A stretch of DNA of 64,000 nucleotides, from assembly GCA_964036665.1 (NCBI GenBank), contig OZ038526.1, forward strand, positions 36,766,001 through 36,830,000. Direction: 5' to 3'. Source of the DNA: Gordius sp. MW1 (lineage: Eukaryota; Nematomorpha; Gordioida; Gordea; Gordiidae). Shown piece after piece: positions 1 to 64,000 of this stretch. A model generated the notes under the pieces. The model worked only from the letters and a program-made list of their open reading frames with translations, had not been told where the DNA came from and did not search any database. Each line of letters begins with the position of its first letter. Position 1 is the stretch's first letter. The position numbers and the translations under genes are program-made.

Positions 1-561
1 ATGGTAGAATACATGACAATATATGTGTATCGCATTATTGGCATTATTAGATAGGTTCAAATATTTTATGAACCCGACCCAGCCGAAGAAAATAATATTT
101 TGTTTAACCCGGCACAAAAGTAAAAATCGCGGCGGGCGAATATTTAAGTTTAGCATTATTTGATGCCATAGATTTAAAGACCAATATATAAAATGATTTA
201 CTATAAATAAATTATTTTACTGTTCTCTAATTAATCCCGGGATTAATGGCTTCCCGCTTGATGGTAAGGTTAGGGATGGTTAAAAACTTCATAGCTATGA
301 GCACAAAAATTATGTATTTACAAGAGTACACTTTTTTGATAGCCTGTGATTGATCAATTGATTCTAGTCATCTCTCTCATATCTATAATACTCCAAAATA
401 TATAATACAGTATCTTACTAATTTATATTATCTCGTAAAATTAATAATCAGTAAAAACTCATCTTAAATATATTAAAGTTCTCAATTCAGTTGAATATAA
501 AATGTCCAAAACACTTTTTAAATCTCATTTTCGTTAATTTGCATATGGCTAATAAAGCCAT
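1..561. other. AT-rich stretch, no gene seen
   Basis: No open frame with recognisable protein features and no clear repeat boundary. The window starts inside non-coding DNA. Confidence 0.5.
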
Positions 562-727
562 CATGGGCGTACACAGGTTTTAAATTAGGGGGGGGGGCAA
601 AATGTTTAAAAGTTCATTTAGAGGGGGGCAAAACGTAATTTTTTTTAATTATTCAATGTTTTTGCATTGAAAATTTTTTATTTTCGTAAATTAGGGGAGG
701 GGAGCCCCCCCCCCGGGTACGCCAATG
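562..727. mobile_element. hAT-type MITE of the CATGGGCGTAGCC family
   Basis: The copy begins CATGGGCGTACACAGG, carries long G and C runs inside, and ends GGGTACGCCAATG. It matches the terminal inverted repeat pattern CATGGGCGTAGCCAGG / CCTGGCTACGCCCATG seen in more than ten other copies here. The ends have diverged and I see no clean target duplication. Confidence 0.7.
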
Positions 728-1904
728 CATTCGTTCCTTTTTTCAATCTTGCCCTTACCTAGCCCTAGAGCATATTAAATTTTTTACCCGCTTCGGGTCC
801 CGTCACTCGTGCTGGCCTCTCGAGTTAAAGCAGATATGCGAGCGCGCTTATATTATGACCAGAGGTCAGATTTGTTTAATTTTTTCTGCTCAAACCCGCC
901 CCGTACCAATTTTATAACAAAATTGCCAGCCTGCGCTCGCCCAAACCCTCCTAAGTGTCCGTTCGGCTATGCTCAAAGCATTAGAATTTCCCAATATAAC
1001 GGGTTTTTACCGTGTTTTCATCAAAAAACGTTTAAATTTTCGATTTGTTGGATAAGTTCTACGAATTTTAAATTTTAAAAACTTTAAACCATATAAAAAT
1101 TGGCAAAATAATACACTATGCAAAAGTTTCTTATTAATCTTCATGACTCAAACCTTATTTCGGACCGGGTGGGAATATTGATAAGTTTATAAGATTTTTA
1201 AGGTATAATTAAATATAAGGTTTTTCTCGCTTAAGGACTCGGGCGTTTTTGTCTCGCTCTCAGAGTAACTACGCGCCTTGAAAAGGGATCAACGATCCGT
1301 TTGTAATCAGGAATTACTTTATAAATAATTTTAATTTCTAATAATACTTAAAGATGTTAAATAAATATATTTTATAATTTATTTTTAACAACTAGGCGTT
1401 ACATTGTTTTGTACCGACATACATCCGATCACCATATATTTTATGTTTTTTTTTTATTTTTTAAACATTTAGCTATTAATTTTATTTCCTTATGAATTTC
1501 TTCACTTTTTAAATCACATAAATAAGTGCTTTACATTGAAATCAGTTCAAAAGTAAGTTCAATCGCTTTTTAAGTAACTTATTTCTTACAAAATGCAAAG
1601 ATATACTAAAATAAATTTTACCTGGAGGTAGGTCAAACAAAGGTATAGCAATTTCGTATAACTATTATTTAAAATAATTCTCCGTTTTTAATTAATTTTT
1701 AGTTTGTTTAATATTAATTATTAATATGCAAATCCTTGGGTATGTAATTTCTTAACCACAAAACTGAAGGCAAACCCCTTTTTGTCATCGACAACTTAAT
1801 TAAACACTTTTTTGGTTTCAATCTACCAATTTAGATGATTCACAATTTATTTGCTAAATGTAAACTAACTCTATAAAAAGTGATAAAAATTTTGTTCTAT
1901 GAAA
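728..1904. other. Intergenic AT-rich DNA with hAT-like end fragment
   Basis: Around 863 the sequence CAGAGGTCAGATTTGTTT appears, followed by CCCGCCC-rich text. The same start occurs at 4527, so this looks like the left end of a decayed hAT-type element. The open frame at 809-1078 lies in this repeat and has no protein features. The rest is AT-rich with nothing recognised. Confidence 0.4.
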
Positions 1905-2596
1905 TCATGGTGTCATTTTAATGTCAGGATACATGTAATGAAATATAGCGGCATAAAATTTGACGTAATAAACAAAGCGACTTATAAATATCAATTCATT
2001 TTCGTAATCAAATAGGGATTTTTGGTAATCGGGAGGAAATGGGAAAAGTGAAGTATATATATCCTTGCCTATAGTTAGAGCATCCATATGAGGCATTTCA
2101 TCAATAACAGCTGAAGATACATTTATATAGACCCAAGGAGCTACAACGTTGTTAGGAACTTGATATGAATCCCACTTTTGATCTCTCGGTCTTAGATGTG
2201 GATATTTCAAATAGCAAGTCTAAAAATAATTGCACATAAGGAAGCCATATAAAAAGTTCTATATATCAAATTTTACTTTAATTCCATGCCCACTTTTGCG
2301 ACAATAAGTGCAGGTTTTAAAAAAGTTTTTCTTTTTCTTTTTTTTGGCATCTTTAGTAACATGGGCCTTAGGCTGATTAACAAAGTTAAAATTGCTCCAT
2401 GGTAAGTCGTCAGGGAGGCGCTGATTAAAAAAATACTAAAATAATTTAATAGATTATAAATTACTTCAAGCATATACAAATTTCCACATCCAGGTCTGGG
2501 TTCAGGCGTCTTCCTAACATTATCATCAAGTTCTTGGAAATATTCGGTGCAAGATTCACATTCGCAAGTTGAGTTTGAATCGATTTGGTTACCCAT
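1905..2596 (-). CDS. Small three-exon protein with a CCHC zinc knuckle
   Basis: On the - strand three open segments join in phase 0: 2596-2465 (44 codons, starting MGNQID), 2420-2277 (48 codons) and 2219-1905 (104 codons plus TGA), giving 196 residues. The introns are 44 and 57 bp with GTAATT...CAG and GTAAAA...TAG borders. The second exon/third exon junction creates C-x2-C-x4-H-x4-C (CTYCRKSGHGIKTC, about residues 79-92), the spacing of a zinc knuckle, just after a Lys run of six. The N-terminus holds a Cys cluster (CECESC). Zinc knuckles bind RNA or DNA and are typical of Gag proteins of Copia-type elements and of some host RNA-binding proteins. I do not recognise the rest. It could be a domesticated Gag fragment or a host gene, and an upstream Met at 2614 is also possible. 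Confidence 0.5.
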
Positions 2597-2614
2597 TTTA
2601 ATAAAAATTTTCAA

Positions 2615-4526
2615 AATGATAAATTTATAATGTTATCAATAAAAAATTGTGTCTTTTATATTAAAAGAACAAAAGGGCTATTTTGAATGAGTTAGTGTAA
2701 GTAATTGACGTTGCATCATAACAGTTATTATGTTCTTGACAAGATCAATCTCGCGCCTTTTTAGAAACTGATGTCGGTTCTTTCTTGACTGGGCATCCTA
2801 TTATCATACACAACAATACATCCTTCTTTTACTTGAAATAAATGAATTTGCGCGGTTGTTTACCATAAAAATGTTCTTTAAAGATTTGACATTATTCATT
2901 GAATTACAAAAGGTATCAGTTAAAAGGTGGCTGGACTCTATTTCTAATTAATAAAACTTTTTTATTTAAAACTAACCAAAAACGCACCCAAAAAGGGTAC
3001 CTGAAGAAGAGCTTAAGTGTCTTTTAGAAAACGAGCACTAAGCGTTTAATATAAAACTTGCATAAAATGTATCCTATAGTTTCGATTGATTTTAACTATA
3101 TTGTGATATAGAAGCCTAGGTTAACTTAAAATTTTGGCCTTTGCCGCCCTTTTTTAAATATAAACTCGATTTTAATATATGACATTTTAAAATATTTTCT
3201 TATCGTGTTTGAGGGAAAAGAGATTACTTTTTGTCGTCCAATGTAAAACATATCAAGCAACATGATTGCTCTATTATCGTGAGATAACATATTAAAAGCC
3301 ATATTTTGAAATGAGTAACAAATTGTGGCAAGACTTATTATGTAATAAATCAAGAAATAGCATCGAATGGGGCAAACACGAGGGATAAGTGATGAGACAT
3401 GACTCCTGAAATGAAAATTAGAACTTTACTTCTAAGTAAACCCAAAATAAACATTAAAATCATATATTAAAAACGAGTTTAAAAATATCCAAACTGCCCT
3501 AATAAAACTACCCTACCCTTTTTATTCAACTTTTATTATACATCTTCACCGGCAGTCTAGATGGGCCTCAATAACGGGCCCGCAATCAAAAATCGATTAG
3601 GCTTTAAACCCTGACCGGTTCGGGTTGACGGTATAAGCTTAAAACAGGCTTGCATGAGCTTCAAATTCTGTCAACGAGCATGGAATCCTTATAAATTTAC
3701 ACCAGCGATAAACGGGCTTGAAATAATAAATTAGAAATTTGATTTGCTTTTCTAATTCATAATAATAATTTCTTTGCACTTTTGTTCTAAACAGGTGTTT
3801 TATAACACATAATATTCTAATTGCTTACATTTTGTTAATTTTTGGGCTATAATTATCTTTATTATATTTAGCTAATATTTTATTTCAAGGCAATTGACTT
3901 AATACATCACATGTTTATTAGTTTCTATGTTTTCAACTAAGTGTAAGTCCATTTTTTAATAATTCACGGTGCTTTGTCATTAAAAATTTATCTAAAAGAT
4001 GCTAAATAATTAAAGTTGATAGTGTAGTGGCATTTTTAATGTATGTAACTTTAAAATTAGTAGATCATCTAAAACTAGATCTCAAAATAATTTATAATGA
4101 ATTATTTCGTCCAGCACAACGTTAACAAGAATTCTATGAATATGATTGAGTTTTCTCATATAAGTCGGAATTTCGATATTTTTCGTCAGTGGGGAAAGGG
4201 GGTGGGGTTCTGACCCGAAACCTCCTTGCCCTTGCCTAAGCCACTGTTTATAGGATAGAGTATGTTTAAAAAAATTTGACTGCAAAATATATTGTCCGAA
4301 CGACTTTTTTATATTTGTAGTTCGAAAGTTATAAAGGCAATCTTCAAGGATACTTGGTAGGATAAGTTTATTTACCTCCATACACAATAAGAGCTAGGCA
4401 CGAATCTGGCCAAGCAGGTTAAATAACATTTCTAAATTTTATTAATAATAAACCTGAGACTGACTCTTACAACAAAGAGGGCTATATTATTTATATTCTT
4501 AAGACTCATACGTTGGGTAGCTATTC
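2615..4526. other. Intergenic AT-rich DNA, no supported gene
   Basis: Two open frames on the - strand (3126-3353 and 4082-4387) have no recognisable domain. The second runs through a G/C-rich piece near 4195-4250 that looks like transposon debris. I see no splice-consistent model. Confidence 0.4.
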
Positions 4527-5280
4527 AGAGGTCAGATTTGTTTGGAATTTTCTGCCCGAACCCGGCCACAGGTTCAATTTTTAGACTTCATGGCCCGCTC
4601 GGGCCCGCCCGAATCATCCGAACTGCCAAATTTGCCCGTTAAGTCCGAAGTTATGTGATCCAAAATTCTTTGAACCACTATTAATAAATAGGCATTAAAT
4701 TAATATATCGATTAAAACAAATATAGCAATATTTTAATATTAAGGACAAAATTATTTCCTATTTTTTCCAAAAGTCGAATGAACAATTTTTTCAAATATA
4801 ACTTTTAATCTTGAATTTTTATCCCGATAGGTCAAAAAATGGTAGAAATTGGTCATTCTTAAGAATTTGGCAAGAGTCTTTAAAATATTATGTTATCATA
4901 TCACTGACAAAACCACTGGCTCACAAAATTTTAAATTTATTGCTAATGCTTTTAGGTACAAACATGTTAGAACGTTTACAAATCAATAACAGCAAAATAT
5001 TAATTGGATGCAGCCGATGTCTATGAAAATATTTATGTAGCAATTTTTTTATCAAGTTTAAAGTATACACATTTTATAAATAATCTTACAATAAACAAAA
5101 TTAGACTCCCCTTTTGGGTAAACCCGTATATGGCCCTATCCTATAAATAAACTTCTTAGTGAATAAAATTAGTTCAATTAGTCAATCTGTGCTCTGTTAA
5201 TACATACTTTTTTGATAAAAAACAATAACTTTTTAATAGAATTTAAATGCATGAGGTAATTTTTAATGGGTGTTATTTAA

Positions 5281-5660
5281 CTGCTAAGTAAATAATTACA
5301 AATTGCTAAGTAATTTATGCTAAATATTTTAATTAAAGTGCTAAGTATTTTATTAAAAAACGCTAAGTATTTTATGCTAAGTATTTTAATCTAAATGCTA
5401 AGTATTTTAATCTAAATGCTAAGTATTTTATTTTTAATTGTTAAGTATTTTAAAGGAAATGCTAAGTATTTTAAAGGAAATGCTAAGTATTTAAAGGAAA
5501 TGCTAAGTATTTTATTTTTAAATGCTAAGTTTTTTTATTTTTAAATGCTAAGTTTTTATTATTAAATTGCAGAGTTTTTATTTTGATGTACTAGTTTTTT
5601 TATTAAAATGTAAAGTATTTCATTAAAAAAATCTAAATTATGAGTTTTAATCAAAATGCT
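5281..5660. repeat. Tandem array of TGCTAAGTATTTTAA word (left arm)
   Basis: About 15-20 irregular copies of a 16-17 bp unit close to TGCTAAGTATTTTAATC, degenerating toward 5790. The reverse-complement word forms a second array at 6285-6655. Together they behave as long terminal inverted repeats of one element. Confidence 0.85.
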
Positions 5661-6092
5661 GAGTATTAAAAAAATATAAGAGAATAAGGTTTTAAAGCTA
5701 AAAAGGACAAAGTTTTAATGATAATAATTTCAAAGAAAATGTTTAATTCTTAAAAATGCTAGGTTTTCTATTTTTAAGTGCTAAGTTATTAAAGTTTTTT
5801 AATTCAAAGTTTTATTTATCACAAAAAAGTGTTGAAATTTGAAGTTAAGTTTTAATGGGTATTATTTTAATGAATTACCAAAATTTATAGTTGAAAAATA
5901 TAATATTTTAATTTTATATTGTTATAATATAAAAAATAATTTATTTTAGATTTGAATAAAAAAAACTATGATTATTTATTTGTAGGTGAAGAAATACCCT
6001 TCATGTTCTATAATGACTTCATATATAAAATAATCTAAATAGCCAATAGGATAATTGATAGAGATTTTATTCAACTACAATAAACCCTAACC

Positions 6093-6278
6093 TATACCAC
6101 AACCATTTTATCCCCAAAAACAGCTTTAAATGCATTATGAATTGCACTGGCTGCATCAATGGCAAGAACTTCAAAAACTGAATTTTTATTACTTAATTTC
6201 ATGACCTCATTAGTCAAAATTTGAAACATGAATTTAAAATCAACAGACAGCTTTATTTGTTTAAATTTATAAAATCTT
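6093..6278 (-). pseudogene. MULE-type transposase fragment
   Basis: About 61 codons are open on the - strand between an upstream TAA and a TAG at 6095-6093. The translation contains FKFMFQILTNEV followed by EVLAIDAASAIHNAFKAVFG. This resembles the MULE transposase region in which a catalytic Asp precedes an amphipathic A-x2-NAF-x-VFG segment. It lies between the inverted tandem arrays, so the arrays are probably the ends of this element. Most of the transposase, including the other catalytic residues, is missing. The identification is from motif shape only. Confidence 0.55.
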
Positions 6279-6284
6279 TACTTA

Positions 6285-6655
6285 GCATAATTTATTTATA
6301 AACCTAGATAATATACTTAACATAATTTATTTAAATATTTAGAAATTAATTTAGATACTTGCCATAATATATTTAAATACTTAGCATATAATTTAAATAC
6401 TTAGCAAAACATTAAAATACTTAGCAAACAAATAAAATACTTAGCAAATAAATAAAATACTTAGCAAAACAATTAAATACTTAGCTAAATTTATTTAAAT
6501 ACTTAGCAAATGAATAAAATACTTAGCATTTGAATTTAATACTTAGCATTAATTTAAATACTTAGCAAACGAATTAAATACTTAGCAAATGAATAAAATA
6601 CTTAGCAATGACGCTAAAATACTTAGCAATTTGAATAAAATACTTAGCAAATAAT
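6285..6655. repeat. Tandem array of TTAAATACTTAGCA word (right arm)
   Basis: About 18-20 copies of a 16-17 bp unit close to AATTAAATACTTAGCAAA, the reverse complement of the unit in the left array. Copies are better conserved than in the left arm. Confidence 0.85.
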
Positions 6656-7192
6656 TTGTTGTGATTTTTAATTTAAAGCAAAAAAAAGTATGGAAAATTT
6701 TTATTATAGAAATCAGTTATAGCTTAGCGATAGCGACGAGTGATAAGGGGTAATAGAAAAAGCGAATTGCGAATTGGGGAAGCTTTGTTAAACAATATTT
6801 GATTTGTAAAAAAAAATTAAATAATATTAGAATTGAAAGGGCTACATAGATAAAAAAAAAATAATTCAATCCTTCCTATGAACGTAGCTAGGGACTTGAT
6901 GGAAAAGCAAAGTTTATAAAAATAACCTGGGGACGGGTGGTGAAATCAAATTTCTTAACTTTTTTAGCATTTTCCATATACAATCAAATAAAAAGTAACA
7001 AAATAATACACTATATAAAAAATCTCATTAAGCCCGAATCCTATTATCGCGCCCGCCCGAGCCCACCCGAAAATAAAAATTTAAGACAGTTGCCCGGGGT
7101 TCGGGCAGCGGCCCGGGCCGAACAACCTGGTCTCTGAGCTATATATTACGCGGAAAATCATCGCTTAATGGTTATTAAAATTGTACGTACAC

Positions 7193-8203
7193 TTAGAGAA
7201 CTGCACGGGTCACCCGAGACCCGATATTGGGTTGGGTCGGGTTTGGGTCGAAAATCTTTAAATGTCTTCAAGTCGGGTCGGGTTCGGGTTGAAAATTTTG
7301 AAATGCTTTCGGGTCGGGTTGGATTTTTACATTGCAGAATACACGGGACATATCTTTAAAAATAATGCTATTATGTATAATATTTTTAATTAATATTGAA
7401 ATTTATAATTGAAGATTATTCATTAAGTTAATTTAAATTCCTTTTGTTTTTTAAATCTGATGGTTTTAATTTGGACGCAAATTTAAATTTGACTTGTGAA
7501 AGGTAAAATATATCAACAAATTAATATTTTTAATAGCTCATTATTAATTTATAGTACATAAATATATATTCATAAAACAAATAAGATTATGTTTAGATTT
7601 AAATAATTCATTTGCAAAACTCTATATTTCAAATTGAATGTGACCTGATACTGTATGCTAGCACATATATATATCCTATAATAAACCATGAAAATAAATT
7701 TAGTAATCAAAATCTGTGGAATCAATTAGTTTCATGAATCGCACATTAATTTGTTGCTTAAATTTTAAACACCCTCATGGGAGTAGCCAGGAAATTGAAA
7801 TTAGAGGGGGCAATAATGATTAAGGGAGGGGCAAAATGATCGTTTTTTTTAAATTTTAGCCATAATTTGATAAAATATCTAGATTTTTTAAATTTAGATG
7901 GGGGCAGCCGCCCCTCTTTGCCACCCCCTGGCTACGCCCATGCACACCGCAATTTTTCTTACTCTCGCGTTGGATATCAACATTTAAAACACGTTCGGAA
8001 GAGATTCGGTTAACTTTTTTTAGCACTTTCGGGTAGGGCCGGGTCGGGTTCGGGTTAAAAATTTTAAAATGCTTTCGGGTCGTGTTCGGGTCAAAAAATT
8101 TAAAATGCTCTTTCGGTTTGGGTCGGGTCCGGGTTAAAAATCTTAAAATTTTTTTGCGTCGGGTCGGGTTCGGGTTAAAAAAAAATGACTTTGCAGTTCT
8201 CTA
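7193..8203. mobile_element. Non-autonomous hAT element with CGGGT subterminal repeats
   Basis: Flanked by a perfect 8 bp target duplication, ACGTACAC (7185-7192 and 8204-8211), the hallmark length for hAT elements. Terminal inverted repeats are TTAGAGAACTGCA and TGCAGTTCTCTA. Both ends carry many copies of GGGTCGGGTT (7210-7320 and 8030-8175). The interior is AT-rich without a transposase and contains a younger MITE at 7776-7942. Confidence 0.9.
7776..7942. mobile_element. hAT-type MITE (CATGGGCGTAGCC family) nested in a larger hAT
   Basis: Begins CATGGGAGTAGCCAGG and ends CCTGGCTACGCCCATG, about 167 bp, with the usual GGGGGC and GCCCC runs. It sits inside the 7193-8203 element, so it inserted later. 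Confidence 0.85.
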
Positions 8204-8211
8204 ACGTACAC

Positions 8212-9002
8212 CATAGGTTTATCAAAGTCATGGACATGAATATCTCTGGTTTAGTTTTATTTTTTATTACAAATAAGACAATGCTCCGCTATCAATATAT
8301 AACTTACAATTTCTAAATGCAAAATCATCAACTTTACCACAAAATGCGTTTATATAAATAAGCTTTTACTAGCAATAACTTGGGACCATTTTTATCTTTA
8401 GGAGCGAATTTGTAAATTTTACCCTAGAAATTGTGAATGTTTATAGCCGGTGACCAATCTGGCTTATAGCATATCCATAAAATTTTCAGAGAATCACAAC
8501 GATAACATTTATCGGTTTATACTTAATCCCATTTTTTATTTTAAAAGATGCCAGCCTGAGTGATTTTAAAAATTAATAAAGCTGAAATTATAAAAATGAC
8601 AGGTCACAGCGTAAGAAAATAAGAATATTCAAGCCCGATTTATATAAAAAGGCTTAGATAGTCATGTTAGTCAGTTCCAGAGGTCTGGTAAATCGCATTT
8701 CATCGGTTTAATCCCGATGTTTATTTATATTTGAGTTTCACTCACAAGCCAAAAGAAAAAAATATTTTACATTTTAATTAAATTATTTAGTTTTGACACA
8801 AAATTTTTCTATTGCCTAAGTTTTGATTAGTTACCCAATGATTCTCAGTTTACTCTGGTATAATGCTCTAGAAACAGTGTTAAAATATTATAAACATTAA
8901 CTTTCTAAGAAGGCAAGATGTAATCGAATTAGTTTACAGCAAAAATTACATAATATTTGAAGCAAGCAAAAGTTTAAGAACGTCATTATTGTGATAAATA
9001 AT
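8212..9002. other. AT-rich DNA, no gene seen
   Basis: No open frame or repeat structure was recognised between the hAT element and the inverted pair that begins near 9003. Confidence 0.4.
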
Positions 9003-10030
9003 CAACTATGTATAATACGTGTAAGATCATCAATCGTCTCATCAAATTAAAATGCGCTTATTTCGAAAACTTGTAAAAGCCTCTTATGTTTCTGTTGTAC
9101 GGACGAGAAGAAGAGCTCTTCGGGTAGGAAATACCAACAGCGGGGGACGGCTGCAGGAGCTTAAGTACGTGGAAGATTTGATTCCGATTCCGTCAATGAC
9201 TATAGACCCGGGCAGGAACTTGGAGACAAAGAGCAGAATGTGGAGAAGTTGGCAAATATGCTTGCTTACACGCAAATGTTTGATTACACCGACCTATAGC
9301 GTTACCAAGACGCCTTGCACGAGGCTGGTCTTTTGTGCGACCTTTCGTCGCACAATATTCCTAAGATTGAGGTTAAGGAGTCTAGTTTCAAACCTGTGCT
9401 CATCTTCCACTTCACATCTAAATTGGCATCATTATCACATTCACCAACTTTACCAGAGGATAAAAGGATCTTCGGGAGGAGATTTGATCCTCGGGAGGAG
9501 ATTTCAATCAAACATTCATCTAGGCAACCCAACAATACACCAATTCAAAAGATGCAGTAAAGGAGTAAAAACTCGATAATTTTTTACTATAATATTACAT
9601 ATTTAATGTTTTATACACCATTATAAATTAATTTAACAAATTCACCCATCTCTTGGAAAGCTGAGAGTCCGATGGAATAGCATGGTCAAAAAGCAACCCG
9701 GCTTTTATCGTACAACAACAGATCCGGGTTTCGACAAGTTATGCCCCAATTTTGTGAGCGGTATGTAAAAAAAATATTTACTTTTCATAAAATATGTTTT
9801 ATATATTAATTTTTGTCACAATTATTAAAAACTTTTTAGAAGAGCACACCGCATCTTTGGGACAAACCTTTATATACCACTTTATCTAAACCCTTTTAAA
9901 TACACATTATGCATATTTGCTCAACGTATCTCTAAACTTTATATCCGGACTCGTTTATATACACATTTGGCATATTTGATTAATAAATTTTTAACCTTTA
10001 TATACAACTTTTTCTTAACCCTTTATGCAA
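9003..10030 (+). repeat. Left arm of a large inverted pair; decayed coding copy
   Basis: The arm matches the reverse complement of about 10036-11062 with clear divergence (roughly 15-20% by eye, with indels). It holds degraded coding text. One + frame from 9052 reads through conserved pieces, and a second from 9315 carries KIEVKESSFKP and SPTLPEDKR. A further exon-like patch at about 9650-9760 ends CPNFVSG before a GTATGT donor. Comparing the arms suggests a protein with LANMLAYTxMFDYTDLxRYQD, which I do not recognise. The family may be an unclassified transposon. Confidence 0.6.
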
Positions 10031-10035
10031 AATCC

Positions 10036-11062
10036 CATACAAAGGGTCCGGATAAAGTCCTATATGAGGGAATAAATCTATTAAACAAATATGCAAATAG
10101 TATATATAATATGATCCAGATAATTTGATATATAAAGGTTAGAAATATGTTAAACAAATATGCATAATTTATATGTAAAAGGGTTCAAATAAAGTGGTAG
10201 ATAAAGGTTTCTCTTGACTCAAATATGCGGTGTGCTATCTAGATATCTTTTAAAAGTTGGGATAAAAATTTATTTATAAAGCATGTTTTTTAAAATAAAA
10301 AAAATTTCTTTCACATACCGCCCACAACATTGGGACATAGCTTCTCCCAACCCCGATGTTGTCCTCCCAAGACAATAACCGGCTGCTTATTTGACCATGC
10401 TAGTCCATCAGGACCTCTCCTTTCCCGGATTTGAATGAATCTGTTAAATTAGAATATATAGTATTAGGTTTGTACAACATTAACTATGTTATTTTGTTGA
10501 AAATAATTATCAAATTTTACTTCCTTACTGCGTCTTATAAATTGGTCACTTATTGGTATGTTGCCTAGACGAATATTTTGTTGAAAATTCCTCCCGAGGA
10601 TCTTTTTATCCTCGGGTAGGGTAGGTGAGTGTAATAATGATGCCAATTTAGATGTGGATGAAAGGATAAGCACGAGATTTAGCGTAGACTCCTTAACCTC
10701 GATCAAGAACATTGTGTGACGAAAGGTTGCACAAAAAACATGCCTCGTCCAAGTCGTCTTGGTAACGCGATAGATCGGTGTAATCAAACATTGGCGTGTA
10801 AGCAAGCATATTTGCCAGATTTTCTAGTATATGTTCTTAGTCGCCAAGTTCCTCCCAGGGGACGAGTACAGACTTTGACGATGGGTATCTAATCATCCAC
10901 GTACTCTAAGTCTCCTGTAGCCGCCCCCTCTCTTTGCATTCACTACCCTAAGAGCTCTCCTTCTCGTCCGTACAACAACAACATAATTGACATTTTAAAA
11001 GTTTTCGAAATGAGCGCATTCAAATTAGTATGAGATGATAATTGATCTTGCACTTATTATAC
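10036..11062 (-). repeat. Right arm of a large inverted pair; decayed coding copy
   Basis: Reverse-complement partner of 9003-10030. The best - strand piece (10805-10464) parallels the left arm and carries the same LPEDK motif, and a patch near 10320-10445 reads RRGPDGLAWSNKQP before GTATGT. In-frame breaks differ between the arms, so both are dead copies. The junction of the arms is near 10030-10040. Confidence 0.6.
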
Positions 11063-11199
11063 TCATCGACTCAGTAGCGTAGGGAGGGGGGTCCCCATTA
11101 ACAAAAAAATTTAAATTTTTTTTTCAAATTATACAGAAAAACTCTATCATATTTAATCTCAATGATATTTATTTCGTCGCGCATGAGTACCGACTCCCT

Positions 11200-11960
11200 T
11201 ATCCCTAGCATGACATCCCTCCCAGACCCGCACCTACAGGAAGCTCTCCACAGGTGGGAAGCGGACAAGCTCGAATCGACCGAACGACCACAGTAAGTGA
11301 CCCAAAAAGAATGGGACCATCCCCTGGTAGCACGTTCCGTAGCGTATCTTTCTCTGAACGAACTTTTTCAGGGAAAACTCCTTTTCAATTGGGCCTCTTC
11401 CAAGAGTTGTTACGAAGAGCTCGAAGCAATATAATTTTGGGACTTCATATGTCTGAGGAGTTAGGCATTGTCATAGGCCTCCGTCTCCGCTGTGACATCC
11501 TTTCTCCTTTCGGATGCGATCTCTGCAAACAGTCGGTCCAACCCCATGTACATCATCCCCTCCATTGCAAATACAGCAGAGGCTGCGAACCCACACGGCG
11601 ATCAACAAAATTATCGGTCGGTACCTAATTAAGGCTGGCTATCCAAACACCTTGGAGCCCGTCGGCCTTAGCACAACCGACGAGTAAAGACAGACGGCGT
11701 CACACTCCTTCCATGATCTCGTGGACTGAATCTCACTTGGGACTTTACTACGGTCGACATATTTGCCCCATCCAACCCTCTCCACACCTTATGAACAGTG
11801 CAGAGAATAAAAAGACAACCAAATTTTCTCCCTCGTGGACACAATATTCATTCCTGTACTGTCAACCACACTCAAAAATTTAGACACCGAAGCTCTCGCT
11901 CTCTTGAAATAAATTAGAAAAGCGAGCTCTAGCTTCTTATTAGATTTGAAAAAGTATTAT
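11200..11960 (+). pseudogene. C-terminal part of RT retroelement, decayed copy 1
   Basis: Frame-shifted + strand reading contains LGIVIGLRLRCDILSPFGCDLC, then VHHPLHC, then NTLEPVGLS, then a degraded acidic segment and LVDTIFIPVLS. This is the order of the C-terminal domain of the better copy at 14691-15851 (Cys pair, HPLHC, LEP, RPDG, WxFTxxDxFAPS). Several frameshifts and stops make it a dead copy. The 11254-11628 open frame is only part of it. Confidence 0.7.
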
Positions 11961-12782
11961 TTAACTGGCAAAAAATTACAATGGAAATCCTTAACCAACA
12001 CGATTTCTATATATGGATCAATGCCATCCGTTTAGGTTTATTGCGTCTATATAGATTTTAGTCGTGAATGTTTTATACCGTTTTAATAAATTAATCTTAT
12101 TCTAAAAAAATGTTAATAGGAGTCTTGTTAGTTTTGCGCATATAAAAATAATAATTGTATATCAAATCAGCTAAGTCCAACACTAAATATACAAAAAATA
12201 TCTGTCTTGAGTGCGTTTTTCTAATGAGAAGAAATTTAATTTTTAACTATTTCTAAGAAAAACAAACTCAACCTCAAAAATAAACGAGGAGGATGCTAAT
12301 ACAAGTTTAATTATATTTATAGGGGTAATTAGTAATTTTATTTTTCTTAGTATTTAACATGGTTATTTAAACTTACATTAGTTACTTGTTTATGAATTTG
12401 CGGCTGTACATCTATAGAAAAGTATAATAATAAAATACAAATAATTGATACTTACTGTGATGGATAATTTTACAAACGTTTTGCACATTTCATTCATGGA
12501 TGCCTCATTTTTGACTATACTTAAACATCTAATTTCTTTAGAAATTGTGCATGCTAATTCTACAGTAAAAATTGATGTAAAAATTGACCTAAAAAATATT
12601 ATTTTGCATAGTTTTTTATTCAAAGTTCAAAGTTTTTTTTCCCATTTTTCAATTTTTTATTCAATTTGCCAAGTTTTTAATTAAATGTTAAATTTTTTAT
12701 TAGATGTTCAGATTTTTATTTATTTGCTCAGAGATTTATTACATTTGCCAAGTTTTTTTATGCAATTTAATTTTTAAATAAA
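11961..12782. other. AT-rich DNA, no supported gene
   Basis: Includes poorly conserved T-rich near-repeats of CCAAGTTTTT type at about 12620-12770. Opposing open frames at 12390-12684 overlap and lack protein features. Confidence 0.35.
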
Positions 12783-12850
12783 AAAAGATAGGTGCGGGAT
12801 TCGAACCTACCAGGTATTGAAGCTACCCACACACTTAAACCACTGATCCT
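12783..12850 (-). repeat. tRNA-like sequence (SINE head or tRNA pseudogene)
   Basis: The reverse strand contains a B-box-like GGTTCGAATCCCGCACC and an A-box-like GATCAGTGGTTTAAGTG at tRNA spacing, followed by a T run. The ends do not pair as an acceptor stem, so it is not a functional tRNA gene. Confidence 0.5.
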
Positions 12851-13019
12851 TTAGACTTTAAAATATGTTGTCCCAGTATGTCATCTTAGAGGGTGGAGTA
12901 GTGTAAGTATCTGTGTAATCTAAAATGTTCACTGATGTACCTAGAGTAATATCAGCTGAGTTGACTTGTATACAACAGCATAATTTAAACGAGAGAGGAT
13001 ATTAATAAATAATGCTAAA

Positions 13020-14010
13020 AGATTCTGCTACCCGAAACTGCGATAGTTTTATCAGGAGCTCCTTGGAAACGATTCTTATCTTAAAATCTGGCATTTCCTC
13101 TTGGCTCTAGGCAGCAGTACCCACTAAAGCCGGCGGGTAGGTATACGCCCAGCTGCATCACTTTCATTGACAGCTTTCTTCTCTTTCTTTAAATTCGTCC
13201 ATAAATTAAACACGAAACTCACACATGTCATAACCAATTTATTGGGCTGGCTCTAGATGTCTGGTCCTCCAACGTCAACCAAGGGACCCCATTCCCTAAA
13301 GACTCAAGAAAAAAGATTGGGATGCTGGCCTCGTATCGCGCTTTTCAACCTAAAGTAATCGGGTCATGATTGGCTAGAAGCTTATTCTAGTCCACTTTCT
13401 AGATGAATGTTGGAGGATCCGGAGCTTTCATACTACATAACCCTTGAACTGAGAATACTTTATTCCAAACCGTATAATAGCTCCCAACATATATATTCAA
13501 GGCACCCCCTACACAGACCTATAAACAATTATATATATAAGGCACACCTCAAAAATTTACTGATTCGGCTGCCCTTAAAAAGGCTAACGCTCCATCGGCC
13601 CTAGAGCTTTCTGACCCTTTGTTGGAAAAATGCGGCCTGACGGATCAACTCTTATTTATGTAAATGGTCTATTCCTTAAATGGGATTTTACCTATATAAT
13701 TTTCGCCCTCTCTAAGCAAAATTAGAATATTTAACTCTTGCAAAGGACCGCAAGACGTCCAAATATCAAACCTTTCTCTCAGCCAACTTTTTAACCCACA
13801 TTGTCCCTTCAAGCTCAAGGACTTTCGGATCAAGCGCGATTTTTTTAAATAAATCGGCAGACGTTGCCCAATTTCTAAGTATTCTCCTAACTAGCTTTTA
13901 ACTCAAACAAAAAATTCCCATTCTTATTGCAAAGTATAATTTCAAATTCATAGGCTCGATCATAGCTAACCGCTTCTCGAGGGTGAAAACTGTGATGCCT
14001 TATATATGGC
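13020..14010 (+). pseudogene. C-terminal part of RT retroelement, decayed copy 2
   Basis: The + strand, across several frames, carries DWDAGLVSR, SALEPSDPLLE, a piece resembling RPDGS and KWDFTYI-FAPS, then RQTLPNF and a final segment ending in SRG. These align in order with the copy at 14691-15851. Stops and frameshifts are frequent. The 3' end near 14010 marks the likely end of the element. Confidence 0.7.
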
Positions 14011-14690
14011 CATTATGGGCTGGTTTGTGGTTGTTTGTCCTGTCCGTCCTGTCTTTGTCCCGTCCAACTTGGCTTTTTAATAATCAATATGGAAACTTAT
14101 ACGGGTTTTTGATGGCTCTAATTTATGCTTCTATAGAAGACTTTTATTTTTCTTTCTCATATAGACTAGCTAATGACCGCTGATTGGCTTTAATTTTTTC
14201 GATCTCGCCCCGACCTAAATTCCATTAATGTTTATGGGCTCGACTGATTACCCTTATTAATAAATTTCTTTTGGTAACTTTTCTTAGCTGTTGCTTTCTA
14301 ACGGAAAATTGCAAGTTTTATATGGCTTTAGATATCATAATTTTTCTTATTTTTTTATGTTTATTAGAAGTAATAACTCATCACAATTTAGGTTTGCCAG
14401 ATCCCCAAATCGTGATGTCAAATTTAATCTATGATTTTAAATTTAAACTTATTTTTGCATTTATTAATTTTTTAACCAGAAATAATATTAACATTATCTA
14501 TAACCTTACGTTTAGTTAAAATTATTTTCTAACTAATGTGTGTTAAACCAAACCCTGATTTGTTATTAACTCCAGTTTATAAGATTAAACATAGGAATAT
14601 TTTTTTTATTAAGATAAAATTTGTTTATTGATATATATTTAAACATAATATTAAATGGTACAAATATATAATAGTGGTATTAAAAAAACA
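14011..14690. other. AT-rich DNA between retroelement copies
   Basis: Nothing recognised. Short open frames at 13983-14183 and 14271-14519 are hydrophobic by base composition and lack support. Confidence 0.35.
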
Positions 14691-15851
14691 TTATATGAGT
14701 AATATGTTTTCATCTTCCTCTTTTAGAAGAGGCCAGGAATTCAAAAAAGATTTGAAATTAAATTTTGCAATAAAGATGGCTATTGATTGTTTTAATAAAA
14801 ATGCGGGGGAATATTTGGAGGGAGGGGATCGCCTGCCTATTTCTTTGAATAAAGCCAACGCCATTTTTCCATAGGATCCTGAACAGGGGGAAACTATTGG
14901 GATAAAAATACTAGAGTCCAAAAGGGCCTTGTATTTTTGTTCTTCGGCGAGGGCCATGGGGTCATAATTAAGATTAGAGGGGGCAAATAGGTCTATGCAT
15001 GTAAAATTCCACTTTAAAAGGAGACCATTTTCCCATGGGGCTAGCGATGAACCGTCAGGACGCATTTGACCTTCAAGGGCAGGATCTGAAGGTTCAAGTA
15101 TGGATGGAATTTGGGCCTTTCTAAGGGCTGACTGGATAATAGAATTAATTTTAGAGTGTCGCAAGTGTCTAAATTTATTAAGTCTGCAGTGTAACGGGTG
15201 GCATGCTTCTTCATCCACAGGCAGGCTGCAATTTTTACAGGCATATGCCTTTGTGTATTTTTTTACAAGGCGTGGTGCTACATTGTAGGATAGCTCGCAA
15301 TCCTCTAACATCACATTGGAAAACCTGCTAGGAAAAGCCTCTAGCCATTCATGTCCAGATTTATCAAACACCAAAGATCTAAGGTTGTAATGTTGTTTGG
15401 TATCGCAGCTCGAAAGGAGATAAGCAACGGAGCGCGAAACCAAACATGCATCCCAATCCTTTTGATTTGGTGTTTGTGGTGGTGAGCTTTCTGGTAGAAC
15501 ATTTAAATTCCAAAGGGATAGGGACTGTATAAATGTTTCATCAAGGGGGTATGAGATTAGTTTGGCGACGATGGATTTTGAGGATAAGTGGGATGATATA
15601 AATGAGGCCAAGGATAAGGAGCTTGGTGAACGAATTCCCAGACCCCCAGATTTTGTTGGTAATGTGGCTTGTAGCCAGGAGTTAGTATCGAATGATAAGT
15701 TCAGGGTGGATTCGATGACAGATTTTATGTGGGTTTCGAAATTATGTAAAATATGTGTATGCAAAAATGCGCTTGTTGATCGGAAGCAAAATAATATTTT
15801 GGCTATATTAAAGTAGTTTTTCAATATGTAAAATGCGTGATGGGCGGGCAT
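14691..15851 (-). CDS. RT retroelement, C-terminal half with CCHC and PD-(D/E)-like domain
   Basis: A 386-codon open frame on the - strand, the best-kept copy of this family. It continues upstream in decayed form through the RT core to about 17710. Features in order: a helical connection region (about 1-190); a Cys/His motif CKNC-x7-CHPLHC (about 208-222); RHSKINSIIQSAL; LEPSDPALEGQ; MRPDGS; and KWNFTCIDLFAPS (about 280-295). The order Cys/His cluster, RH-x-N, EP, PD, D parallels the restriction-like endonuclease of R2-type non-LTR elements. I infer that this domain cuts the target site, with a catalytic set formed by the PD and later acidic residues. The closest family in memory is an RT group abundant in sponge, cnidarian and crustacean genomes. 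It is part of a damaged element, so activity is unlikely. Confidence 0.75.
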   Translation of the reverse strand: MPAHHAFYILKNYFNIAKILFCFRSTSAFLHTHILHNFETHIKSVIESTLNLSFDTNSWLQATLPTKSGGLGIRSPSSLSLASFISSHLSSKSIVAKLISYPLDETFIQSLSLWNLNVLPESSPPQTPNQKDWDACLVSRSVAYLLSSCDTKQHYNLRSLVFDKSGHEWLEAFPSRFSNVMLEDCELSYNVAPRLVKKYTKAYACKNCSLPVDEEACHPLHCRLNKFRHLRHSKINSIIQSALRKAQIPSILEPSDPALEGQMRPDGSSLAPWENGLLLKWNFTCIDLFAPSNLNYDPMALAEEQKYKALLDSSIFIPIVSPCSGSYGKMALALFKEIGRRSPPSKYSPAFLLKQSIAIFIAKFNFKSFLNSWPLLKEEDENILLI

Positions 15852-17712
15852 AAGCTTAAAAATTTCATTTTTACATTTTAAATTATTAAGGTTATTGTCG
15901 AGATAACTTCTTAAGCTTTCAGAACCGCCTATTGGAGAACCTAGTAAAAATAGCCGTTTTTCTCGAGGCGTAGAAAAGATGCAAAGGATGGGTGGATGTC
16001 AGTTGTGCTGTCAGAATAAATTTCGCATTTTGTCGCGTTTAATGATAGGTTAAATTTTATGTAGTATTCATTAATGATGTTAAGAGCTTTGATTAGCTCT
16101 TCCGTAATGCCTGATAGGGTGCAGGCGCGTAGCCAGGATTTTCTCTAAGGGGGGGGGGGGGAAATTATAAATTTTTTTTGTAACATTATACAAAAAAACA
16201 AAATAAACATTTGATATTTATTTTTCGGGGGGGGGGATTTCCCGTTTCCCCCCCGTCTGGCTACCCCACTGATAGGGTGGCATCGTCGAGATACCATACG
16301 TTTAACCTCAAATTGCATTTGTCGTTGATTTCATCTATTAATGGTTTGATAACCATACAAAATAAGGGGGGGGGGCCAAGGGGGTCCCCCTGTTGAATGC
16401 CCTCAGCTGAATCAATGGAAAATTGTCCAAATTTTAAAATAGACGGGGTGCCATAACTTAAAAGAATATAGTTGGCATATTGGGGAAAAGAATCGATGAA
16501 AGTGTTAATAAAGGAATTTCTATTTAGGTTGTTAAGGCATTTTGAAAGTCTAATTTTATAAAAGACTCGCTAGGCGGTAAATTTTCAAGGGTCATTCTAG
16601 CAGCATGCGTAGCTATTTCACAATACCCTTTAACACCGAATCCTAGCTGATGAGGCCTTAGAGATGGGGATAAATTATGCTTGATTGATTTGCAAATAAC
16701 TTCAAAATTTTTCACATATTTTTCTTTGAACCGTATTCATCCGATGAAAGTTGTCGTTTTCAGACGTGGTTTCTATGATCCCAAGTAAAAATTTATCAGA
16801 ATCTAAAAACTATTACTTTGAATCATGATCGCAAGATATGATTCTCCAGAAGACTCCGCCGCTGCGATCGGTCTTAGAGTTTTGTTCTGTTTTTGAATAG
16901 CAAGTAACTTGGCCCCGAAAATTATTGGTCGTACTTCTTGAGGAATGTTGCCATTAATAATTAAATTGCAAAATTTAGTTAGTGCAACGAGCAGAATTGA
17001 AGAATTGATATTTTCAATTTTAATAAGATCTTGAAGATAAATTGATTTGATACCATCCAAACCTGCAGCATAGTCAATTGGAAAGTGGATAGCTTCACTA
17101 ATTTCTGAGGATTCTAGGGTAAAGTTGGATGGCACAAAGGGGAAGCAATATTGAGACAAATGTTTTGGGTGTTTGGCAAGGAGGTGTTCATATGATTCCT
17201 GACTAGGGGTTACAATTGGATTGTTCTCCTCTAAAAGTCTCATGGCTCCTTTTATATTAAAAGAGTGAATTTTTCTGGATATCCTAGTTGCTGTTTGTTT
17301 TAGAGTTGATGATATTAATTTTCGTTCATCAGGTGTATAATCTGCAAGTGTATTATTAATGTCGAAATTCGAAATTTCATTTTTAATTTTTTGTGATAGG
17401 TTTGTTTCCTTAGATTTGGGTGGGGCCAAAATGTGAGAAGAGAATTTGATTAATTTTTCCCATGCAACAATGTTGTGTGGGTCACTTATGATAGTATTTA
17501 GCAAGTTTATTAAAATTGTTGCAAACAAGGTCGTGCTCCTCTTGGAATCTTGAAATTGTGGGGGTGAAGCCTTGTGCCAAAAGGACTTTACTCCATGTTG
17601 AATCAGGAGGCTCATCACTGTAATAAACATTATTAGGGGTAGCTGAGAATGTACTAGAGTTAGGTATAATGTCAATATTATTATTAGATCTAGTGCTGTA
17701 GGAGGACATTTT
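15852..17712 (-). pseudogene. N-terminal and RT core of the same retroelement, frameshifted
   Basis: Reading leftward on the - strand: start MSSYSTRSN at 17709; a frameshift near 17490; a long piece 17675-16803 with DYAAGLDGI and PQEVRPIIFGAKLLAIQK then LRPIAAAES (fingers motifs of RTs); stops near 16800; motif A region at 16715-16524 with LRPHQLGFGVKGYCEIATHAAR and FIKLDFQNAL; then the catalytic YLDD near 16280-16290. A MITE interrupts the frame directly after YLDD. RT thumb sequence (FLLGSPIGGSE) follows at 15880-15960. The breaks make it a pseudogene, but the parts are in the right order and spacing for one full element. Confidence 0.8.
16122..16271. mobile_element. hAT MITE inserted in the RT gene after YLDD
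   Basis: A 150 bp insert with ends CAGGCGCGTAGCCAGG and GTCTGGCTACCCCACTG, flanked by a perfect 8 bp duplication ATAGGGTG (16114-16121 and 16272-16279). Removing one duplication and the insert restores the RT reading frame across the site. This copy shows that the whole GGCGTAGCC family uses 8 bp hAT-type targets. Confidence 0.9.
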
Positions 17713-18942
17713 ATATTTGGAGGGGCCAGCTTACCAGATGAAGGGCATTTAGCTGATAATGGGCCATGGGGGACAAAACAATTTTTTTTTGTTTAAACAA
17801 ATGTTCCTCTTACATGTAGGGCATAGAGATTTAAGTGCTACCATGGGTGTAAGGTGACAAATAAAGATTAATAAGAATTTCAAACGTGCAAGGTTGAAAT
17901 TCACAGGGTATGTGTTATATAGTTATTATGACTTTATGTAATAACATAAGTCTGTTTATTCTCATATTTAAGTGCTATACAGCAAAAGTAGGTTGTTATG
18001 CAATATAAATTTAACCCTTTAAGGTGAGATCAGGGAGTACATAAATGAGCACAGTAAAATTTTATATTGCATAAATGAAAGATAATATGAAACATAAAAT
18101 TGTATTTATCTCAAATTTTGATAATCTGTTTTAAAAAGATTAAACCATTTATCCAGGGAAGATCAGGGTTTATTGGTGTGAATATATAATTGGGTATTGC
18201 CTGAATAGCAGATGTTTTCCTATAAGTGTTATTGGGGTTTCATGAGATATAATTGGTATAGAAATATTGTAATTAAATATACTACTATAATAGTCTTGCT
18301 AAGGAATAAGGATGAAGAAATAAATGTGATGTAAATCAATTGAGAAATATTAAAAAGTTATTTAAAGCTTATTATTCTTTTAAATTAATGCAAAAATAAA
18401 GTAATTTTAGTTGTACAATGGCTAAATTGTGCAGAGCCTTTTAAGTATACATAATTTAGTTTATATTATCAACATCATTTGATGAAAAATAAACTTGTAT
18501 TGGTTATAAAGGATTGAATAAATCTTGAAGTTTTTTGAAGCTGGTTATATATGTTGAATATTAATGAAGAGATGTGTTGAAGTGTAAATCTTCATGTATA
18601 AAATGTAGTATGTCTTAACGCGGAATCAGTGGATAGATATTAAGGGATCTCTCATGTTTCAGCCTAACAATTAAAGCTTGAATATTTGCGACTAAGAATA
18701 TTTAAATGGGATTGATTTTTCTGAGGTGAATTATATTTGAGGAATATATATTACATAAGCCACATAGCTATTGCTAAGAGGGTTTATTTGTATGAATATA
18801 TAATTGGGTATTGCCTGTGGCTAGGATTGTTCTGTAATCATCATATAGGAATATCATGTGAAATGTAATAAGTTGGGTGACAGCTCTATTTTTAAAGACA
18901 GCTGTTTATTCATTCAGTTAATATCGATTGGTAAAGGCTCTG
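17713..18942. other. Upstream region of GNB5 with a 38 bp direct repeat
   Basis: AT-rich. Contains two copies of a sequence around GAATATATAATTGGGTATTG at 18166-18203 and 18780-18817. A pyrimidine-poor TTCAG near 18913 could be an acceptor that places the start codon exon after a 5' non-coding intron or a trans-splice site. No TATA box can be singled out in such AT-rich DNA. Confidence 0.4.
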
Positions 18943-21900
18943 ATGACTGCCTTGCAAAATAAGCATGTATCACTTGAGGAATTGCAACTTCAAGCTGAAC
19001 AACTTCGTGGCAGGTTGGAGGAAGAAAAACAAAAGTTAAATGATGTTACAAGTACTATTAATATTTTGCTGTATTGTTCTAATACTTGCAACTAGATTAT
19101 ATGACATTTATATAACAATTTAAACTTTTATGCTTAATTGCTGTTTTTATTATTATTATTCTGTTATATATCCATTATATATGCCCAAATTTATCTTTAA
19201 TTTTATAAATTTTAAGTTAAAATATGATTTCCTAATTTAGTTTATCTCTGTCTTTGTGATGTATAATCATATGCATTCTATATGTCTATATAGTGGTTGA
19301 AGCTACAAATAAATTAGAAAGTTTGCCTCCTTTAAACATCAAAGTTAGAAGAATTTTAAAAGGTCATCAAAGCAAAGTTTTATGTATAGATTGGTCACTT
19401 GATAAACATCATCTTGTATCTTCTTCTCAAGTAAATAATCTAGCTTTTTTATTTAATTTTTTATTTTTAGGATGGAAAAATAATTGTGTGGGATGCCTTC
19501 ACAACTAATAAGGTTTTATGAAGATATGAATTATTCACATGTATTTTATGTTAACCAATTTTTATTTTCCTAAACATATAAAATCTTTTTTAGGAACGTG
19601 TGTTTTCCATGCCAACTACTTGGATTATGGCTTGTGCATTTGCACCTTCTGGGAATATGATAGCTTGTGGGTAAGGGTCAAAATTTATTTTAATGTTTAA
19701 GATGCAATTTATTAAAGTTTCCTTTTATTTATGTCCTTCACAAACTTAATTTATAATTATTGGTCTTTAAAGAACATTTTCAATGATTTAGTAAATTTTG
19801 GACAATAAATTTGTTTAAATATACAATCATTTGACTTATTAATTTTATATGGCATAGTAATACATACACTTTTTTCATTAAATTAATTTTAGAAGATCTT
19901 AAACTTGCTTAGAAATAAAACAGAAGGATATATCTTTTTTTTATAAATACACACAGCTTATAATGCACCTTGGTACCTATCTTTTAGTTATATAAGCAAG
20001 CATAGGAATTTTAATGAACAAAATTGATTGTAAAGGGGATTAGACAACAAATGCACAGTATTCAATTGGCCTTCCACCTCCCCTTCCTCAGGGTCCGGTG
20101 TTAATTTGTCAACGAATAGTACTGAAGACGAGTCTGGAGTCAAGAAAAAGGCTGTGGCTACGCACACCAGTTACATGTCGGCATGCACTTTTGCTGGTCT
20201 TGATCAACAAGTGATATGAAATTCCCTTTTCTTTTATAATGATATTACAAAATTTGAAAAACTTAGAAGAAAAATATTTAAAACTGTCTTTATTATCAAT
20301 TGAACTAACCACTAACACAAAATGTTAGCCAATTTATGTGTTATTAGCCATTTAAAATTGCACGTTTTCTTTTTAATCTGACATACAACTGAATATTTTA
20401 ACAATGAATATGCCTTTAATATCTTATGACTAATGCAGTGTAGCCCATTCCATAATATTTGATAATTTCATCATCCTTAAACCTATATAACTGCAATAGG
20501 ATTTGGTGGGGAGGCCTCTTAGTTTTTAAAAGTAATTTCGAAAATGTTGTAACGTTTTAGACTGTTCATAATTGAAACACTCCAGGACTTCTGGACATAA
20601 AAGCCATGACATACCCAGTGTAAAATCTCAAATATTATATATCTAAACATTTCAGAGTCTTGTCTTTGATTCATCTCTTTGACATTGGGAAAAAATGAAA
20701 ATGAAATTAATAGATGTAACGTATATATTTTATTTCTGCAAATTTAAAAGTGGTTTTATGTGGAAATACAGTTTTACAAATTATTCATAATAGATTTTGA
20801 CGGCTAGTGGAGATAGTATATGCGCCCTTTGGGATGTTGAATCTGGTTCTATGATTCAATCCTTTCATGGACACACGGCTGACGTTATGAGCATACATAT
20901 ATCACCCACAGAAACTGGCAACGTTTTCGTTTCTGGGGTACTTATCCTTTTTTACTATTTTAAAATTATAAGGTTTAATTTTGGTTTTTAATGTGCATAA
21001 TTTGTTTGCAATTTTTATGAAGAATTTATCATAAATTTAAAGCTAAAAAATACATATTTTGTGAAGTTGAATGAAATAAATGGAAAAAGTTATCTATCAT
21101 AAATATTTGTAAAATATTCGGACATTGCAAATGAATTATATTTACAAATAATAAAATGCCCATTTTCCGTCTTATAAAAAAAGGTTCGCAATTATCATGG
21201 GATAGCGAAGAAATTTGTTTCCCTAGCTTTTAAATACTTTCCAAGGGCTTGTCTTAATATCGGATTTTGCTGTGCAGCAAAAATCGTTGTACGGGTTATA
21301 ACATAGCCGTGTCATAACTTCGAATTCACAGCAGATTTACATTTCTGACGGCTAACATAACAGCGATTAATCTCAAGAGTTGAAATAAACTAAAAAACAA
21401 TTTTAACTATCAAAAAACAAAATATTAATAATTACAACCGAGTTTGACCCATGAAATTGAATCGAAAATCTCACAAAGATAAATTCACGCCATTTGAATC
21501 TAAATTCGATATTAAGACAAGCCCCTAAGACTTGCGGGTAAAATATATCGGTTAATACAATTTTCAAATTGTAATTTCTTTAGACAAAATTGTAGCCGTT
21601 TTTTAAATTCCAACTCGTCTGAAAAGCACTTTTCAACTTAAAGATTTTATAGGTTTACAAAATTTTGATGTAGACCATATGGGATTCAGTAAAAAGGCAA
21701 TGGGATGGCAGCTAAAAACTATAAAACTTTCGCCTTTTAATATATCCCCCTCTCCTATTAAGATTATTAAATTGAGAGCTTTTAGTATATATAAACTAGT
21801 TAGACTGCTCATCGAATTTAAATATATGTACCGTTTTCCCGCCATTTTGAAATGTGCACAAATAAGGGAGGATATATAGATTATAGTAATTTTGGTTAAT

Positions 21901-24900
21901 TAAAGTGTTTTCAAAACGATTATAAATAAAATTTTAAACTAATTAAACATTAAAAACAGCATTTTAAAAATATATATCATTTAGAAAATTCGTAAAAAAT
22001 AATATAAAAATACTGTAATGATGTAATGTTAAGACAATTTAGTGCCATCTGCATTTTATTAAATATCATTTATTAACAATCTTTTCCAATTATTAACTCA
22101 TTTTTTCCGGTTTAACAATGGGGTACACTGCAGAAGAGAGACATGGGGTATAGTTAAATTCAAAATGGTGGATTTAATGGTACACATTTTACCAGATTAA
22201 ACATATGACATGAGCAGTGTATGAGTATATACGATTTTTGGTAGGTATTATAAATAGGAACTTAATACTTTCGTAAAATAATGCAATTTTTACCTTGTTT
22301 ACGACATTTTTAATCTACTAAATTATATTTATATGGGCTAAATGATGATAAATCATTTTAAATATATTTACCAAAACCCTCCTCACTTTTTATTTAAATG
22401 ATCAAAATAGACGAATTTCTATTTTATTATTTAAGAATTAGATTTTGTCAACTTTAGTTCACCATAGAACTTCCATGGGCGTAGCCAGCAATGGAATTAG
22501 AGGGGGGGGGGCAATAATGATTTAGGGAGGGAGGGGTAAAATGATCATTTTTTTTATTTTGGCCATAGTTTTAATGAGTTCCAACAAATTTCAAATTTAG
22601 ACGGGGCAGCCTCCCCTCCCTGCCCCTTCCCTTGGCTACGCCCATGGAATCATCTTTATTTAACTTGAAAATGGTATATATTAATTGCCCTGCGATTTGT
22701 GGATTCAGGCTCGCTATGAAAAATGTCTGCCTGTCTTGTCCAACTTTTTACAATTATTAATAATATTTATGTGTGTTTTTTGCAAAGTATAATTGCTGTT
22801 GCACAGGGCTGCGATCGGACAGCTATTATATGGGATATGAGGACGGCTAAGGCTGTTCAAACTTTCCAAGGCCAACACCAATCGGATATAAACAGCGTAC
22901 GCTTTTACCCGAGCGGGGATGCTTTTGCCACTGGCTCTGACGACGCTAGTGTAAAATACTATTATAATTTTTTCCCAAAATTATTATATATATATTTGTC
23001 TTTAAACAGGACGTTTTTCTGTTTTTTGCGGGTGATTTAGCAACTTTGCACAGCACTTTTATTAGTCCTTTTTGCGGTGATTTAGTTTTAGAATGGCGGA
23101 ATTTATTTGGTTAATGGGTTTAAAATTAAGTCTTAAGCAATTGTAAGATTTTGCATTTACACGTTGTTAAAAAGGGACAAATACTTTTAAAGAGAAGACT
23201 ATTTTCCTATGTGCATATCGGTACATTTTGTTAGGTTCATCATTTTTGAAATTTTCTTATTAGTTATAGACTATGATTAGACTGGTTCATTTGTGGATTC
23301 ACCATCCCAACGTGTGGCGTGGTGGGTTAAGGTGGTTTCAGGCCTTATTTTTAAGTTAAAATTTGAAAAAACAACATTTCATATTTCGTAGGCATTAATC
23401 AATTAACGGTAACATATAAATTGCTGCGCATTATTATTTATTTATAAAACAGAGCTTTTTATTTCATATCGCTCATAAGAGCGACTCTCAAATACGTTTT
23501 TTGACTTTTGCTTTTAGTCGACTAAACTTGAACAGACCAAAGAGGTTTGGCCAAAGACCCTTTGGTCTAATTTAGTCCAAAGATCGATCAATTGAAACCC
23601 AGCCGTTTTTACACCACGACTATGAAGCCATGATACCAATTATTTTTTAGGTTTTGATGGAATCCATGAAAAATTTAGTTAATCAAACGCAATTGCTTAA
23701 TTGAAGAAGGCGCTTCGATCGACTAATTTTATTACCTGAATTTTAGTTATTTGTGCTCAGTTAAAATTTAAACATTTATTTAAAGATTTTCTTTTTATGC
23801 TTGTACATTTGCTACTTTCAGTGCCGCTTGTTTGATTTGCGAGCGGATCGCGAAATCTGCGTATACTCCAAACCCAGCATAATATTCGGCGTTAGTTCAA
23901 TCGATTTCTCCATAAGCGGTATATCATTTTACGATGATATGTTTTTTGATTAATAATTTTTTGAATTTTTTACACTTATATATATATATTCTCGTATTTA
24001 TTGGTCACTTTTACAACATTTTTACGCAGGAGCTCGGATAGATTTATATTATATTTTAAAGGTCAGCACATGGGCGTAGCCAGGATTGTATTCAGAGGGA
24101 GGGAATAATGATTTAGGGAAGGGCAAAATGATTATTTTTGAAATTTTAGCCATATTTTTAATAAATTTCAACAAATTTTTGGATTTAGAGGGGGGCAGCC
24201 GCCCCTACCTGCCCCCCCCCGGCTACGCCCATGCCCTCCAATATAAAGTAAAATTAAGTATAAAATCTTCTGTCTAATATATTGCCTTGCACGCGCGCCC
24301 ACAGGTCGCTTGCTGTTCGCGGGCTACAACGATTACACCGTAAACGTGTGGGATAGCTTAAAAGCGACCCGAATCAACCAAGTTTACGGGCACGAGAATA
24401 GGGTAAGTTGCCTTCAAACTTCTCCAGACGGTACCGCCTTCGCAACTAGCAGTTGGGATTCTACTATACGGGTGCGCGAGCTATGTGCACATTTTGTAAC
24501 GTTTTTTCCTTGTTATATGGTTTAATTTTAAAAGTGCCACGCTTAGTCTGGAAGTAATGTGTTTGTGTATATAATAGGTGAATCAAATTATAGCAATAAT
24601 GGAAATTGTTGTGAAAATATATTGTACCCTAAAGTTTGTGAATTTTAAAACTTTATGCTCAATGGCGGGAATGTGTAAGTGCACAAATTTTCATTAGATT
24701 TCGCAAAATATAACTTTATTTCGTAGAAATTTGTTTGGGGTAGAATCCAACGTAAAAATTGCGATAGTTTCGATATTTTTAATTTAACCACGCCAAAAAA
24801 GTCAAATTTAGCAACGTTATACGGGGGAGGGGGGGGAGAGGTTAACTTATATGTTTACAAATAGGTTTAGTCGCCATAGTTTGGTTTAAAGTCACAACAT

Positions 24901-24965
24901 TGATTTCTTTTGCCTTTTAAATTTGATAATTTTATGATGCGAATGATATACAGGTATGGGCTTAA
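18943..24965 (+). CDS. GNB5: G protein subunit beta 5 (WD40)
   Basis: Ten coding exons join to 1,104 nt (367 residues plus stop): 18943-19051, 19294-19430, 19471-19512, 19594-19670, 20036-20210, 20794-20937, 22807-22950, 23822-23918, 24305-24471, 24954-24965. All junction phases agree. The protein has an N-terminal coiled coil (about 1-36, [19 protein letters not shown]) and a seven-bladed WD40 propeller with [37 protein letters not shown] and a final [29 protein letters not shown] and [10 protein letters not shown] are hallmarks of beta-5 rather than beta 1-4. GNB5 pairs with the GGL domain of R7 RGS proteins and speeds Gi/o signal shut-off. Introns range from 40 bp to about 1.9 kb and those after exons 6 and 8 hold MITEs. 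The insert after NKCTVFNW ([10 protein letters not shown]-type, Ser-rich) makes exon 5 longer than in vertebrates. Length is close to the usual 353-395 residues. Confidence 0.95.
21244..21526. mobile_element. MITE with AGGGGCTTGTCTTAATATCG ends in GNB5 intron 6
   Basis: Inverted ends AGGGCTTGTCTTAATATCG and CGATATTAAGACAAGCCCCT about 280 bp apart, with no coding content. The superfamily cannot be assigned because the target duplication is unclear. Confidence 0.7.
22474..22646. mobile_element. hAT-type MITE (CATGGGCGTAGCC family) in GNB5 intron 6
   Basis: Ends CATGGGCGTAGCCAGC and CTTGGCTACGCCCATG. Internal GGGGGGGGGGC and CCCTCCCTGCCCC runs match the other family members. Confidence 0.85.
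23500..23630. mobile_element. Fragment of a TGTAAAAACGGCTG-ended MITE in GNB5 intron 7
   Basis: Contains GTCGACTAAAC, paired AGACCAAAG / CTTTGGTCT words and ends CAGCCGTTTTTACA. The complete relative lies at 44816-44994. Confidence 0.5.
24069..24233. mobile_element. hAT-type MITE (CATGGGCGTAGCC family) in GNB5 intron 8
   Basis: Ends CATGGGCGTAGCCAGG and CCGGCTACGCCCATG, about 165 bp, same orientation as the intron 6 copy. Confidence 0.85.
24954..24965 (+). CDS. GNB5: GNB5 terminal 12-nt coding exon (Val-Trp-Ala-stop)
   Basis: After exon 9 ends ACTATACGG before gtgcgc, the frame reads through into RELCAHF, which no GNB5 has. A downstream acceptor TATACAG is followed by GTATGGGCTTAA, giving V-W-A-stop. 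This restores the RVWA ending typical of beta-5. A candidate polyadenylation signal AATAAA is at 25363-25368. Confidence 0.85.
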   Translation, partial: VWA

Positions 24966-25457
24966 AGTTGTTATCGTGTCATTCACCACTCGTATAAAAC
25001 AGCATTTTACACCCAACCATCACCACATAATCTGTGCAAAATAATCACCCAATATCACTCATTCCCATGTCAAAATCCGATAATGCCAATGATCGTGAGT
25101 TGCAATTCATGACAATAACGGTGGATTTTATGTCCGTTTTACACGTTATTTATTTAATTATTTATTTATTTATTTCACTTTCTTATCTATATTACATGAA
25201 TTTGGTACTTTTGTACTTATAATGTGAACTTAATCGTGCAATATCTTCTATTTACACTTGTCAAAATACGGTTATTTATTTATTTATTGTGGTCGTTTAT
25301 TGTATTCATAATAATGCACAATGACCAATCATATATTTTAACTTTGCACCAACTAAATATTCAATAAAGGTGTTTTCGTTGGTTGTGTTGATACTGTCAT
25401 CAATTAGTGAGGCAGGGATTGTAGTCAACAAATGTATTTAGATCATTTAAAATTAAC
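24966..25457. other. GNB5 3' flank and likely 3' UTR
   Basis: AT-rich with TTTATTTATTTA runs (25150-25180, 25270-25290) and AATAAA at 25363-25368, a plausible cleavage signal about 400 nt after the stop. No gene seen. Confidence 0.45.
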
Positions 25458-25645
25458 TCGGGCCTTCGGCCCTCGTGGGAAGGGGGAGAAGGGAAGGGAA
25501 GGGGGGACGACTCATCTGTACTTCGTATAAATGTATATTTTCTATGCAATTTATGGGCGAGAAAGGTGGGAAGGGGCGAGAATGCCTATAGGGACGTATT
25601 AAATGCCTAATGATTAATTAATTATTTATACAAATTTTCCATTTA
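25458..25645. repeat. GGGCCTTCGGCCC repeat with purine-rich tract, copy 1
   Basis: Starts CTCGGGCCTTCGGCCCTCG, then GGGAAGGGG-type purine text, then ATGCAATTTATGGGCGAGAA and GAATGCCTATAGGG. The same order recurs at 27446-27645 and 60325-60510. Confidence 0.8.
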
Positions 25646-25854
25646 TAGGCAAAATGTAATATAGGCAAAATGTAATATAGGCAAGGGTCAGGATTAGATT
25701 TAGTGTTTGCATCTAGTTGCGTATTACATTAGTTTTTATGGCGTTTAGTGATTATGGGTCTAACAAACATTATATTATAAAACATCACAATGTTAAGAAT
25801 TTGCAGAATTGTTGGGAGAAATTTTTTGTTGAATTTGAACAATTTTTAATTAAA

Positions 25855-26530
25855 AAAACCAAAAATTTGGCCAATGGTCATTTTTCTCTTGGTCAGTACC
25901 AACAGATACTCTATAAGTCAATGATAGCCAAAAAAACGGGAAAAAATATTTTGATGCTCACTTTGGCCAATGGTCATTTTTTTTATCACACGGTAAAAGT
26001 GGATATAAATTCATAAGAGTAAAAAAAACGAAAAAAAAATTTTCGAATCACATTTTGGCCAATGGTCATTTTTTTCCATTGGTCAGCAGCCAGGACACGG
26101 TAAAAGTGGATATAAATTCATAATAGTCAAAAAAAAAACGAAAAAAAAGGTTTCGAATCACATTTTGGCCAATGGTCATTTTTTCCATCGGTCAGGAGCC
26201 AGCGGACGGCAAAAAAGTCATAATAGCAATGGTAGTAACAGGAACAATCATAATAGTCAAAAAAAAACGAAAAAATAAATTCGGATTCACATTTTGGCCA
26301 ATGGTCATTTTTTCCATCGGTCAGGAGCCAGCGGACGGCAAAAAAGTCATAATAGCAATGGTAGTAACAGGAACAATCATAATAGTCAAAAAAAACGAAA
26401 AAATAAACTCGGATTCACATTTTGGCCAATGGTCATTTTTTTCATTGGTCAGCAGCCAGCCGGCCAAAAAGTCTTATTATCCATGATAGTAACAAGAACA
26501 ATCATAAGAGTCAAAAAAACTCCGGGATTC
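25855..26530. repeat. CCAAT minisatellite block 1
   Basis: Five to six units of about 90-125 bp, each with TTTTGGCCAATGGTCATTTT, then CATTGGTCAGCAGCCAG or CATCGGTCAGGAGCCAG, then AAAAAGTCATAATAG and an A-rich tail with AAACGAAAAA. Open frames through it (25717-26533) merely translate the repeat. Confidence 0.9.
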
Positions 26531-27130
26531 TAACCCAAAAACTAGTTGCATAGCAATTAAAAGTAAACAACTTTTATTTATGTTTATTATATAATAAAAT
26601 GAAACAATAATAGAACAAGCGGACGGCCAAAAAGTCATATTATCAATAATAGTAACAGGAAAAATATTTTAATTTAAAAAAAAAATTTTTGCCCTCTCCG
26701 GGAATCGAACCAGCAATTCAGAACGTTCGCCGGGGTTCGAACCCACATTAATAGAGGCATAGGCTTTTGTAGGGGCACAGGGACCCATATCAGTAGAGGC
26801 ATAGGCCCTTGTAGTGGAGGGCATAGGGTAATTATAGCAATTAATATCAATGTTACCCAATTCAAAAACGAATAGATATACTTATGCATTAATTTAACAT
26901 AGCAATTAAAACCCGACCCCGCCCTAAAGCGAGGGAGATAGAGATGAGGGGTGGAACACCTCTTATGCATTAATTTAAAAAATAACACAGCGAGGGAGAT
27001 AGAGATGAGGGGTGGGGCACCTCTTTCTCATGCATTAATTTAAAAAATCGATAACCTAATATACCCAATGCAAATAGATAGGAGGGTAACGGACGGACGG
27101 ACAACCAAAAACGAGCCCATAAATTGCATA
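26531..27130. repeat. Composite flank of minisatellite block 1
   Basis: Holds AAAAGTAAACAACTTTTATT, an internal TTCGAACC-containing tRNA-like scrap near 26735, and two copies of GCGAGGGAGATAGAGATGAG followed by ACCTCTTATGCATTAATTT. It ends in a GGACGGACGG tract near 27090. The same text follows block 2 at 32170-32945. Confidence 0.75.
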
Positions 27131-27139
27131 GCAATTAAT

Positions 27140-27240
27140 AGTGTCTCGGTCTCGAAAGCAAAATCTCGTCTCGGGAGCGATTATGAAAATCTCGTCTCGT
27201 CTCGGTCTAAAAAAATCTCGATCTCGTCTCGACTTTTATA
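27140..27240. repeat. TCTCGTCTCG array 1
   Basis: Repeated TCTCGTCTCG and AAAATCTCG words. Probably the subterminal part of a hAT-type element. A related inverted array is at 35634-35790. Confidence 0.7.
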
Positions 27241-27445
27241 AAAAATGTATACGGAATAAAAATTTCTTTTGTTTTACTAAAAATAAGTAAGTGTTTGAGA
27301 AAAATGTAAATGGCAAGCCTTTATATTTTTTAAAAACATTACAACACAAACTTATTAAAGATTTAGCGCTACACGACATCTCAATGACAATATAAAGATA
27401 TGAATTAATTGTTTAAGATAACATTTTATAAAGTGCAAATTAAAA

Positions 27446-27645
27446 CTCGGGCCTTCGGCCCTCGTGGGAAGGGGGAGAAGGGAAGGGGAGTAGGGGAAGG
27501 GAAGAGGGGAAGGGAAGAGGGGAAGGGGGAACTCTTCTATACTCCGTATAAACGTAGCATATTTGCTATGCAATTTATGGGCGAGAAAGGTGGGAAGGGG
27601 CGAGAATGCCTATAGGGGGTATTAGATGCAAAATAATTAGTTAAT
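27446..27645. repeat. GGGCCTTCGGCCC repeat with purine-rich tract, copy 2
   Basis: Nearly the same as 25458-25645, with a longer GGGAAGAGGGGAAGG tract at 27470-27530. Confidence 0.8.
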
Positions 27646-27714
27646 TAGTTATAGGCCCTTGTAGGGGAGGACATAGGGTAATTATCAAAGTTAACCAATT
27701 CAAAAACGAAAAAA

Positions 27715-28130
27715 AATTTCGATTTATTTGGCCAATGGTCATTTTTTTATTGGTCAGTAGCCAGCGGACGGTCAAAAATTCATATTATCATTGGTATTAA
27801 CATGAACAAATATTAATTTAATTTAAAAAAATTAAAAAAAAAATTTGTCCCCTCCCTGACTTGAACCCCACACCTCCAGTTCACAAGCCGGCGCTATAAC
27901 CACTATACCATGCTGGCTTTAAAATAGTAGAAGTTATTATGTTATTTATATAGATGATGAAATAATAAAGTTGTGTTTTATGTTTAGAAAATCAATATAT
28001 TTCGTCGGTCAGTAGCCAGCGGACGGTCAAAAAGTCATATTATCAATGGTATTAACAAAAACAAAATATTAATTTAATGTAAAAAAAAAATTAAAAAAAA
28101 AGTTTTTTTTTAGTTTTAAAAAAGGGCTAA
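27715..28130. repeat. Scattered CCAAT minisatellite units and tRNA-like piece
   Basis: Two partial units (27725-27800 and 28000-28080) of the TTGGCCAATGGTCATTTTT repeat flank a tRNA-like sequence at 27847-27919. Confidence 0.7.
27847..27919 (-). repeat. tRNA-derived SINE head or tRNA pseudogene
   Basis: The reverse strand reads GCCAGCATGGTATAGTGGTT (A box), a CCGGCTTGTGAACTGG hairpin, and GGGGTTCAAGTCAGG (B box). The acceptor ends do not pair. The same B-box text is recognisable near 55055, so it belongs to a dispersed repeat. Confidence 0.55.
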
Positions 28131-28262
28131 ATTCTTAAACTACCAGCCCGATTCGCTCGAAACTTTACCCGTAGGTGCCCAGGGCGGCCGGGGGTAAAAT
28201 AACCTTTTCAGATTCCTAAAATACCTTTTCATTTTAAAAATATCGGACATTTCCCTGCCACA
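28126..28262. repeat. CTAGCTGACCCGG-type dispersed repeat, internal part
   Basis: AGGGCTAAATTCTTAAACTACC...CCCAGGGCGGCC...ATATCGGACATTTCC is the reverse complement of 52800-52940 and is repeated at 54765-54905. In this repeat GGGCTAAATT marks one end and CTAGCTGACCCGGC the other. Confidence 0.7.
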
Positions 28263-28438
28263 CGTGCGGTGTAATACTTATGACACGTAGAAAAATTTTA
28301 CTAATTATATAAACTTACGCGCGCCATCTAATAAAGTACAATTCGTGTTTGAGTTTAATAGTAGATTCAATTTAATTAGAAATAACGGGCTATGCTTATA
28401 CCTTTGAAGGAGGTTTCGAATTTTGTGTTAGTTTCTAT

Positions 28439-31120
28439 CAGAGCTGTTAAGTAACTAGTTACATGTAACTAGTTCCTGGAACTAGTTACTTTTCTTCAGT
28501 AAAGTAACTGTAATCAGTTACTTTTACTTCAGGGTAACTGTAACTGTAGTTAGTTACATTATTTCAGTAACTGTGTAACTAAAGTTACAGTTACTTTTTA
28601 TAAATTAAAATACTTTTAATTAAATATTAAAATTACACGTCTAGTTTGTGTACTTCACTTCACCTTGATTAATTTCCTTCGCATTTCTAATTACTTCACT
28701 TTAATTAATTTCCTTCGCATTTCGAATTATAATCTATTTTATCAAAATATTTTTGAGTCTACATTAAACAGATTGGAGATTGTTAAATTTTTATCAATTA
28801 AAAGGTATTCTTAAATTTTACTATGCTTGTGTTTATAATGTATTTATTTGCAAATTTATTGAGAGTTATCAATCTTAAACTTTATATTTGTTCTCTATTT
28901 TAATATCTAGCTTGTATTATTTTGTTTTGACATGGAAATTCAAGAGAAATGTCCCTGGCCCTTCTTTGTAAATATTTTTTCTTTAACGAAAAAAGAAGCA
29001 AATAAGATGATTTTCTTATGTCAATTGTGCAGCCCTAAAGTTAACTACATATCAGCTCCTTTGAATACCACTGCAAATTTATGGAAGCACATAAAAGTAA
29101 CTATTTTAACCTTGATGATTAATTTTTAGAGAATACATCCTCATAAATATGAAAAAATTAAAGATAATAAGTCAACACCAACAGGGAAGCAAACCAAACT
29201 AACTTCCACCTTTAATAAAGTTACAGTGGATAATGCCTTATTATCCTTCATAATAAATGCAAATATGCCGTTTTCACTAGTTGAAAACAAATATTTTTTA
29301 GATTTCTTAAAGTTGCTTCAACCAAACATCAAAGTGATGTGCAGACAAACGCTAACTAAAAGAATTTCAACATACGTACTTAAAATGAAACAAATCATTT
29401 GTAATAATCTATTACCATTACCCTATGTCTGCACAACTGTAGACTGTTGGAAAGCATTTAATCGGTATTTAATATATTTATATATCCTTAATTAATGTTT
29501 AGCTCTTTTATAGCTGTAACAGTTCACTGGATAGATAGTGACTCATTGAAAAGGGTTTCTGCAGTTTTAGCCTTTAGAAGGCTAGAAGGCAAGCACAGCT
29601 TTGATGTGCTATGCAAGGTTATGGTTTCCATATTCAAGGAGTTCCATATACAGAACAAAAACATTTGTACCACAACTGATAATGCTACAAATTTCGTAAA
29701 AGCCTTCAAGTATATTATATAACTTTATTAAATCATAATACATTATAGATTGTTCAACTCTGACAATCAGAGTGAGGAAGATGTGATAGAGGAAATTTCT
29801 GTTGAAGAAATTTTGTCAAAAGCAGGATTATTTGGCCATGATCCTTTAGAATATGACTTTTTACCTTGTCACAAAAGGTGTGCATGTCACACTCTAAATT
29901 TGGTTGCAACCAGTGATGTAAATAAAGTCATTTTACAAAAAGAGGATTTTAAAAGCATTTATGTGTCCTCTATAACAAAATGCCAAAACTTATGGAATCT
30001 TTAGAGTAGATCCTCCCAAACATTTGAATTAATTAAAAAGCATTTAAGCTCTCAATTGATTTGCCCTGTTCCAACGAGGTGGAATAGTTTTTTTGATGCG
30101 TTAACAAATATTTTGTCTTATATCTCGAAAAAGCCATCACAACTTAATTCGCTTTGTGATGAATTGAATATAGAAAGGTTTCTTAGGCGTGATTGTGATT
30201 TTATTGCTGAATACTGCAAAGTAAATAATATTTTTTATCTAATTCAATAAATTGTTTTTATATTATTAGGTTCTGGAACCTATAGCTAAGGCAATCGAAT
30301 TTCTTCAAGGAGAAAATTATATGTACGATTTCTCAGGTTATATTAAATTTACAGCAAATTGGAAACCTTAAGTGGTGTAACCCTCTAAAGGAAGCATTAA
30401 TTAAAGGCATTAAAAAAGGTACAAAGCTATGCATGTTAAATTTAAAATATTATAGATTTCCCGATCTATATAGTGTGGATAATTTGGTCGCAGCGATCCT
30501 CCATCCAATTTTTAAAACAAATTGGCCGTGGATCCGTCTTGAAAAAAATAAAAGAATTAAAGAAGAATTTTAAGTTACATTAATTCCTTAATCCCTAACC
30601 AGGAGGAAAGACCTGACCTAGAGGAACCAAATACGTTGGATTTTTTTAATCTTTCAAAGTCGAAAAGTATTCAAGAGAGCATTCACACGTTTATAAATTC
30701 GAATAATAGTGATTTGTTAATATATAATAATTTTCCTAAATTGAAAAAACTTTTCATTAAATTCAATGTACCCCTACCATCGAGCGCCCCGTCGAGCGTC
30801 TTTTTAGTCTAGGTAAATTAATTTTCAGTGAAAAGCGAACTAGCTTATTAGATGACAATATAGAAAATAACGTATTATTGAAATTGAATCATCATTTATT
30901 ACCTTCTGATTTTTATACAAATGATTAAATAAATAGAATTAAAAATTTTCGTTTTTTCAAATTTTCTAGAGTAACTTTAGATGTAACTAGTTCCATCGGG
31001 TAAGTAACTGGAACTGTAATCAGTTACATTTGAAAAACTGTAACTGTAATTAGTTACATTTTTTGTGAAAGTAACTGTAACTTAACTAGTTACTGTGGTG
31101 AAGTAACTTTAACAGCTCTG
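28439..31120 (+). mobile_element. Nearly intact autonomous hAT transposon
   Basis: 2,682 bp flanked by a perfect 8 bp duplication GTTTCTAT (28431-28438 and 31121-31128). Terminal inverted repeats are CAGAGCTGTTAAGTAAC and the reverse complement of AGTAACTTTAACAGCTCTG. Both ends carry arrays of AGTTACAGTAACT-type words (28450-28610 and 30975-31110). A transposase gene lies between. The perfect duplication and few coding lesions indicate a recent insertion. Confidence 0.95.
28932..30928 (+). pseudogene. hAT transposase with BED-like zinc finger, few lesions
   Basis: Exons join at GT-AG introns of only 33-49 bp: 28932-29096, 29130-29464, 29503-29709, 29749-30220, then from 30270. Motifs in order: CQLC...LWKHI (BED-type zinc finger), VCTTVDCWKAFNR and VTVHWID (first catalytic Asp region), [15 protein letters not shown] (second Asp), CHKRCACHTLNLV, VPTRWNSFFDAL, and a C-terminal VERLFSLGKLIFSEKR with LLDDNIENNVLLKLN (dimerisation region with catalytic Glu). 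There is an in-frame TAG at 30002-30004 and a frameshift near 30790 just before VERLF, so the copy is probably inactive. It would move the element by cut and paste. Confidence 0.85.
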
Positions 31121-31324
31121 GTTTCTATCGATATATTTTATCGTAAATTAGAATCTAATACCTATATTATTTTTTTAAATATTACTTTTTAGGTTTTCTA
31201 TGAAATCACAATCTAATTAAATGAAATATATTAACCCAATAAAAAAATATATATGCATTTATAAGGTTAAAAATATATATTACATAGTTGGCTGTCTGTT
31301 AGACCATCTATAATAAATTTTTAG

Positions 31325-32445
31325 GTTATATATTTGGCCAATGGTCATTTTTTTTCATTGGTAAGCAGCCAGGACACGGTAAAAGTGGATATAAATTCAT
31401 AAGTCAAAAAAAAACGAAAAAAAAAATTTTCGAATCACATTTTGGCCAATGGTCATTTTTTCCATCGGTCAGGAGCCAGCGGACGGCCAAAAAGTCATAA
31501 TAGCAATGGTAGTAACAGGAACAATCATAATAGTCAAAAAAAACGAAAAAATAAACTCGGATTCACATTTTGGCCAATGGTCATTTTTTTTCATTGGTCA
31601 GCAGCCAGCACACGGTAAAAGTGGATATAAATTCACAAGAGTAAAAAAAACGAAAAAAAAATTTTCGAATCACATTTTGGCCAATGGTCATTTTTTTCCA
31701 TTGGTCAGCAGCCAGGACACAATAAAAGTGGATATAAATTCATAATAGTCAAAAAAAACGAAATAAAAGTTTTCGAATCACATTTTGGCCAATGGTCATT
31801 TTATTCCATTGGTCAGCAGCCAGCGGACGGCCAAAAAGTCATAATAGCAATGGTAGGAACAGGAACAATCATAATAGTCAAAAAAAACGAAAAAAATAAT
31901 TTCGATTCACATTTTGGCCAATGGTCCTTTTTTTCCATCGGTCAGGAGCCAGCGGACGGCCAAAAAGTCATAATAGCAATGGTAGTAACAGGAACAATCA
32001 TAATAGTCAAAAAAAACGAAAAAATAAACTCGGATTCACATTTTGGCCAATGGTCATTTTTTTCATTGGTCAGCAGCCAACGGACGGCCAAAAAGTCTTA
32101 TTATCAATGATAGTAACAAGAACAATCATAAAAGTCAAAAAAAACTCCGGGATTCTAACCCAAAAACTAGTTAAATTGCATAGCAATAAAAAGTAAACAA
32201 CTTTTATTTATGTTTATTATATAACATTGGTCAGCAGCCAGCGGACGGCCAAAAAGTCATAATAGCAATGGTAGAAACAGGAACAATCATAATAGTCAAA
32301 AAAAAACGAAAAAAATAATTTCGATTCACATTTTGGCCAATGGTCATTTTTTTCATTGGTCAGCAGCCAGCGGACAGCCAAATATTCTTATTATCAATGA
32401 TAGTAACAAGAACAATCATAAGAGTCAAAAAAAACTCCGGGATTT
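31325..32445. repeat. CCAAT minisatellite block 2
   Basis: About nine units of the TTTTGGCCAATGGTCATTTT repeat seen at 25855-26530, with the same subtypes (CATCGGTCAGGAGCCAGCGG and CATTGGTCAGCAGCCAG). Open frames here (31449-32196) are translations of the repeat. Confidence 0.9.
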
Positions 32446-32945
32446 CAACCCCAAAACTAGTTAAATTGCATAGCAATTAAAAAGTAAACAACTTTTATTT
32501 ATGTTTATTTATAACTAGTTAAATTGCATAGCATTAAAAGTAAACAACTTTTATCTATATTTATTATATAACCAAAACTAGTTAAATTGCACAGCAATTA
32601 AAAGTAAACAACTTTTATTTATGTTTATTATATAACTAGTTAAATTGCATAGCATTAAAAGTAAACAACTTTTATCTATGTTTATTATGTTTATTATATA
32701 ATAGATAATTTAACAAATCTTATATATAACACACCGAGGGAGATAGAGATGAGGGGTGGGGCACCTCTTATGCATTAATTTAAAAAATAACACAGCGAGG
32801 GAGATAGAGATCAGGGGTGGGGCACCTCTTTCTCATGCATTAATTTAAAAAATCGATAACCTAATATACCCAATGCAAATAGATAGGGAGGGTAACGGAC
32901 GACGGACGGACACCAAAAAACGAGCCCATAAATTGCATAGCAATT
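32446..32945. repeat. Composite flank of minisatellite block 2
   Basis: Four tandem copies of a 60-65 bp unit with ACTAGTTAAATTGCATAGCA and AAAGTAAACAACTTTTAT (32450-32690), then two copies of GCGAGGGAGATAGAGAT-CTCTTATGCATT and a GGACGACGGACGG tract. Parallels 26531-27130. Confidence 0.8.
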
Positions 32946-33697
32946 AAAAAACTATAAATGACATTGAAGTTAAGAACGAAAGGAGCATAGTAAAATTGTG
33001 CATTAAATTTAGAACTTAATGGTGGTGTTTAAGGACACTTTTTAGATACAAGTTTAACCCAGTGCTCTTGTGAGTGTTTTAAAGCTCAAACTTCTATGTA
33101 ATAAATATACTGACTGATTGTTAGAATTAAATTTTATAGTTAAAGCAAATTTTAACATTTGTATCAAATTCACTGTGTCGGTCAATTATAAATTTATAAG
33201 TTTACCTAAATTTAGCTTAGTTATATATTTAGGCAAATTGAGATCCTTATTAATGCTGGCTAAAGACTCAAAGTTGACCCTAACATATTTAAGGCCAACG
33301 TTTCGTCCATTGATATGACCTTACCATCACCCATTACCCATAGAGTTTATTGTATGTTTACTATAGCGTTATCGACCACAAAGTGCAAGTGACATTTAAT
33401 GATAATAATTATTTACAAAATTGATAACTAATTGCACAAAAACGTTCTAAAAACAACAATAAAAGCAGCATTATTATAGGATCAAGAATACGAGGTTTTA
33501 AACTTTAAATTAAAGTGCACTTATTATATTTTATAACATTCATTATAATTAAATTTGTATTAAATAATTAGCTTTCTATTCTAACTAACTCTGCCATTAA
33601 ATATTTATTTATCTAGTACAGTATAATTTCGTGTATTTTTGTATTGCACAATTGTAGAAAATATAGTAATTTCGAATGCAACTGCCATCCCCATTTT
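32946..33697. other. AT-rich DNA, no gene seen
   Basis: The open frame 33118-33318 has no recognisable features. Confidence 0.35.
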
Positions 33698-33702
33698 ATA
33701 AT

Positions 33703-35065
33703 TGTTATATATGTGATATATATATGATGTTGTATATGTGTTGTTGTATATTGGTATATCATTGTATACAGATTATATGATTGAATATTGTAAGCCAAAT
33801 CCGAGTTGGCGAAAAGGAACATATGTTTTTTTATCTAATTAATCTTTCTTTTGTTATTGATATATATAGAGTCCCCACCCCGGCCCTAGTTATTACTTCT
33901 CCTAATCTATAATATATCATTATACTATCTTTATCTTTACTTAATAAATGATTATCCTTAGATTAGATATGATTGAGTTCAAATAAATGGTGATAGTGAA
34001 AGAAGAACTCAAGCCTCAATTAAACCAAGGTAATTGGACAAAAAAAGTGAAGAAGAAATTCAAAATTCAATGCTTAATTCTAAGGAGGAAAAGAGATAAT
34101 AATATGAACTTATGATGTCAATTCAAGGAGAATTCAAGGGATAATAAGAACTTATGATGTTAATTCAAGGAGAATTCAAGGGATAATAAGAACTTATGAT
34201 GTTAATTTGATGGATAAGGAAACATTATTCTAGGGATGTGGGGATAATTATGATGTTAATTCAATGAGAATCCAAAGGATAATAAGAATTGTGGATGTAA
34301 ATTCATTATTTTAGGGAGATCATATCAGGATGTTACTTCATTAATCTATGGATATGGGAGGATAGGAGTATGCCCAACTTAAAATAGAAAACTACATATG
34401 AAATTAACCCTGCCACTAGCTTCCCCAAAATCCACTTGTCCAAATCCACACCCTCAAACCCCCATATTTCCCCTTCTGACAATTTCCATCCCATCTTACC
34501 TTCCCAGCTAATCCATTCTTGGAAATAGCATCCCCAGAATCCACGTAGCCAAGTCCACACCCTCAAACCTACAGATTTCCCTACTGATAACTTCCATCCC
34601 ATCTCACCCTTACAGCTAGCCCACTTTTAAAGTTATGGAATGTTAAACATTGTTGTTGGAGTGAATGGTCGAAGAACAAAACCAGGAGGAGCCTTCATTC
34701 TTTAAGAGGAAAGATCTTGTATATTGGTGATTCATTCTTTAAGGGGAAAGATGTTATATATGTGATATATATATGATGTTGTATATGTGTTGTTGTATAT
34801 TGGTATATCATTGTATACAGATTATATGATTGAATATTGTAAGCCAAATCCGAGTTGGCGAAAAGGAACATATGTTTTTTTATCTAATTAATCTTTCTTT
34901 TGTTATTGATATATATAGAGTCCCCACCCCGGCCCTAGTTATTACTTCTCCTAATCTATTGTTGTATATGTGTTGTTGTATATTCAATCATATAATCTGT
35001 ATACAATGATATACCAATATACAACAACACATATACAACATCATATATATATCACATATATAACA
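33703..35065. mobile_element. Small LTR retrotransposon (TRIM-like) with extra inverted LTR end
   Basis: Two LTRs of exactly 208 bp in the same orientation (33703-33910 and 34752-34959), starting TGTTATATATGTG. The second is preceded by a polypurine tract AAGGGGAAAGA. The 841 bp interior has no gag or pol, only short tandem repeats (about 45 bp units with AATTCAAGGAGAATTCAAGG at 34100-34190, and a doubled Pro-codon-rich segment at 34420-34620). After the second LTR a short direct piece and then an inverted LTR 5' end run to 35065, finishing CACATATATAACA. A 5 bp ATAAT flanks the whole 1,363 bp (33698-33702 and 35066-35070). Confidence 0.85.
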
Positions 35066-35070
35066 ATAAT

Positions 35071-35633
35071 GTAAAAACTAATGAATATGACAAAATAATC
35101 TATTCACATACTGTCTTTTTAAAGTCTAAAAATTTGGGAGGTATACTATTAGTTGACGCAATCTTCAAAACTAATTTAATCTATTAACGTTTCATCGAAT
35201 ACTCAATTGTCCTTTTGAAATTGTTAGGCATGACAAATGACGCTAGGGTGCTCAAAAAATCTGGAGCCACCTTAGTTTAACCTCGTATAATATTCAAACT
35301 AATTGGTTAACCATTTACAATTAGAGCATCATGCAGGATGAGAAACTGCGAATTCAAATATGCTTGTTTAAACTTTTGTAACATTTAATAATACTAAGGA
35401 TACAAATATGTGATAAATTTATTATTAAATTTACCCTAAGGGCTATCCATACTTAGGTAAATGAACGGTAAATACCAAATTTTAAACTTCTCGCAAAATT
35501 ATATCATATTTACTACACTTAGGTGTTATTTTAATATCAAATATATTCCTATCATATTAATTTATATTTAATATCTTAAATGTTGATCATTCAAATTAAA
35601 ATACACATTAAACTAATATCTAATGATCAATAA
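35071..35633. other. AT-rich DNA, no gene seen
   Basis: Nothing recognised. Confidence 0.35.
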
Positions 35634-35790
35634 AAAGTCGAGATCTCGCCGGAAAAATCTCGTATCGTCTCGTCACGACATCAAAATTCTCGTCTCGATC
35701 TCGGGTCAGTTTTTCAAAATCTCGTCTCGTCTCGGTTTTTCGAGACGAGACCGAGAATTTTCTCGGTTTTTCCGCATCACTATAAAATTA
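35634..35790. repeat. TCTCGTCTCG array 2
   Basis: Repeated TCTCG and CGAGACGAGACCGAGA words, ending TTTTTCCGCATCACTATA. CCGCATCACTA looks like the terminal repeat of a hAT-type element. It is in the same family as 27140-27240. Confidence 0.7.
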
Positions 35791-36746
35791 GCTGAATGTT
35801 TTTCCACAGTTTTTGCAGCATTTAGACATAGTTTATTAGATCTTATTTTGAAGACGGGAGTAAAAGAGTTAGGTAAATGCAGAAGCACGTGCAAAGGTGT
35901 GATTAATATAAATTTTCTTACATTTTTATGTGTACCATAGTTCCGTGTCTTCTTTATAAATTTAAGATTTTTCAAGCTTGGGCAATATTATTTGGCTTGG
36001 ACATTCGATGCAAAATAAATTTTTAGTAATCTCATGGCACTTAAAATAAATAAAAAAAGTATGATTAATCAAGAGTCTTGTTTGAGATACAAAATTGTAT
36101 GTGAATATTGACAAGTTTTAAAAAACCACAACTAATATTAAAATTGATATTAAAATATATTCAATTTTATTGTCGAAATCAAATTCTGAAAAAAGGAAGT
36201 TTTAATTAAGGTTAAATAATGTCATAATAACCCAATTAATTAAGGCTGTTAAACATTTGTGTATGTATAAAAGAGTGTATAAAAAGTGTGTGAATAGGGT
36301 GCACCATGAAAATCAAAATTGTAGCTGAATTCATAAAGGGGAGAAGTTGTTATAAGGTGCAGGGATATAAAAACGTGCTAAGAAATTGTATAGCGCCATT
36401 AAGTCTATATGAAAGTTGTAAATTATGTACAAAATGACAAGATTGCATTCATCCAACATGACAAAATATGTATGTATAAAATTAGATACTCGTTCGTTTT
36501 TTATAATTTTATATGTATATATAAAGTGTATTGGGATGTATCATAATTTAACATACTTTTTAAACGTAAACGTGGCTATGATTGTTTTAAATTGTACAGA
36601 TTTATCCAAAAAAGTCCTAGCTCCTTCACATAATGTGAACACTATACGACTAATAGGAGTGAAGCAGCCATATTTTGTTAGTATGCAATAGGAGCGTTTG
36701 TGGGAAAAGTCTGTAACAAAATTTTAGGGAGAATGGAGGGGAGGGT
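35791..36746. other. 3' flank of the collagen gene, no gene seen
   Basis: AT-rich. Short open frames at 35706-35975 and 36425-36691 have no support. The collagen 3' UTR should lie at the right side of this stretch. Confidence 0.4.
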
Positions 36747-37845
36747 TTAATGTGTACAAACCACACATGAGAGCTCTTTGCCAGCGGGGTAAAGGCTAGG
36801 GGGTAAATCGCCTGGCATAGTTTCAGTAACGTAGAGAGCAGCCCCATCTCCTGGTGTTTGATTGGCTTCATAATCGGCATCTTCATCGATGCAAATATAC
36901 ACGAATCGTGAGAGCTCTTCGTTACCGGACATTATGTAACCACGATATTCCATTGTCCAGCCGGCGGGACAATTGGCAAAGGCTGGAAATACGTATAGAT
37001 CCGGTCTGGGCACGCAACACAGAGCGCAAAGTCCAACCTTGCAATTTTATACATGAAAGTAAATAGTTAAAGCTTGTATCATCAAATTTCATGCTTATAA
37101 CTCGAAACTTTTTGGGATTTAAGAAATTATTGTAAGGTACTAGTTTTTTTATTTAACTTGATAGAGCACCGAAGCTAACTCGGCCCTTATATTAACTAAG
37201 AATTTGATGTTAAAGCGCAAAATTGTTTGCTACTTAGACACACTATGAATTAAATTCACTAACACTTTTATGTCAAACAGCTTTTATAATTTATACTACT
37301 ACATTAAAACTCTGCCTTAAACAAAATAATTTAACCACCTTAAGACTTGTCATAATACATAAAAACACGTAAAAATCATGATCCTAACAGAGCAGTTCTT
37401 TTAAAGAAGAGTCAGAATAGCGATTTATAAGATGCGTCTCAACCTTAGCTTGTCCTTATATCTAAGCGTTGTTATTTGGGACCTTAAGTCTACGGTTATT
37501 TCTTGAATTAGAAAAATTTAATTTTAATTAAAAGATTGGGATTCTTATATTTGATACTAATATGCTATGCACGTAGTGGTTGTATTATGCCTACCTTAAA
37601 TTTGTGGCCTCGCTTGGTCAAGGGTGAATGTGTATCGTATATTCTGTATTCCGCGCCATATATGTTGGCCTCGGATTGGAAACCGTCGGCGAATAAATCA
37701 AAAGTTGGCCGCTTGGGTAAGCATTGATAGTCATAACCACTCCCCGAAAAGAAGTAATGACCGCCCGATATGTAGCCTTTCAACATGTTTGGGTGATATG
37801 CGTTAGATAAAAAGGATTTTGAACACTTATATTGAACCGTGTTTT
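36747..37845 (-). CDS. Collagen exons 12-13: C4-like C-terminal domain
   Basis: Exon 12 (37845-37595) starts with two nucleotides that complete a Glu codon from exon 11. It reads to KRGHKFK and contains [12 protein letters not shown] and NIYGAEYR. Exon 13 (37037-36747) opens [12 protein letters not shown] and ends VVCTH-stop. The two halves each carry a CxxGYISGG / [16 protein letters not shown] unit, the two-fold layout of short-chain C4 collagens. This domain likely drives chain assembly at the C-terminus. Confidence 0.85.
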
Positions 37846-40800
37846 CTGATTTATTTATACCAACCTTATAAAAATCGTTGATGTAAAGGTTGGACAGGTA
37901 AATCTAGGCGTCTTAATTACCCAGACCAGCCCGTCCTAAATGATTAATTAATGACTTCACTAATAAAAATACAAGAATTGCGGTTTAATGGCCGAGACTA
38001 AATTTTTGTATGCAAAAGTTTCATGATTTTGAGCAAGAAATTTTTGAAGGTTATACTATTTATTCTCACATTTAATAATACACAATTGATAAATAAGTAG
38101 TCATCTGCTTAAAATTTGTTAACGAGAGAAGGAGGATGTTATTTAAAACTAAAAGTTATGTAAGGAACAAGATAAATAAAATTTTTATTTTAACAATGAC
38201 CAATTTAGCAATATATCTTTACTAAATATACACTTTTCATAAAAAATATAAATTTATCAGAGTATACCATCGTATATTAAGTTAGCATCCCGAGATATTC
38301 CAGCGCAAGTGCCTTTACCCCACCTCACGTAACAGATCCATTGCTCCATCATAACTATATACAATTTATAAAATCATTGGTGCGTTGTGTAAAATAACAT
38401 AAAATAGAATACCCAAAAAAAACTATAATCAAAACACCGATTGCTTTCTTTATCTTAATTATTAGTATTGTCCAAGAAATGGAAGAATCGTTAAACTATG
38501 GATGATTAAGGGAGCAAGCACCATGATTAAAATTAATGATATATAGTTGAAACGAAACTATCTTGCTGTCGCTCCTATTATATGATATACTTCTACTAAA
38601 TTCATAAGACTGAACTAAAAGCACAAAACCCATTAATTAAAAAATGCCGCATTTTAAACAAAAATTATAATCTATATCAAAATGCAAGTTTCCTAATTAC
38701 TCCATTACCTTGTGGACCGGCAACTTGGCAATTGTTACATTTTCCAGGTTGACCATTAGGTCCCGTTGTACCATCTTTACCAGGACTACCATCTAAACCT
38801 GGTGCGCCTGGTAAACCATCTGGACCACCTTCACCTCTCGGTCCTGGTTTTCCTGGGGTTCCAGGTCTACCAAGGGGTCCAGGGGGGCCTTTGGGACCTG
38901 CATCCCCTGGTCTACCCGGTTGACCATCTGCCCCTGGCAATCCATCAGTTCCAGGGCTTCCTTGGGGACCTTGATCCCCTAATTCCCCAGGTCTCCCTTT
39001 GTTACCGAGTGGACCTTGTTCCCCATCTTTGCCCGGAAAGCCGGGCTCCCCTTTAGATCCTGGTGGTCCCTTAATTGAAGAGAACCAAAAATAATTATAA
39101 GCAGTGGTCTTTGCGAAAGTGCCAGTTTTATATAAATTCTCATTTTTCGAACTAATAGGCGAATGAGTTGTGAGTGAACGATTGCCTAGTTTGATATTGC
39201 AAAGATGATATTATTTAGTTTAGTGGGTGGATTTAAAATGAAATCTCCGCCAGATTTTATCAGAACACTATTTAAAGGAAACTAAACTATAATTTATATA
39301 ATCAAATTGTAATTTTATGCAACACTGAAAAGTTTTTCGGTTATGCAGTTTATATGATATATATAATTTAGTCTATGTATATAATAAAGATGCGATAAGC
39401 ATTAATGCAAACATCATAACATTATAATCTTTTAAGCATCTTTAATTATACATATTAAATTCTATTTTCTTTAATTTTGTTATAATTTCCATATTATATT
39501 AAATTAACATAGAATTTTTAATTAAAAACGAATTAAGATAGTTAAGGAAAATTCTGTAAATATTACAAACCCTAGCTCCAGGAGTACCACGCTCTCCATT
39601 TTTGCCAGAACTTCCATCCTGCCCAGGAAACCCATCATTACCGGGCAAACCAGATGCACCTGGAAGTCCGTCTAAACCAGGTCTACCATCCTGACCCTAA
39701 ATTTATAATTCATTTAAAATTATAAAATTAACTATTAATTAGTGAAAATCTTATTCATATTTTTAGAGGATCAATCAACTAAATTATAATCTAATACAAA
39801 AAACCTGGAATTATGCAAATTTTTATAAAACTTGTGACGTAAGTGATAATCTGAAATGACAAAAGATTACAAAACCAATTATTATAACATCTTTTTTGAC
39901 TTATTGTGTATTATACCATTCCTTTATTTCGAAAAAGATGCAAATTAAAACAATGGAATGATAACTTAATGTTAATATCTAAGTTTAAGCTAATGCTTGA
40001 TTCTAAAATCCATGTTAAATTTTTTTGCCTGTAATAACCGAAGCGAAATATTTTATTCATTTTTATTTGAATTTCCTAAATCTTTTTATTATTTTACCTA
40101 CGAGTTTTAGTTATTTCTTGGAAGATTTAATTTTTAAATAAAAAAAGTAAGAAAATTTTAGTATTCATACAGGCTCTCCTGACTTTCCATCGAAGCCATT
40201 TTGACCATCAGACCCTGGGTTGCCTGGTTGACCATCAACCCCATCCCTTCCTGGCTCTCCATCAACTCCTGGTCTACCAGCTTCTCCTTTATCACCCTAA
40301 ACCATTTTACATACAGCTATTTTGAAAAACATTAAATTACAAAACGGTTTTTATATTATTCATAAGTTTTATATGACTTGAATGTCAATATTAAGTAAAT
40401 CTTAATATTTGGATAATTAATTTTGAAACTATATGAATAGCACCATTTCCTTAATATATTAAACTCACAACAACAAGAAATAGTCTCTTAACAAGTAATT
40501 ACTGAAATTTACCGTTAGATAATCCCTTTATTAAATAACAAAGTTAATTCTAGCCCTAATTTAGATTCGTTAACTTTTAAAAATTAAACATCAAAATTTT
40601 ATTAATGTCTCATGCACTTTCTCTCCTGGTTGAAATGGTTGCCCATCTTTTCCAGAGTTCCCGTGGATACCGTCTTTACCAGCATCTCCATCCGAACCAG
40701 GGGCCCCTCGCTGACCATCATTACCTGGAGCACCAGTTTCACCCTTTAATTCATTTTAAGTGAAATGATTCATTTAATTTTCTTTATTTCCCCTCTATAC

Positions 40801-43800
40801 TAAATTTTAAAAGTTCCGCATTTACTATGAACTATGTATGCTCCGATATCTTATAGCTAATGTTCGGATTTACATAATTACTTATGTTATATATACATAC
40901 AAAAAATTAGAAAATTAAAGTTACAGACTGTTGAATTAGTTTTTGCTTTAGTATATTATTATGGGCCTACCCACGACCCCCCCCTCTCCCCATCACCCCC
41001 ATTTAAAAGGGCAAATTATTTGGCCCCTATACCCCCCCCCCTCCCCACCTTTTCAAGTATTCTGGCTCCTAATTCACTTTATTGAATAGGCTGTAATAAA
41101 ATTGGGAGTTTAGAAAAAAATTAAGCCATTATTATTGAAATCAGATCCTTAGTTATGATAGAAAATAATACTCGATTTGTCCTTGGCTGTTCAATAGATT
41201 TGCTTAAATCTTTATAGGATATAAACCTTAAGATTTAGAATGACGGTAACTAATTTAATAAATCGTTAAGATGCCTCCTAAGTTTGCATTCAAAACATTT
41301 CATAAACATCTTAAAATAAAAATGACAATTTTTAATAGAAAAAATAAATATTAGCCCATAGATAAACAGGCAAATTTTGGGAAATTATATGAACAAGTTT
41401 ATGCAAGCAGACTTATTGCAAATTACGAGAAATCCTGGCCTCCCTGGGGCACCATCATTCCCATTAGATCCTCTATTACCAGGTTTTCCATCATTGCCCC
41501 TTTCACCTGGTTGACCATCTGTCCCATCTTTACCTGGAGCCCCTGGATTTCCCTTTAATAACAATAAAATTTTAAAGTCCCCCATATTAAAAGTTCCATT
41601 AAAACTTGTTTTTAAAATGAGAAAAAGTTATCAAGTGTGATAAATGATAACTCACGACATTTCCATCGAGTCCCGGTGTGCCATCATTCCCAGTACTACC
41701 AGGTTGACCTCTGTTGCCATCTCTACCAGCACTACCTGGTCTTCCTTTGGGCCCTGGACTTCCAGACGGACCAGTTGGACCCTAGACAAGGTTTATATAT
41801 ATTTATGGCATTAGAAATTAATTGATTTGTTTTTACTAATATAATCACCAATCAAGATTCGCTCAAAGCCAAGTCCATACAAAAAACTTCAGCGATCATT
41901 TTAACTTGAATGATTTGAACTCTAGTAGATGATTACAAAACATGCTTTTTTATTATTTGTTTCTACTAATTTTCCTGACTTTTTCTTATCTTCCTCTGTA
42001 ATCAACAGCCACTACATAACATTATTTTAAATAGCTTCTGGTGGTAAAAAAGAATCTAATGTTTTTCATAATAAATAATCGTTATCGGATGTGCCTAATA
42101 TGTAGCTAGCGTATATTTTTTATTTTAATCTTTATTTGCTATGGAAGCGGGAAAAATTGAGAAGACAAATTTTGCAGGAAAACGAAAGCATTTGTGGAAT
42201 CATAGAATAACGCGAGATATGAAAATGCACGAGATAAAGAGAGATCTATGTATATATTTGGAGACAAATGGAAATTAATGCTGAAAGAACTGACCACCAG
42301 CCTAGATGATTTCACAGTCATAGAAGTGTATATTTTTCATTCTTTTAATTAAATGTAAAATATATTTTAGCATGGGACATACACAATTATTTGGAAATAA
42401 ACCTATATTGCAAAAAAAACAAAATAAATAATATAATTTAAAAATTTGAAAATATAATATTTACATCTTCTCCAGGTGCACCAGGTTCACCATCAAGACC
42501 CTCAATTCCTGGATTTCCATCTCGACCTGGCTCTCCATCATTACCGGCCGTCCCTGGCTGCCCGTCTCGTCCGGGATTTCCAACACCTCCCTTTTATTCA
42601 TTACATGCAAAATGGAAAGTTTAAAAATTATTTCATAACATAAGCTTAATGTCACTAGTATGTATGTTATTCTTTTATTTAAACTTTATATAATTCCTTA
42701 TTATCCTTTAAATAAAATAATAGTATAACAAAGTATTTTAATTGCCAACGCTAAAAATTTAAGTCTCTTTTTTGCAATCACATGCATTTTAAATATGACG
42801 TTTACATAATATAAATATTGTCTCAGAAATGTAAATACTTTTTATATTTTTTGACAAAGCATACTTTTTTAATTAAAACAATGAATTTAAATTGATAGTA
42901 CAAATTAAAACTTTTAATAATTTTAATAAATAATAAAATTGTCTCCTGCAATTAAATTCTGAAATATACTTTTCTCCCAGCCTTGCCAGCAAAACCATCT
43001 CTCCCAGGATTTCCATCGGGGGTTGGTTGGCCAGGGGCCCCATCTTCACCAGCTAAACCATTTTGCCCGTCGGGTCCAGGGTCACCAGCAGGACCCTGAA
43101 TATTAAATGCACATTTTAAACTTCCTTTTCCTTTTCAAAATTTTTACAACATTAAATTTTTAAATTGTCCCGAGGGCAGCCAATTCCTAAACAAATTTCA
43201 AAATATGTAACCTCCATTACACAGGATCCCAAAGAATTCTTTTACATCAAGCAGAAAATCACCATGGAAATTGTATCTAATACAATCTCAATCCATGGAT
43301 CGATGCCAGCTCATTAATTTAATAAATTTTTGCATATAACATACTTAATTATTTGGAAATAAACTTCTATCGATTAAAAAAAATAAAAATAAAAAAAGTA
43401 AATTGTTTAATTAGGCTCACGAAAATTGCAATTACTATTCTAGTTTAGCGCTTTGGTATTTAAATGTCTTAAATGGGATATTTTATTATTAATTTAACAA
43501 GTAAACCATTTTTAACATTTTAAATTTAATTTTTTTAAATAAAAAAAGAAGTAATTTTTAGCTGTTTAAAATTACTGACCTGAGGACCGACCCTTCCAGG
43601 TCCCCCATCTCTACCAGGAGATCCCGATTTACCAGGAGCACCATCATTTCCTGGCCTACCTTGGTCCCCAGGGGGTCCAGGTAACCCTTGTTCACCCCGA
43701 GACCCTGGCTGTCCATCAATACAATCCCGACATTCTATGTGATTTCAATCATTCATATAAATATTATTTTAATATTTTACTTTGTTTTCTAAATATATAG

Positions 43801-46800
43801 TAATATAATCTTTCGTTTCTTATAATTCTGAAATGACTTCTATGCTTTATAAACACGGGCGTAGCCAGGGGGGGAGAAGAGGCTGCCCCCCTCAATCCAA
43901 AAATTCTTTAAAATTTATTAAAATTATGGCTAAAACTTCCGAAAATTATCATATGCCCCGCCCCCTCTAATTCCAATGCTGGCTACGCTCATGTTTATAA
44001 ATATATTTAATTATGGGCAACGTCCAATATTATTGTTATCAAATCTTCTTTATTTTGTTATTTGGGTTGCGACGACATAAACTATAGGGGTTTTTTACAA
44101 TATTTTAGCTGTGGTGTTCTCATTGAAAGTTCGGGTTTTATTAAGTTGTTGCGGGGGCTAATGATGAAATTCTGGCATAAAACACAAACTTCTAACTTAT
44201 TACAAGTATTTTTTTTCGCTTTGAACTTATAGTCTAAATTAGTGAATTAGGTTGGAAATTCAATAAAAGGAGTATACTTTTAGTTAATATTTTGTTTTAA
44301 ATACTAAGCATATAAAATTATAAGGATTTAGGGGGTGAGCTGTCTTTCCATGCTTCTTTTCAGCTATGTTCATTCATAATTTAGTAAATTTGTACGTGTT
44401 AAACGTCTTTAGATTTTACTTAATAACCGCACTAATTATTAGCATAGGCGTAGCCAGGTTTTGGATTAGGGGGGGGGGCGAAACGTTTAAAGTTCAATAA
44501 GGGGGGGGGGGGGGCAAATCCAAAATTTTGTAATTTTTAAGGGTTTTTGCATTGAAAAAAAACCCTGCCCCCCCCCCCCCCCAGCTACGCCCATGGTTAG
44601 CAAATTAAAATCATTGTTAGACCAAGTTATTCATGTCCACTTACATGGGGGCTAGAACTTCAGCTGCCCCCCCCCCCAATTCATCCAATTGGATTTTATG
44701 GTTTAAAAATAAAATAAATGTAATTCAGTATATCCCATATTATGACTATCACCTTTTGTGTTTATAGCCAGAGATAGATCATAAGTTTGATCAAGCTTCA
44801 AACTATACGCTAGTGTTGTAAAAACGGCTGGGTTTTGTTTGGCCCACCTTTGGTTTATCTGAGACGGATGCTGGTCTACTTTTCAATTTTCGACTAAGCC
44901 TAGGTGTCGACTAAACAAAACAGACCAAAAATTTTTGGTCTGTTTTGTTTAATCGACTAAAACCACAAAACAAAACGCAGCCGTTTTTACAATAATATAC
45001 GGAAATCAATTAAGTTTAAGTGGAGATAGTTGCAGTGGCGTAAATGGGGGGGGGGGGGGAAATGGGAAATTCCCCCCCCCCCCCCCCCCGGCAAAAATTT
45101 GAATTGTTTTTTAATTAATAACTAAATCAAATGGGTTAAAATATTATAGTTTAGTTACATCAAAGACTTAAGACACTTATAAAAACCTAGAAACATAACA
45201 TATACATTTAATTTTTTTGATTTAATTTTTGACAAAATGCATCGTAAAATTTCCGAATATGATTGTGAAAATTGCTATGAAAAAAAAACTTGTTTGAACA
45301 TTTATTTCCCGTGAAAACAGCAGACAGCCCCAGAAAGTAGATAACTAATCGATTATTATAATGTTCCTCATTCTATATATTATTAATACTTTATCATTTA
45401 TCATATTTGTCTTAAATTCTCTGCTAGATCACGGTTTGATAACTAAATTGCCTGCCAAGGCGAGCCAAAACCCTTTAATTGCCCAATTCACTAATGCTGT
45501 CCGAACAGCCGGGCCCAAACACGATTTTAAATATCAAGAATTAATTTTGTCTTATTTTCAAAAAAATTTGGTCTAATTCTAGGATTTTTATATATAAAGT
45601 AACAAAAAATAGTAAACTATATAAAAAATCTCATTAGGGTGCCCGCCCAGGCCTACTTAAAAATCTCAATTTAGAACATTAGCCTGCCCGACTCCTTATC
45701 CAAGTGGGCCCAGTAGCGAGCCCGACTTTTTGGTTGTTTAATTTATACTTTTAATTAGAGGTCTGCATGGGCTGATATTTTAGGTTCAGGCCCGGCCCAT
45801 ACCCGCACAAATATTATTTTTTGGCCCGCACCCGGCCGGCAAAAAAATCCCAAAAATTGCGCCGCATCGGGCCATCACGAGTAAAAACAATTCTACGTTG
45901 TTTCAAAATTATTTATTTGCATAAAAACTATTTTGTTTTGTTCATAAAATAATTTAGCTATAGCATACAAAATAGTTTTTAATTAGAAATTACCGTTTCT
46001 GTTCAAACTAAAAGCTGTTCATTTCATAAGCTAATATAAAATGCTTGATGTCTTGTGGGGTCAGTGTTGTTAGGGCAAGGGTTAGGGTTCTCAATTAGAT
46101 TTGCTTGGCTTTTGAAATGATCAGCTTTTAGTTTGAATAAGAATCGAATTACAATTTAATATTGTCATTTAAAAATAAAAGATTATCTATTCTATCAGGC
46201 AATAATTTCGTTCTTCTCTGTTCTATAAGGCGACTTGCTTTACTGAATGTGCGTTCACTCGTAGCACTGTTGGCTGGAATTGACAAAAACTGACTAAATT
46301 TTTTAAGTTTGATAGCATAAGTTGGTGTTCTTTCCACCAGAAAATTACGTCTAGCTTAGTATCTTCAGGTTTTTCCGTTTCTCATCGTCCCAAATAGAAA
46401 ATATAAATTGCTTAGTGTTGCACACCTGAGCTGGATTACTCTTAGTTGGACGACTTATGCAAGAAGATCTATTCAAGAAGAGCCACGTTCTTCTTGAATC
46501 ATTTCTTTAAAAATTCTGTTACAGTAGTTTATAAGAAGCTATTTTCATATTCGGGTAGCATTTTTAAGCGAAACTAAGAAACAAGAAAGGTTAAAATTTT
46601 CTGATAAATATCTATTTGACTTTGAAATTAGCATAGTTTGGGCTCTTGACTTCAATTTGTAGACCTTTAAGTAAACAGGATCACCATTATACGTAGGAGA
46701 TGTAATTAATTTGCGATGCTTTTTAATGATGTATAAAAGGGTAATATTCTATAGAGTGTTGGTGATGCGCTTCTAACTCGATGCTTGCTTTTTTATAAGG

Positions 46801-49800
46801 TAAGCATATTAATTAATAGCATGATATATTTATGGAAATGCCTTCAAGGTTTCCAATAAAGTTTTGCAAGATAAAAAAGTGATTATTTATCATACATCTC
46901 ATGCAAAATTTTTAACATAATAATTTTTGAGTTCCACCAGATTGTTTTTCGGAAAAATAAATTTTTTTATTGTTAAGCTAGTAAGTGAATTTTTTTGATT
47001 AGAATTATAGTATAAAGTACTTTTCAAAGCCCAAGCCCGGCCCGCACTTTTTTTATTGCTCTGTTTTAGGCCCGGCCCGCGGGCCGGGCTTGGGCCTGAG
47101 TGCCGCGGGCTGGCCCAGCCCATGCAGACCTCTATTTTTAATTACAAATAAAATCTAAAAAAAATGTTTGCCAGCTTTCCCCCCCCCCTCGAGAAAATTT
47201 TGGCTACGCGCCTGGATAGTTATAATCTCAATTAGAATATTTGTAACTCTAATAAACATTACAATTATTTGATACCGAAACTAAATTAACTAACACCTTT
47301 TTTATTTCGATCTGCATGACATTAATAATATTAAACATTCTTTAAGCACTTTGTTAAGAGAACTATTACCCTTTAAAAATAAAATATGATAGGAGTTAAG
47401 GCCTCCTCAATGCTGATTTTGGAAACCTCCAGTTTTTCCATTAAATTCATATGATTGTAAAATACAGCTTTCTAAATACGCCTCAGGATTTCGAATCGAA
47501 TATTTTTGGATTCGATTCGGATTCGAATTTTTTCAAAAAAAAATATTCGATTCGAGATTCGACGAATATTAAAATGAAGATTCGATTTGAAAAAAATATA
47601 AGGATTTGAAATCGATTCGAATATTTATTAAGTTTTTTTAATTATTAAATAACACATTAAAAAGGCTACTATGAATTTTAATTTGCATATACATTTGAAA
47701 GATTTATTTAAAAGATATTTAAAAATACACACATCAAAAATAAAAATATTAAAAGCGAACAAAAACTATGATATGTTTAAGACAATCAAGAACCGTTTTT
47801 AGCCAACTTTTAAGGCAAATTATCTTCCTAACACTAGTTTTAAACGATATGGGTTCCGGTTAAAAATATTCTCGGGGTAAATAATTTAGGTATAGAGAGA
47901 AGATTTTTTGCCAATTTTTGGATGGCTGGAAAACGACGTTGATTCGATTTCCACCATTGTAAAGGCTCAACATTGGAGGCCACACGTGGTTTGTGCAAAA
48001 ATGTCTCCAATGATGACTTCGCGTTCATGTTGCTCTTAATAAACGATCCAGTGTTGATACCTCGCTAGTTGATACAAAATCGGGCTAACTTCATATAGCA
48101 GTTTTCCAGTCATCTCTAATTTCTCTACAGGATATGCAATGTACATCACCCCAGGGGTGATAAAACTCAAATTTTGAACCTTCGCTAATAAGGCTATCTT
48201 CTTATTGAATGCCATATATTTTCAATTTTCTGTTTGGCCATTTTGACAGCATGATCTTCTGTGCCTGTTTGATAATATACCGGTAATACCTAGTTAATTG
48301 TGGGATTTGCCCCCCGGATTTTAAATTAGTTACACTGTAAAAGGGAAAAAGTATCAATTTAACCGTTTTAATTTGTTCCCATTCAATGTTGGATAGCAAT
48401 TCCTCCTAAGAGGAATTTAAAGGCCAAATCCAATGCCTGCCTTACTAAAATAGCCTTTTCTATCACTATATAGGTGCTGTTCCACCTGACTACCATGTCA
48501 AGTTTTGCCTTTATGTAATTAATTTTTGGGTCAAATTCTTAACATATAGCCTTTAATCGTAAAATATTTTTGTGCTATCTTGCAATTTTTTTTAAAGTCC
48601 ATATTTTAATTAAATTGTGATCCTCGTTCTCCATAACTTATGTAAGTTTGAAAAATTTTAAATTAAGCTTTTTCAAATTGTAGCAGGAAAAATAACTAAA
48701 ATGCGGTAAGATAAAAATAGCTAAATATTTGAATCCCGTCTATTTAAATTAGACTAAAAAAATAAAATTGGAATTTTCAAGGATTCGATTCGCATTTTCG
48801 AATCCTAGCAGCGTAAATATTCGATTCGAAACTTACACATATGGATTCGAATTCGGATTTGATTCGTAATTTCAAATCGAATCGAATCTCGAATATTTCC
48901 CAGAGGCGTATTTTTAAAGCTAAATATGACAAGAGCATAGCTAAGACTTAAATAGAGGTGGACACTTATGATTTAGGAAGGGGCAAAAGGATTCTTATTT
49001 CAACCATATTTTTTTATAAATTTTTAAGAAGGGGGAGGAAGCTGCCCATCCCTACCTTCCTTTGGCTACGCCCATGTTAACGCGTTAAATCGACAGAACA
49101 ACAACAGATGATATTTATTATGCTTTAAAATTGTACGATTAGCCCTTTTGCCTCAATTTCGTATTAACTAACATAACGCATTCTTTAAACAAATTCATCA
49201 CAGGTTTAATTTCATAATTTATCTTTAATTTTATTTTGGATTCAAGGTCCCTTTTAAAGGGGAAGTTGAAAATATGTTACTTATATAACGCTCTTTTTAT
49301 ATTATTATTTGATGTACTATGTTAACTACTTGTCTGGGCGTAGCCAGGATTAGAGTTAGAGGGAGGCATTAATAGTTTAAGGGGACAAAATAATAGTTTT
49401 TGAAATTTTTGGCCATAATTATATTAAATTTTAGATGATTTTGGGATTTGAAGGGGGCAACCGCCCCTTGCCACCCCCTGACTACGCCCATGACTACTTG
49501 TATTACAATCAAATATTTATATTAAATAAATAATTATTTGTTTGAAAACATTATAGTTTACATTAAGAGAGGATGTGGGGGAGGGGGGTGGGTGCTGAGG
49601 TTAATACGCGATTGCAGTTTAAGAAGGACATGGGCTTATGGATATAAAGGTGTCATAGTGTCGATATATGGATCAGATTAATCACTAATTTAAAATTCAC
49701 TCAACCAAACACATTCCCAGCCCCCCCCCCCTTCATCTCTTCCCACTTCTTCCTTCCCCTATTTAATTTTACACCTTAATACCTTCCTTATATATGGGTC

Positions 49801-51183
49801 ATGTAAATTTTTTCAAAAATAAAAGCATTAAGATCTCGCTCTTCCCATTGCAAAAATGGGTAGCAAGGACATTAAGACAAGAGGCGGTGCGCTTATTTAT
49901 GTATAAAATTAGGGCTAAATCCGCTTTTTAGCCTTGCTCTGGGGTTAATGTGTCCTAAATGCGGGTAGTGTTTGACGTGTAATGTAAGGAAAACAAGTTT
50001 TTTTAATTTATAAATTTGCCACTTAATACCCCTTTAAATATGATTCCCCCCCCCCCAATTTCAGTATAAAATTTAGCCTAGTAGAAGGGGGGGGGGGGGA
50101 GGGGGAGGTAGGTATGCACGAATTGAAAAGCAAATCTTTTTGTAAATATTTAATAGATCTAATATGTATTAGTGTGAACAATTGGACAACTTTTTAATAA
50201 TTAATTAGCACTTGATATTGTTTAAATTTAGAAAAAGTTCATTTAATAGCAACATTGTTAGACTAATAAAAAAAATATAATTAATATTTACAATTTTGGA
50301 GGTGTTCAAATATTTTTCCTTATTAAAGGACAGTTTATAGTCTCGTTTATATTTAATTCTCAAACTAAAAATCATTTCTTGTTATAAATTATTTTTAAAT
50401 TAAATCAAATATATGAGCAAATTTTGTTTAAATTTAAAAATTTTATACTTTGAGAGTAATCGCCTCCGACATAACTTCTTTTGTTTCGAATTTGATATTG
50501 ACCCAATTGCAGCATTCTAGCTTTAGGTTCAGACGTTTGAGCTTTAAGCTATATTTCATAAAAATCATTTAATATTAATTTGTTCATTACTAAAACTACC
50601 ACCTAATTTAGAATTTATTTGAGTTATATGGGTAGAGTAAAATTCCATATGATTCAATATTATTAGATGATTTTTACGTTACCTATCGATAGACCATTAA
50701 TAAAGTTTAATAAAAGTACATTATCATTTACTAGCCTAAAAGCGTAGAAATTCTGGAGATCCATTAAATTATTAATAATATGTATAACTTTTGCTAATAT
50801 TAAATAAATTAATTTAAAACCTTGGCATATTCCGAGAGCCCATTGATTTGGTGAAACAAGCGTTGCATAGTAGTGGAATTCATAGCTAAAATTTCGGCTT
50901 GTAGCAATTCTGTGTTCGGAGTTTCTATATCGTTTCCGATAATATTTTCTTCTATATCATATTTTTCTTCGGTTATTTCCGTAAGAACGAGAGCTTTATT
51001 GAATTTTAGGTATACAATTGGTAATAATAAGGCACAAGCCGCAACGGATAAGACAAAAAGACCCGCAATTATAGAAACTATGCTCGATTTCCCTTTAGAA
51101 AATGGTGTAAAGGACACATTTTCAACATGTTTCAATTTAGATTTACTCCCTTTCTCATCACTTTTTCCAGTCAAAATATCCAT
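36747..51183 (-). CDS. Membrane-anchored collagen with C4/spongin-like C-terminal domain
   Basis: Thirteen exons on the - strand join in frame to 800 residues plus stop: 51183-50821, 50548-50449, 43734-43580, 43095-42970, 42590-42465, 41781-41656, 41552-41427, 40743-40618, 40296-40171, 39696-39571, 39069-38709, 37845-37595, 37037-36747. Order: Lys/Ser-rich cytoplasmic tail (1-33); membrane segment (about 34-59, [20 protein letters not shown]); stalk with N-x-S/T site; furin-type RNKR (142-145); CRDC (156-159); Gly-X-Y triple helix from 162 to about 610 with breaks at Thr231 and Phe411; CNNC (611-614); then a 180-residue Cys-rich domain. That domain has [47 protein letters not shown] and ELSCVVC, as in short-chain C4 collagens. 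No signal peptide, so a type II protein like MACIT collagens, probably shed by cleavage. The host intron 50448-43735 is filled with transposons. Confidence 0.9.
43854..43993. mobile_element. hAT-type MITE with perfect TTTATAAA duplication
   Basis: 140 bp, ends CACGGGCGTAGCCAGG and CTGGCTACGCTCATG, flanked by TTTATAAA at 43846-43853 and 43994-44001. Lies in collagen intron 2. Confidence 0.9.
44443..44595. mobile_element. hAT-type MITE (CATAGGCGTAGCC) in collagen intron 2
   Basis: Ends CATAGGCGTAGCCAGG and CAGCTACGCCCATGG, with long G and C runs. TTAGCA on both sides is a likely remnant of the target duplication. Confidence 0.8.
44816..44994. mobile_element. MITE with TTGTAAAAACGGCTG ends
   Basis: Inverted ends TTGTAAAAACGGCTGGG and CAGCCGTTTTTACAA. 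The interior is a palindromic run of ACAAAACAGACCAAA and TTTGGTCTGTTTTGT. About 180 bp, non-coding. Confidence 0.75.
45756..47134 (-). mobile_element. Nested hAT element with GGCCCGGCCC subterminal repeats
   Basis: Terminal inverted repeats TAGAGGTCTGCATGGGCTG and CAGCCCATGCAGACCTCTA. Flanks CTTTTAAT (45748-45755) and TTTTTAAT (47135-47142) match at seven of eight. GGCCCGGCCC-type words cluster at both ends (45790-45880 and 47030-47120). A transposase end is encoded on the - strand. Confidence 0.9.
46149..46337 (-). pseudogene. hAT transposase C-terminus (dimerisation region)
   Basis: The - strand reads [20 protein letters not shown] and [15 protein letters not shown], the conserved end of hAT transposases (SATSERxFS, the Glu being catalytic, then a helix used for dimers). 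The rest of the transposase is not readable, so this is a remnant inside 45756-47134. Confidence 0.8.
47477..48910 (-). mobile_element. hAT element with GATTCGAATCGA subterminal words
   Basis: Ends TACGCCTCAGG and CCAGAGGCGTA, flanked by TTTCTAAA (47469-47476) and TTTTTAAA (48911-48918). Both ends are packed with ATTCGAATC and GATTCGATTCG words (47490-47600 and 48775-48900). It carries decayed transposase pieces on the - strand. Confidence 0.9.
47840..48400 (-). pseudogene. hAT transposase fragments (ZBED/Ac type)
   Basis: Piece 48399-48202 reads [20 protein letters not shown], matching the mid-region of Ac-type transposases (LxxxEWxxIxxLxxIL-PF). Piece 48028-47840 reads [20 protein letters not shown] then [15 protein letters not shown], the conserved WW-K-N-x-RFP-x3-LA-x3-LSIP region. 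The following catalytic segment is degraded and frames change between pieces. Confidence 0.8.
48955..49077. mobile_element. 5'-truncated MITE (CATGGGCGTAGCC family)
   Basis: Retains ATGATTTAGGAAGGGGCAAAA and the right end CTTTGGCTACGCCCATG. The left end is missing. Confidence 0.65.
49334..49493. mobile_element. hAT-type MITE with CTACTTGT duplication
   Basis: Ends CTGGGCGTAGCCAGG and CCTGACTACGCCCATGA, flanked by a perfect 8 bp CTACTTGT at 49326-49333 and 49494-49501. Confidence 0.9.
50449..50548 (-). CDS. Collagen exon 2: linker with RNKR furin-type site
   Basis: 100 nt between ATATAG acceptor and gtataa donor. It is open in the frame required by exon 1 (phase 0) and ends in phase 1, exactly what the next exon needs to give KCRDC. 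It encodes [20 protein letters not shown] then RNKR-S. It is too short to stand out alone, but phase and context support it. Confidence 0.75.
50821..51183 (-). CDS. Collagen exon 1: cytoplasmic tail, membrane anchor, stalk
   Basis: 121 codons in phase 0, starting [12 protein letters not shown]. The tail has nine Lys before a hydrophobic run of about 25 residues, which fits N-in, C-out insertion. The stalk is acidic ([12 protein letters not shown]) and holds NST near residue 105. The donor is gttttaa, the same unusual form as the donor of GNB5 exon 3. The + strand open frame at 50873-51199 is a shadow of this exon. Confidence 0.85.
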
Positions 51184-52680
51184 AATCCCCAGACAATAAC
51201 GGAAAACGATTTATTATTGGGGGTTTAAAGTAGATTCGTTAATCTTATTTAAAAAAATATGAAAATTTGTAAGCTATATTATAATGTAGGTTTGTATTTA
51301 ATGAATTAAACAAATTTTAATAAATTTTTGCATGAATTATATTACTTGCTAAAATATAAATAGAAAAAGTGTTATTTTTAGAGATTAAAGCTGAGGATAA
51401 ATTATGGGACAATCTTATATTACTTTTGCTAATTTTAATTCGTATTTTGGAATGGGGAGAATGAAATGAAGTGCAGTAAAATCGTATTGGGGATAATGTA
51501 AAATCCCGTATGCAACAAAAAAATAAAACTTAAAATCGCAATAAAAAATTATGCATTAAAAAATCTATGCAGACGGAATGATATGAATCATTAAGGAAAA
51601 GCCACCCTTTTATTTGAGAAAGGTATGCAGGGTCAAATAGTTTCACCGCCCCTTTAGAACGGGTGCAATAGATAAATACCGTAAGCCCCCCCCCCCCCCC
51701 CCTCCACCCATTGTAAAGGCCAAAATTGATTACCCTCCTAATTCAATCACCCTTCCCTATCCCCTAGCAAGACTCAATCAGTTTTGACCTACTATAAGCA
51801 GTTTAAAAGGCTGTTACTACAATTATAAGCGAATTAACTATGCATCTAATATATACGTGCTTTTTCTCGGGTTCCAGCTTTATTGGGACTTAATCTACAT
51901 TTCAAAGATTTAAATAGTTGTTGAGAATTGTGTAAAAGGATAAGCTTTTTTAAAATTATAATTTTTATAGTAAATTATTATATCTAATTGTTTTTTATCG
52001 TAATTAAGCAGCTCTTCTCAAGTTATATTGTAAAGCCTTGCATCTTGAATGCTTTTGCATAAATATTAATAATTACTCGGCAAAGGGGTATTAAATTAAC
52101 CTTCAAACTTTACAAAAAATAAAAAGGTCTAAACTTCATTAATTATGCAATAATTATGGGATATTATATGAAGGATATTAATGAGGTTGATTTGTTTGTT
52201 TAATCCAACCATAAAACCCATCCATTGCATACCCTTTTATAATAATTATATATTCATATATTAGATTAAGCGCTATAAAGTATTCTCCCAAAAACGAGCC
52301 TTGATTGGCCTTTATTGGAGATAATTATACTATACAAAATTATCGACGCATTTGAGTTAATGCAAATTGTGTCACCGTTAAGCTTAAGAGCAAATAACTT
52401 TTAATTTACCAAATAGAGGTCCGCATGGATCTTGCTGCTAATGATGTGCTGAATTAATACAAGGGGCAGTTAGGGCTCATGCGTTGACAAACTAACGATG
52501 TACTGTTACTGTTATCAAAATATTGCAATAACCATAGTTTTGTTTAAATAAAAATTTGTTTAAAAGTTGTTACAAAAGCCAAAATGAATTGGTATTTTAA
52601 AATATTGTTTATCTAGTTCGGATTAAACATTTCACCCAAAATTTGTTTCATTATTTTAATAGTAATTGCCTTTATAAACT
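51184..52680. other. Upstream flank of the collagen gene
   Basis: AT-rich, with a poly-C run at about 51685-51705. The collagen promoter should lie at 51184-52000, but no motif stands out. No gene recognised. Confidence 0.4.
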
Positions 52681-52945
52681 ACTAGCTGACCCGGCTAACG
52701 TTGTTTTACTAAAAATACAATTTTCTTCAATATAATAAAATTCGAAAAACTTCAGCCTTGTATGTATGACGTCATTATTGTATATGATGCTATGAATGAA
52801 ACTGGCCGGGAAATGTCCGATATTTTTAAAACTAAAAAGAATTTCAGGATCTGAAAAAGCTATTTTACCCCTGGCCGCCCTGGGCATCTACGGCTAAATT
52901 TTCGCGCGAATCGGGCCGGTAGTAGAATTTAGCCCTTACATACAT
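52681..52945. repeat. CTAGCTGACCCGG dispersed repeat
   Basis: Starts CTAGCTGACCCGGCTAACGTT and ends GGGCCGGTAGTAGAATTTAGCCC. Inverse internal copies are at 28126-28262 and 54765-54905, and a variant start (GATGAACCCGGCAAACGTTA) at 56181. Such ends are common to dispersed non-LTR-like repeats of invertebrates. The family is not assigned. Confidence 0.65.
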
Positions 52946-52996
52946 AACATTTTTATTATACTTTTAAATATCTAATTCAGCCTTGTATGTATGACG

Positions 52997-54573
52997 GCTC
53001 ATAGCATTTGCTCATATTAAACTGTTAGTTAACTTATAATGCTGCTCAGGCACACAGCTCTATACATGAGTTACTTTTTGCTACTATCTTTTCGCCTCTC
53101 GAGCATTTTCATCTGATACTGTATCCTACTCATGCGTAGAGTAGGATACACAGTGCTTGTGAGAGGACAGAGCTTACAGTGAGCAATACTCACTGGAGCA
53201 AATTACCATCACTAATTATAGGTCATATGACGTCTTTATTGAGTGCCAAAACGTATAAAACAACGTATAAAACAAAAAAACTTGACCCCTAAAAAACTAC
53301 TGGACCGATTTGGCCCGAACATATCTTAAAACATGCTCCGGAGTATGGGGAATAAACTGTGAAATTTTGAGCCAAATAGGTCTGGTAGTTTTCAAAATTT
53401 GGTGGTGGCATAAAAACAAACAAACAAACACACATCCACACAAACACAAACATAGTTTCATTTTTATTAATTGACATTAGCATTTTTCCATTTTTTTAAC
53501 AATCAACTTGAAAATAGAATAAACTAGCTGATTCTCATCACTAATTCAAACTACATAAATTACTCCTGTTTTTAATTTGACTATTAAAAGGTAAATTATT
53601 TCAATAAAGTTATATTTTAAATTTCTTAAGGTTAACCGTGAAGTTTAGCTAATCCTCATCGTTAATTTAAATTACATTTAATACATATTCAAAAGCAAGT
53701 AATTTAAATTTTAAAATGTTTCTTGCAAATTAAATTAATATGATATGATAACTTGTTTATAAAATTTATTTTTATAGTGGGAAGCTGTCTCTGCATTCCG
53801 AAGAAAAAACACGAAAAGAAGAAAATTTATTTTAAGATTTATTCTTTAAATATAACCACAATTACCACGCCATCTAATGTTGAGATATATCCTGAAATGG
53901 TCCGGCAGGTGGCTCTCCGTGGGGAGATAAACATATCTACAGAACACATGTAATTATGAATAGATGTATGTGAGTATGGATCATACGTACCTATGGATGG
54001 ATGGATCATACGTATGTATAGATGTATGGTTCATACATATGTATAGATGGATGGATCATACGTATGTATAGATGTATGGTTCATACATATGTATCGATGG
54101 GTGGTCCTTAATTGCATACATCTATTCATAAATTTATTTAATGTTAAAATGCTTTTATTTTTTAAAATTGATACACGATACAATAAAGGAGCTTAAAATA
54201 ATATTTTAAATAAAAAAAAATTATTCATCACATTCGTCAATAGCCAACACGGGCCATGTGTCAGATAAACATTTGTAATTATATTTAGATATCAAAATGC
54301 CGATTTTTTGGCGTAAAATAAAGCTGGGTGAGTATTTAGCTTAGGGGGATCTGTTTCCTATCGATTTAAAAAGTGCTAATGCTTTTTTGCCAAGAGTAGC
54401 CGAACCGGAAGCTACTATTGGAATAAAAATCTTAGAATGAGCATTGGCTCGGTATTTGAGTGTTTTACGATCTTCGGCACAAGAAAGTGGGTTATAATTA
54501 TTATTAGTTGGCGCAAAGATATCGATGCAGGTAAAGTCCCATGCTAGGAACTTACCATCCTCCCAGGGGATCA
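52997..54573. repeat. 1.57 kb direct duplication, copy 1
   Basis: Nearly identical to 58198-59759, including a 64-codon - strand frame, an ATGG/ATAC-rich microsatellite (53990-54100) and an RT fragment at its right end. The only clear length difference is about 15 bp near 54310 (TTTTTTGGCGTAAAATA present here). Confidence 0.95.
53990..54100. repeat. GGATGGATCATACGTATGTA microsatellite
   Basis: About 24-40 bp periodic units of GTATAGATG(T/G)ATGGTTCATA. Duplicated at 59175-59300. Confidence 0.85.
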
Positions 54574-54610
54574 AAGAAGCTCCGTCGGGACTAACCCTGC
54601 CGAGAGATTG
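54341..54610 (-). pseudogene. RT retroelement C-terminal fragment (copy 3)
   Basis: The - strand reads SPDGASLIPWEDGKF, LAWDFTCIDIFAPTNNNYNP, SKIFIPIVASGSATLGKKAL and FKSIGNRSP. It matches the RPDG, FTCID, FAPS and FKEIGRRSPP region of 14691-15851. It is truncated at both ends and repeated at 59525-59757. Confidence 0.85.
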
Positions 54611-54764
54611 TTTTCAGCAGCATCCAACATAGTCACAAAAAACAGTTTTGTCCTCGTGTGTAAATTATATTATATGTTTGAGAGATTAATGGTATTAACA
54701 AGAACATAATATTAATTCAATTTTAAAGAAAAAAAAATTAAAATAAAAATTCCTTTTAGTTTTA

Positions 54765-55060
54765 AATAAGGGCTAAATTCTGAAACTACCCGCCCGATTC
54801 GCTCGAAACTTTACCCGTAGGTGCCCAGGGCGGCCATGGGTAAAATAACCTTTTCCGATTCCTAAAATACCTTTTCATTTTAAAAATATCGGACATTTCC
54901 CGGCCAGTTTCATAAAAATTTCGACTTATTTGGCCAATGGTCATTTTTTTCATTGGTCAGTAGCCAGCGGACGGTCATAAATTCATATTATCAATGATAT
55001 TAACAAGAACAAAATATTAATTTAATTTAAAAAAATATATAAAAATTTTTGTCCTCTCCC
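54765..55060. repeat. Mixed dispersed repeat: CCAAT unit and CTAGCTGACCCGG internal part
   Basis: GGGCTAAATTCTGAAACTACC...GGACATTTCCCGG (54765-54905) followed by one unit of TTGGCCAATGGTCATTTTTT with GTCAGTAGCCAGCGG (54928-55050). Confidence 0.75.
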
Positions 55061-55074
55061 GAGCTTGAACCCTG

Positions 55075-55403
55075 AGTTTACAATGTTTGTTAATTTCATT
55101 AATTGTGTGATTTATGACCAAACAGAATAAAGGGGGGCCTAGGAAGTCGCCTTGTTGGATCCTTTCTGCGGATTCAAGGAAGAATTTTTCAAATTTCAAA
55201 ATTGAAGGGCACCCGTAACTTAAAATGATGTAGTTAGTGTATTGGGGAAATAGCTTGATAAAATCGTTAATAAAAGCTGTGCGGCGAACGCTGTTGAAAA
55301 CATTTTTAAAATCCAGTTTTAGAAAGGAGTCACCCAGAGGGAGGTGTTCCAGGGCTAAGCGTGCGGCGTAAGTAGCTATCTCGCACCCTCTTTTGACCAA
55401 CAA
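55075..55403 (-). pseudogene. RT core fragment of the same retroelement family (copy 4)
   Basis: The - strand reads KRGCEIATYAARLALEHLP, SFLKLDFKNVFNSVRR (motif A with the catalytic Asp), SYGCPSILKFEKF, QQGDFLGPPLFCLVINHTIN and INKHCKL. It is the region before the YLDD box of the 15852-17712 copy and stops short of that box. It is better preserved across motif A than the 16.6 kb copy. Confidence 0.85.
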
Positions 55404-55472
55404 CTCAACCTCTAAATAAAATTAACAAAAAAATTGCATTTAAAAGGCTGCAAAATATAAAAGAATATCTCT

Positions 55473-55709
55473 GTGAAAGATCCATGCTGGTTTCTTGCTT
55501 ATCAAAAAATTAGCGGACCGAGCTCGGGCAATTGGTTTTTTCGTATTGGGGGACCAATTAAGCCTAAAAAACTAAGGCATATTTCAAATTCAAACAATGG
55601 CTCCGGCTTGGGTTTACAGAGAATTTGTAAGGAGCTCTTTGCAAATTGCGCTCATGGAAGAAAGACCACAGGTGCAATTGGGTCACGATTTAAACAAATT
55701 AATTGTTAA
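55473..55709 (+). other. Unassigned 78-codon open frame
   Basis: Less AT-rich than its surroundings, reading ISGPSSGNWFFRIGGPIKP and GSGLGLQRICKELFANCAHG. I recognise no domain and no splice-consistent partner exons. It may be retroelement debris. Confidence 0.2.
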
Positions 55710-55844
55710 TGCTTTTTTATGTACAAACTTATTATTGTAGATAATATTGATGTTTTTTTTATCAAAAACCCATTGTAGATATTGAATGTATATAATTTAA
55801 ATTATTTTTGTTTAATCGAAACTTTTTGATACAAAATCTACGCC

Positions 55845-55870
55845 CCCCCCCCCCCTTGAGGCAATCCTGC
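55845..55870. mobile_element. Poly-C MITE end fragment
   Basis: TACGCCCCCCCCCCCCCTTGAGGCAATCCTGCCTAG resembles the right end of the 57857-58112 element. No partner end found. Confidence 0.4.
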
Positions 55871-56180
55871 CTAGAACACTGGCCTTTGGATACTTGTGTT
55901 TTGTAAAAGTAACACGACAAACATTGCAATACGTCCAACTTGATCAAGATGTGAAATTGACTAAAACGGGCGAACCTTTCATGTCCAAATAGGTTTTAAC
56001 GTTGTGTTCTACGGGCAAAGTTATATATAAATTATCTTGAATCCATAAAATCTTCCTTTTGCATATATTTGTCAAAATATATTTCATACATATGTGGCTT
56101 TTTTATATTTTTAAGCCATTCGCGTTCTATATTGTGAAAGGTGCTATGATAGAAATTAACTTTAGATTTTATTTTGCACT

Positions 56181-56260
56181 AGATGAACCCGGCAAACGTT
56201 ATTTTGCCATTTACCCGGGTGTATTAGCAGAATATATATCATTTTATAGATAAATTTCAA
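56181..56260. repeat. Fragment of the CTAGCTGACCCGG dispersed repeat
   Basis: GATGAACCCGGCAAACGTTATTTTGCCATTTACCCGGGTGTATTAG is a variant of the start seen at 52681. Confidence 0.5.
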
Positions 56261-56442
56261 TAGATTAAGAATATATCAAATATAATTGATAAGTGTTTAT
56301 TATGCAAAAATTTTTAAACAAATAGTTAAAGAGGGTCCAAGGCCCAGGCCCACTTAATTTATTTAGCCACGCAGGAGGGGACACGACCGTCCTATAATAA
56401 TAATTGACGTGAAAAATAAGCAAAAAAATGACTTTGATTTAA

Positions 56443-56765
56443 CATGGGCGTACGCAGGTTTTGAATTAGGGGGGGGGGGCAGAATTAAAATAAGATTTTT
56501 TCTGACACCAAAAAAATAATTTAAAAATTTTTCAGCGAGCAAAAAAAAGGTCTCGACATCCAAAAATTGTCCCTACCAAAAATTTTCCTGAGAGCAAAAA
56601 AAAGGTCCTCGACTATCCAAAATTTGGGCAGTGGCTAATTAGGGAGGGGCAGTGTCTAATTAGGAAAGGGCAGTGACTAATTGGGGGGGGGCAAAACATA
56701 ATTTTTTTTTTTAATTTTTAAGGGTTTTTGTATTGATAATTTTTTTTATTACCCAAATAAGTTTA
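56443..56765. mobile_element. MITE-like insert, CATGGGCGTACGC start, right end unclear
   Basis: Left end CATGGGCGTACGCAGG with a G run. The interior has repeats of GAGCAAAAAAAAGGTC and GGGCAGTGxCTAATTAGG. A clear right inverted end is missing. Confidence 0.55.
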
Positions 56766-57848
56766 TCCAATAATATAATTTACACGGAAAAGCTTCTTTT
56801 ATGATATGGAATAAAAAGCATATATGTAATTAATTGGGGAAGAGCATATTAATACTTATTAATTGCTATGCAATTTATTTATGATAAAGCTTAGCATAAG
56901 CCTTAAAGAAATGTCACTGAGTTTTAAATGTAATTTAAGTTTCTTCTACAAAATAAACGCATAACCATGACATAAAATACTTTGTAGAATCTAATGTTTA
57001 TATTCCTCTGGTTCATTCATATTGTAACGGGTCTAGCCTGATTTAATATGAAAGAAAATTTTTATGCAGCAATAAAACATTTAAGCTTCATATATTATAC
57101 GTATAGTTGTAAAGTTGCTGTTTTGCTCTGACTTGGACGTAAACACATATCTAGCATATGTGCTCGGACGCATAAGCTTTGTCATCAAGAGGGGTAAAAT
57201 GCTTGAGGAGTTAAGTTGTAACAGCAAATACAAGCTCAAGCAGTAAAAATGTTAGCTTGTTTGCAACTTTAAATAAAAGTAGTTTTGTAGGAGCAATTGC
57301 TGATAGCAAGTTGCTTGTCCATTTTGCTCAACGAATGTGTTAATTAATTATGTGACATATCGCAATTAATCTGCTCAGCAAATGTGTTAATTACTTATGT
57401 CTTATGCGAAATTTCCCACCTTTTATAAAACCTTGCATTGTGACCTGAACTAAAAATATTATTAAATATAAATTTAGAAACATTAAGTCATATTAAAAAT
57501 GTCAAAATAATTATTTATACAATAAAACATAATTTCGCCATTTATAAAAAATAAATCTTAAAAATCATTTTAGATATATATAATGAAAATCCAGAAAAAA
57601 TGAGTTCGAGCCTTTAATATAATTAAAACATTTACACCTTTTCTTAAAAACGATAAAATATAAAGTTAAACCCCATTAAAATTGTCAAAAAAATTATTAC
57701 CATCTGGGTGAGACAGAAAATTCAAAAATTTATAATTAAATAAATTTTACATGTATAAAAAATAAATTTTGATTTCAAAATATATTTTAGCCATATATAA
57801 ATAAAATTGCAAAATAAATTAGCCTTAAAAAATATTAATCCATAACAA
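56766..57848. other. AT-rich DNA, no gene seen
   Basis: Nothing recognised. Confidence 0.35.
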
Positions 57849-57856
57849 ATAGCCAT

Positions 57857-58112
57857 TGGCATAGGGAGGGGTGGTTTTCCGATTAGAACCCCTCCCATGA
57901 TTTTTAATTTATATAATTTTTACATTGTATATTTATAAAAAAATATTTGTTGGAATTTTATTTTGTATTTTATTATTTTTACGCCAATATCACTTTAAAC
58001 TTTTAGGAAACAAAACATTTAGAACTCAAAAAAATCGTTACAAAAAATTTGATCTTACAAATTTTATACCCCCCCCCCCCCCTTTGAGGAAATCCTACTT
58101 ACGCCTATGCAA
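57857..58112. mobile_element. hAT-type MITE with ATAGCCAT duplication
   Basis: 256 bp, ends TGGCATAGGGAGG and CTTACGCCTATGCAA, perfect 8 bp duplication ATAGCCAT (57849-57856 and 58113-58120). The open frame inside (57925-58116) is A/T-driven. Confidence 0.85.
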
Positions 58113-58197
58113 ATAGCCATGTTATTGTTGAACAACAGAATGTATTAAAACAAAACAACTCATTATAATGTGATATGAGATGCTATGAGCAGTGCTT

Positions 58198-59759
58198 GCT
58201 CATAGCATTTGCTCATATTAAACTGTTAGTTAACTTATAATGCTGCTCAGGCACACAGCTCTATACATGAGTTACTTTTTGCTACTATCTTTTCGCCTCT
58301 CGAGCATTTTCATCTGATACTGTATCCTACTCATGCGTAGAGTAGGATACACAGTGCTTGTGAGAGGACAGAGCTTACAGTGAGCAATACTCACTGGAGC
58401 AAATTACCATCACTAATTATACGTCATATGACGTCTTTATTGAGTGCCAAAACGTATAAAACAACGTATAAAACAAAAAAACTTGACCCCTAAAAAACTA
58501 CTGGACCGATTTGGCCCGAACATATCTTAAAACATGCTCCGGAGTATGGGGAATAAACTGTGAAATTTTGAGCCAAATAGGTCTGGTAGTTTTCAAAATT
58601 TGGTGGTGGCATAAAAACAAACAAACAAACACACATCCACACAAACACAAACATAGTTTCATTTTTATTAATTGACATTAGCATTTTTCCATTTTTTTAA
58701 CAATCAACTTGAAAATAGAATAAACTAGCTGATTCTCATCACTAATTCAAACTACATAAATTACTCCTGTTTTTAATTTGACTATTAAAAGGTAAATTAT
58801 TTCAATAAAGTTATATTTTAAATTTCTTAAGGTTAACCGTGAAGTTTAGCTAATCCTCATCGTTAATTTAAATTACATTTAATACATATTCAAAAGCAAG
58901 TAATTTAAATTTTAAAATGTTTCTTGCAAATTAAATTAATATGATATGATAACTTGTTTATAAAATTTATTTTTATAGTGGGAAGCTGTCTCTGCATTCC
59001 GAAGAAAAAACACGAAAAGAAGAAAATTTATTTTAAGATTTATTCTTTAAATATAACCACAATTACCACGCCATCTAATGTTGAGATATATCCTGAAATG
59101 GTCCGGCAGGTGGCTCTCCGTGGGGAGATAAACATATCTACAGAACACATGTAATTATGAATAGATGTATGTGAGTATGGATCATACGTACCTATGGATG
59201 GATGGATCATACGTATGTATAGATGTATGGTTCATACATATGTATGGATGGATGGATCACACGTATGTATAGATGTATGGTTCATACATATGTATCGATG
59301 GATGGTCCTTAATTGCATACATCTATTCATAAATTTATTTAATGTTAAAATGCTTTTATACTTTAAAATTGATACACGATACAATAAAGGAGCTTAAAAT
59401 AATATTATAAATAAAAAAAATTATTCATCACATCCGTCAATAGCCAACACGGGCCATGTGTCAGATAAACATTTGTAATTATATTTAGATATCAAAATGC
59501 CGATTTAAGCTGGGTGAGTATTTAGCTTAGGGGGATCTGTTTCCTATCGATTTAAAAAGTGCTAATGCTTTTTTGCCAAGAGTAGCCGAACCGGAAGCTA
59601 CTATTGGAATAAAAATCTTAGAATGAGCATTGGCTCGGTATTTGAGTGTTTTACGATCTTTGGCACAAGAAAGTGGGTTATAATTATTATTAGTTGGCGC
59701 AAAGATATCGATGCAGGTAAAGTCTCATGCTAGGAACTTACCATCCTCCCAGGGGATCA
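58198..59759. repeat. 1.57 kb direct duplication, copy 2
   Basis: Near-identical partner of 52997-54573, about 5.2 kb downstream in the same orientation. It ends at GGGGATCA exactly where the palindrome begins. Confidence 0.95.
59525..59757 (-). pseudogene. RT C-terminal fragment, duplicated copy of 54341-54573
   Basis: The same reading as copy 1 (FTCIDIFAPTNNNYNP, FIPIVASGSATLGKKAL). It differs at a few bases, including one in the DFTCID region. Confidence 0.8.
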
Positions 59760-60200
59760 TTTGAAAAGCTTAATGGCGGCTGGACCCTGTGTTGCTGTTT
59801 TCTAAATGTTATTTTTGTCATCATAACACATTTTTAATAAATGATAAACTATAACTTTTCGTTAGGAAATATATCGTTGGGTTCGTTTTTATATCTTGAA
59901 CTATGCTTAGATCTATGGGCGTAGCCAGGGGGTGGCAGGGACGGGCGACTGCCCCCTCTAAATCTAAAAAATCTTTAAAATTTCATATAATTATGATTAA
60001 AATTTCAAATAAATATTATTTTGCCCCTCCCTAAATCATTATTGCCCTCCTCTAAATCCTATCCTGGCTACGCCCATGCGTAGATCTTCGCTGTTTGTTA
60101 CGTCGCAAGTCCATTATTATTATTCAATTAAATTTCATTATTCTCCATTATGTATATTTGTATAAATAATTAACTAATCATTTTGCATTTAATACCCGCC
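59760..60200. repeat. Palindrome, left arm
   Basis: About 440 bp that is the near-perfect reverse complement of 60478-60917, including a MITE at 59914-60078. The outer end is TTTGAAAAGCTTAATGGCGG. Confidence 0.95.
59914..60078. mobile_element. hAT-type MITE in the left palindrome arm
   Basis: Ends TATGGGCGTAGCCAGG and CTGGCTACGCCCATG. TAGATCT on both sides is the likely target duplication. Confidence 0.85.
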
Positions 60201-60324
60201 CTTTTAATAAAAATGAACAAAAAAAAGTTGCACATTTTTGTGTATTATCTAAAGTTCTCCATTCATTAAAATTCATTTTTAAAAACACCGTTGTCATAAA
60301 ATCCTTAAGACTCGGTATAGTAAA

Positions 60325-60500
60325 AACTCGGGCTTTTGGCCCTCGTGGGAAGGGGGAGGGGGGAAGGGAAGAGGGGAAGGGAAGGGAAGGGCGAACTCTT
60401 CTATACTCTGTATAAAAGTAGCATATTTTGCAATTTATGGGCGAGAAAGGTGGGAAGGGGCGAGAATGCCTATAGGGGGGGTATTAAATGCAAAATGATT
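60325..60500. repeat. GGGCTTTTGGCCC repeat with purine-rich tract, copy 3
   Basis: In the palindrome loop: CTCGGGCTTTTGGCCCTCG, GGGAAGGG tract, ATTTATGGGCGAGAAAGGTG and GAATGCCTATAGGGG, as at 25458 and 27446. Its tail overlaps the start of the right arm. Confidence 0.8.
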
Positions 60501-60917
60501 AGTTAATTATTTATACAAATATACATAATGGAGAATAATGAAATTTAATTGAATAATAATAATGGACTTGCGACGTAACAAGCAGCGAAGATCTACGCAT
60601 GGGCGTAGCCAGGATAGGATTTAGAGGAGGGCAATAATGATTTAGGGAGGGGCAAAATAATATTTATTTGAAATTTTAATCATAATTATATGAAATTTTA
60701 AAATTTTTTAGATTTAGAGGGGGCAGTCGCCCGTCCCTGCCACCCCCTGGCTACGCTTATAGATCTAAGCATAGTTCAAGATATAAAAACGAACCCAACG
60801 ATATAGTTCCTAACGAAAAGTTATAGTTTATCATTTATTAAAATGTGTTATGATGACAAATATAACATTTAGAAAACAGTAACACAGGGTCCAGCCGCCA
60901 TTAAGCTTTTCAAAGAA
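60478..60917. repeat. Palindrome, right arm
   Basis: Reverse complement of 59760-60200 with only a few differences (for example TTTGTTA against CTTGTTA near 60575), so the arms are young or kept alike by gene conversion. Confidence 0.95.
60598..60760. mobile_element. hAT-type MITE in the right palindrome arm
   Basis: Inverted partner of 59914-60078. Ends CATGGGCGTAGCCAGG and CCTGGCTACGCTTATAG, flanked by AGATCTA. Confidence 0.85.
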
Positions 60918-61045
60918 ATTAGCCGTCGCTCCCCGCCCTCTTGATATTCTACAAATTTTTTTATTAAATAAAAAATTGGTATTTTTATAGCAAAGTACAA
61001 TTTTAAATCCTTGACCGACAGCTGGCCACTTTTAATAGATGACAC
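60880..61045 (+). pseudogene. RT retroelement C-terminal tail (copy 5)
   Basis: The + strand reads GPAAIKLFKEISRRSPPS, a stop, then GIFIAKYNFKSLTDSWPLLID. This matches the end of the 14691-15851 protein (FKEIGRRSPPSKY, IAIFIAKFNFKSF). The first 38 bp are shared with the palindrome arm. Confidence 0.85.
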
Positions 61046-61206
61046 ATGCGACGCTTTTGAATTATAATTTTTTAATTTGTTTTATACCCGCTCTTATATT
61101 TTTCCAATTTTAACCCTTCCTTTTTATAATCTTCTTACGTTAAAGAAACAAAAATAAATAAAAATAAAAAAAACAAAAAACAGTAACACAGTCTAAGTTA
61201 TTTTAC

Positions 61207-61327
61207 TGCTGCATCTGTCCGTAAAATCTTGCAATATCTTTTCCTTGCCCTCCATGTCATCCATAAACTTAATCTTGTAAGTCGTTTCGGGCACTATGTA
61301 ATATTCTTCAATGTTTTCTTCCGGACT
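61207..61327 (-). CDS. PI4KA: PI4KA exon on the opposite strand to its neighbours
   Basis: Phosphatidylinositol 4-kinase alpha makes PI4P at the plasma membrane. This - strand exon (TTTTTTTAG acceptor, gtaaaa donor) has 40 codons plus 1 nt, reading SPEENIEEYYIVPETTYKIK and then DDMEGKEKILQDFTDRCS. It lines up with the PI4KA helical region (YYDIPDAPYRI...ESIVKDFAARC in the human protein). In PI4KA the next residues are those of the exon at 62430-62623. The donor phase (1) and that exon's acceptor phase (needs 1 nt) match, and A+GC gives Ser in RCSSIIQE against human RCGMILQE. But that exon is on the + strand. In this arrangement the two exons cannot be spliced in cis. Confidence 0.8.
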
Positions 61328-62429
61328 CTAAAAAAACAAAGAATTCAAAAAAATTTTAATGCCAATTTTAATAAACCACCATAAGCAAGTGTTTAAGATT
61401 TGAAAGACAAGTAATTTTTACATTATTTTTGTAATCAAAGTCATATATGTAAATACATGAAAAACGAATAGTTCAATTTATTATAACTTTTATTTATATA
61501 TCACTATCTACAGATTATACTATTGCTATAATTATATGTTTATAATAACCAAAGCCCCATTATATTCCATTATATTTATTCCTTATTTTAAAAACTCTAC
61601 AAATAGATATTGCTTAATATTCCCTCATATCTTAATCATCACAATATCATATTATCTCATTATAATTATAGTAGATACTCGTTTCCATATTTATTAATCG
61701 AAATTAACAATATTTCGGGAAAAACTCTTTGTTGATTAATAAATTTATATTTATCAAATTATCTTTCATTCCAGGTTAAATTAATATGATTAAACAAGTA
61801 AAGGTGGTTAAATAATTAAAGCTACTGTTGTATGTTGCCAATTAATTTTTGAGTAATCTAATTAGTGGTGGGAATAATGTTTAAAGTAATTGCACTAATT
61901 AGAAGCAGACGAATATGTTAAGGGCATCCCTCATGCAAATTGAGAAGTGCAGTACATCGACAGGGTTTAAATAGATGGATGTTTACTTAGAACTCGTTTG
62001 TCCTGCTGCAACCATCTCCGAAAAACCAAACCGCCCCTAACCCATTGGTGTACAATTTTGACTTAGACTCTTTAATAGTCAAGCCAATTTCACTCGGAGG
62101 GTCTGTGATTGCGGCTGTTATTATTGAAATTACAACTTTACAATGCATCTTAATGGTGGAAAGCTAAGCAATTAACAACGAATGTTATTTGATAATCCAG
62201 AAAATTGACGATAAAAATACACATAAAAATTTAAAATGAACTTCTAAATATTGAAATATACTATTTTAATACAACTAGCATTCCCACACTCTTTCGACTT
62301 GTATTGACAATTTTTATAAATGGTCCTCACAGAAAATTCACCATACAATTGGGCATCATTGTAAAATTGCATTTATTTTTTAAATTTTTTTTAGATTTAA
62401 TCCATTTAATTTTTTTGCGTTGACTAAAG
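61328..62429. other. Region between oppositely oriented PI4KA exons
   Basis: AT-rich intron-like DNA. A less AT-rich patch at about 61975-62165 is open on the + strand (VYNFDLDSLIVKPISLGG, then VIIEITTLQCILM) and partly on the - strand. I find no match to PI4KA in it. An inversion breakpoint, if real, must lie in this stretch. Confidence 0.4.
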
Positions 62430-62623
62430 GCATAATCCAGGAAGGACTAAGGTGGGCACTCATCGCCACCAAATCTTGCCTGAAAAAATACATCAACGAC
62501 ACCAGTTCGGTTATTTCTTTCGAGGGTAATGCTTTTGATTACCACCAACACGCTGGTCTTAGTTTAGCTTTGGAAACGATCATGAAATATTCTGGCCTCA
62601 ACGCTAACGTTAGCCAATTAATG
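62430..62623 (+). CDS. PI4KA: PI4KA exon (helical region)
   Basis: Acceptor GACTAAAG and donor gttagt, 194 nt, entering with two nucleotides of a split codon and leaving in phase 0. It reads IIQEGLRWALIATKSCLKKY, then YHQHAGLSLALETIMKYSGLN. This aligns with human PI4KA [20 protein letters not shown] and [20 protein letters not shown]. It has a longer Ser/Asn-containing loop than the human protein. The Met codon at 62420 upstream of the acceptor is not the gene start. Confidence 0.85.
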
Positions 62624-63617
62624 GTTAGTACCTTTAAGGCGTCTCGTATTCTAAAATGCAAGTTTTGTGCCAGAACGTCCTATTTCGTATGTTTTATTTG
62701 GTTGATTGCTAAAATACGTATGTAAATGGCTGAAAAAGTGTCTTTATAGTTTTTATTTAAATTTAAAGTCTTTGATAGAATATTTTGAAATTTTGAGAAG
62801 GGGTTTGAATTTTTAGGTATATTCGACCCTGACGAAGAAAATCTTGATTTTAAAAATGATATAAAATTTTCAAATTAATTCTAATATATCTTTTATACGG
62901 GTTAAGAGATTAAGGGGGAAAAGGGTATTGTTTATTATTAGTTCTACATTTTTGATTAGTTCTTCGATATTTTAAGTAGAGTTTGTGTTTAGTTGGTCAG
63001 CTTATGCGTTGAAAATTTTAATTACGTGCTCAGGCATCAGGTCAGATTCGCTCTTTTCTTTGAGAAGTTTGCCCTCCAAAAGAAACTTTTATTCAATTTC
63101 ATCTTCTTTTGTTTTAATAGTGGATTAATCAAAATGTGCTAGATGTTATAAAGGCTCGATTTTTGGTCGACCTTTGGAATGATATTGGTTGGGGTTAAGG
63201 TTGGATTTTGCGCCGATAAAATACTTAAAAATAACTTTGGAGAATATAAATTTTTGTGCAATTTAATTTAGACAATTTTTGTATCAGAATTAGGTTTTGG
63301 GTGATAGTTTGGATTGGTAGTTAAGTGAAGTCACATGTGTACGAATTGTAAGAAGTTATTAATCATTCAAAGTGGTTGATTTAATTTTTATTTTAATTTT
63401 AGGAATTTATGTTCAAATTAATTAAAAATTTATATTAATAAGTGGACAATTCAATTTCCTCTGAGTCATTTGCGGTTAAATAGCTTTTTATAAGTTTTAT
63501 AATAATAATAATTTTTGGTAATAGTCATAGCACCTTTTTAAACATACCTGCCTCGTAACACTATAATAAAATAAAACCCCATCTTTAATAAAATGAAAAA
63601 TCTGTTTTTTTAATTAG

Positions 63618-63725
63618 GGAAACCAATACGATCGAGGGCCGGCCTGTGTCAAATACGACACTTCTAATTTCTTGTCGGAAATTAATTTGCAAATAAGGTT
63701 TCAAGGAGAAATCGAAGGGCTAAAG
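63618..63725 (+). CDS. PI4KA: PI4KA exon (helical region, next)
   Basis: 108 nt in phase 0 on both sides (TTAATTAG acceptor, gtacaa donor). It reads GNQYDRGPACVKYDTSNFLS, then EINLQIRFQGEIEGLK. This lines up with human PI4KA [20 protein letters not shown] and NRYAGEVYGM, directly following the previous exon. The kinase domain lies further downstream, beyond the window. Confidence 0.88.
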
Positions 63726-64000
63726 GTACAATCATTACAAAACATGTTTTTTTGTTGTATTTTAATATTAACTGAGTTATCTAATTTTTAATTATTATCA
63801 CTATAATGAGTGTGATTGTATGTAAAGTATAAACCTCATAAGCTACTTTGCGAGATTTGTACTAGGCTAGGTCTTTTATTCTTTAAGCTTCAAATCATTT
63901 ATTCAAACTGGTAGAAACTATCATTTAAAGGGCGTTTAATTTCTTTTTTGTTAAAAATAAAATTTAATTTTTTTTTTTAATCTTTTTAATTATTTAAAAA
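63726..64000. other. PI4KA intron, runs off the window
   Basis: AT-rich, starting at the GTACAA donor. No exon seen before the window ends. Confidence 0.6.

Follow-up and report, generated by a model that had tools for sequence, protein, structure and literature searches.

A hairworm gene family of predicted membrane-anchored collagens with a C4/spongin-type C-terminal domain

Here we describe a collagen gene of the hairworm Gordius sp. MW1, located in a window of 64,000 nucleotides, which was the whole stretch of DNA analysed. The gene probably belongs to a hairworm family of membrane-anchored precollagens that join an N-terminus resembling that of nematode cuticle collagens to a spongin/C4 C-terminus related to type IV collagen NC1, and its product is a putative cuticle-fibre precursor. 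The family may bear on the origin of roundworm cuticle collagens.

To our knowledge, it is not settled which collagen makes up the hairworm cuticle fibres, nor how the large nematode cuticle-collagen family arose. The hairworm cuticle contains a trellis of collagen fibres, according to the excerpt of PMC10380579, and our literature search on nematomorphs and collagen yielded no title about hairworm collagen genes. Mitochondrial genes, named by eye and including nad1 and atp6, contain long perfect inverted repeats (arms of 108 nt and 95 nt, with more elsewhere), which point to Nematomorpha rather than to a cnidarian or sponge source, since such repeats inside mitochondrial genes are given as a trait of this phylum in the available part of PMC6649704.

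Results

The collagen gene lies on the minus strand (51183..36747) and was modelled with 14 coding exons encoding 806 residues, as follows:

Exon 1, 50821..51183, minus strand: basic N-terminal tail, transmembrane (TM) helix and stalk start, residues 1-121 (gene model, hydropathy, N-terminal profile)
Exon 2, 50449..50548, minus strand: stalk end and RNKR furin-type site (gene model, match to exon 2 of paralogue P1)
Exon 3, 43580..43734, minus strand: CRDC and first Gly-X-Y (gene model, phase-1 junction common to P1)
Exon 4, 42970..43095, minus strand: Gly-X-Y, 126 bp, with the first interruption (gene model)
Exon 5, 42465..42590, minus strand: Gly-X-Y, 126 bp (gene model)
Exon 6, 41656..41781, minus strand: Gly-X-Y, 126 bp (gene model)
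Exon 7, 41427..41552, minus strand: Gly-X-Y, 126 bp (gene model)
Exon 8, 40618..40743, minus strand: Gly-X-Y, 126 bp, with the second interruption (gene model)
Exon 9, 40171..40296, minus strand: Gly-X-Y, 126 bp (gene model)
Exon 10, 39571..39696, minus strand: Gly-X-Y, 126 bp (gene model)
Exon 11, 38709..39069, minus strand: final Gly-X-Y and CNNC (gene model, PF01391 match)
Exon 12, 38268..38354, minus strand: start of the C4-type domain, YVRWGK... (gene model)
Exon 13, 37595..37776, minus strand: middle of the C4-type domain (gene model)
Exon 14, 36747..37037, minus strand: end of the C4-type domain and stop codon (gene model)

All 13 introns are GT-AG with matching phases, and the only stop codon is the final TAA; the predicted collagen gene is confirmed at the sequence level. 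An earlier sequence-only reading had given the same limits and matching phases, which stand, together with 13 exons and 800 residues, which are revised here. The seven consecutive exons 4-10 measure 126 bp (14 triplets) each, as exon 6 ends at the stronger donor GTGAGT, by which the Gly-X-Y register is kept.

The new model retains the domain order proposed earlier, that is, basic tail, TM helix, stalk, RNKR (residues 142-145), CRDC (156-159), Gly-X-Y (162-610), CNNC (611-614) and a C4/spongin-type domain (approximately 620-806). The Gly-X-Y region comprises 449 residues in runs of 23, 59 and 65 triplets with two short breaks. Hydropathy places the helix at approximately residues 34-54, encoded in exon 1, and this position behind the basic tail suggests an anchor. 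Hydropathy and the gene model likewise agree with the type II-like membrane topology and furin-type site of the earlier reading; the positive-inside charge is not clear (+1 and +1 in the window gene, -4 and +1 in paralogue P2). By a simple heptad test, no coiled coil was found in the window-gene stalk, 95% of shuffles scoring as high, and in seven paralogues the share of shuffles that reach the score of the stalk ranges from 3% to 31%.

We counted 21 C4-domain genes in the genome, 12 of which are preceded on the same strand, at no more than 13 kb, by a TM exon of the window-gene kind, and in all 12 an R-X-K/R-R motif lies between the TM exon and the collagen. The membrane helix, the RxxR and the cysteines beside Gly-X-Y are likewise present in the paralogues. 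When the N-termini of genes g14 and g11 were used as genome queries, 10 of 11 matches in each search fell upstream of C4 genes, including all nine and all ten, respectively, of those at E<=1e-5; the window N-terminus was absent from the matches of both searches, and P2 appeared there only at E 0.19. What had been put forward as a possible new collagen class is better described as the architecture of a family, present in more than half of the counted C4 genes, than as a lone fusion.

The first two exons could be linked to the rest of the gene through paralogue queries that were built without the window gene itself and run against the six-frame ORFs of the window (>= 20 aa). A profile of nine other N-termini ranked exon 1 first (i-E 5.1e-5; next listed match 0.038), and exon 2 of P1 ranked window exon 2 first (E 1.1e-7; next 0.48). 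Furthermore, P1 shows, as read by eye, the same junction between exons 2 and 3 (phase 1, A|AA, directly before CxxC). A plain genome search with the window N-terminus returned only itself and P1 exon 2 (E 0.015), with no other TM exon.

At the C-terminal end, a profile of 10 C4 domains from the genome was compared with the PDB at E<=10, and all six matches were type IV collagen NC1, the best being a six-domain chimera (5.7e-6) and the single chains scoring 0.041-0.62. This agrees with the C4/spongin kind assigned to the domain earlier. No match to the Pfam C4 NC1 repeats was detected in any of the 10 domains, and searches of the C4 domain against Pfam and NCBIfam identified no collagen family. 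The spongin/C4 label rests on the NC1 kinship and on the motifs YVRWGK, CLP and CVVC, which we take to be those of spongin/C4 short-chain collagens. These collagens, reportedly treated by Aouacheria et al. in 2006, are secreted and carry a signal peptide. They are described in the accessible parts of PMC12549020 and PMC5395295, the latter of which reports ecdysozoans to be without spongin collagens.

The Pfam family Col_cuticle_N (PF01484) matched 7 of 10 family N-termini and none of 10 shuffled sequences (one shuffle each), with all scores below the curated Pfam cut-off (best 21.4 bits, in a paralogue, versus 23.5 bits) and, in g19, with another family ranking higher. Four of the 11 N-termini scanned, namely those of the window gene (at E<=10), g16, g9 and g6, gave no match. 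Across the 212 Mb genome there were seven matches, none over the cut-off, and in five cases a C4 gene lies downstream. The matches span only about 30 residues of the membrane helix. The N-terminus of the window gene itself is without a match, and the gene is linked to Col_cuticle_N by way of the paralogue profile. The N-terminal profile gave seven matches in the PDB, at E 0.058 or worse, none of them a collagen. Taken with the paralogues, the N-terminus appears better compared with nematode cuticle collagens than with the membrane-anchored collagens known as MACITs.

Discussion

The sequence-only reading had likened the N-terminus to the MACITs, a kinship that is unsupported because a C4 domain occupies the C-terminus and the paralogues lean to Col_cuticle_N; MACITs were compared by description. 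A MACIT-like adhesion collagen at muscle, synapse or epidermis, membrane-retained or shed, with a gained C4 domain, would explain the N-terminal TM segment, the furin-type site, the interrupted Gly-X-Y and the edge cysteines, which are common to MACITs in the excerpt of PMC4678570. However, the same excerpt describes a highly conserved C-terminal region common to MACITs, here replaced by the C4 domain, and MACIT genes that are single-copy in most invertebrates surveyed, whereas 12 of 21 C4 genes carry the anchor here; together with the leaning of the N-termini, this makes a MACIT-like collagen quite unlikely. That exons 1 and 2 are part of another gene, the collagen-C4 chain having its own secretory first exon, is very improbable, despite an intron 2 of 6.7 kb that contains hAT transposase remnants: TM exons recur upstream of C4 genes, the paralogues have the same exon order, P1 keeps the same exon 2/3 phase, and the paralogue profiles recover both exons.

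Convergence is an unlikely but more serious alternative, in which a short hydrophobic helix and the Pro-aromatic motif after it merely resemble Col_cuticle_N and the anchored C4 lineage has no special nematode tie. The sub-threshold scores, the short stretch matched and the four unmatched N-termini speak for convergence. Against it stand the lack of matches among the shuffled sequences, the scarcity of genomic matches, five of the seven being upstream of C4 genes, and the arrangement downstream, where furin-type site, cysteines and Gly-X-Y follow one another as in the cuticle collagens described in the available part of PMC11304992.

For the membrane-anchored precollagen that we favour, the architecture, the family size, the co-occurring ends and the conserved R-X-K/R-R and cysteine motifs are seen in the sequence, and we infer the steps of its role. 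The chain would be synthesised as a type II membrane protein whose C4 domain brings three chains into register and trimerises them, with the triple helix fastened at either end by disulfides at CRDC and CNNC. A furin/BLI-4-like convertase could then cleave after RNKR, and the freed collagen-C4 trimer might be incorporated into the cuticle's crossed collagen fibres.

More tentatively, nematode cuticle collagens could possibly descend from membrane-anchored C4/spongin-type collagens: the cuticle of the nematode-hairworm ancestor would have been built of such chains, hairworms would have kept the C4 domain, and in the nematode line this domain would have disappeared and the triple helix become shorter. 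Set against the absence of spongin collagens from ecdysozoans stated in the excerpt of PMC5395295, which it would contradict, this family raises the possibility that cuticle collagens derive from C4 collagens. By pairing a start like that of cuticle collagens with a C4 end, the family would form a bridge between two groups of collagens, and our literature search found no paper linking cuticle collagen with short-chain collagen. If this descent is true, early ecdysozoans still possessed C4 collagens. The family also makes the origin of nematode cuticle collagens open to testing through genome comparisons among hairworms, priapulids, kinorhynchs and enoplean nematodes.

Among known systems, most C. 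elegans cuticle collagens are predicted to be type II, and BLI-4 acts at their RxxR (PMC10538796, in the part available). As the accessible portions of PMC10538796 and PMC11304992 describe it, the type II membrane group of nematode cuticle collagens, such as SQT-3, shares with the window gene a membrane helix near the N-terminus, an RxxR and, downstream of the furin-type site, cysteines beside an interrupted Gly-X-Y; the window gene differs in its C4 domain, in lacking a Col_cuticle_N match of its own and in a Gly-X-Y region (147 triplets) longer than the C. elegans blocks given in PMC11304992. The MACITs XIII, XXIII and XXV and invertebrate homologues such as COL-99 share the type II topology (predicted here), the furin-type site and the interrupted Gly-X-Y but, by description, the window gene has a C4 domain instead of the MACIT C-terminal region and no coiled coil after the TM helix. 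With spongin/C4 collagens it has in common a Gly-X-Y region and, after it, a domain with remote kinship to type IV NC1, to which it adds a membrane anchor and a furin-type site in front; its source is an ecdysozoan, and the excerpt of PMC5395295 reports such collagens to be missing from that group. Type IV collagen shares the remote NC1 similarity of the C4 domain, whereas the window family has no Pfam NC1 match, a shorter helix and a membrane anchor.

Gene model and its first two exons

The minus-strand exons from 51183 to 36747 of the window join into a single predicted frame of 806 codons plus stop (2421 nt), comprising 14 coding exons and 13 introns, with GT-AG borders throughout and compatible phases. 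The sequence-only reading, with 13 exons and 800 residues, was slightly low in both counts, and its order of parts stands. Seven consecutive exons (4-10) are 126 bp each, encoding 14 Gly-X-Y triplets apiece, a size that in exon 6 requires use of the stronger donor; the Gly-X-Y part (residues 162-610) is made up of three blocks, of 23, 59 and 65 triplets, separated by two short interruptions. Intron 2, the largest at 6.7 kb, carries transposase remnants:

46152-48064, minus-strand frames, hAT transposase fragments (PF05699, E 8.9e-11 and 2.3e-9), inside intron 2

It is very improbable that exons 1 and 2 belong to another gene. In plain genome searches, the N-terminus of the window gene was linked only to itself and to exon 2 of the paralogue P1 (E 0.015), and it was absent among the matches of the searches with the N-termini of paralogues g14 and g11, as would suit separate genes. 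Against this, each of the two exons ranked top for paralogue-derived queries among the window ORFs. A profile of nine other N-termini, built with the window gene left out and including one weak candidate (g9), placed exon 1 first among ORFs of at least 20 aa (i-E 5.1e-5; next among the matches listed, 0.038), and P1 exon 2 as query gave exon 2 as its top match (E 1.1e-7, against 0.48 for the runner-up). Read by eye, P1 runs RNKR-TYVAGEYLQ, phase-1 intron, CKAC, Gly-X-Y; the window gene likewise has a phase-1 intron at this junction, followed by CRDC where P1 has CKAC.

Membrane-helix exons across the C4 family

The closest paralogues over the C4 domain, at positions C4:16426758 (66%) and C4:16444588 (61%) of contig C4, both have an exon encoding a membrane helix (TM exon) upstream, as does C5:1190667. 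With the g14 N-terminus as query, 10 of 11 genome matches lay within 13 kb upstream of a C4 gene on the same strand, and the g11 query gave the same count; at E<=1e-5 every match (nine and ten, respectively) was so placed upstream of a C4 gene. Each list contains the query itself, and g14 and g15 form a tandem pair whose N-terminal exons are identical. The chance of a random hit landing in the same-strand upstream zone is p about 0.0006, for a 13-kb limit chosen after seeing the data. The tandem C4 collagen gene pair with identical N-terminal exons at G000:C2:21705078-21722881 is a recent duplication.

TM exons of the same kind were found in 12 of the 21 C4 genes (the window gene, P1, P2, g4, g5, g6, g11, g14, g15, g16, g18 and g19); that of P2 reached only E 0.19 in the g14 search. 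In the other nine, the exon was not found or the stretch fell outside the DNA examined; there is a weakly scoring candidate (12.3 bits) in g9, and the TM frame of g20 is of a different kind. An R-X-K/R-R motif lies between the TM exon and the collagen part in 12/12, with most paralogue exons assigned unspliced, by place and strand, from a listing that had been screened for motifs of this type. The first Gly-X-Y is preceded by a C-x(1-3)-C cysteine motif in 11/11, the first collagen exon of g15 being left out.

The C4 domain

In the 211.8-Mb genome (12 contigs), two C4 domains as queries matched 38 and 32 stretches, which, grouped by eye when on one strand and a few kb apart, give 21 C4 gene places, excluding a weak C4-like stretch at C5:17099034 (E 5.3e-4). 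At least about eight further collagen places were recognized by eye in a collagen search in which 150 of 326 candidates were scored. The C4/spongin name used for the domain is tentative and rests also on sequence motifs of that family. Ten of the 21 domains, picked because the bulk of each sits in one or two exons, align with 22 invariant columns. Searched against the PDB, the profile of these ten gave six matches at E<=10, every one a type IV collagen NC1 sequence. The lowest E value, 5.7e-6, belongs to a six-domain NC1 chimera; those of single chains range from 0.041 to 0.62. None of the ten domains matched the Pfam NC1 family. The exclusively NC1 matches in PDB are consistent with the remote kinship of spongin short-chain collagens to type IV collagen cited in PMC12549020, and they support the likeness of the C-terminal domain to short-chain C4 collagens that had been read from the window.

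Other features of the window, its contig and the mitochondrial genome

Two further long frames, which may be mobile-element remnants, have no clear Pfam match:

14691-15851, minus strand, frame of 386 aa
16803-17675, minus strand, frame of 290 aa

At 11 places in the window (e.g. 22477, 24072, 43857, 49064 and 59917), the motif GGGCGTAGCC is present directly or as its complement, often adjoining long runs of G or of C, as if derived from a short interspersed repeat. Contig C8, which holds the window, is the longest of those compared (37.4 Mb; C1 not among them); C2-C7 descend in size yet C8 is longer, a pattern that arises when the autosomes are numbered by size and a sex chromosome follows them.

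Contig 12 (G000:C12:1-14798; 14,798 bp) is mitochondrial, and its coding genes contain dozens of inverted repeats, many of them perfect. Perfect arms reach 108 nt in nad1 (the longest perfect pair seen), 95 nt in atp6 and up to 98 nt in the final 4.8 kb. Such repeats are described in all four hairworm species studied, those of atp6 and nad1 in 4/4, and the most conspicuous case elsewhere is given as a gastrotrich with repeats up to 60 bp (PMC6649704). The order cox1, cox2, atp6, cox3, nad3, nad4L, nad4, with nad1 on the opposite strand (ORFs named by eye), matches gordioid blocks described in PMC10380579. Together these features very probably place the source animal in Nematomorpha. A near full-length nuclear cox1 copy (408.2 bits versus 410.5 for the mitochondrial gene) lies at G000:C8:2829490-2830827, and more cox1-like pieces are present on C1, C3, C4, C5 and C8.

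Comparison with known collagens

Spongins are reported across invertebrates except ecdysozoans, with C. elegans and Drosophila named (PMC5395295). Our searches found no literature joining "cuticle collagen" and "short-chain collagen" and no title about hairworm collagen genes, most subscription papers lying outside both searches. Anchored C4 proteins may occur in other phyla as well; the genome search covered this one animal.

The Pfam family Col_cuticle_N, of nematode cuticle collagens, matched 7 of the 10 aligned N-termini (ranking first among families in six, second in one), with a best E of 2.8e-4 and 21.4 bits versus a cut-off of 23.5; the other three of the ten (the window gene, g16 and g9) gave no match, nor did g6, scanned separately, while g5 was outside the scan and g15 equals g14. 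Shuffled N-termini, one copy each, gave 0/10. Over the whole genome the family had seven hits (best E 0.06, none above the cut-off), five of them upstream of C4 genes; no Gly-X-Y frame was seen adjoining the other two. With scores below the cut-off and hits so placed, the tie to Col_cuticle_N is suggestive for single sequences and stronger by location.

Only the architecture stands on sequence; each later step of the most likely working model we infer by analogy. In C. elegans, a type II membrane topology is predicted for about two thirds of the cuticle collagens. The BLI-4 convertase promoted secretion of both cuticle collagens tested, and forms mutated at the cleavage site fail in the same way (PMC10538796). 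Hairworm chains may similarly be membrane-anchored, the C4 domain would trimerize them, and CRDC and CNNC could lock the trimer by disulfides, chain linking being the supposed role of cysteines adjoining Gly-X-Y (PMC11304992). After putative cleavage at the end of RNKR, the cut chains might assemble to form the crossed collagen fibres found in hairworm cuticle (PMC10380579). Flanking charges of the window TM helix (+1 inside and +1 outside, in 15 residues) do not decide topology, and no coiled coil was found in the stalk.

The N-terminus had been likened to that of the membrane collagens XIII, XVII, XXIII and XXV (MACITs). The likeness holds for the predicted topology and the furin site, and kinship is not supported: the conserved MACIT C-terminus, as characterized in PMC4678570, is absent from the window gene. 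Nematode cuticle collagens, too, are described in PMC11304992 as MACIT-like but without the MACIT C-terminus.
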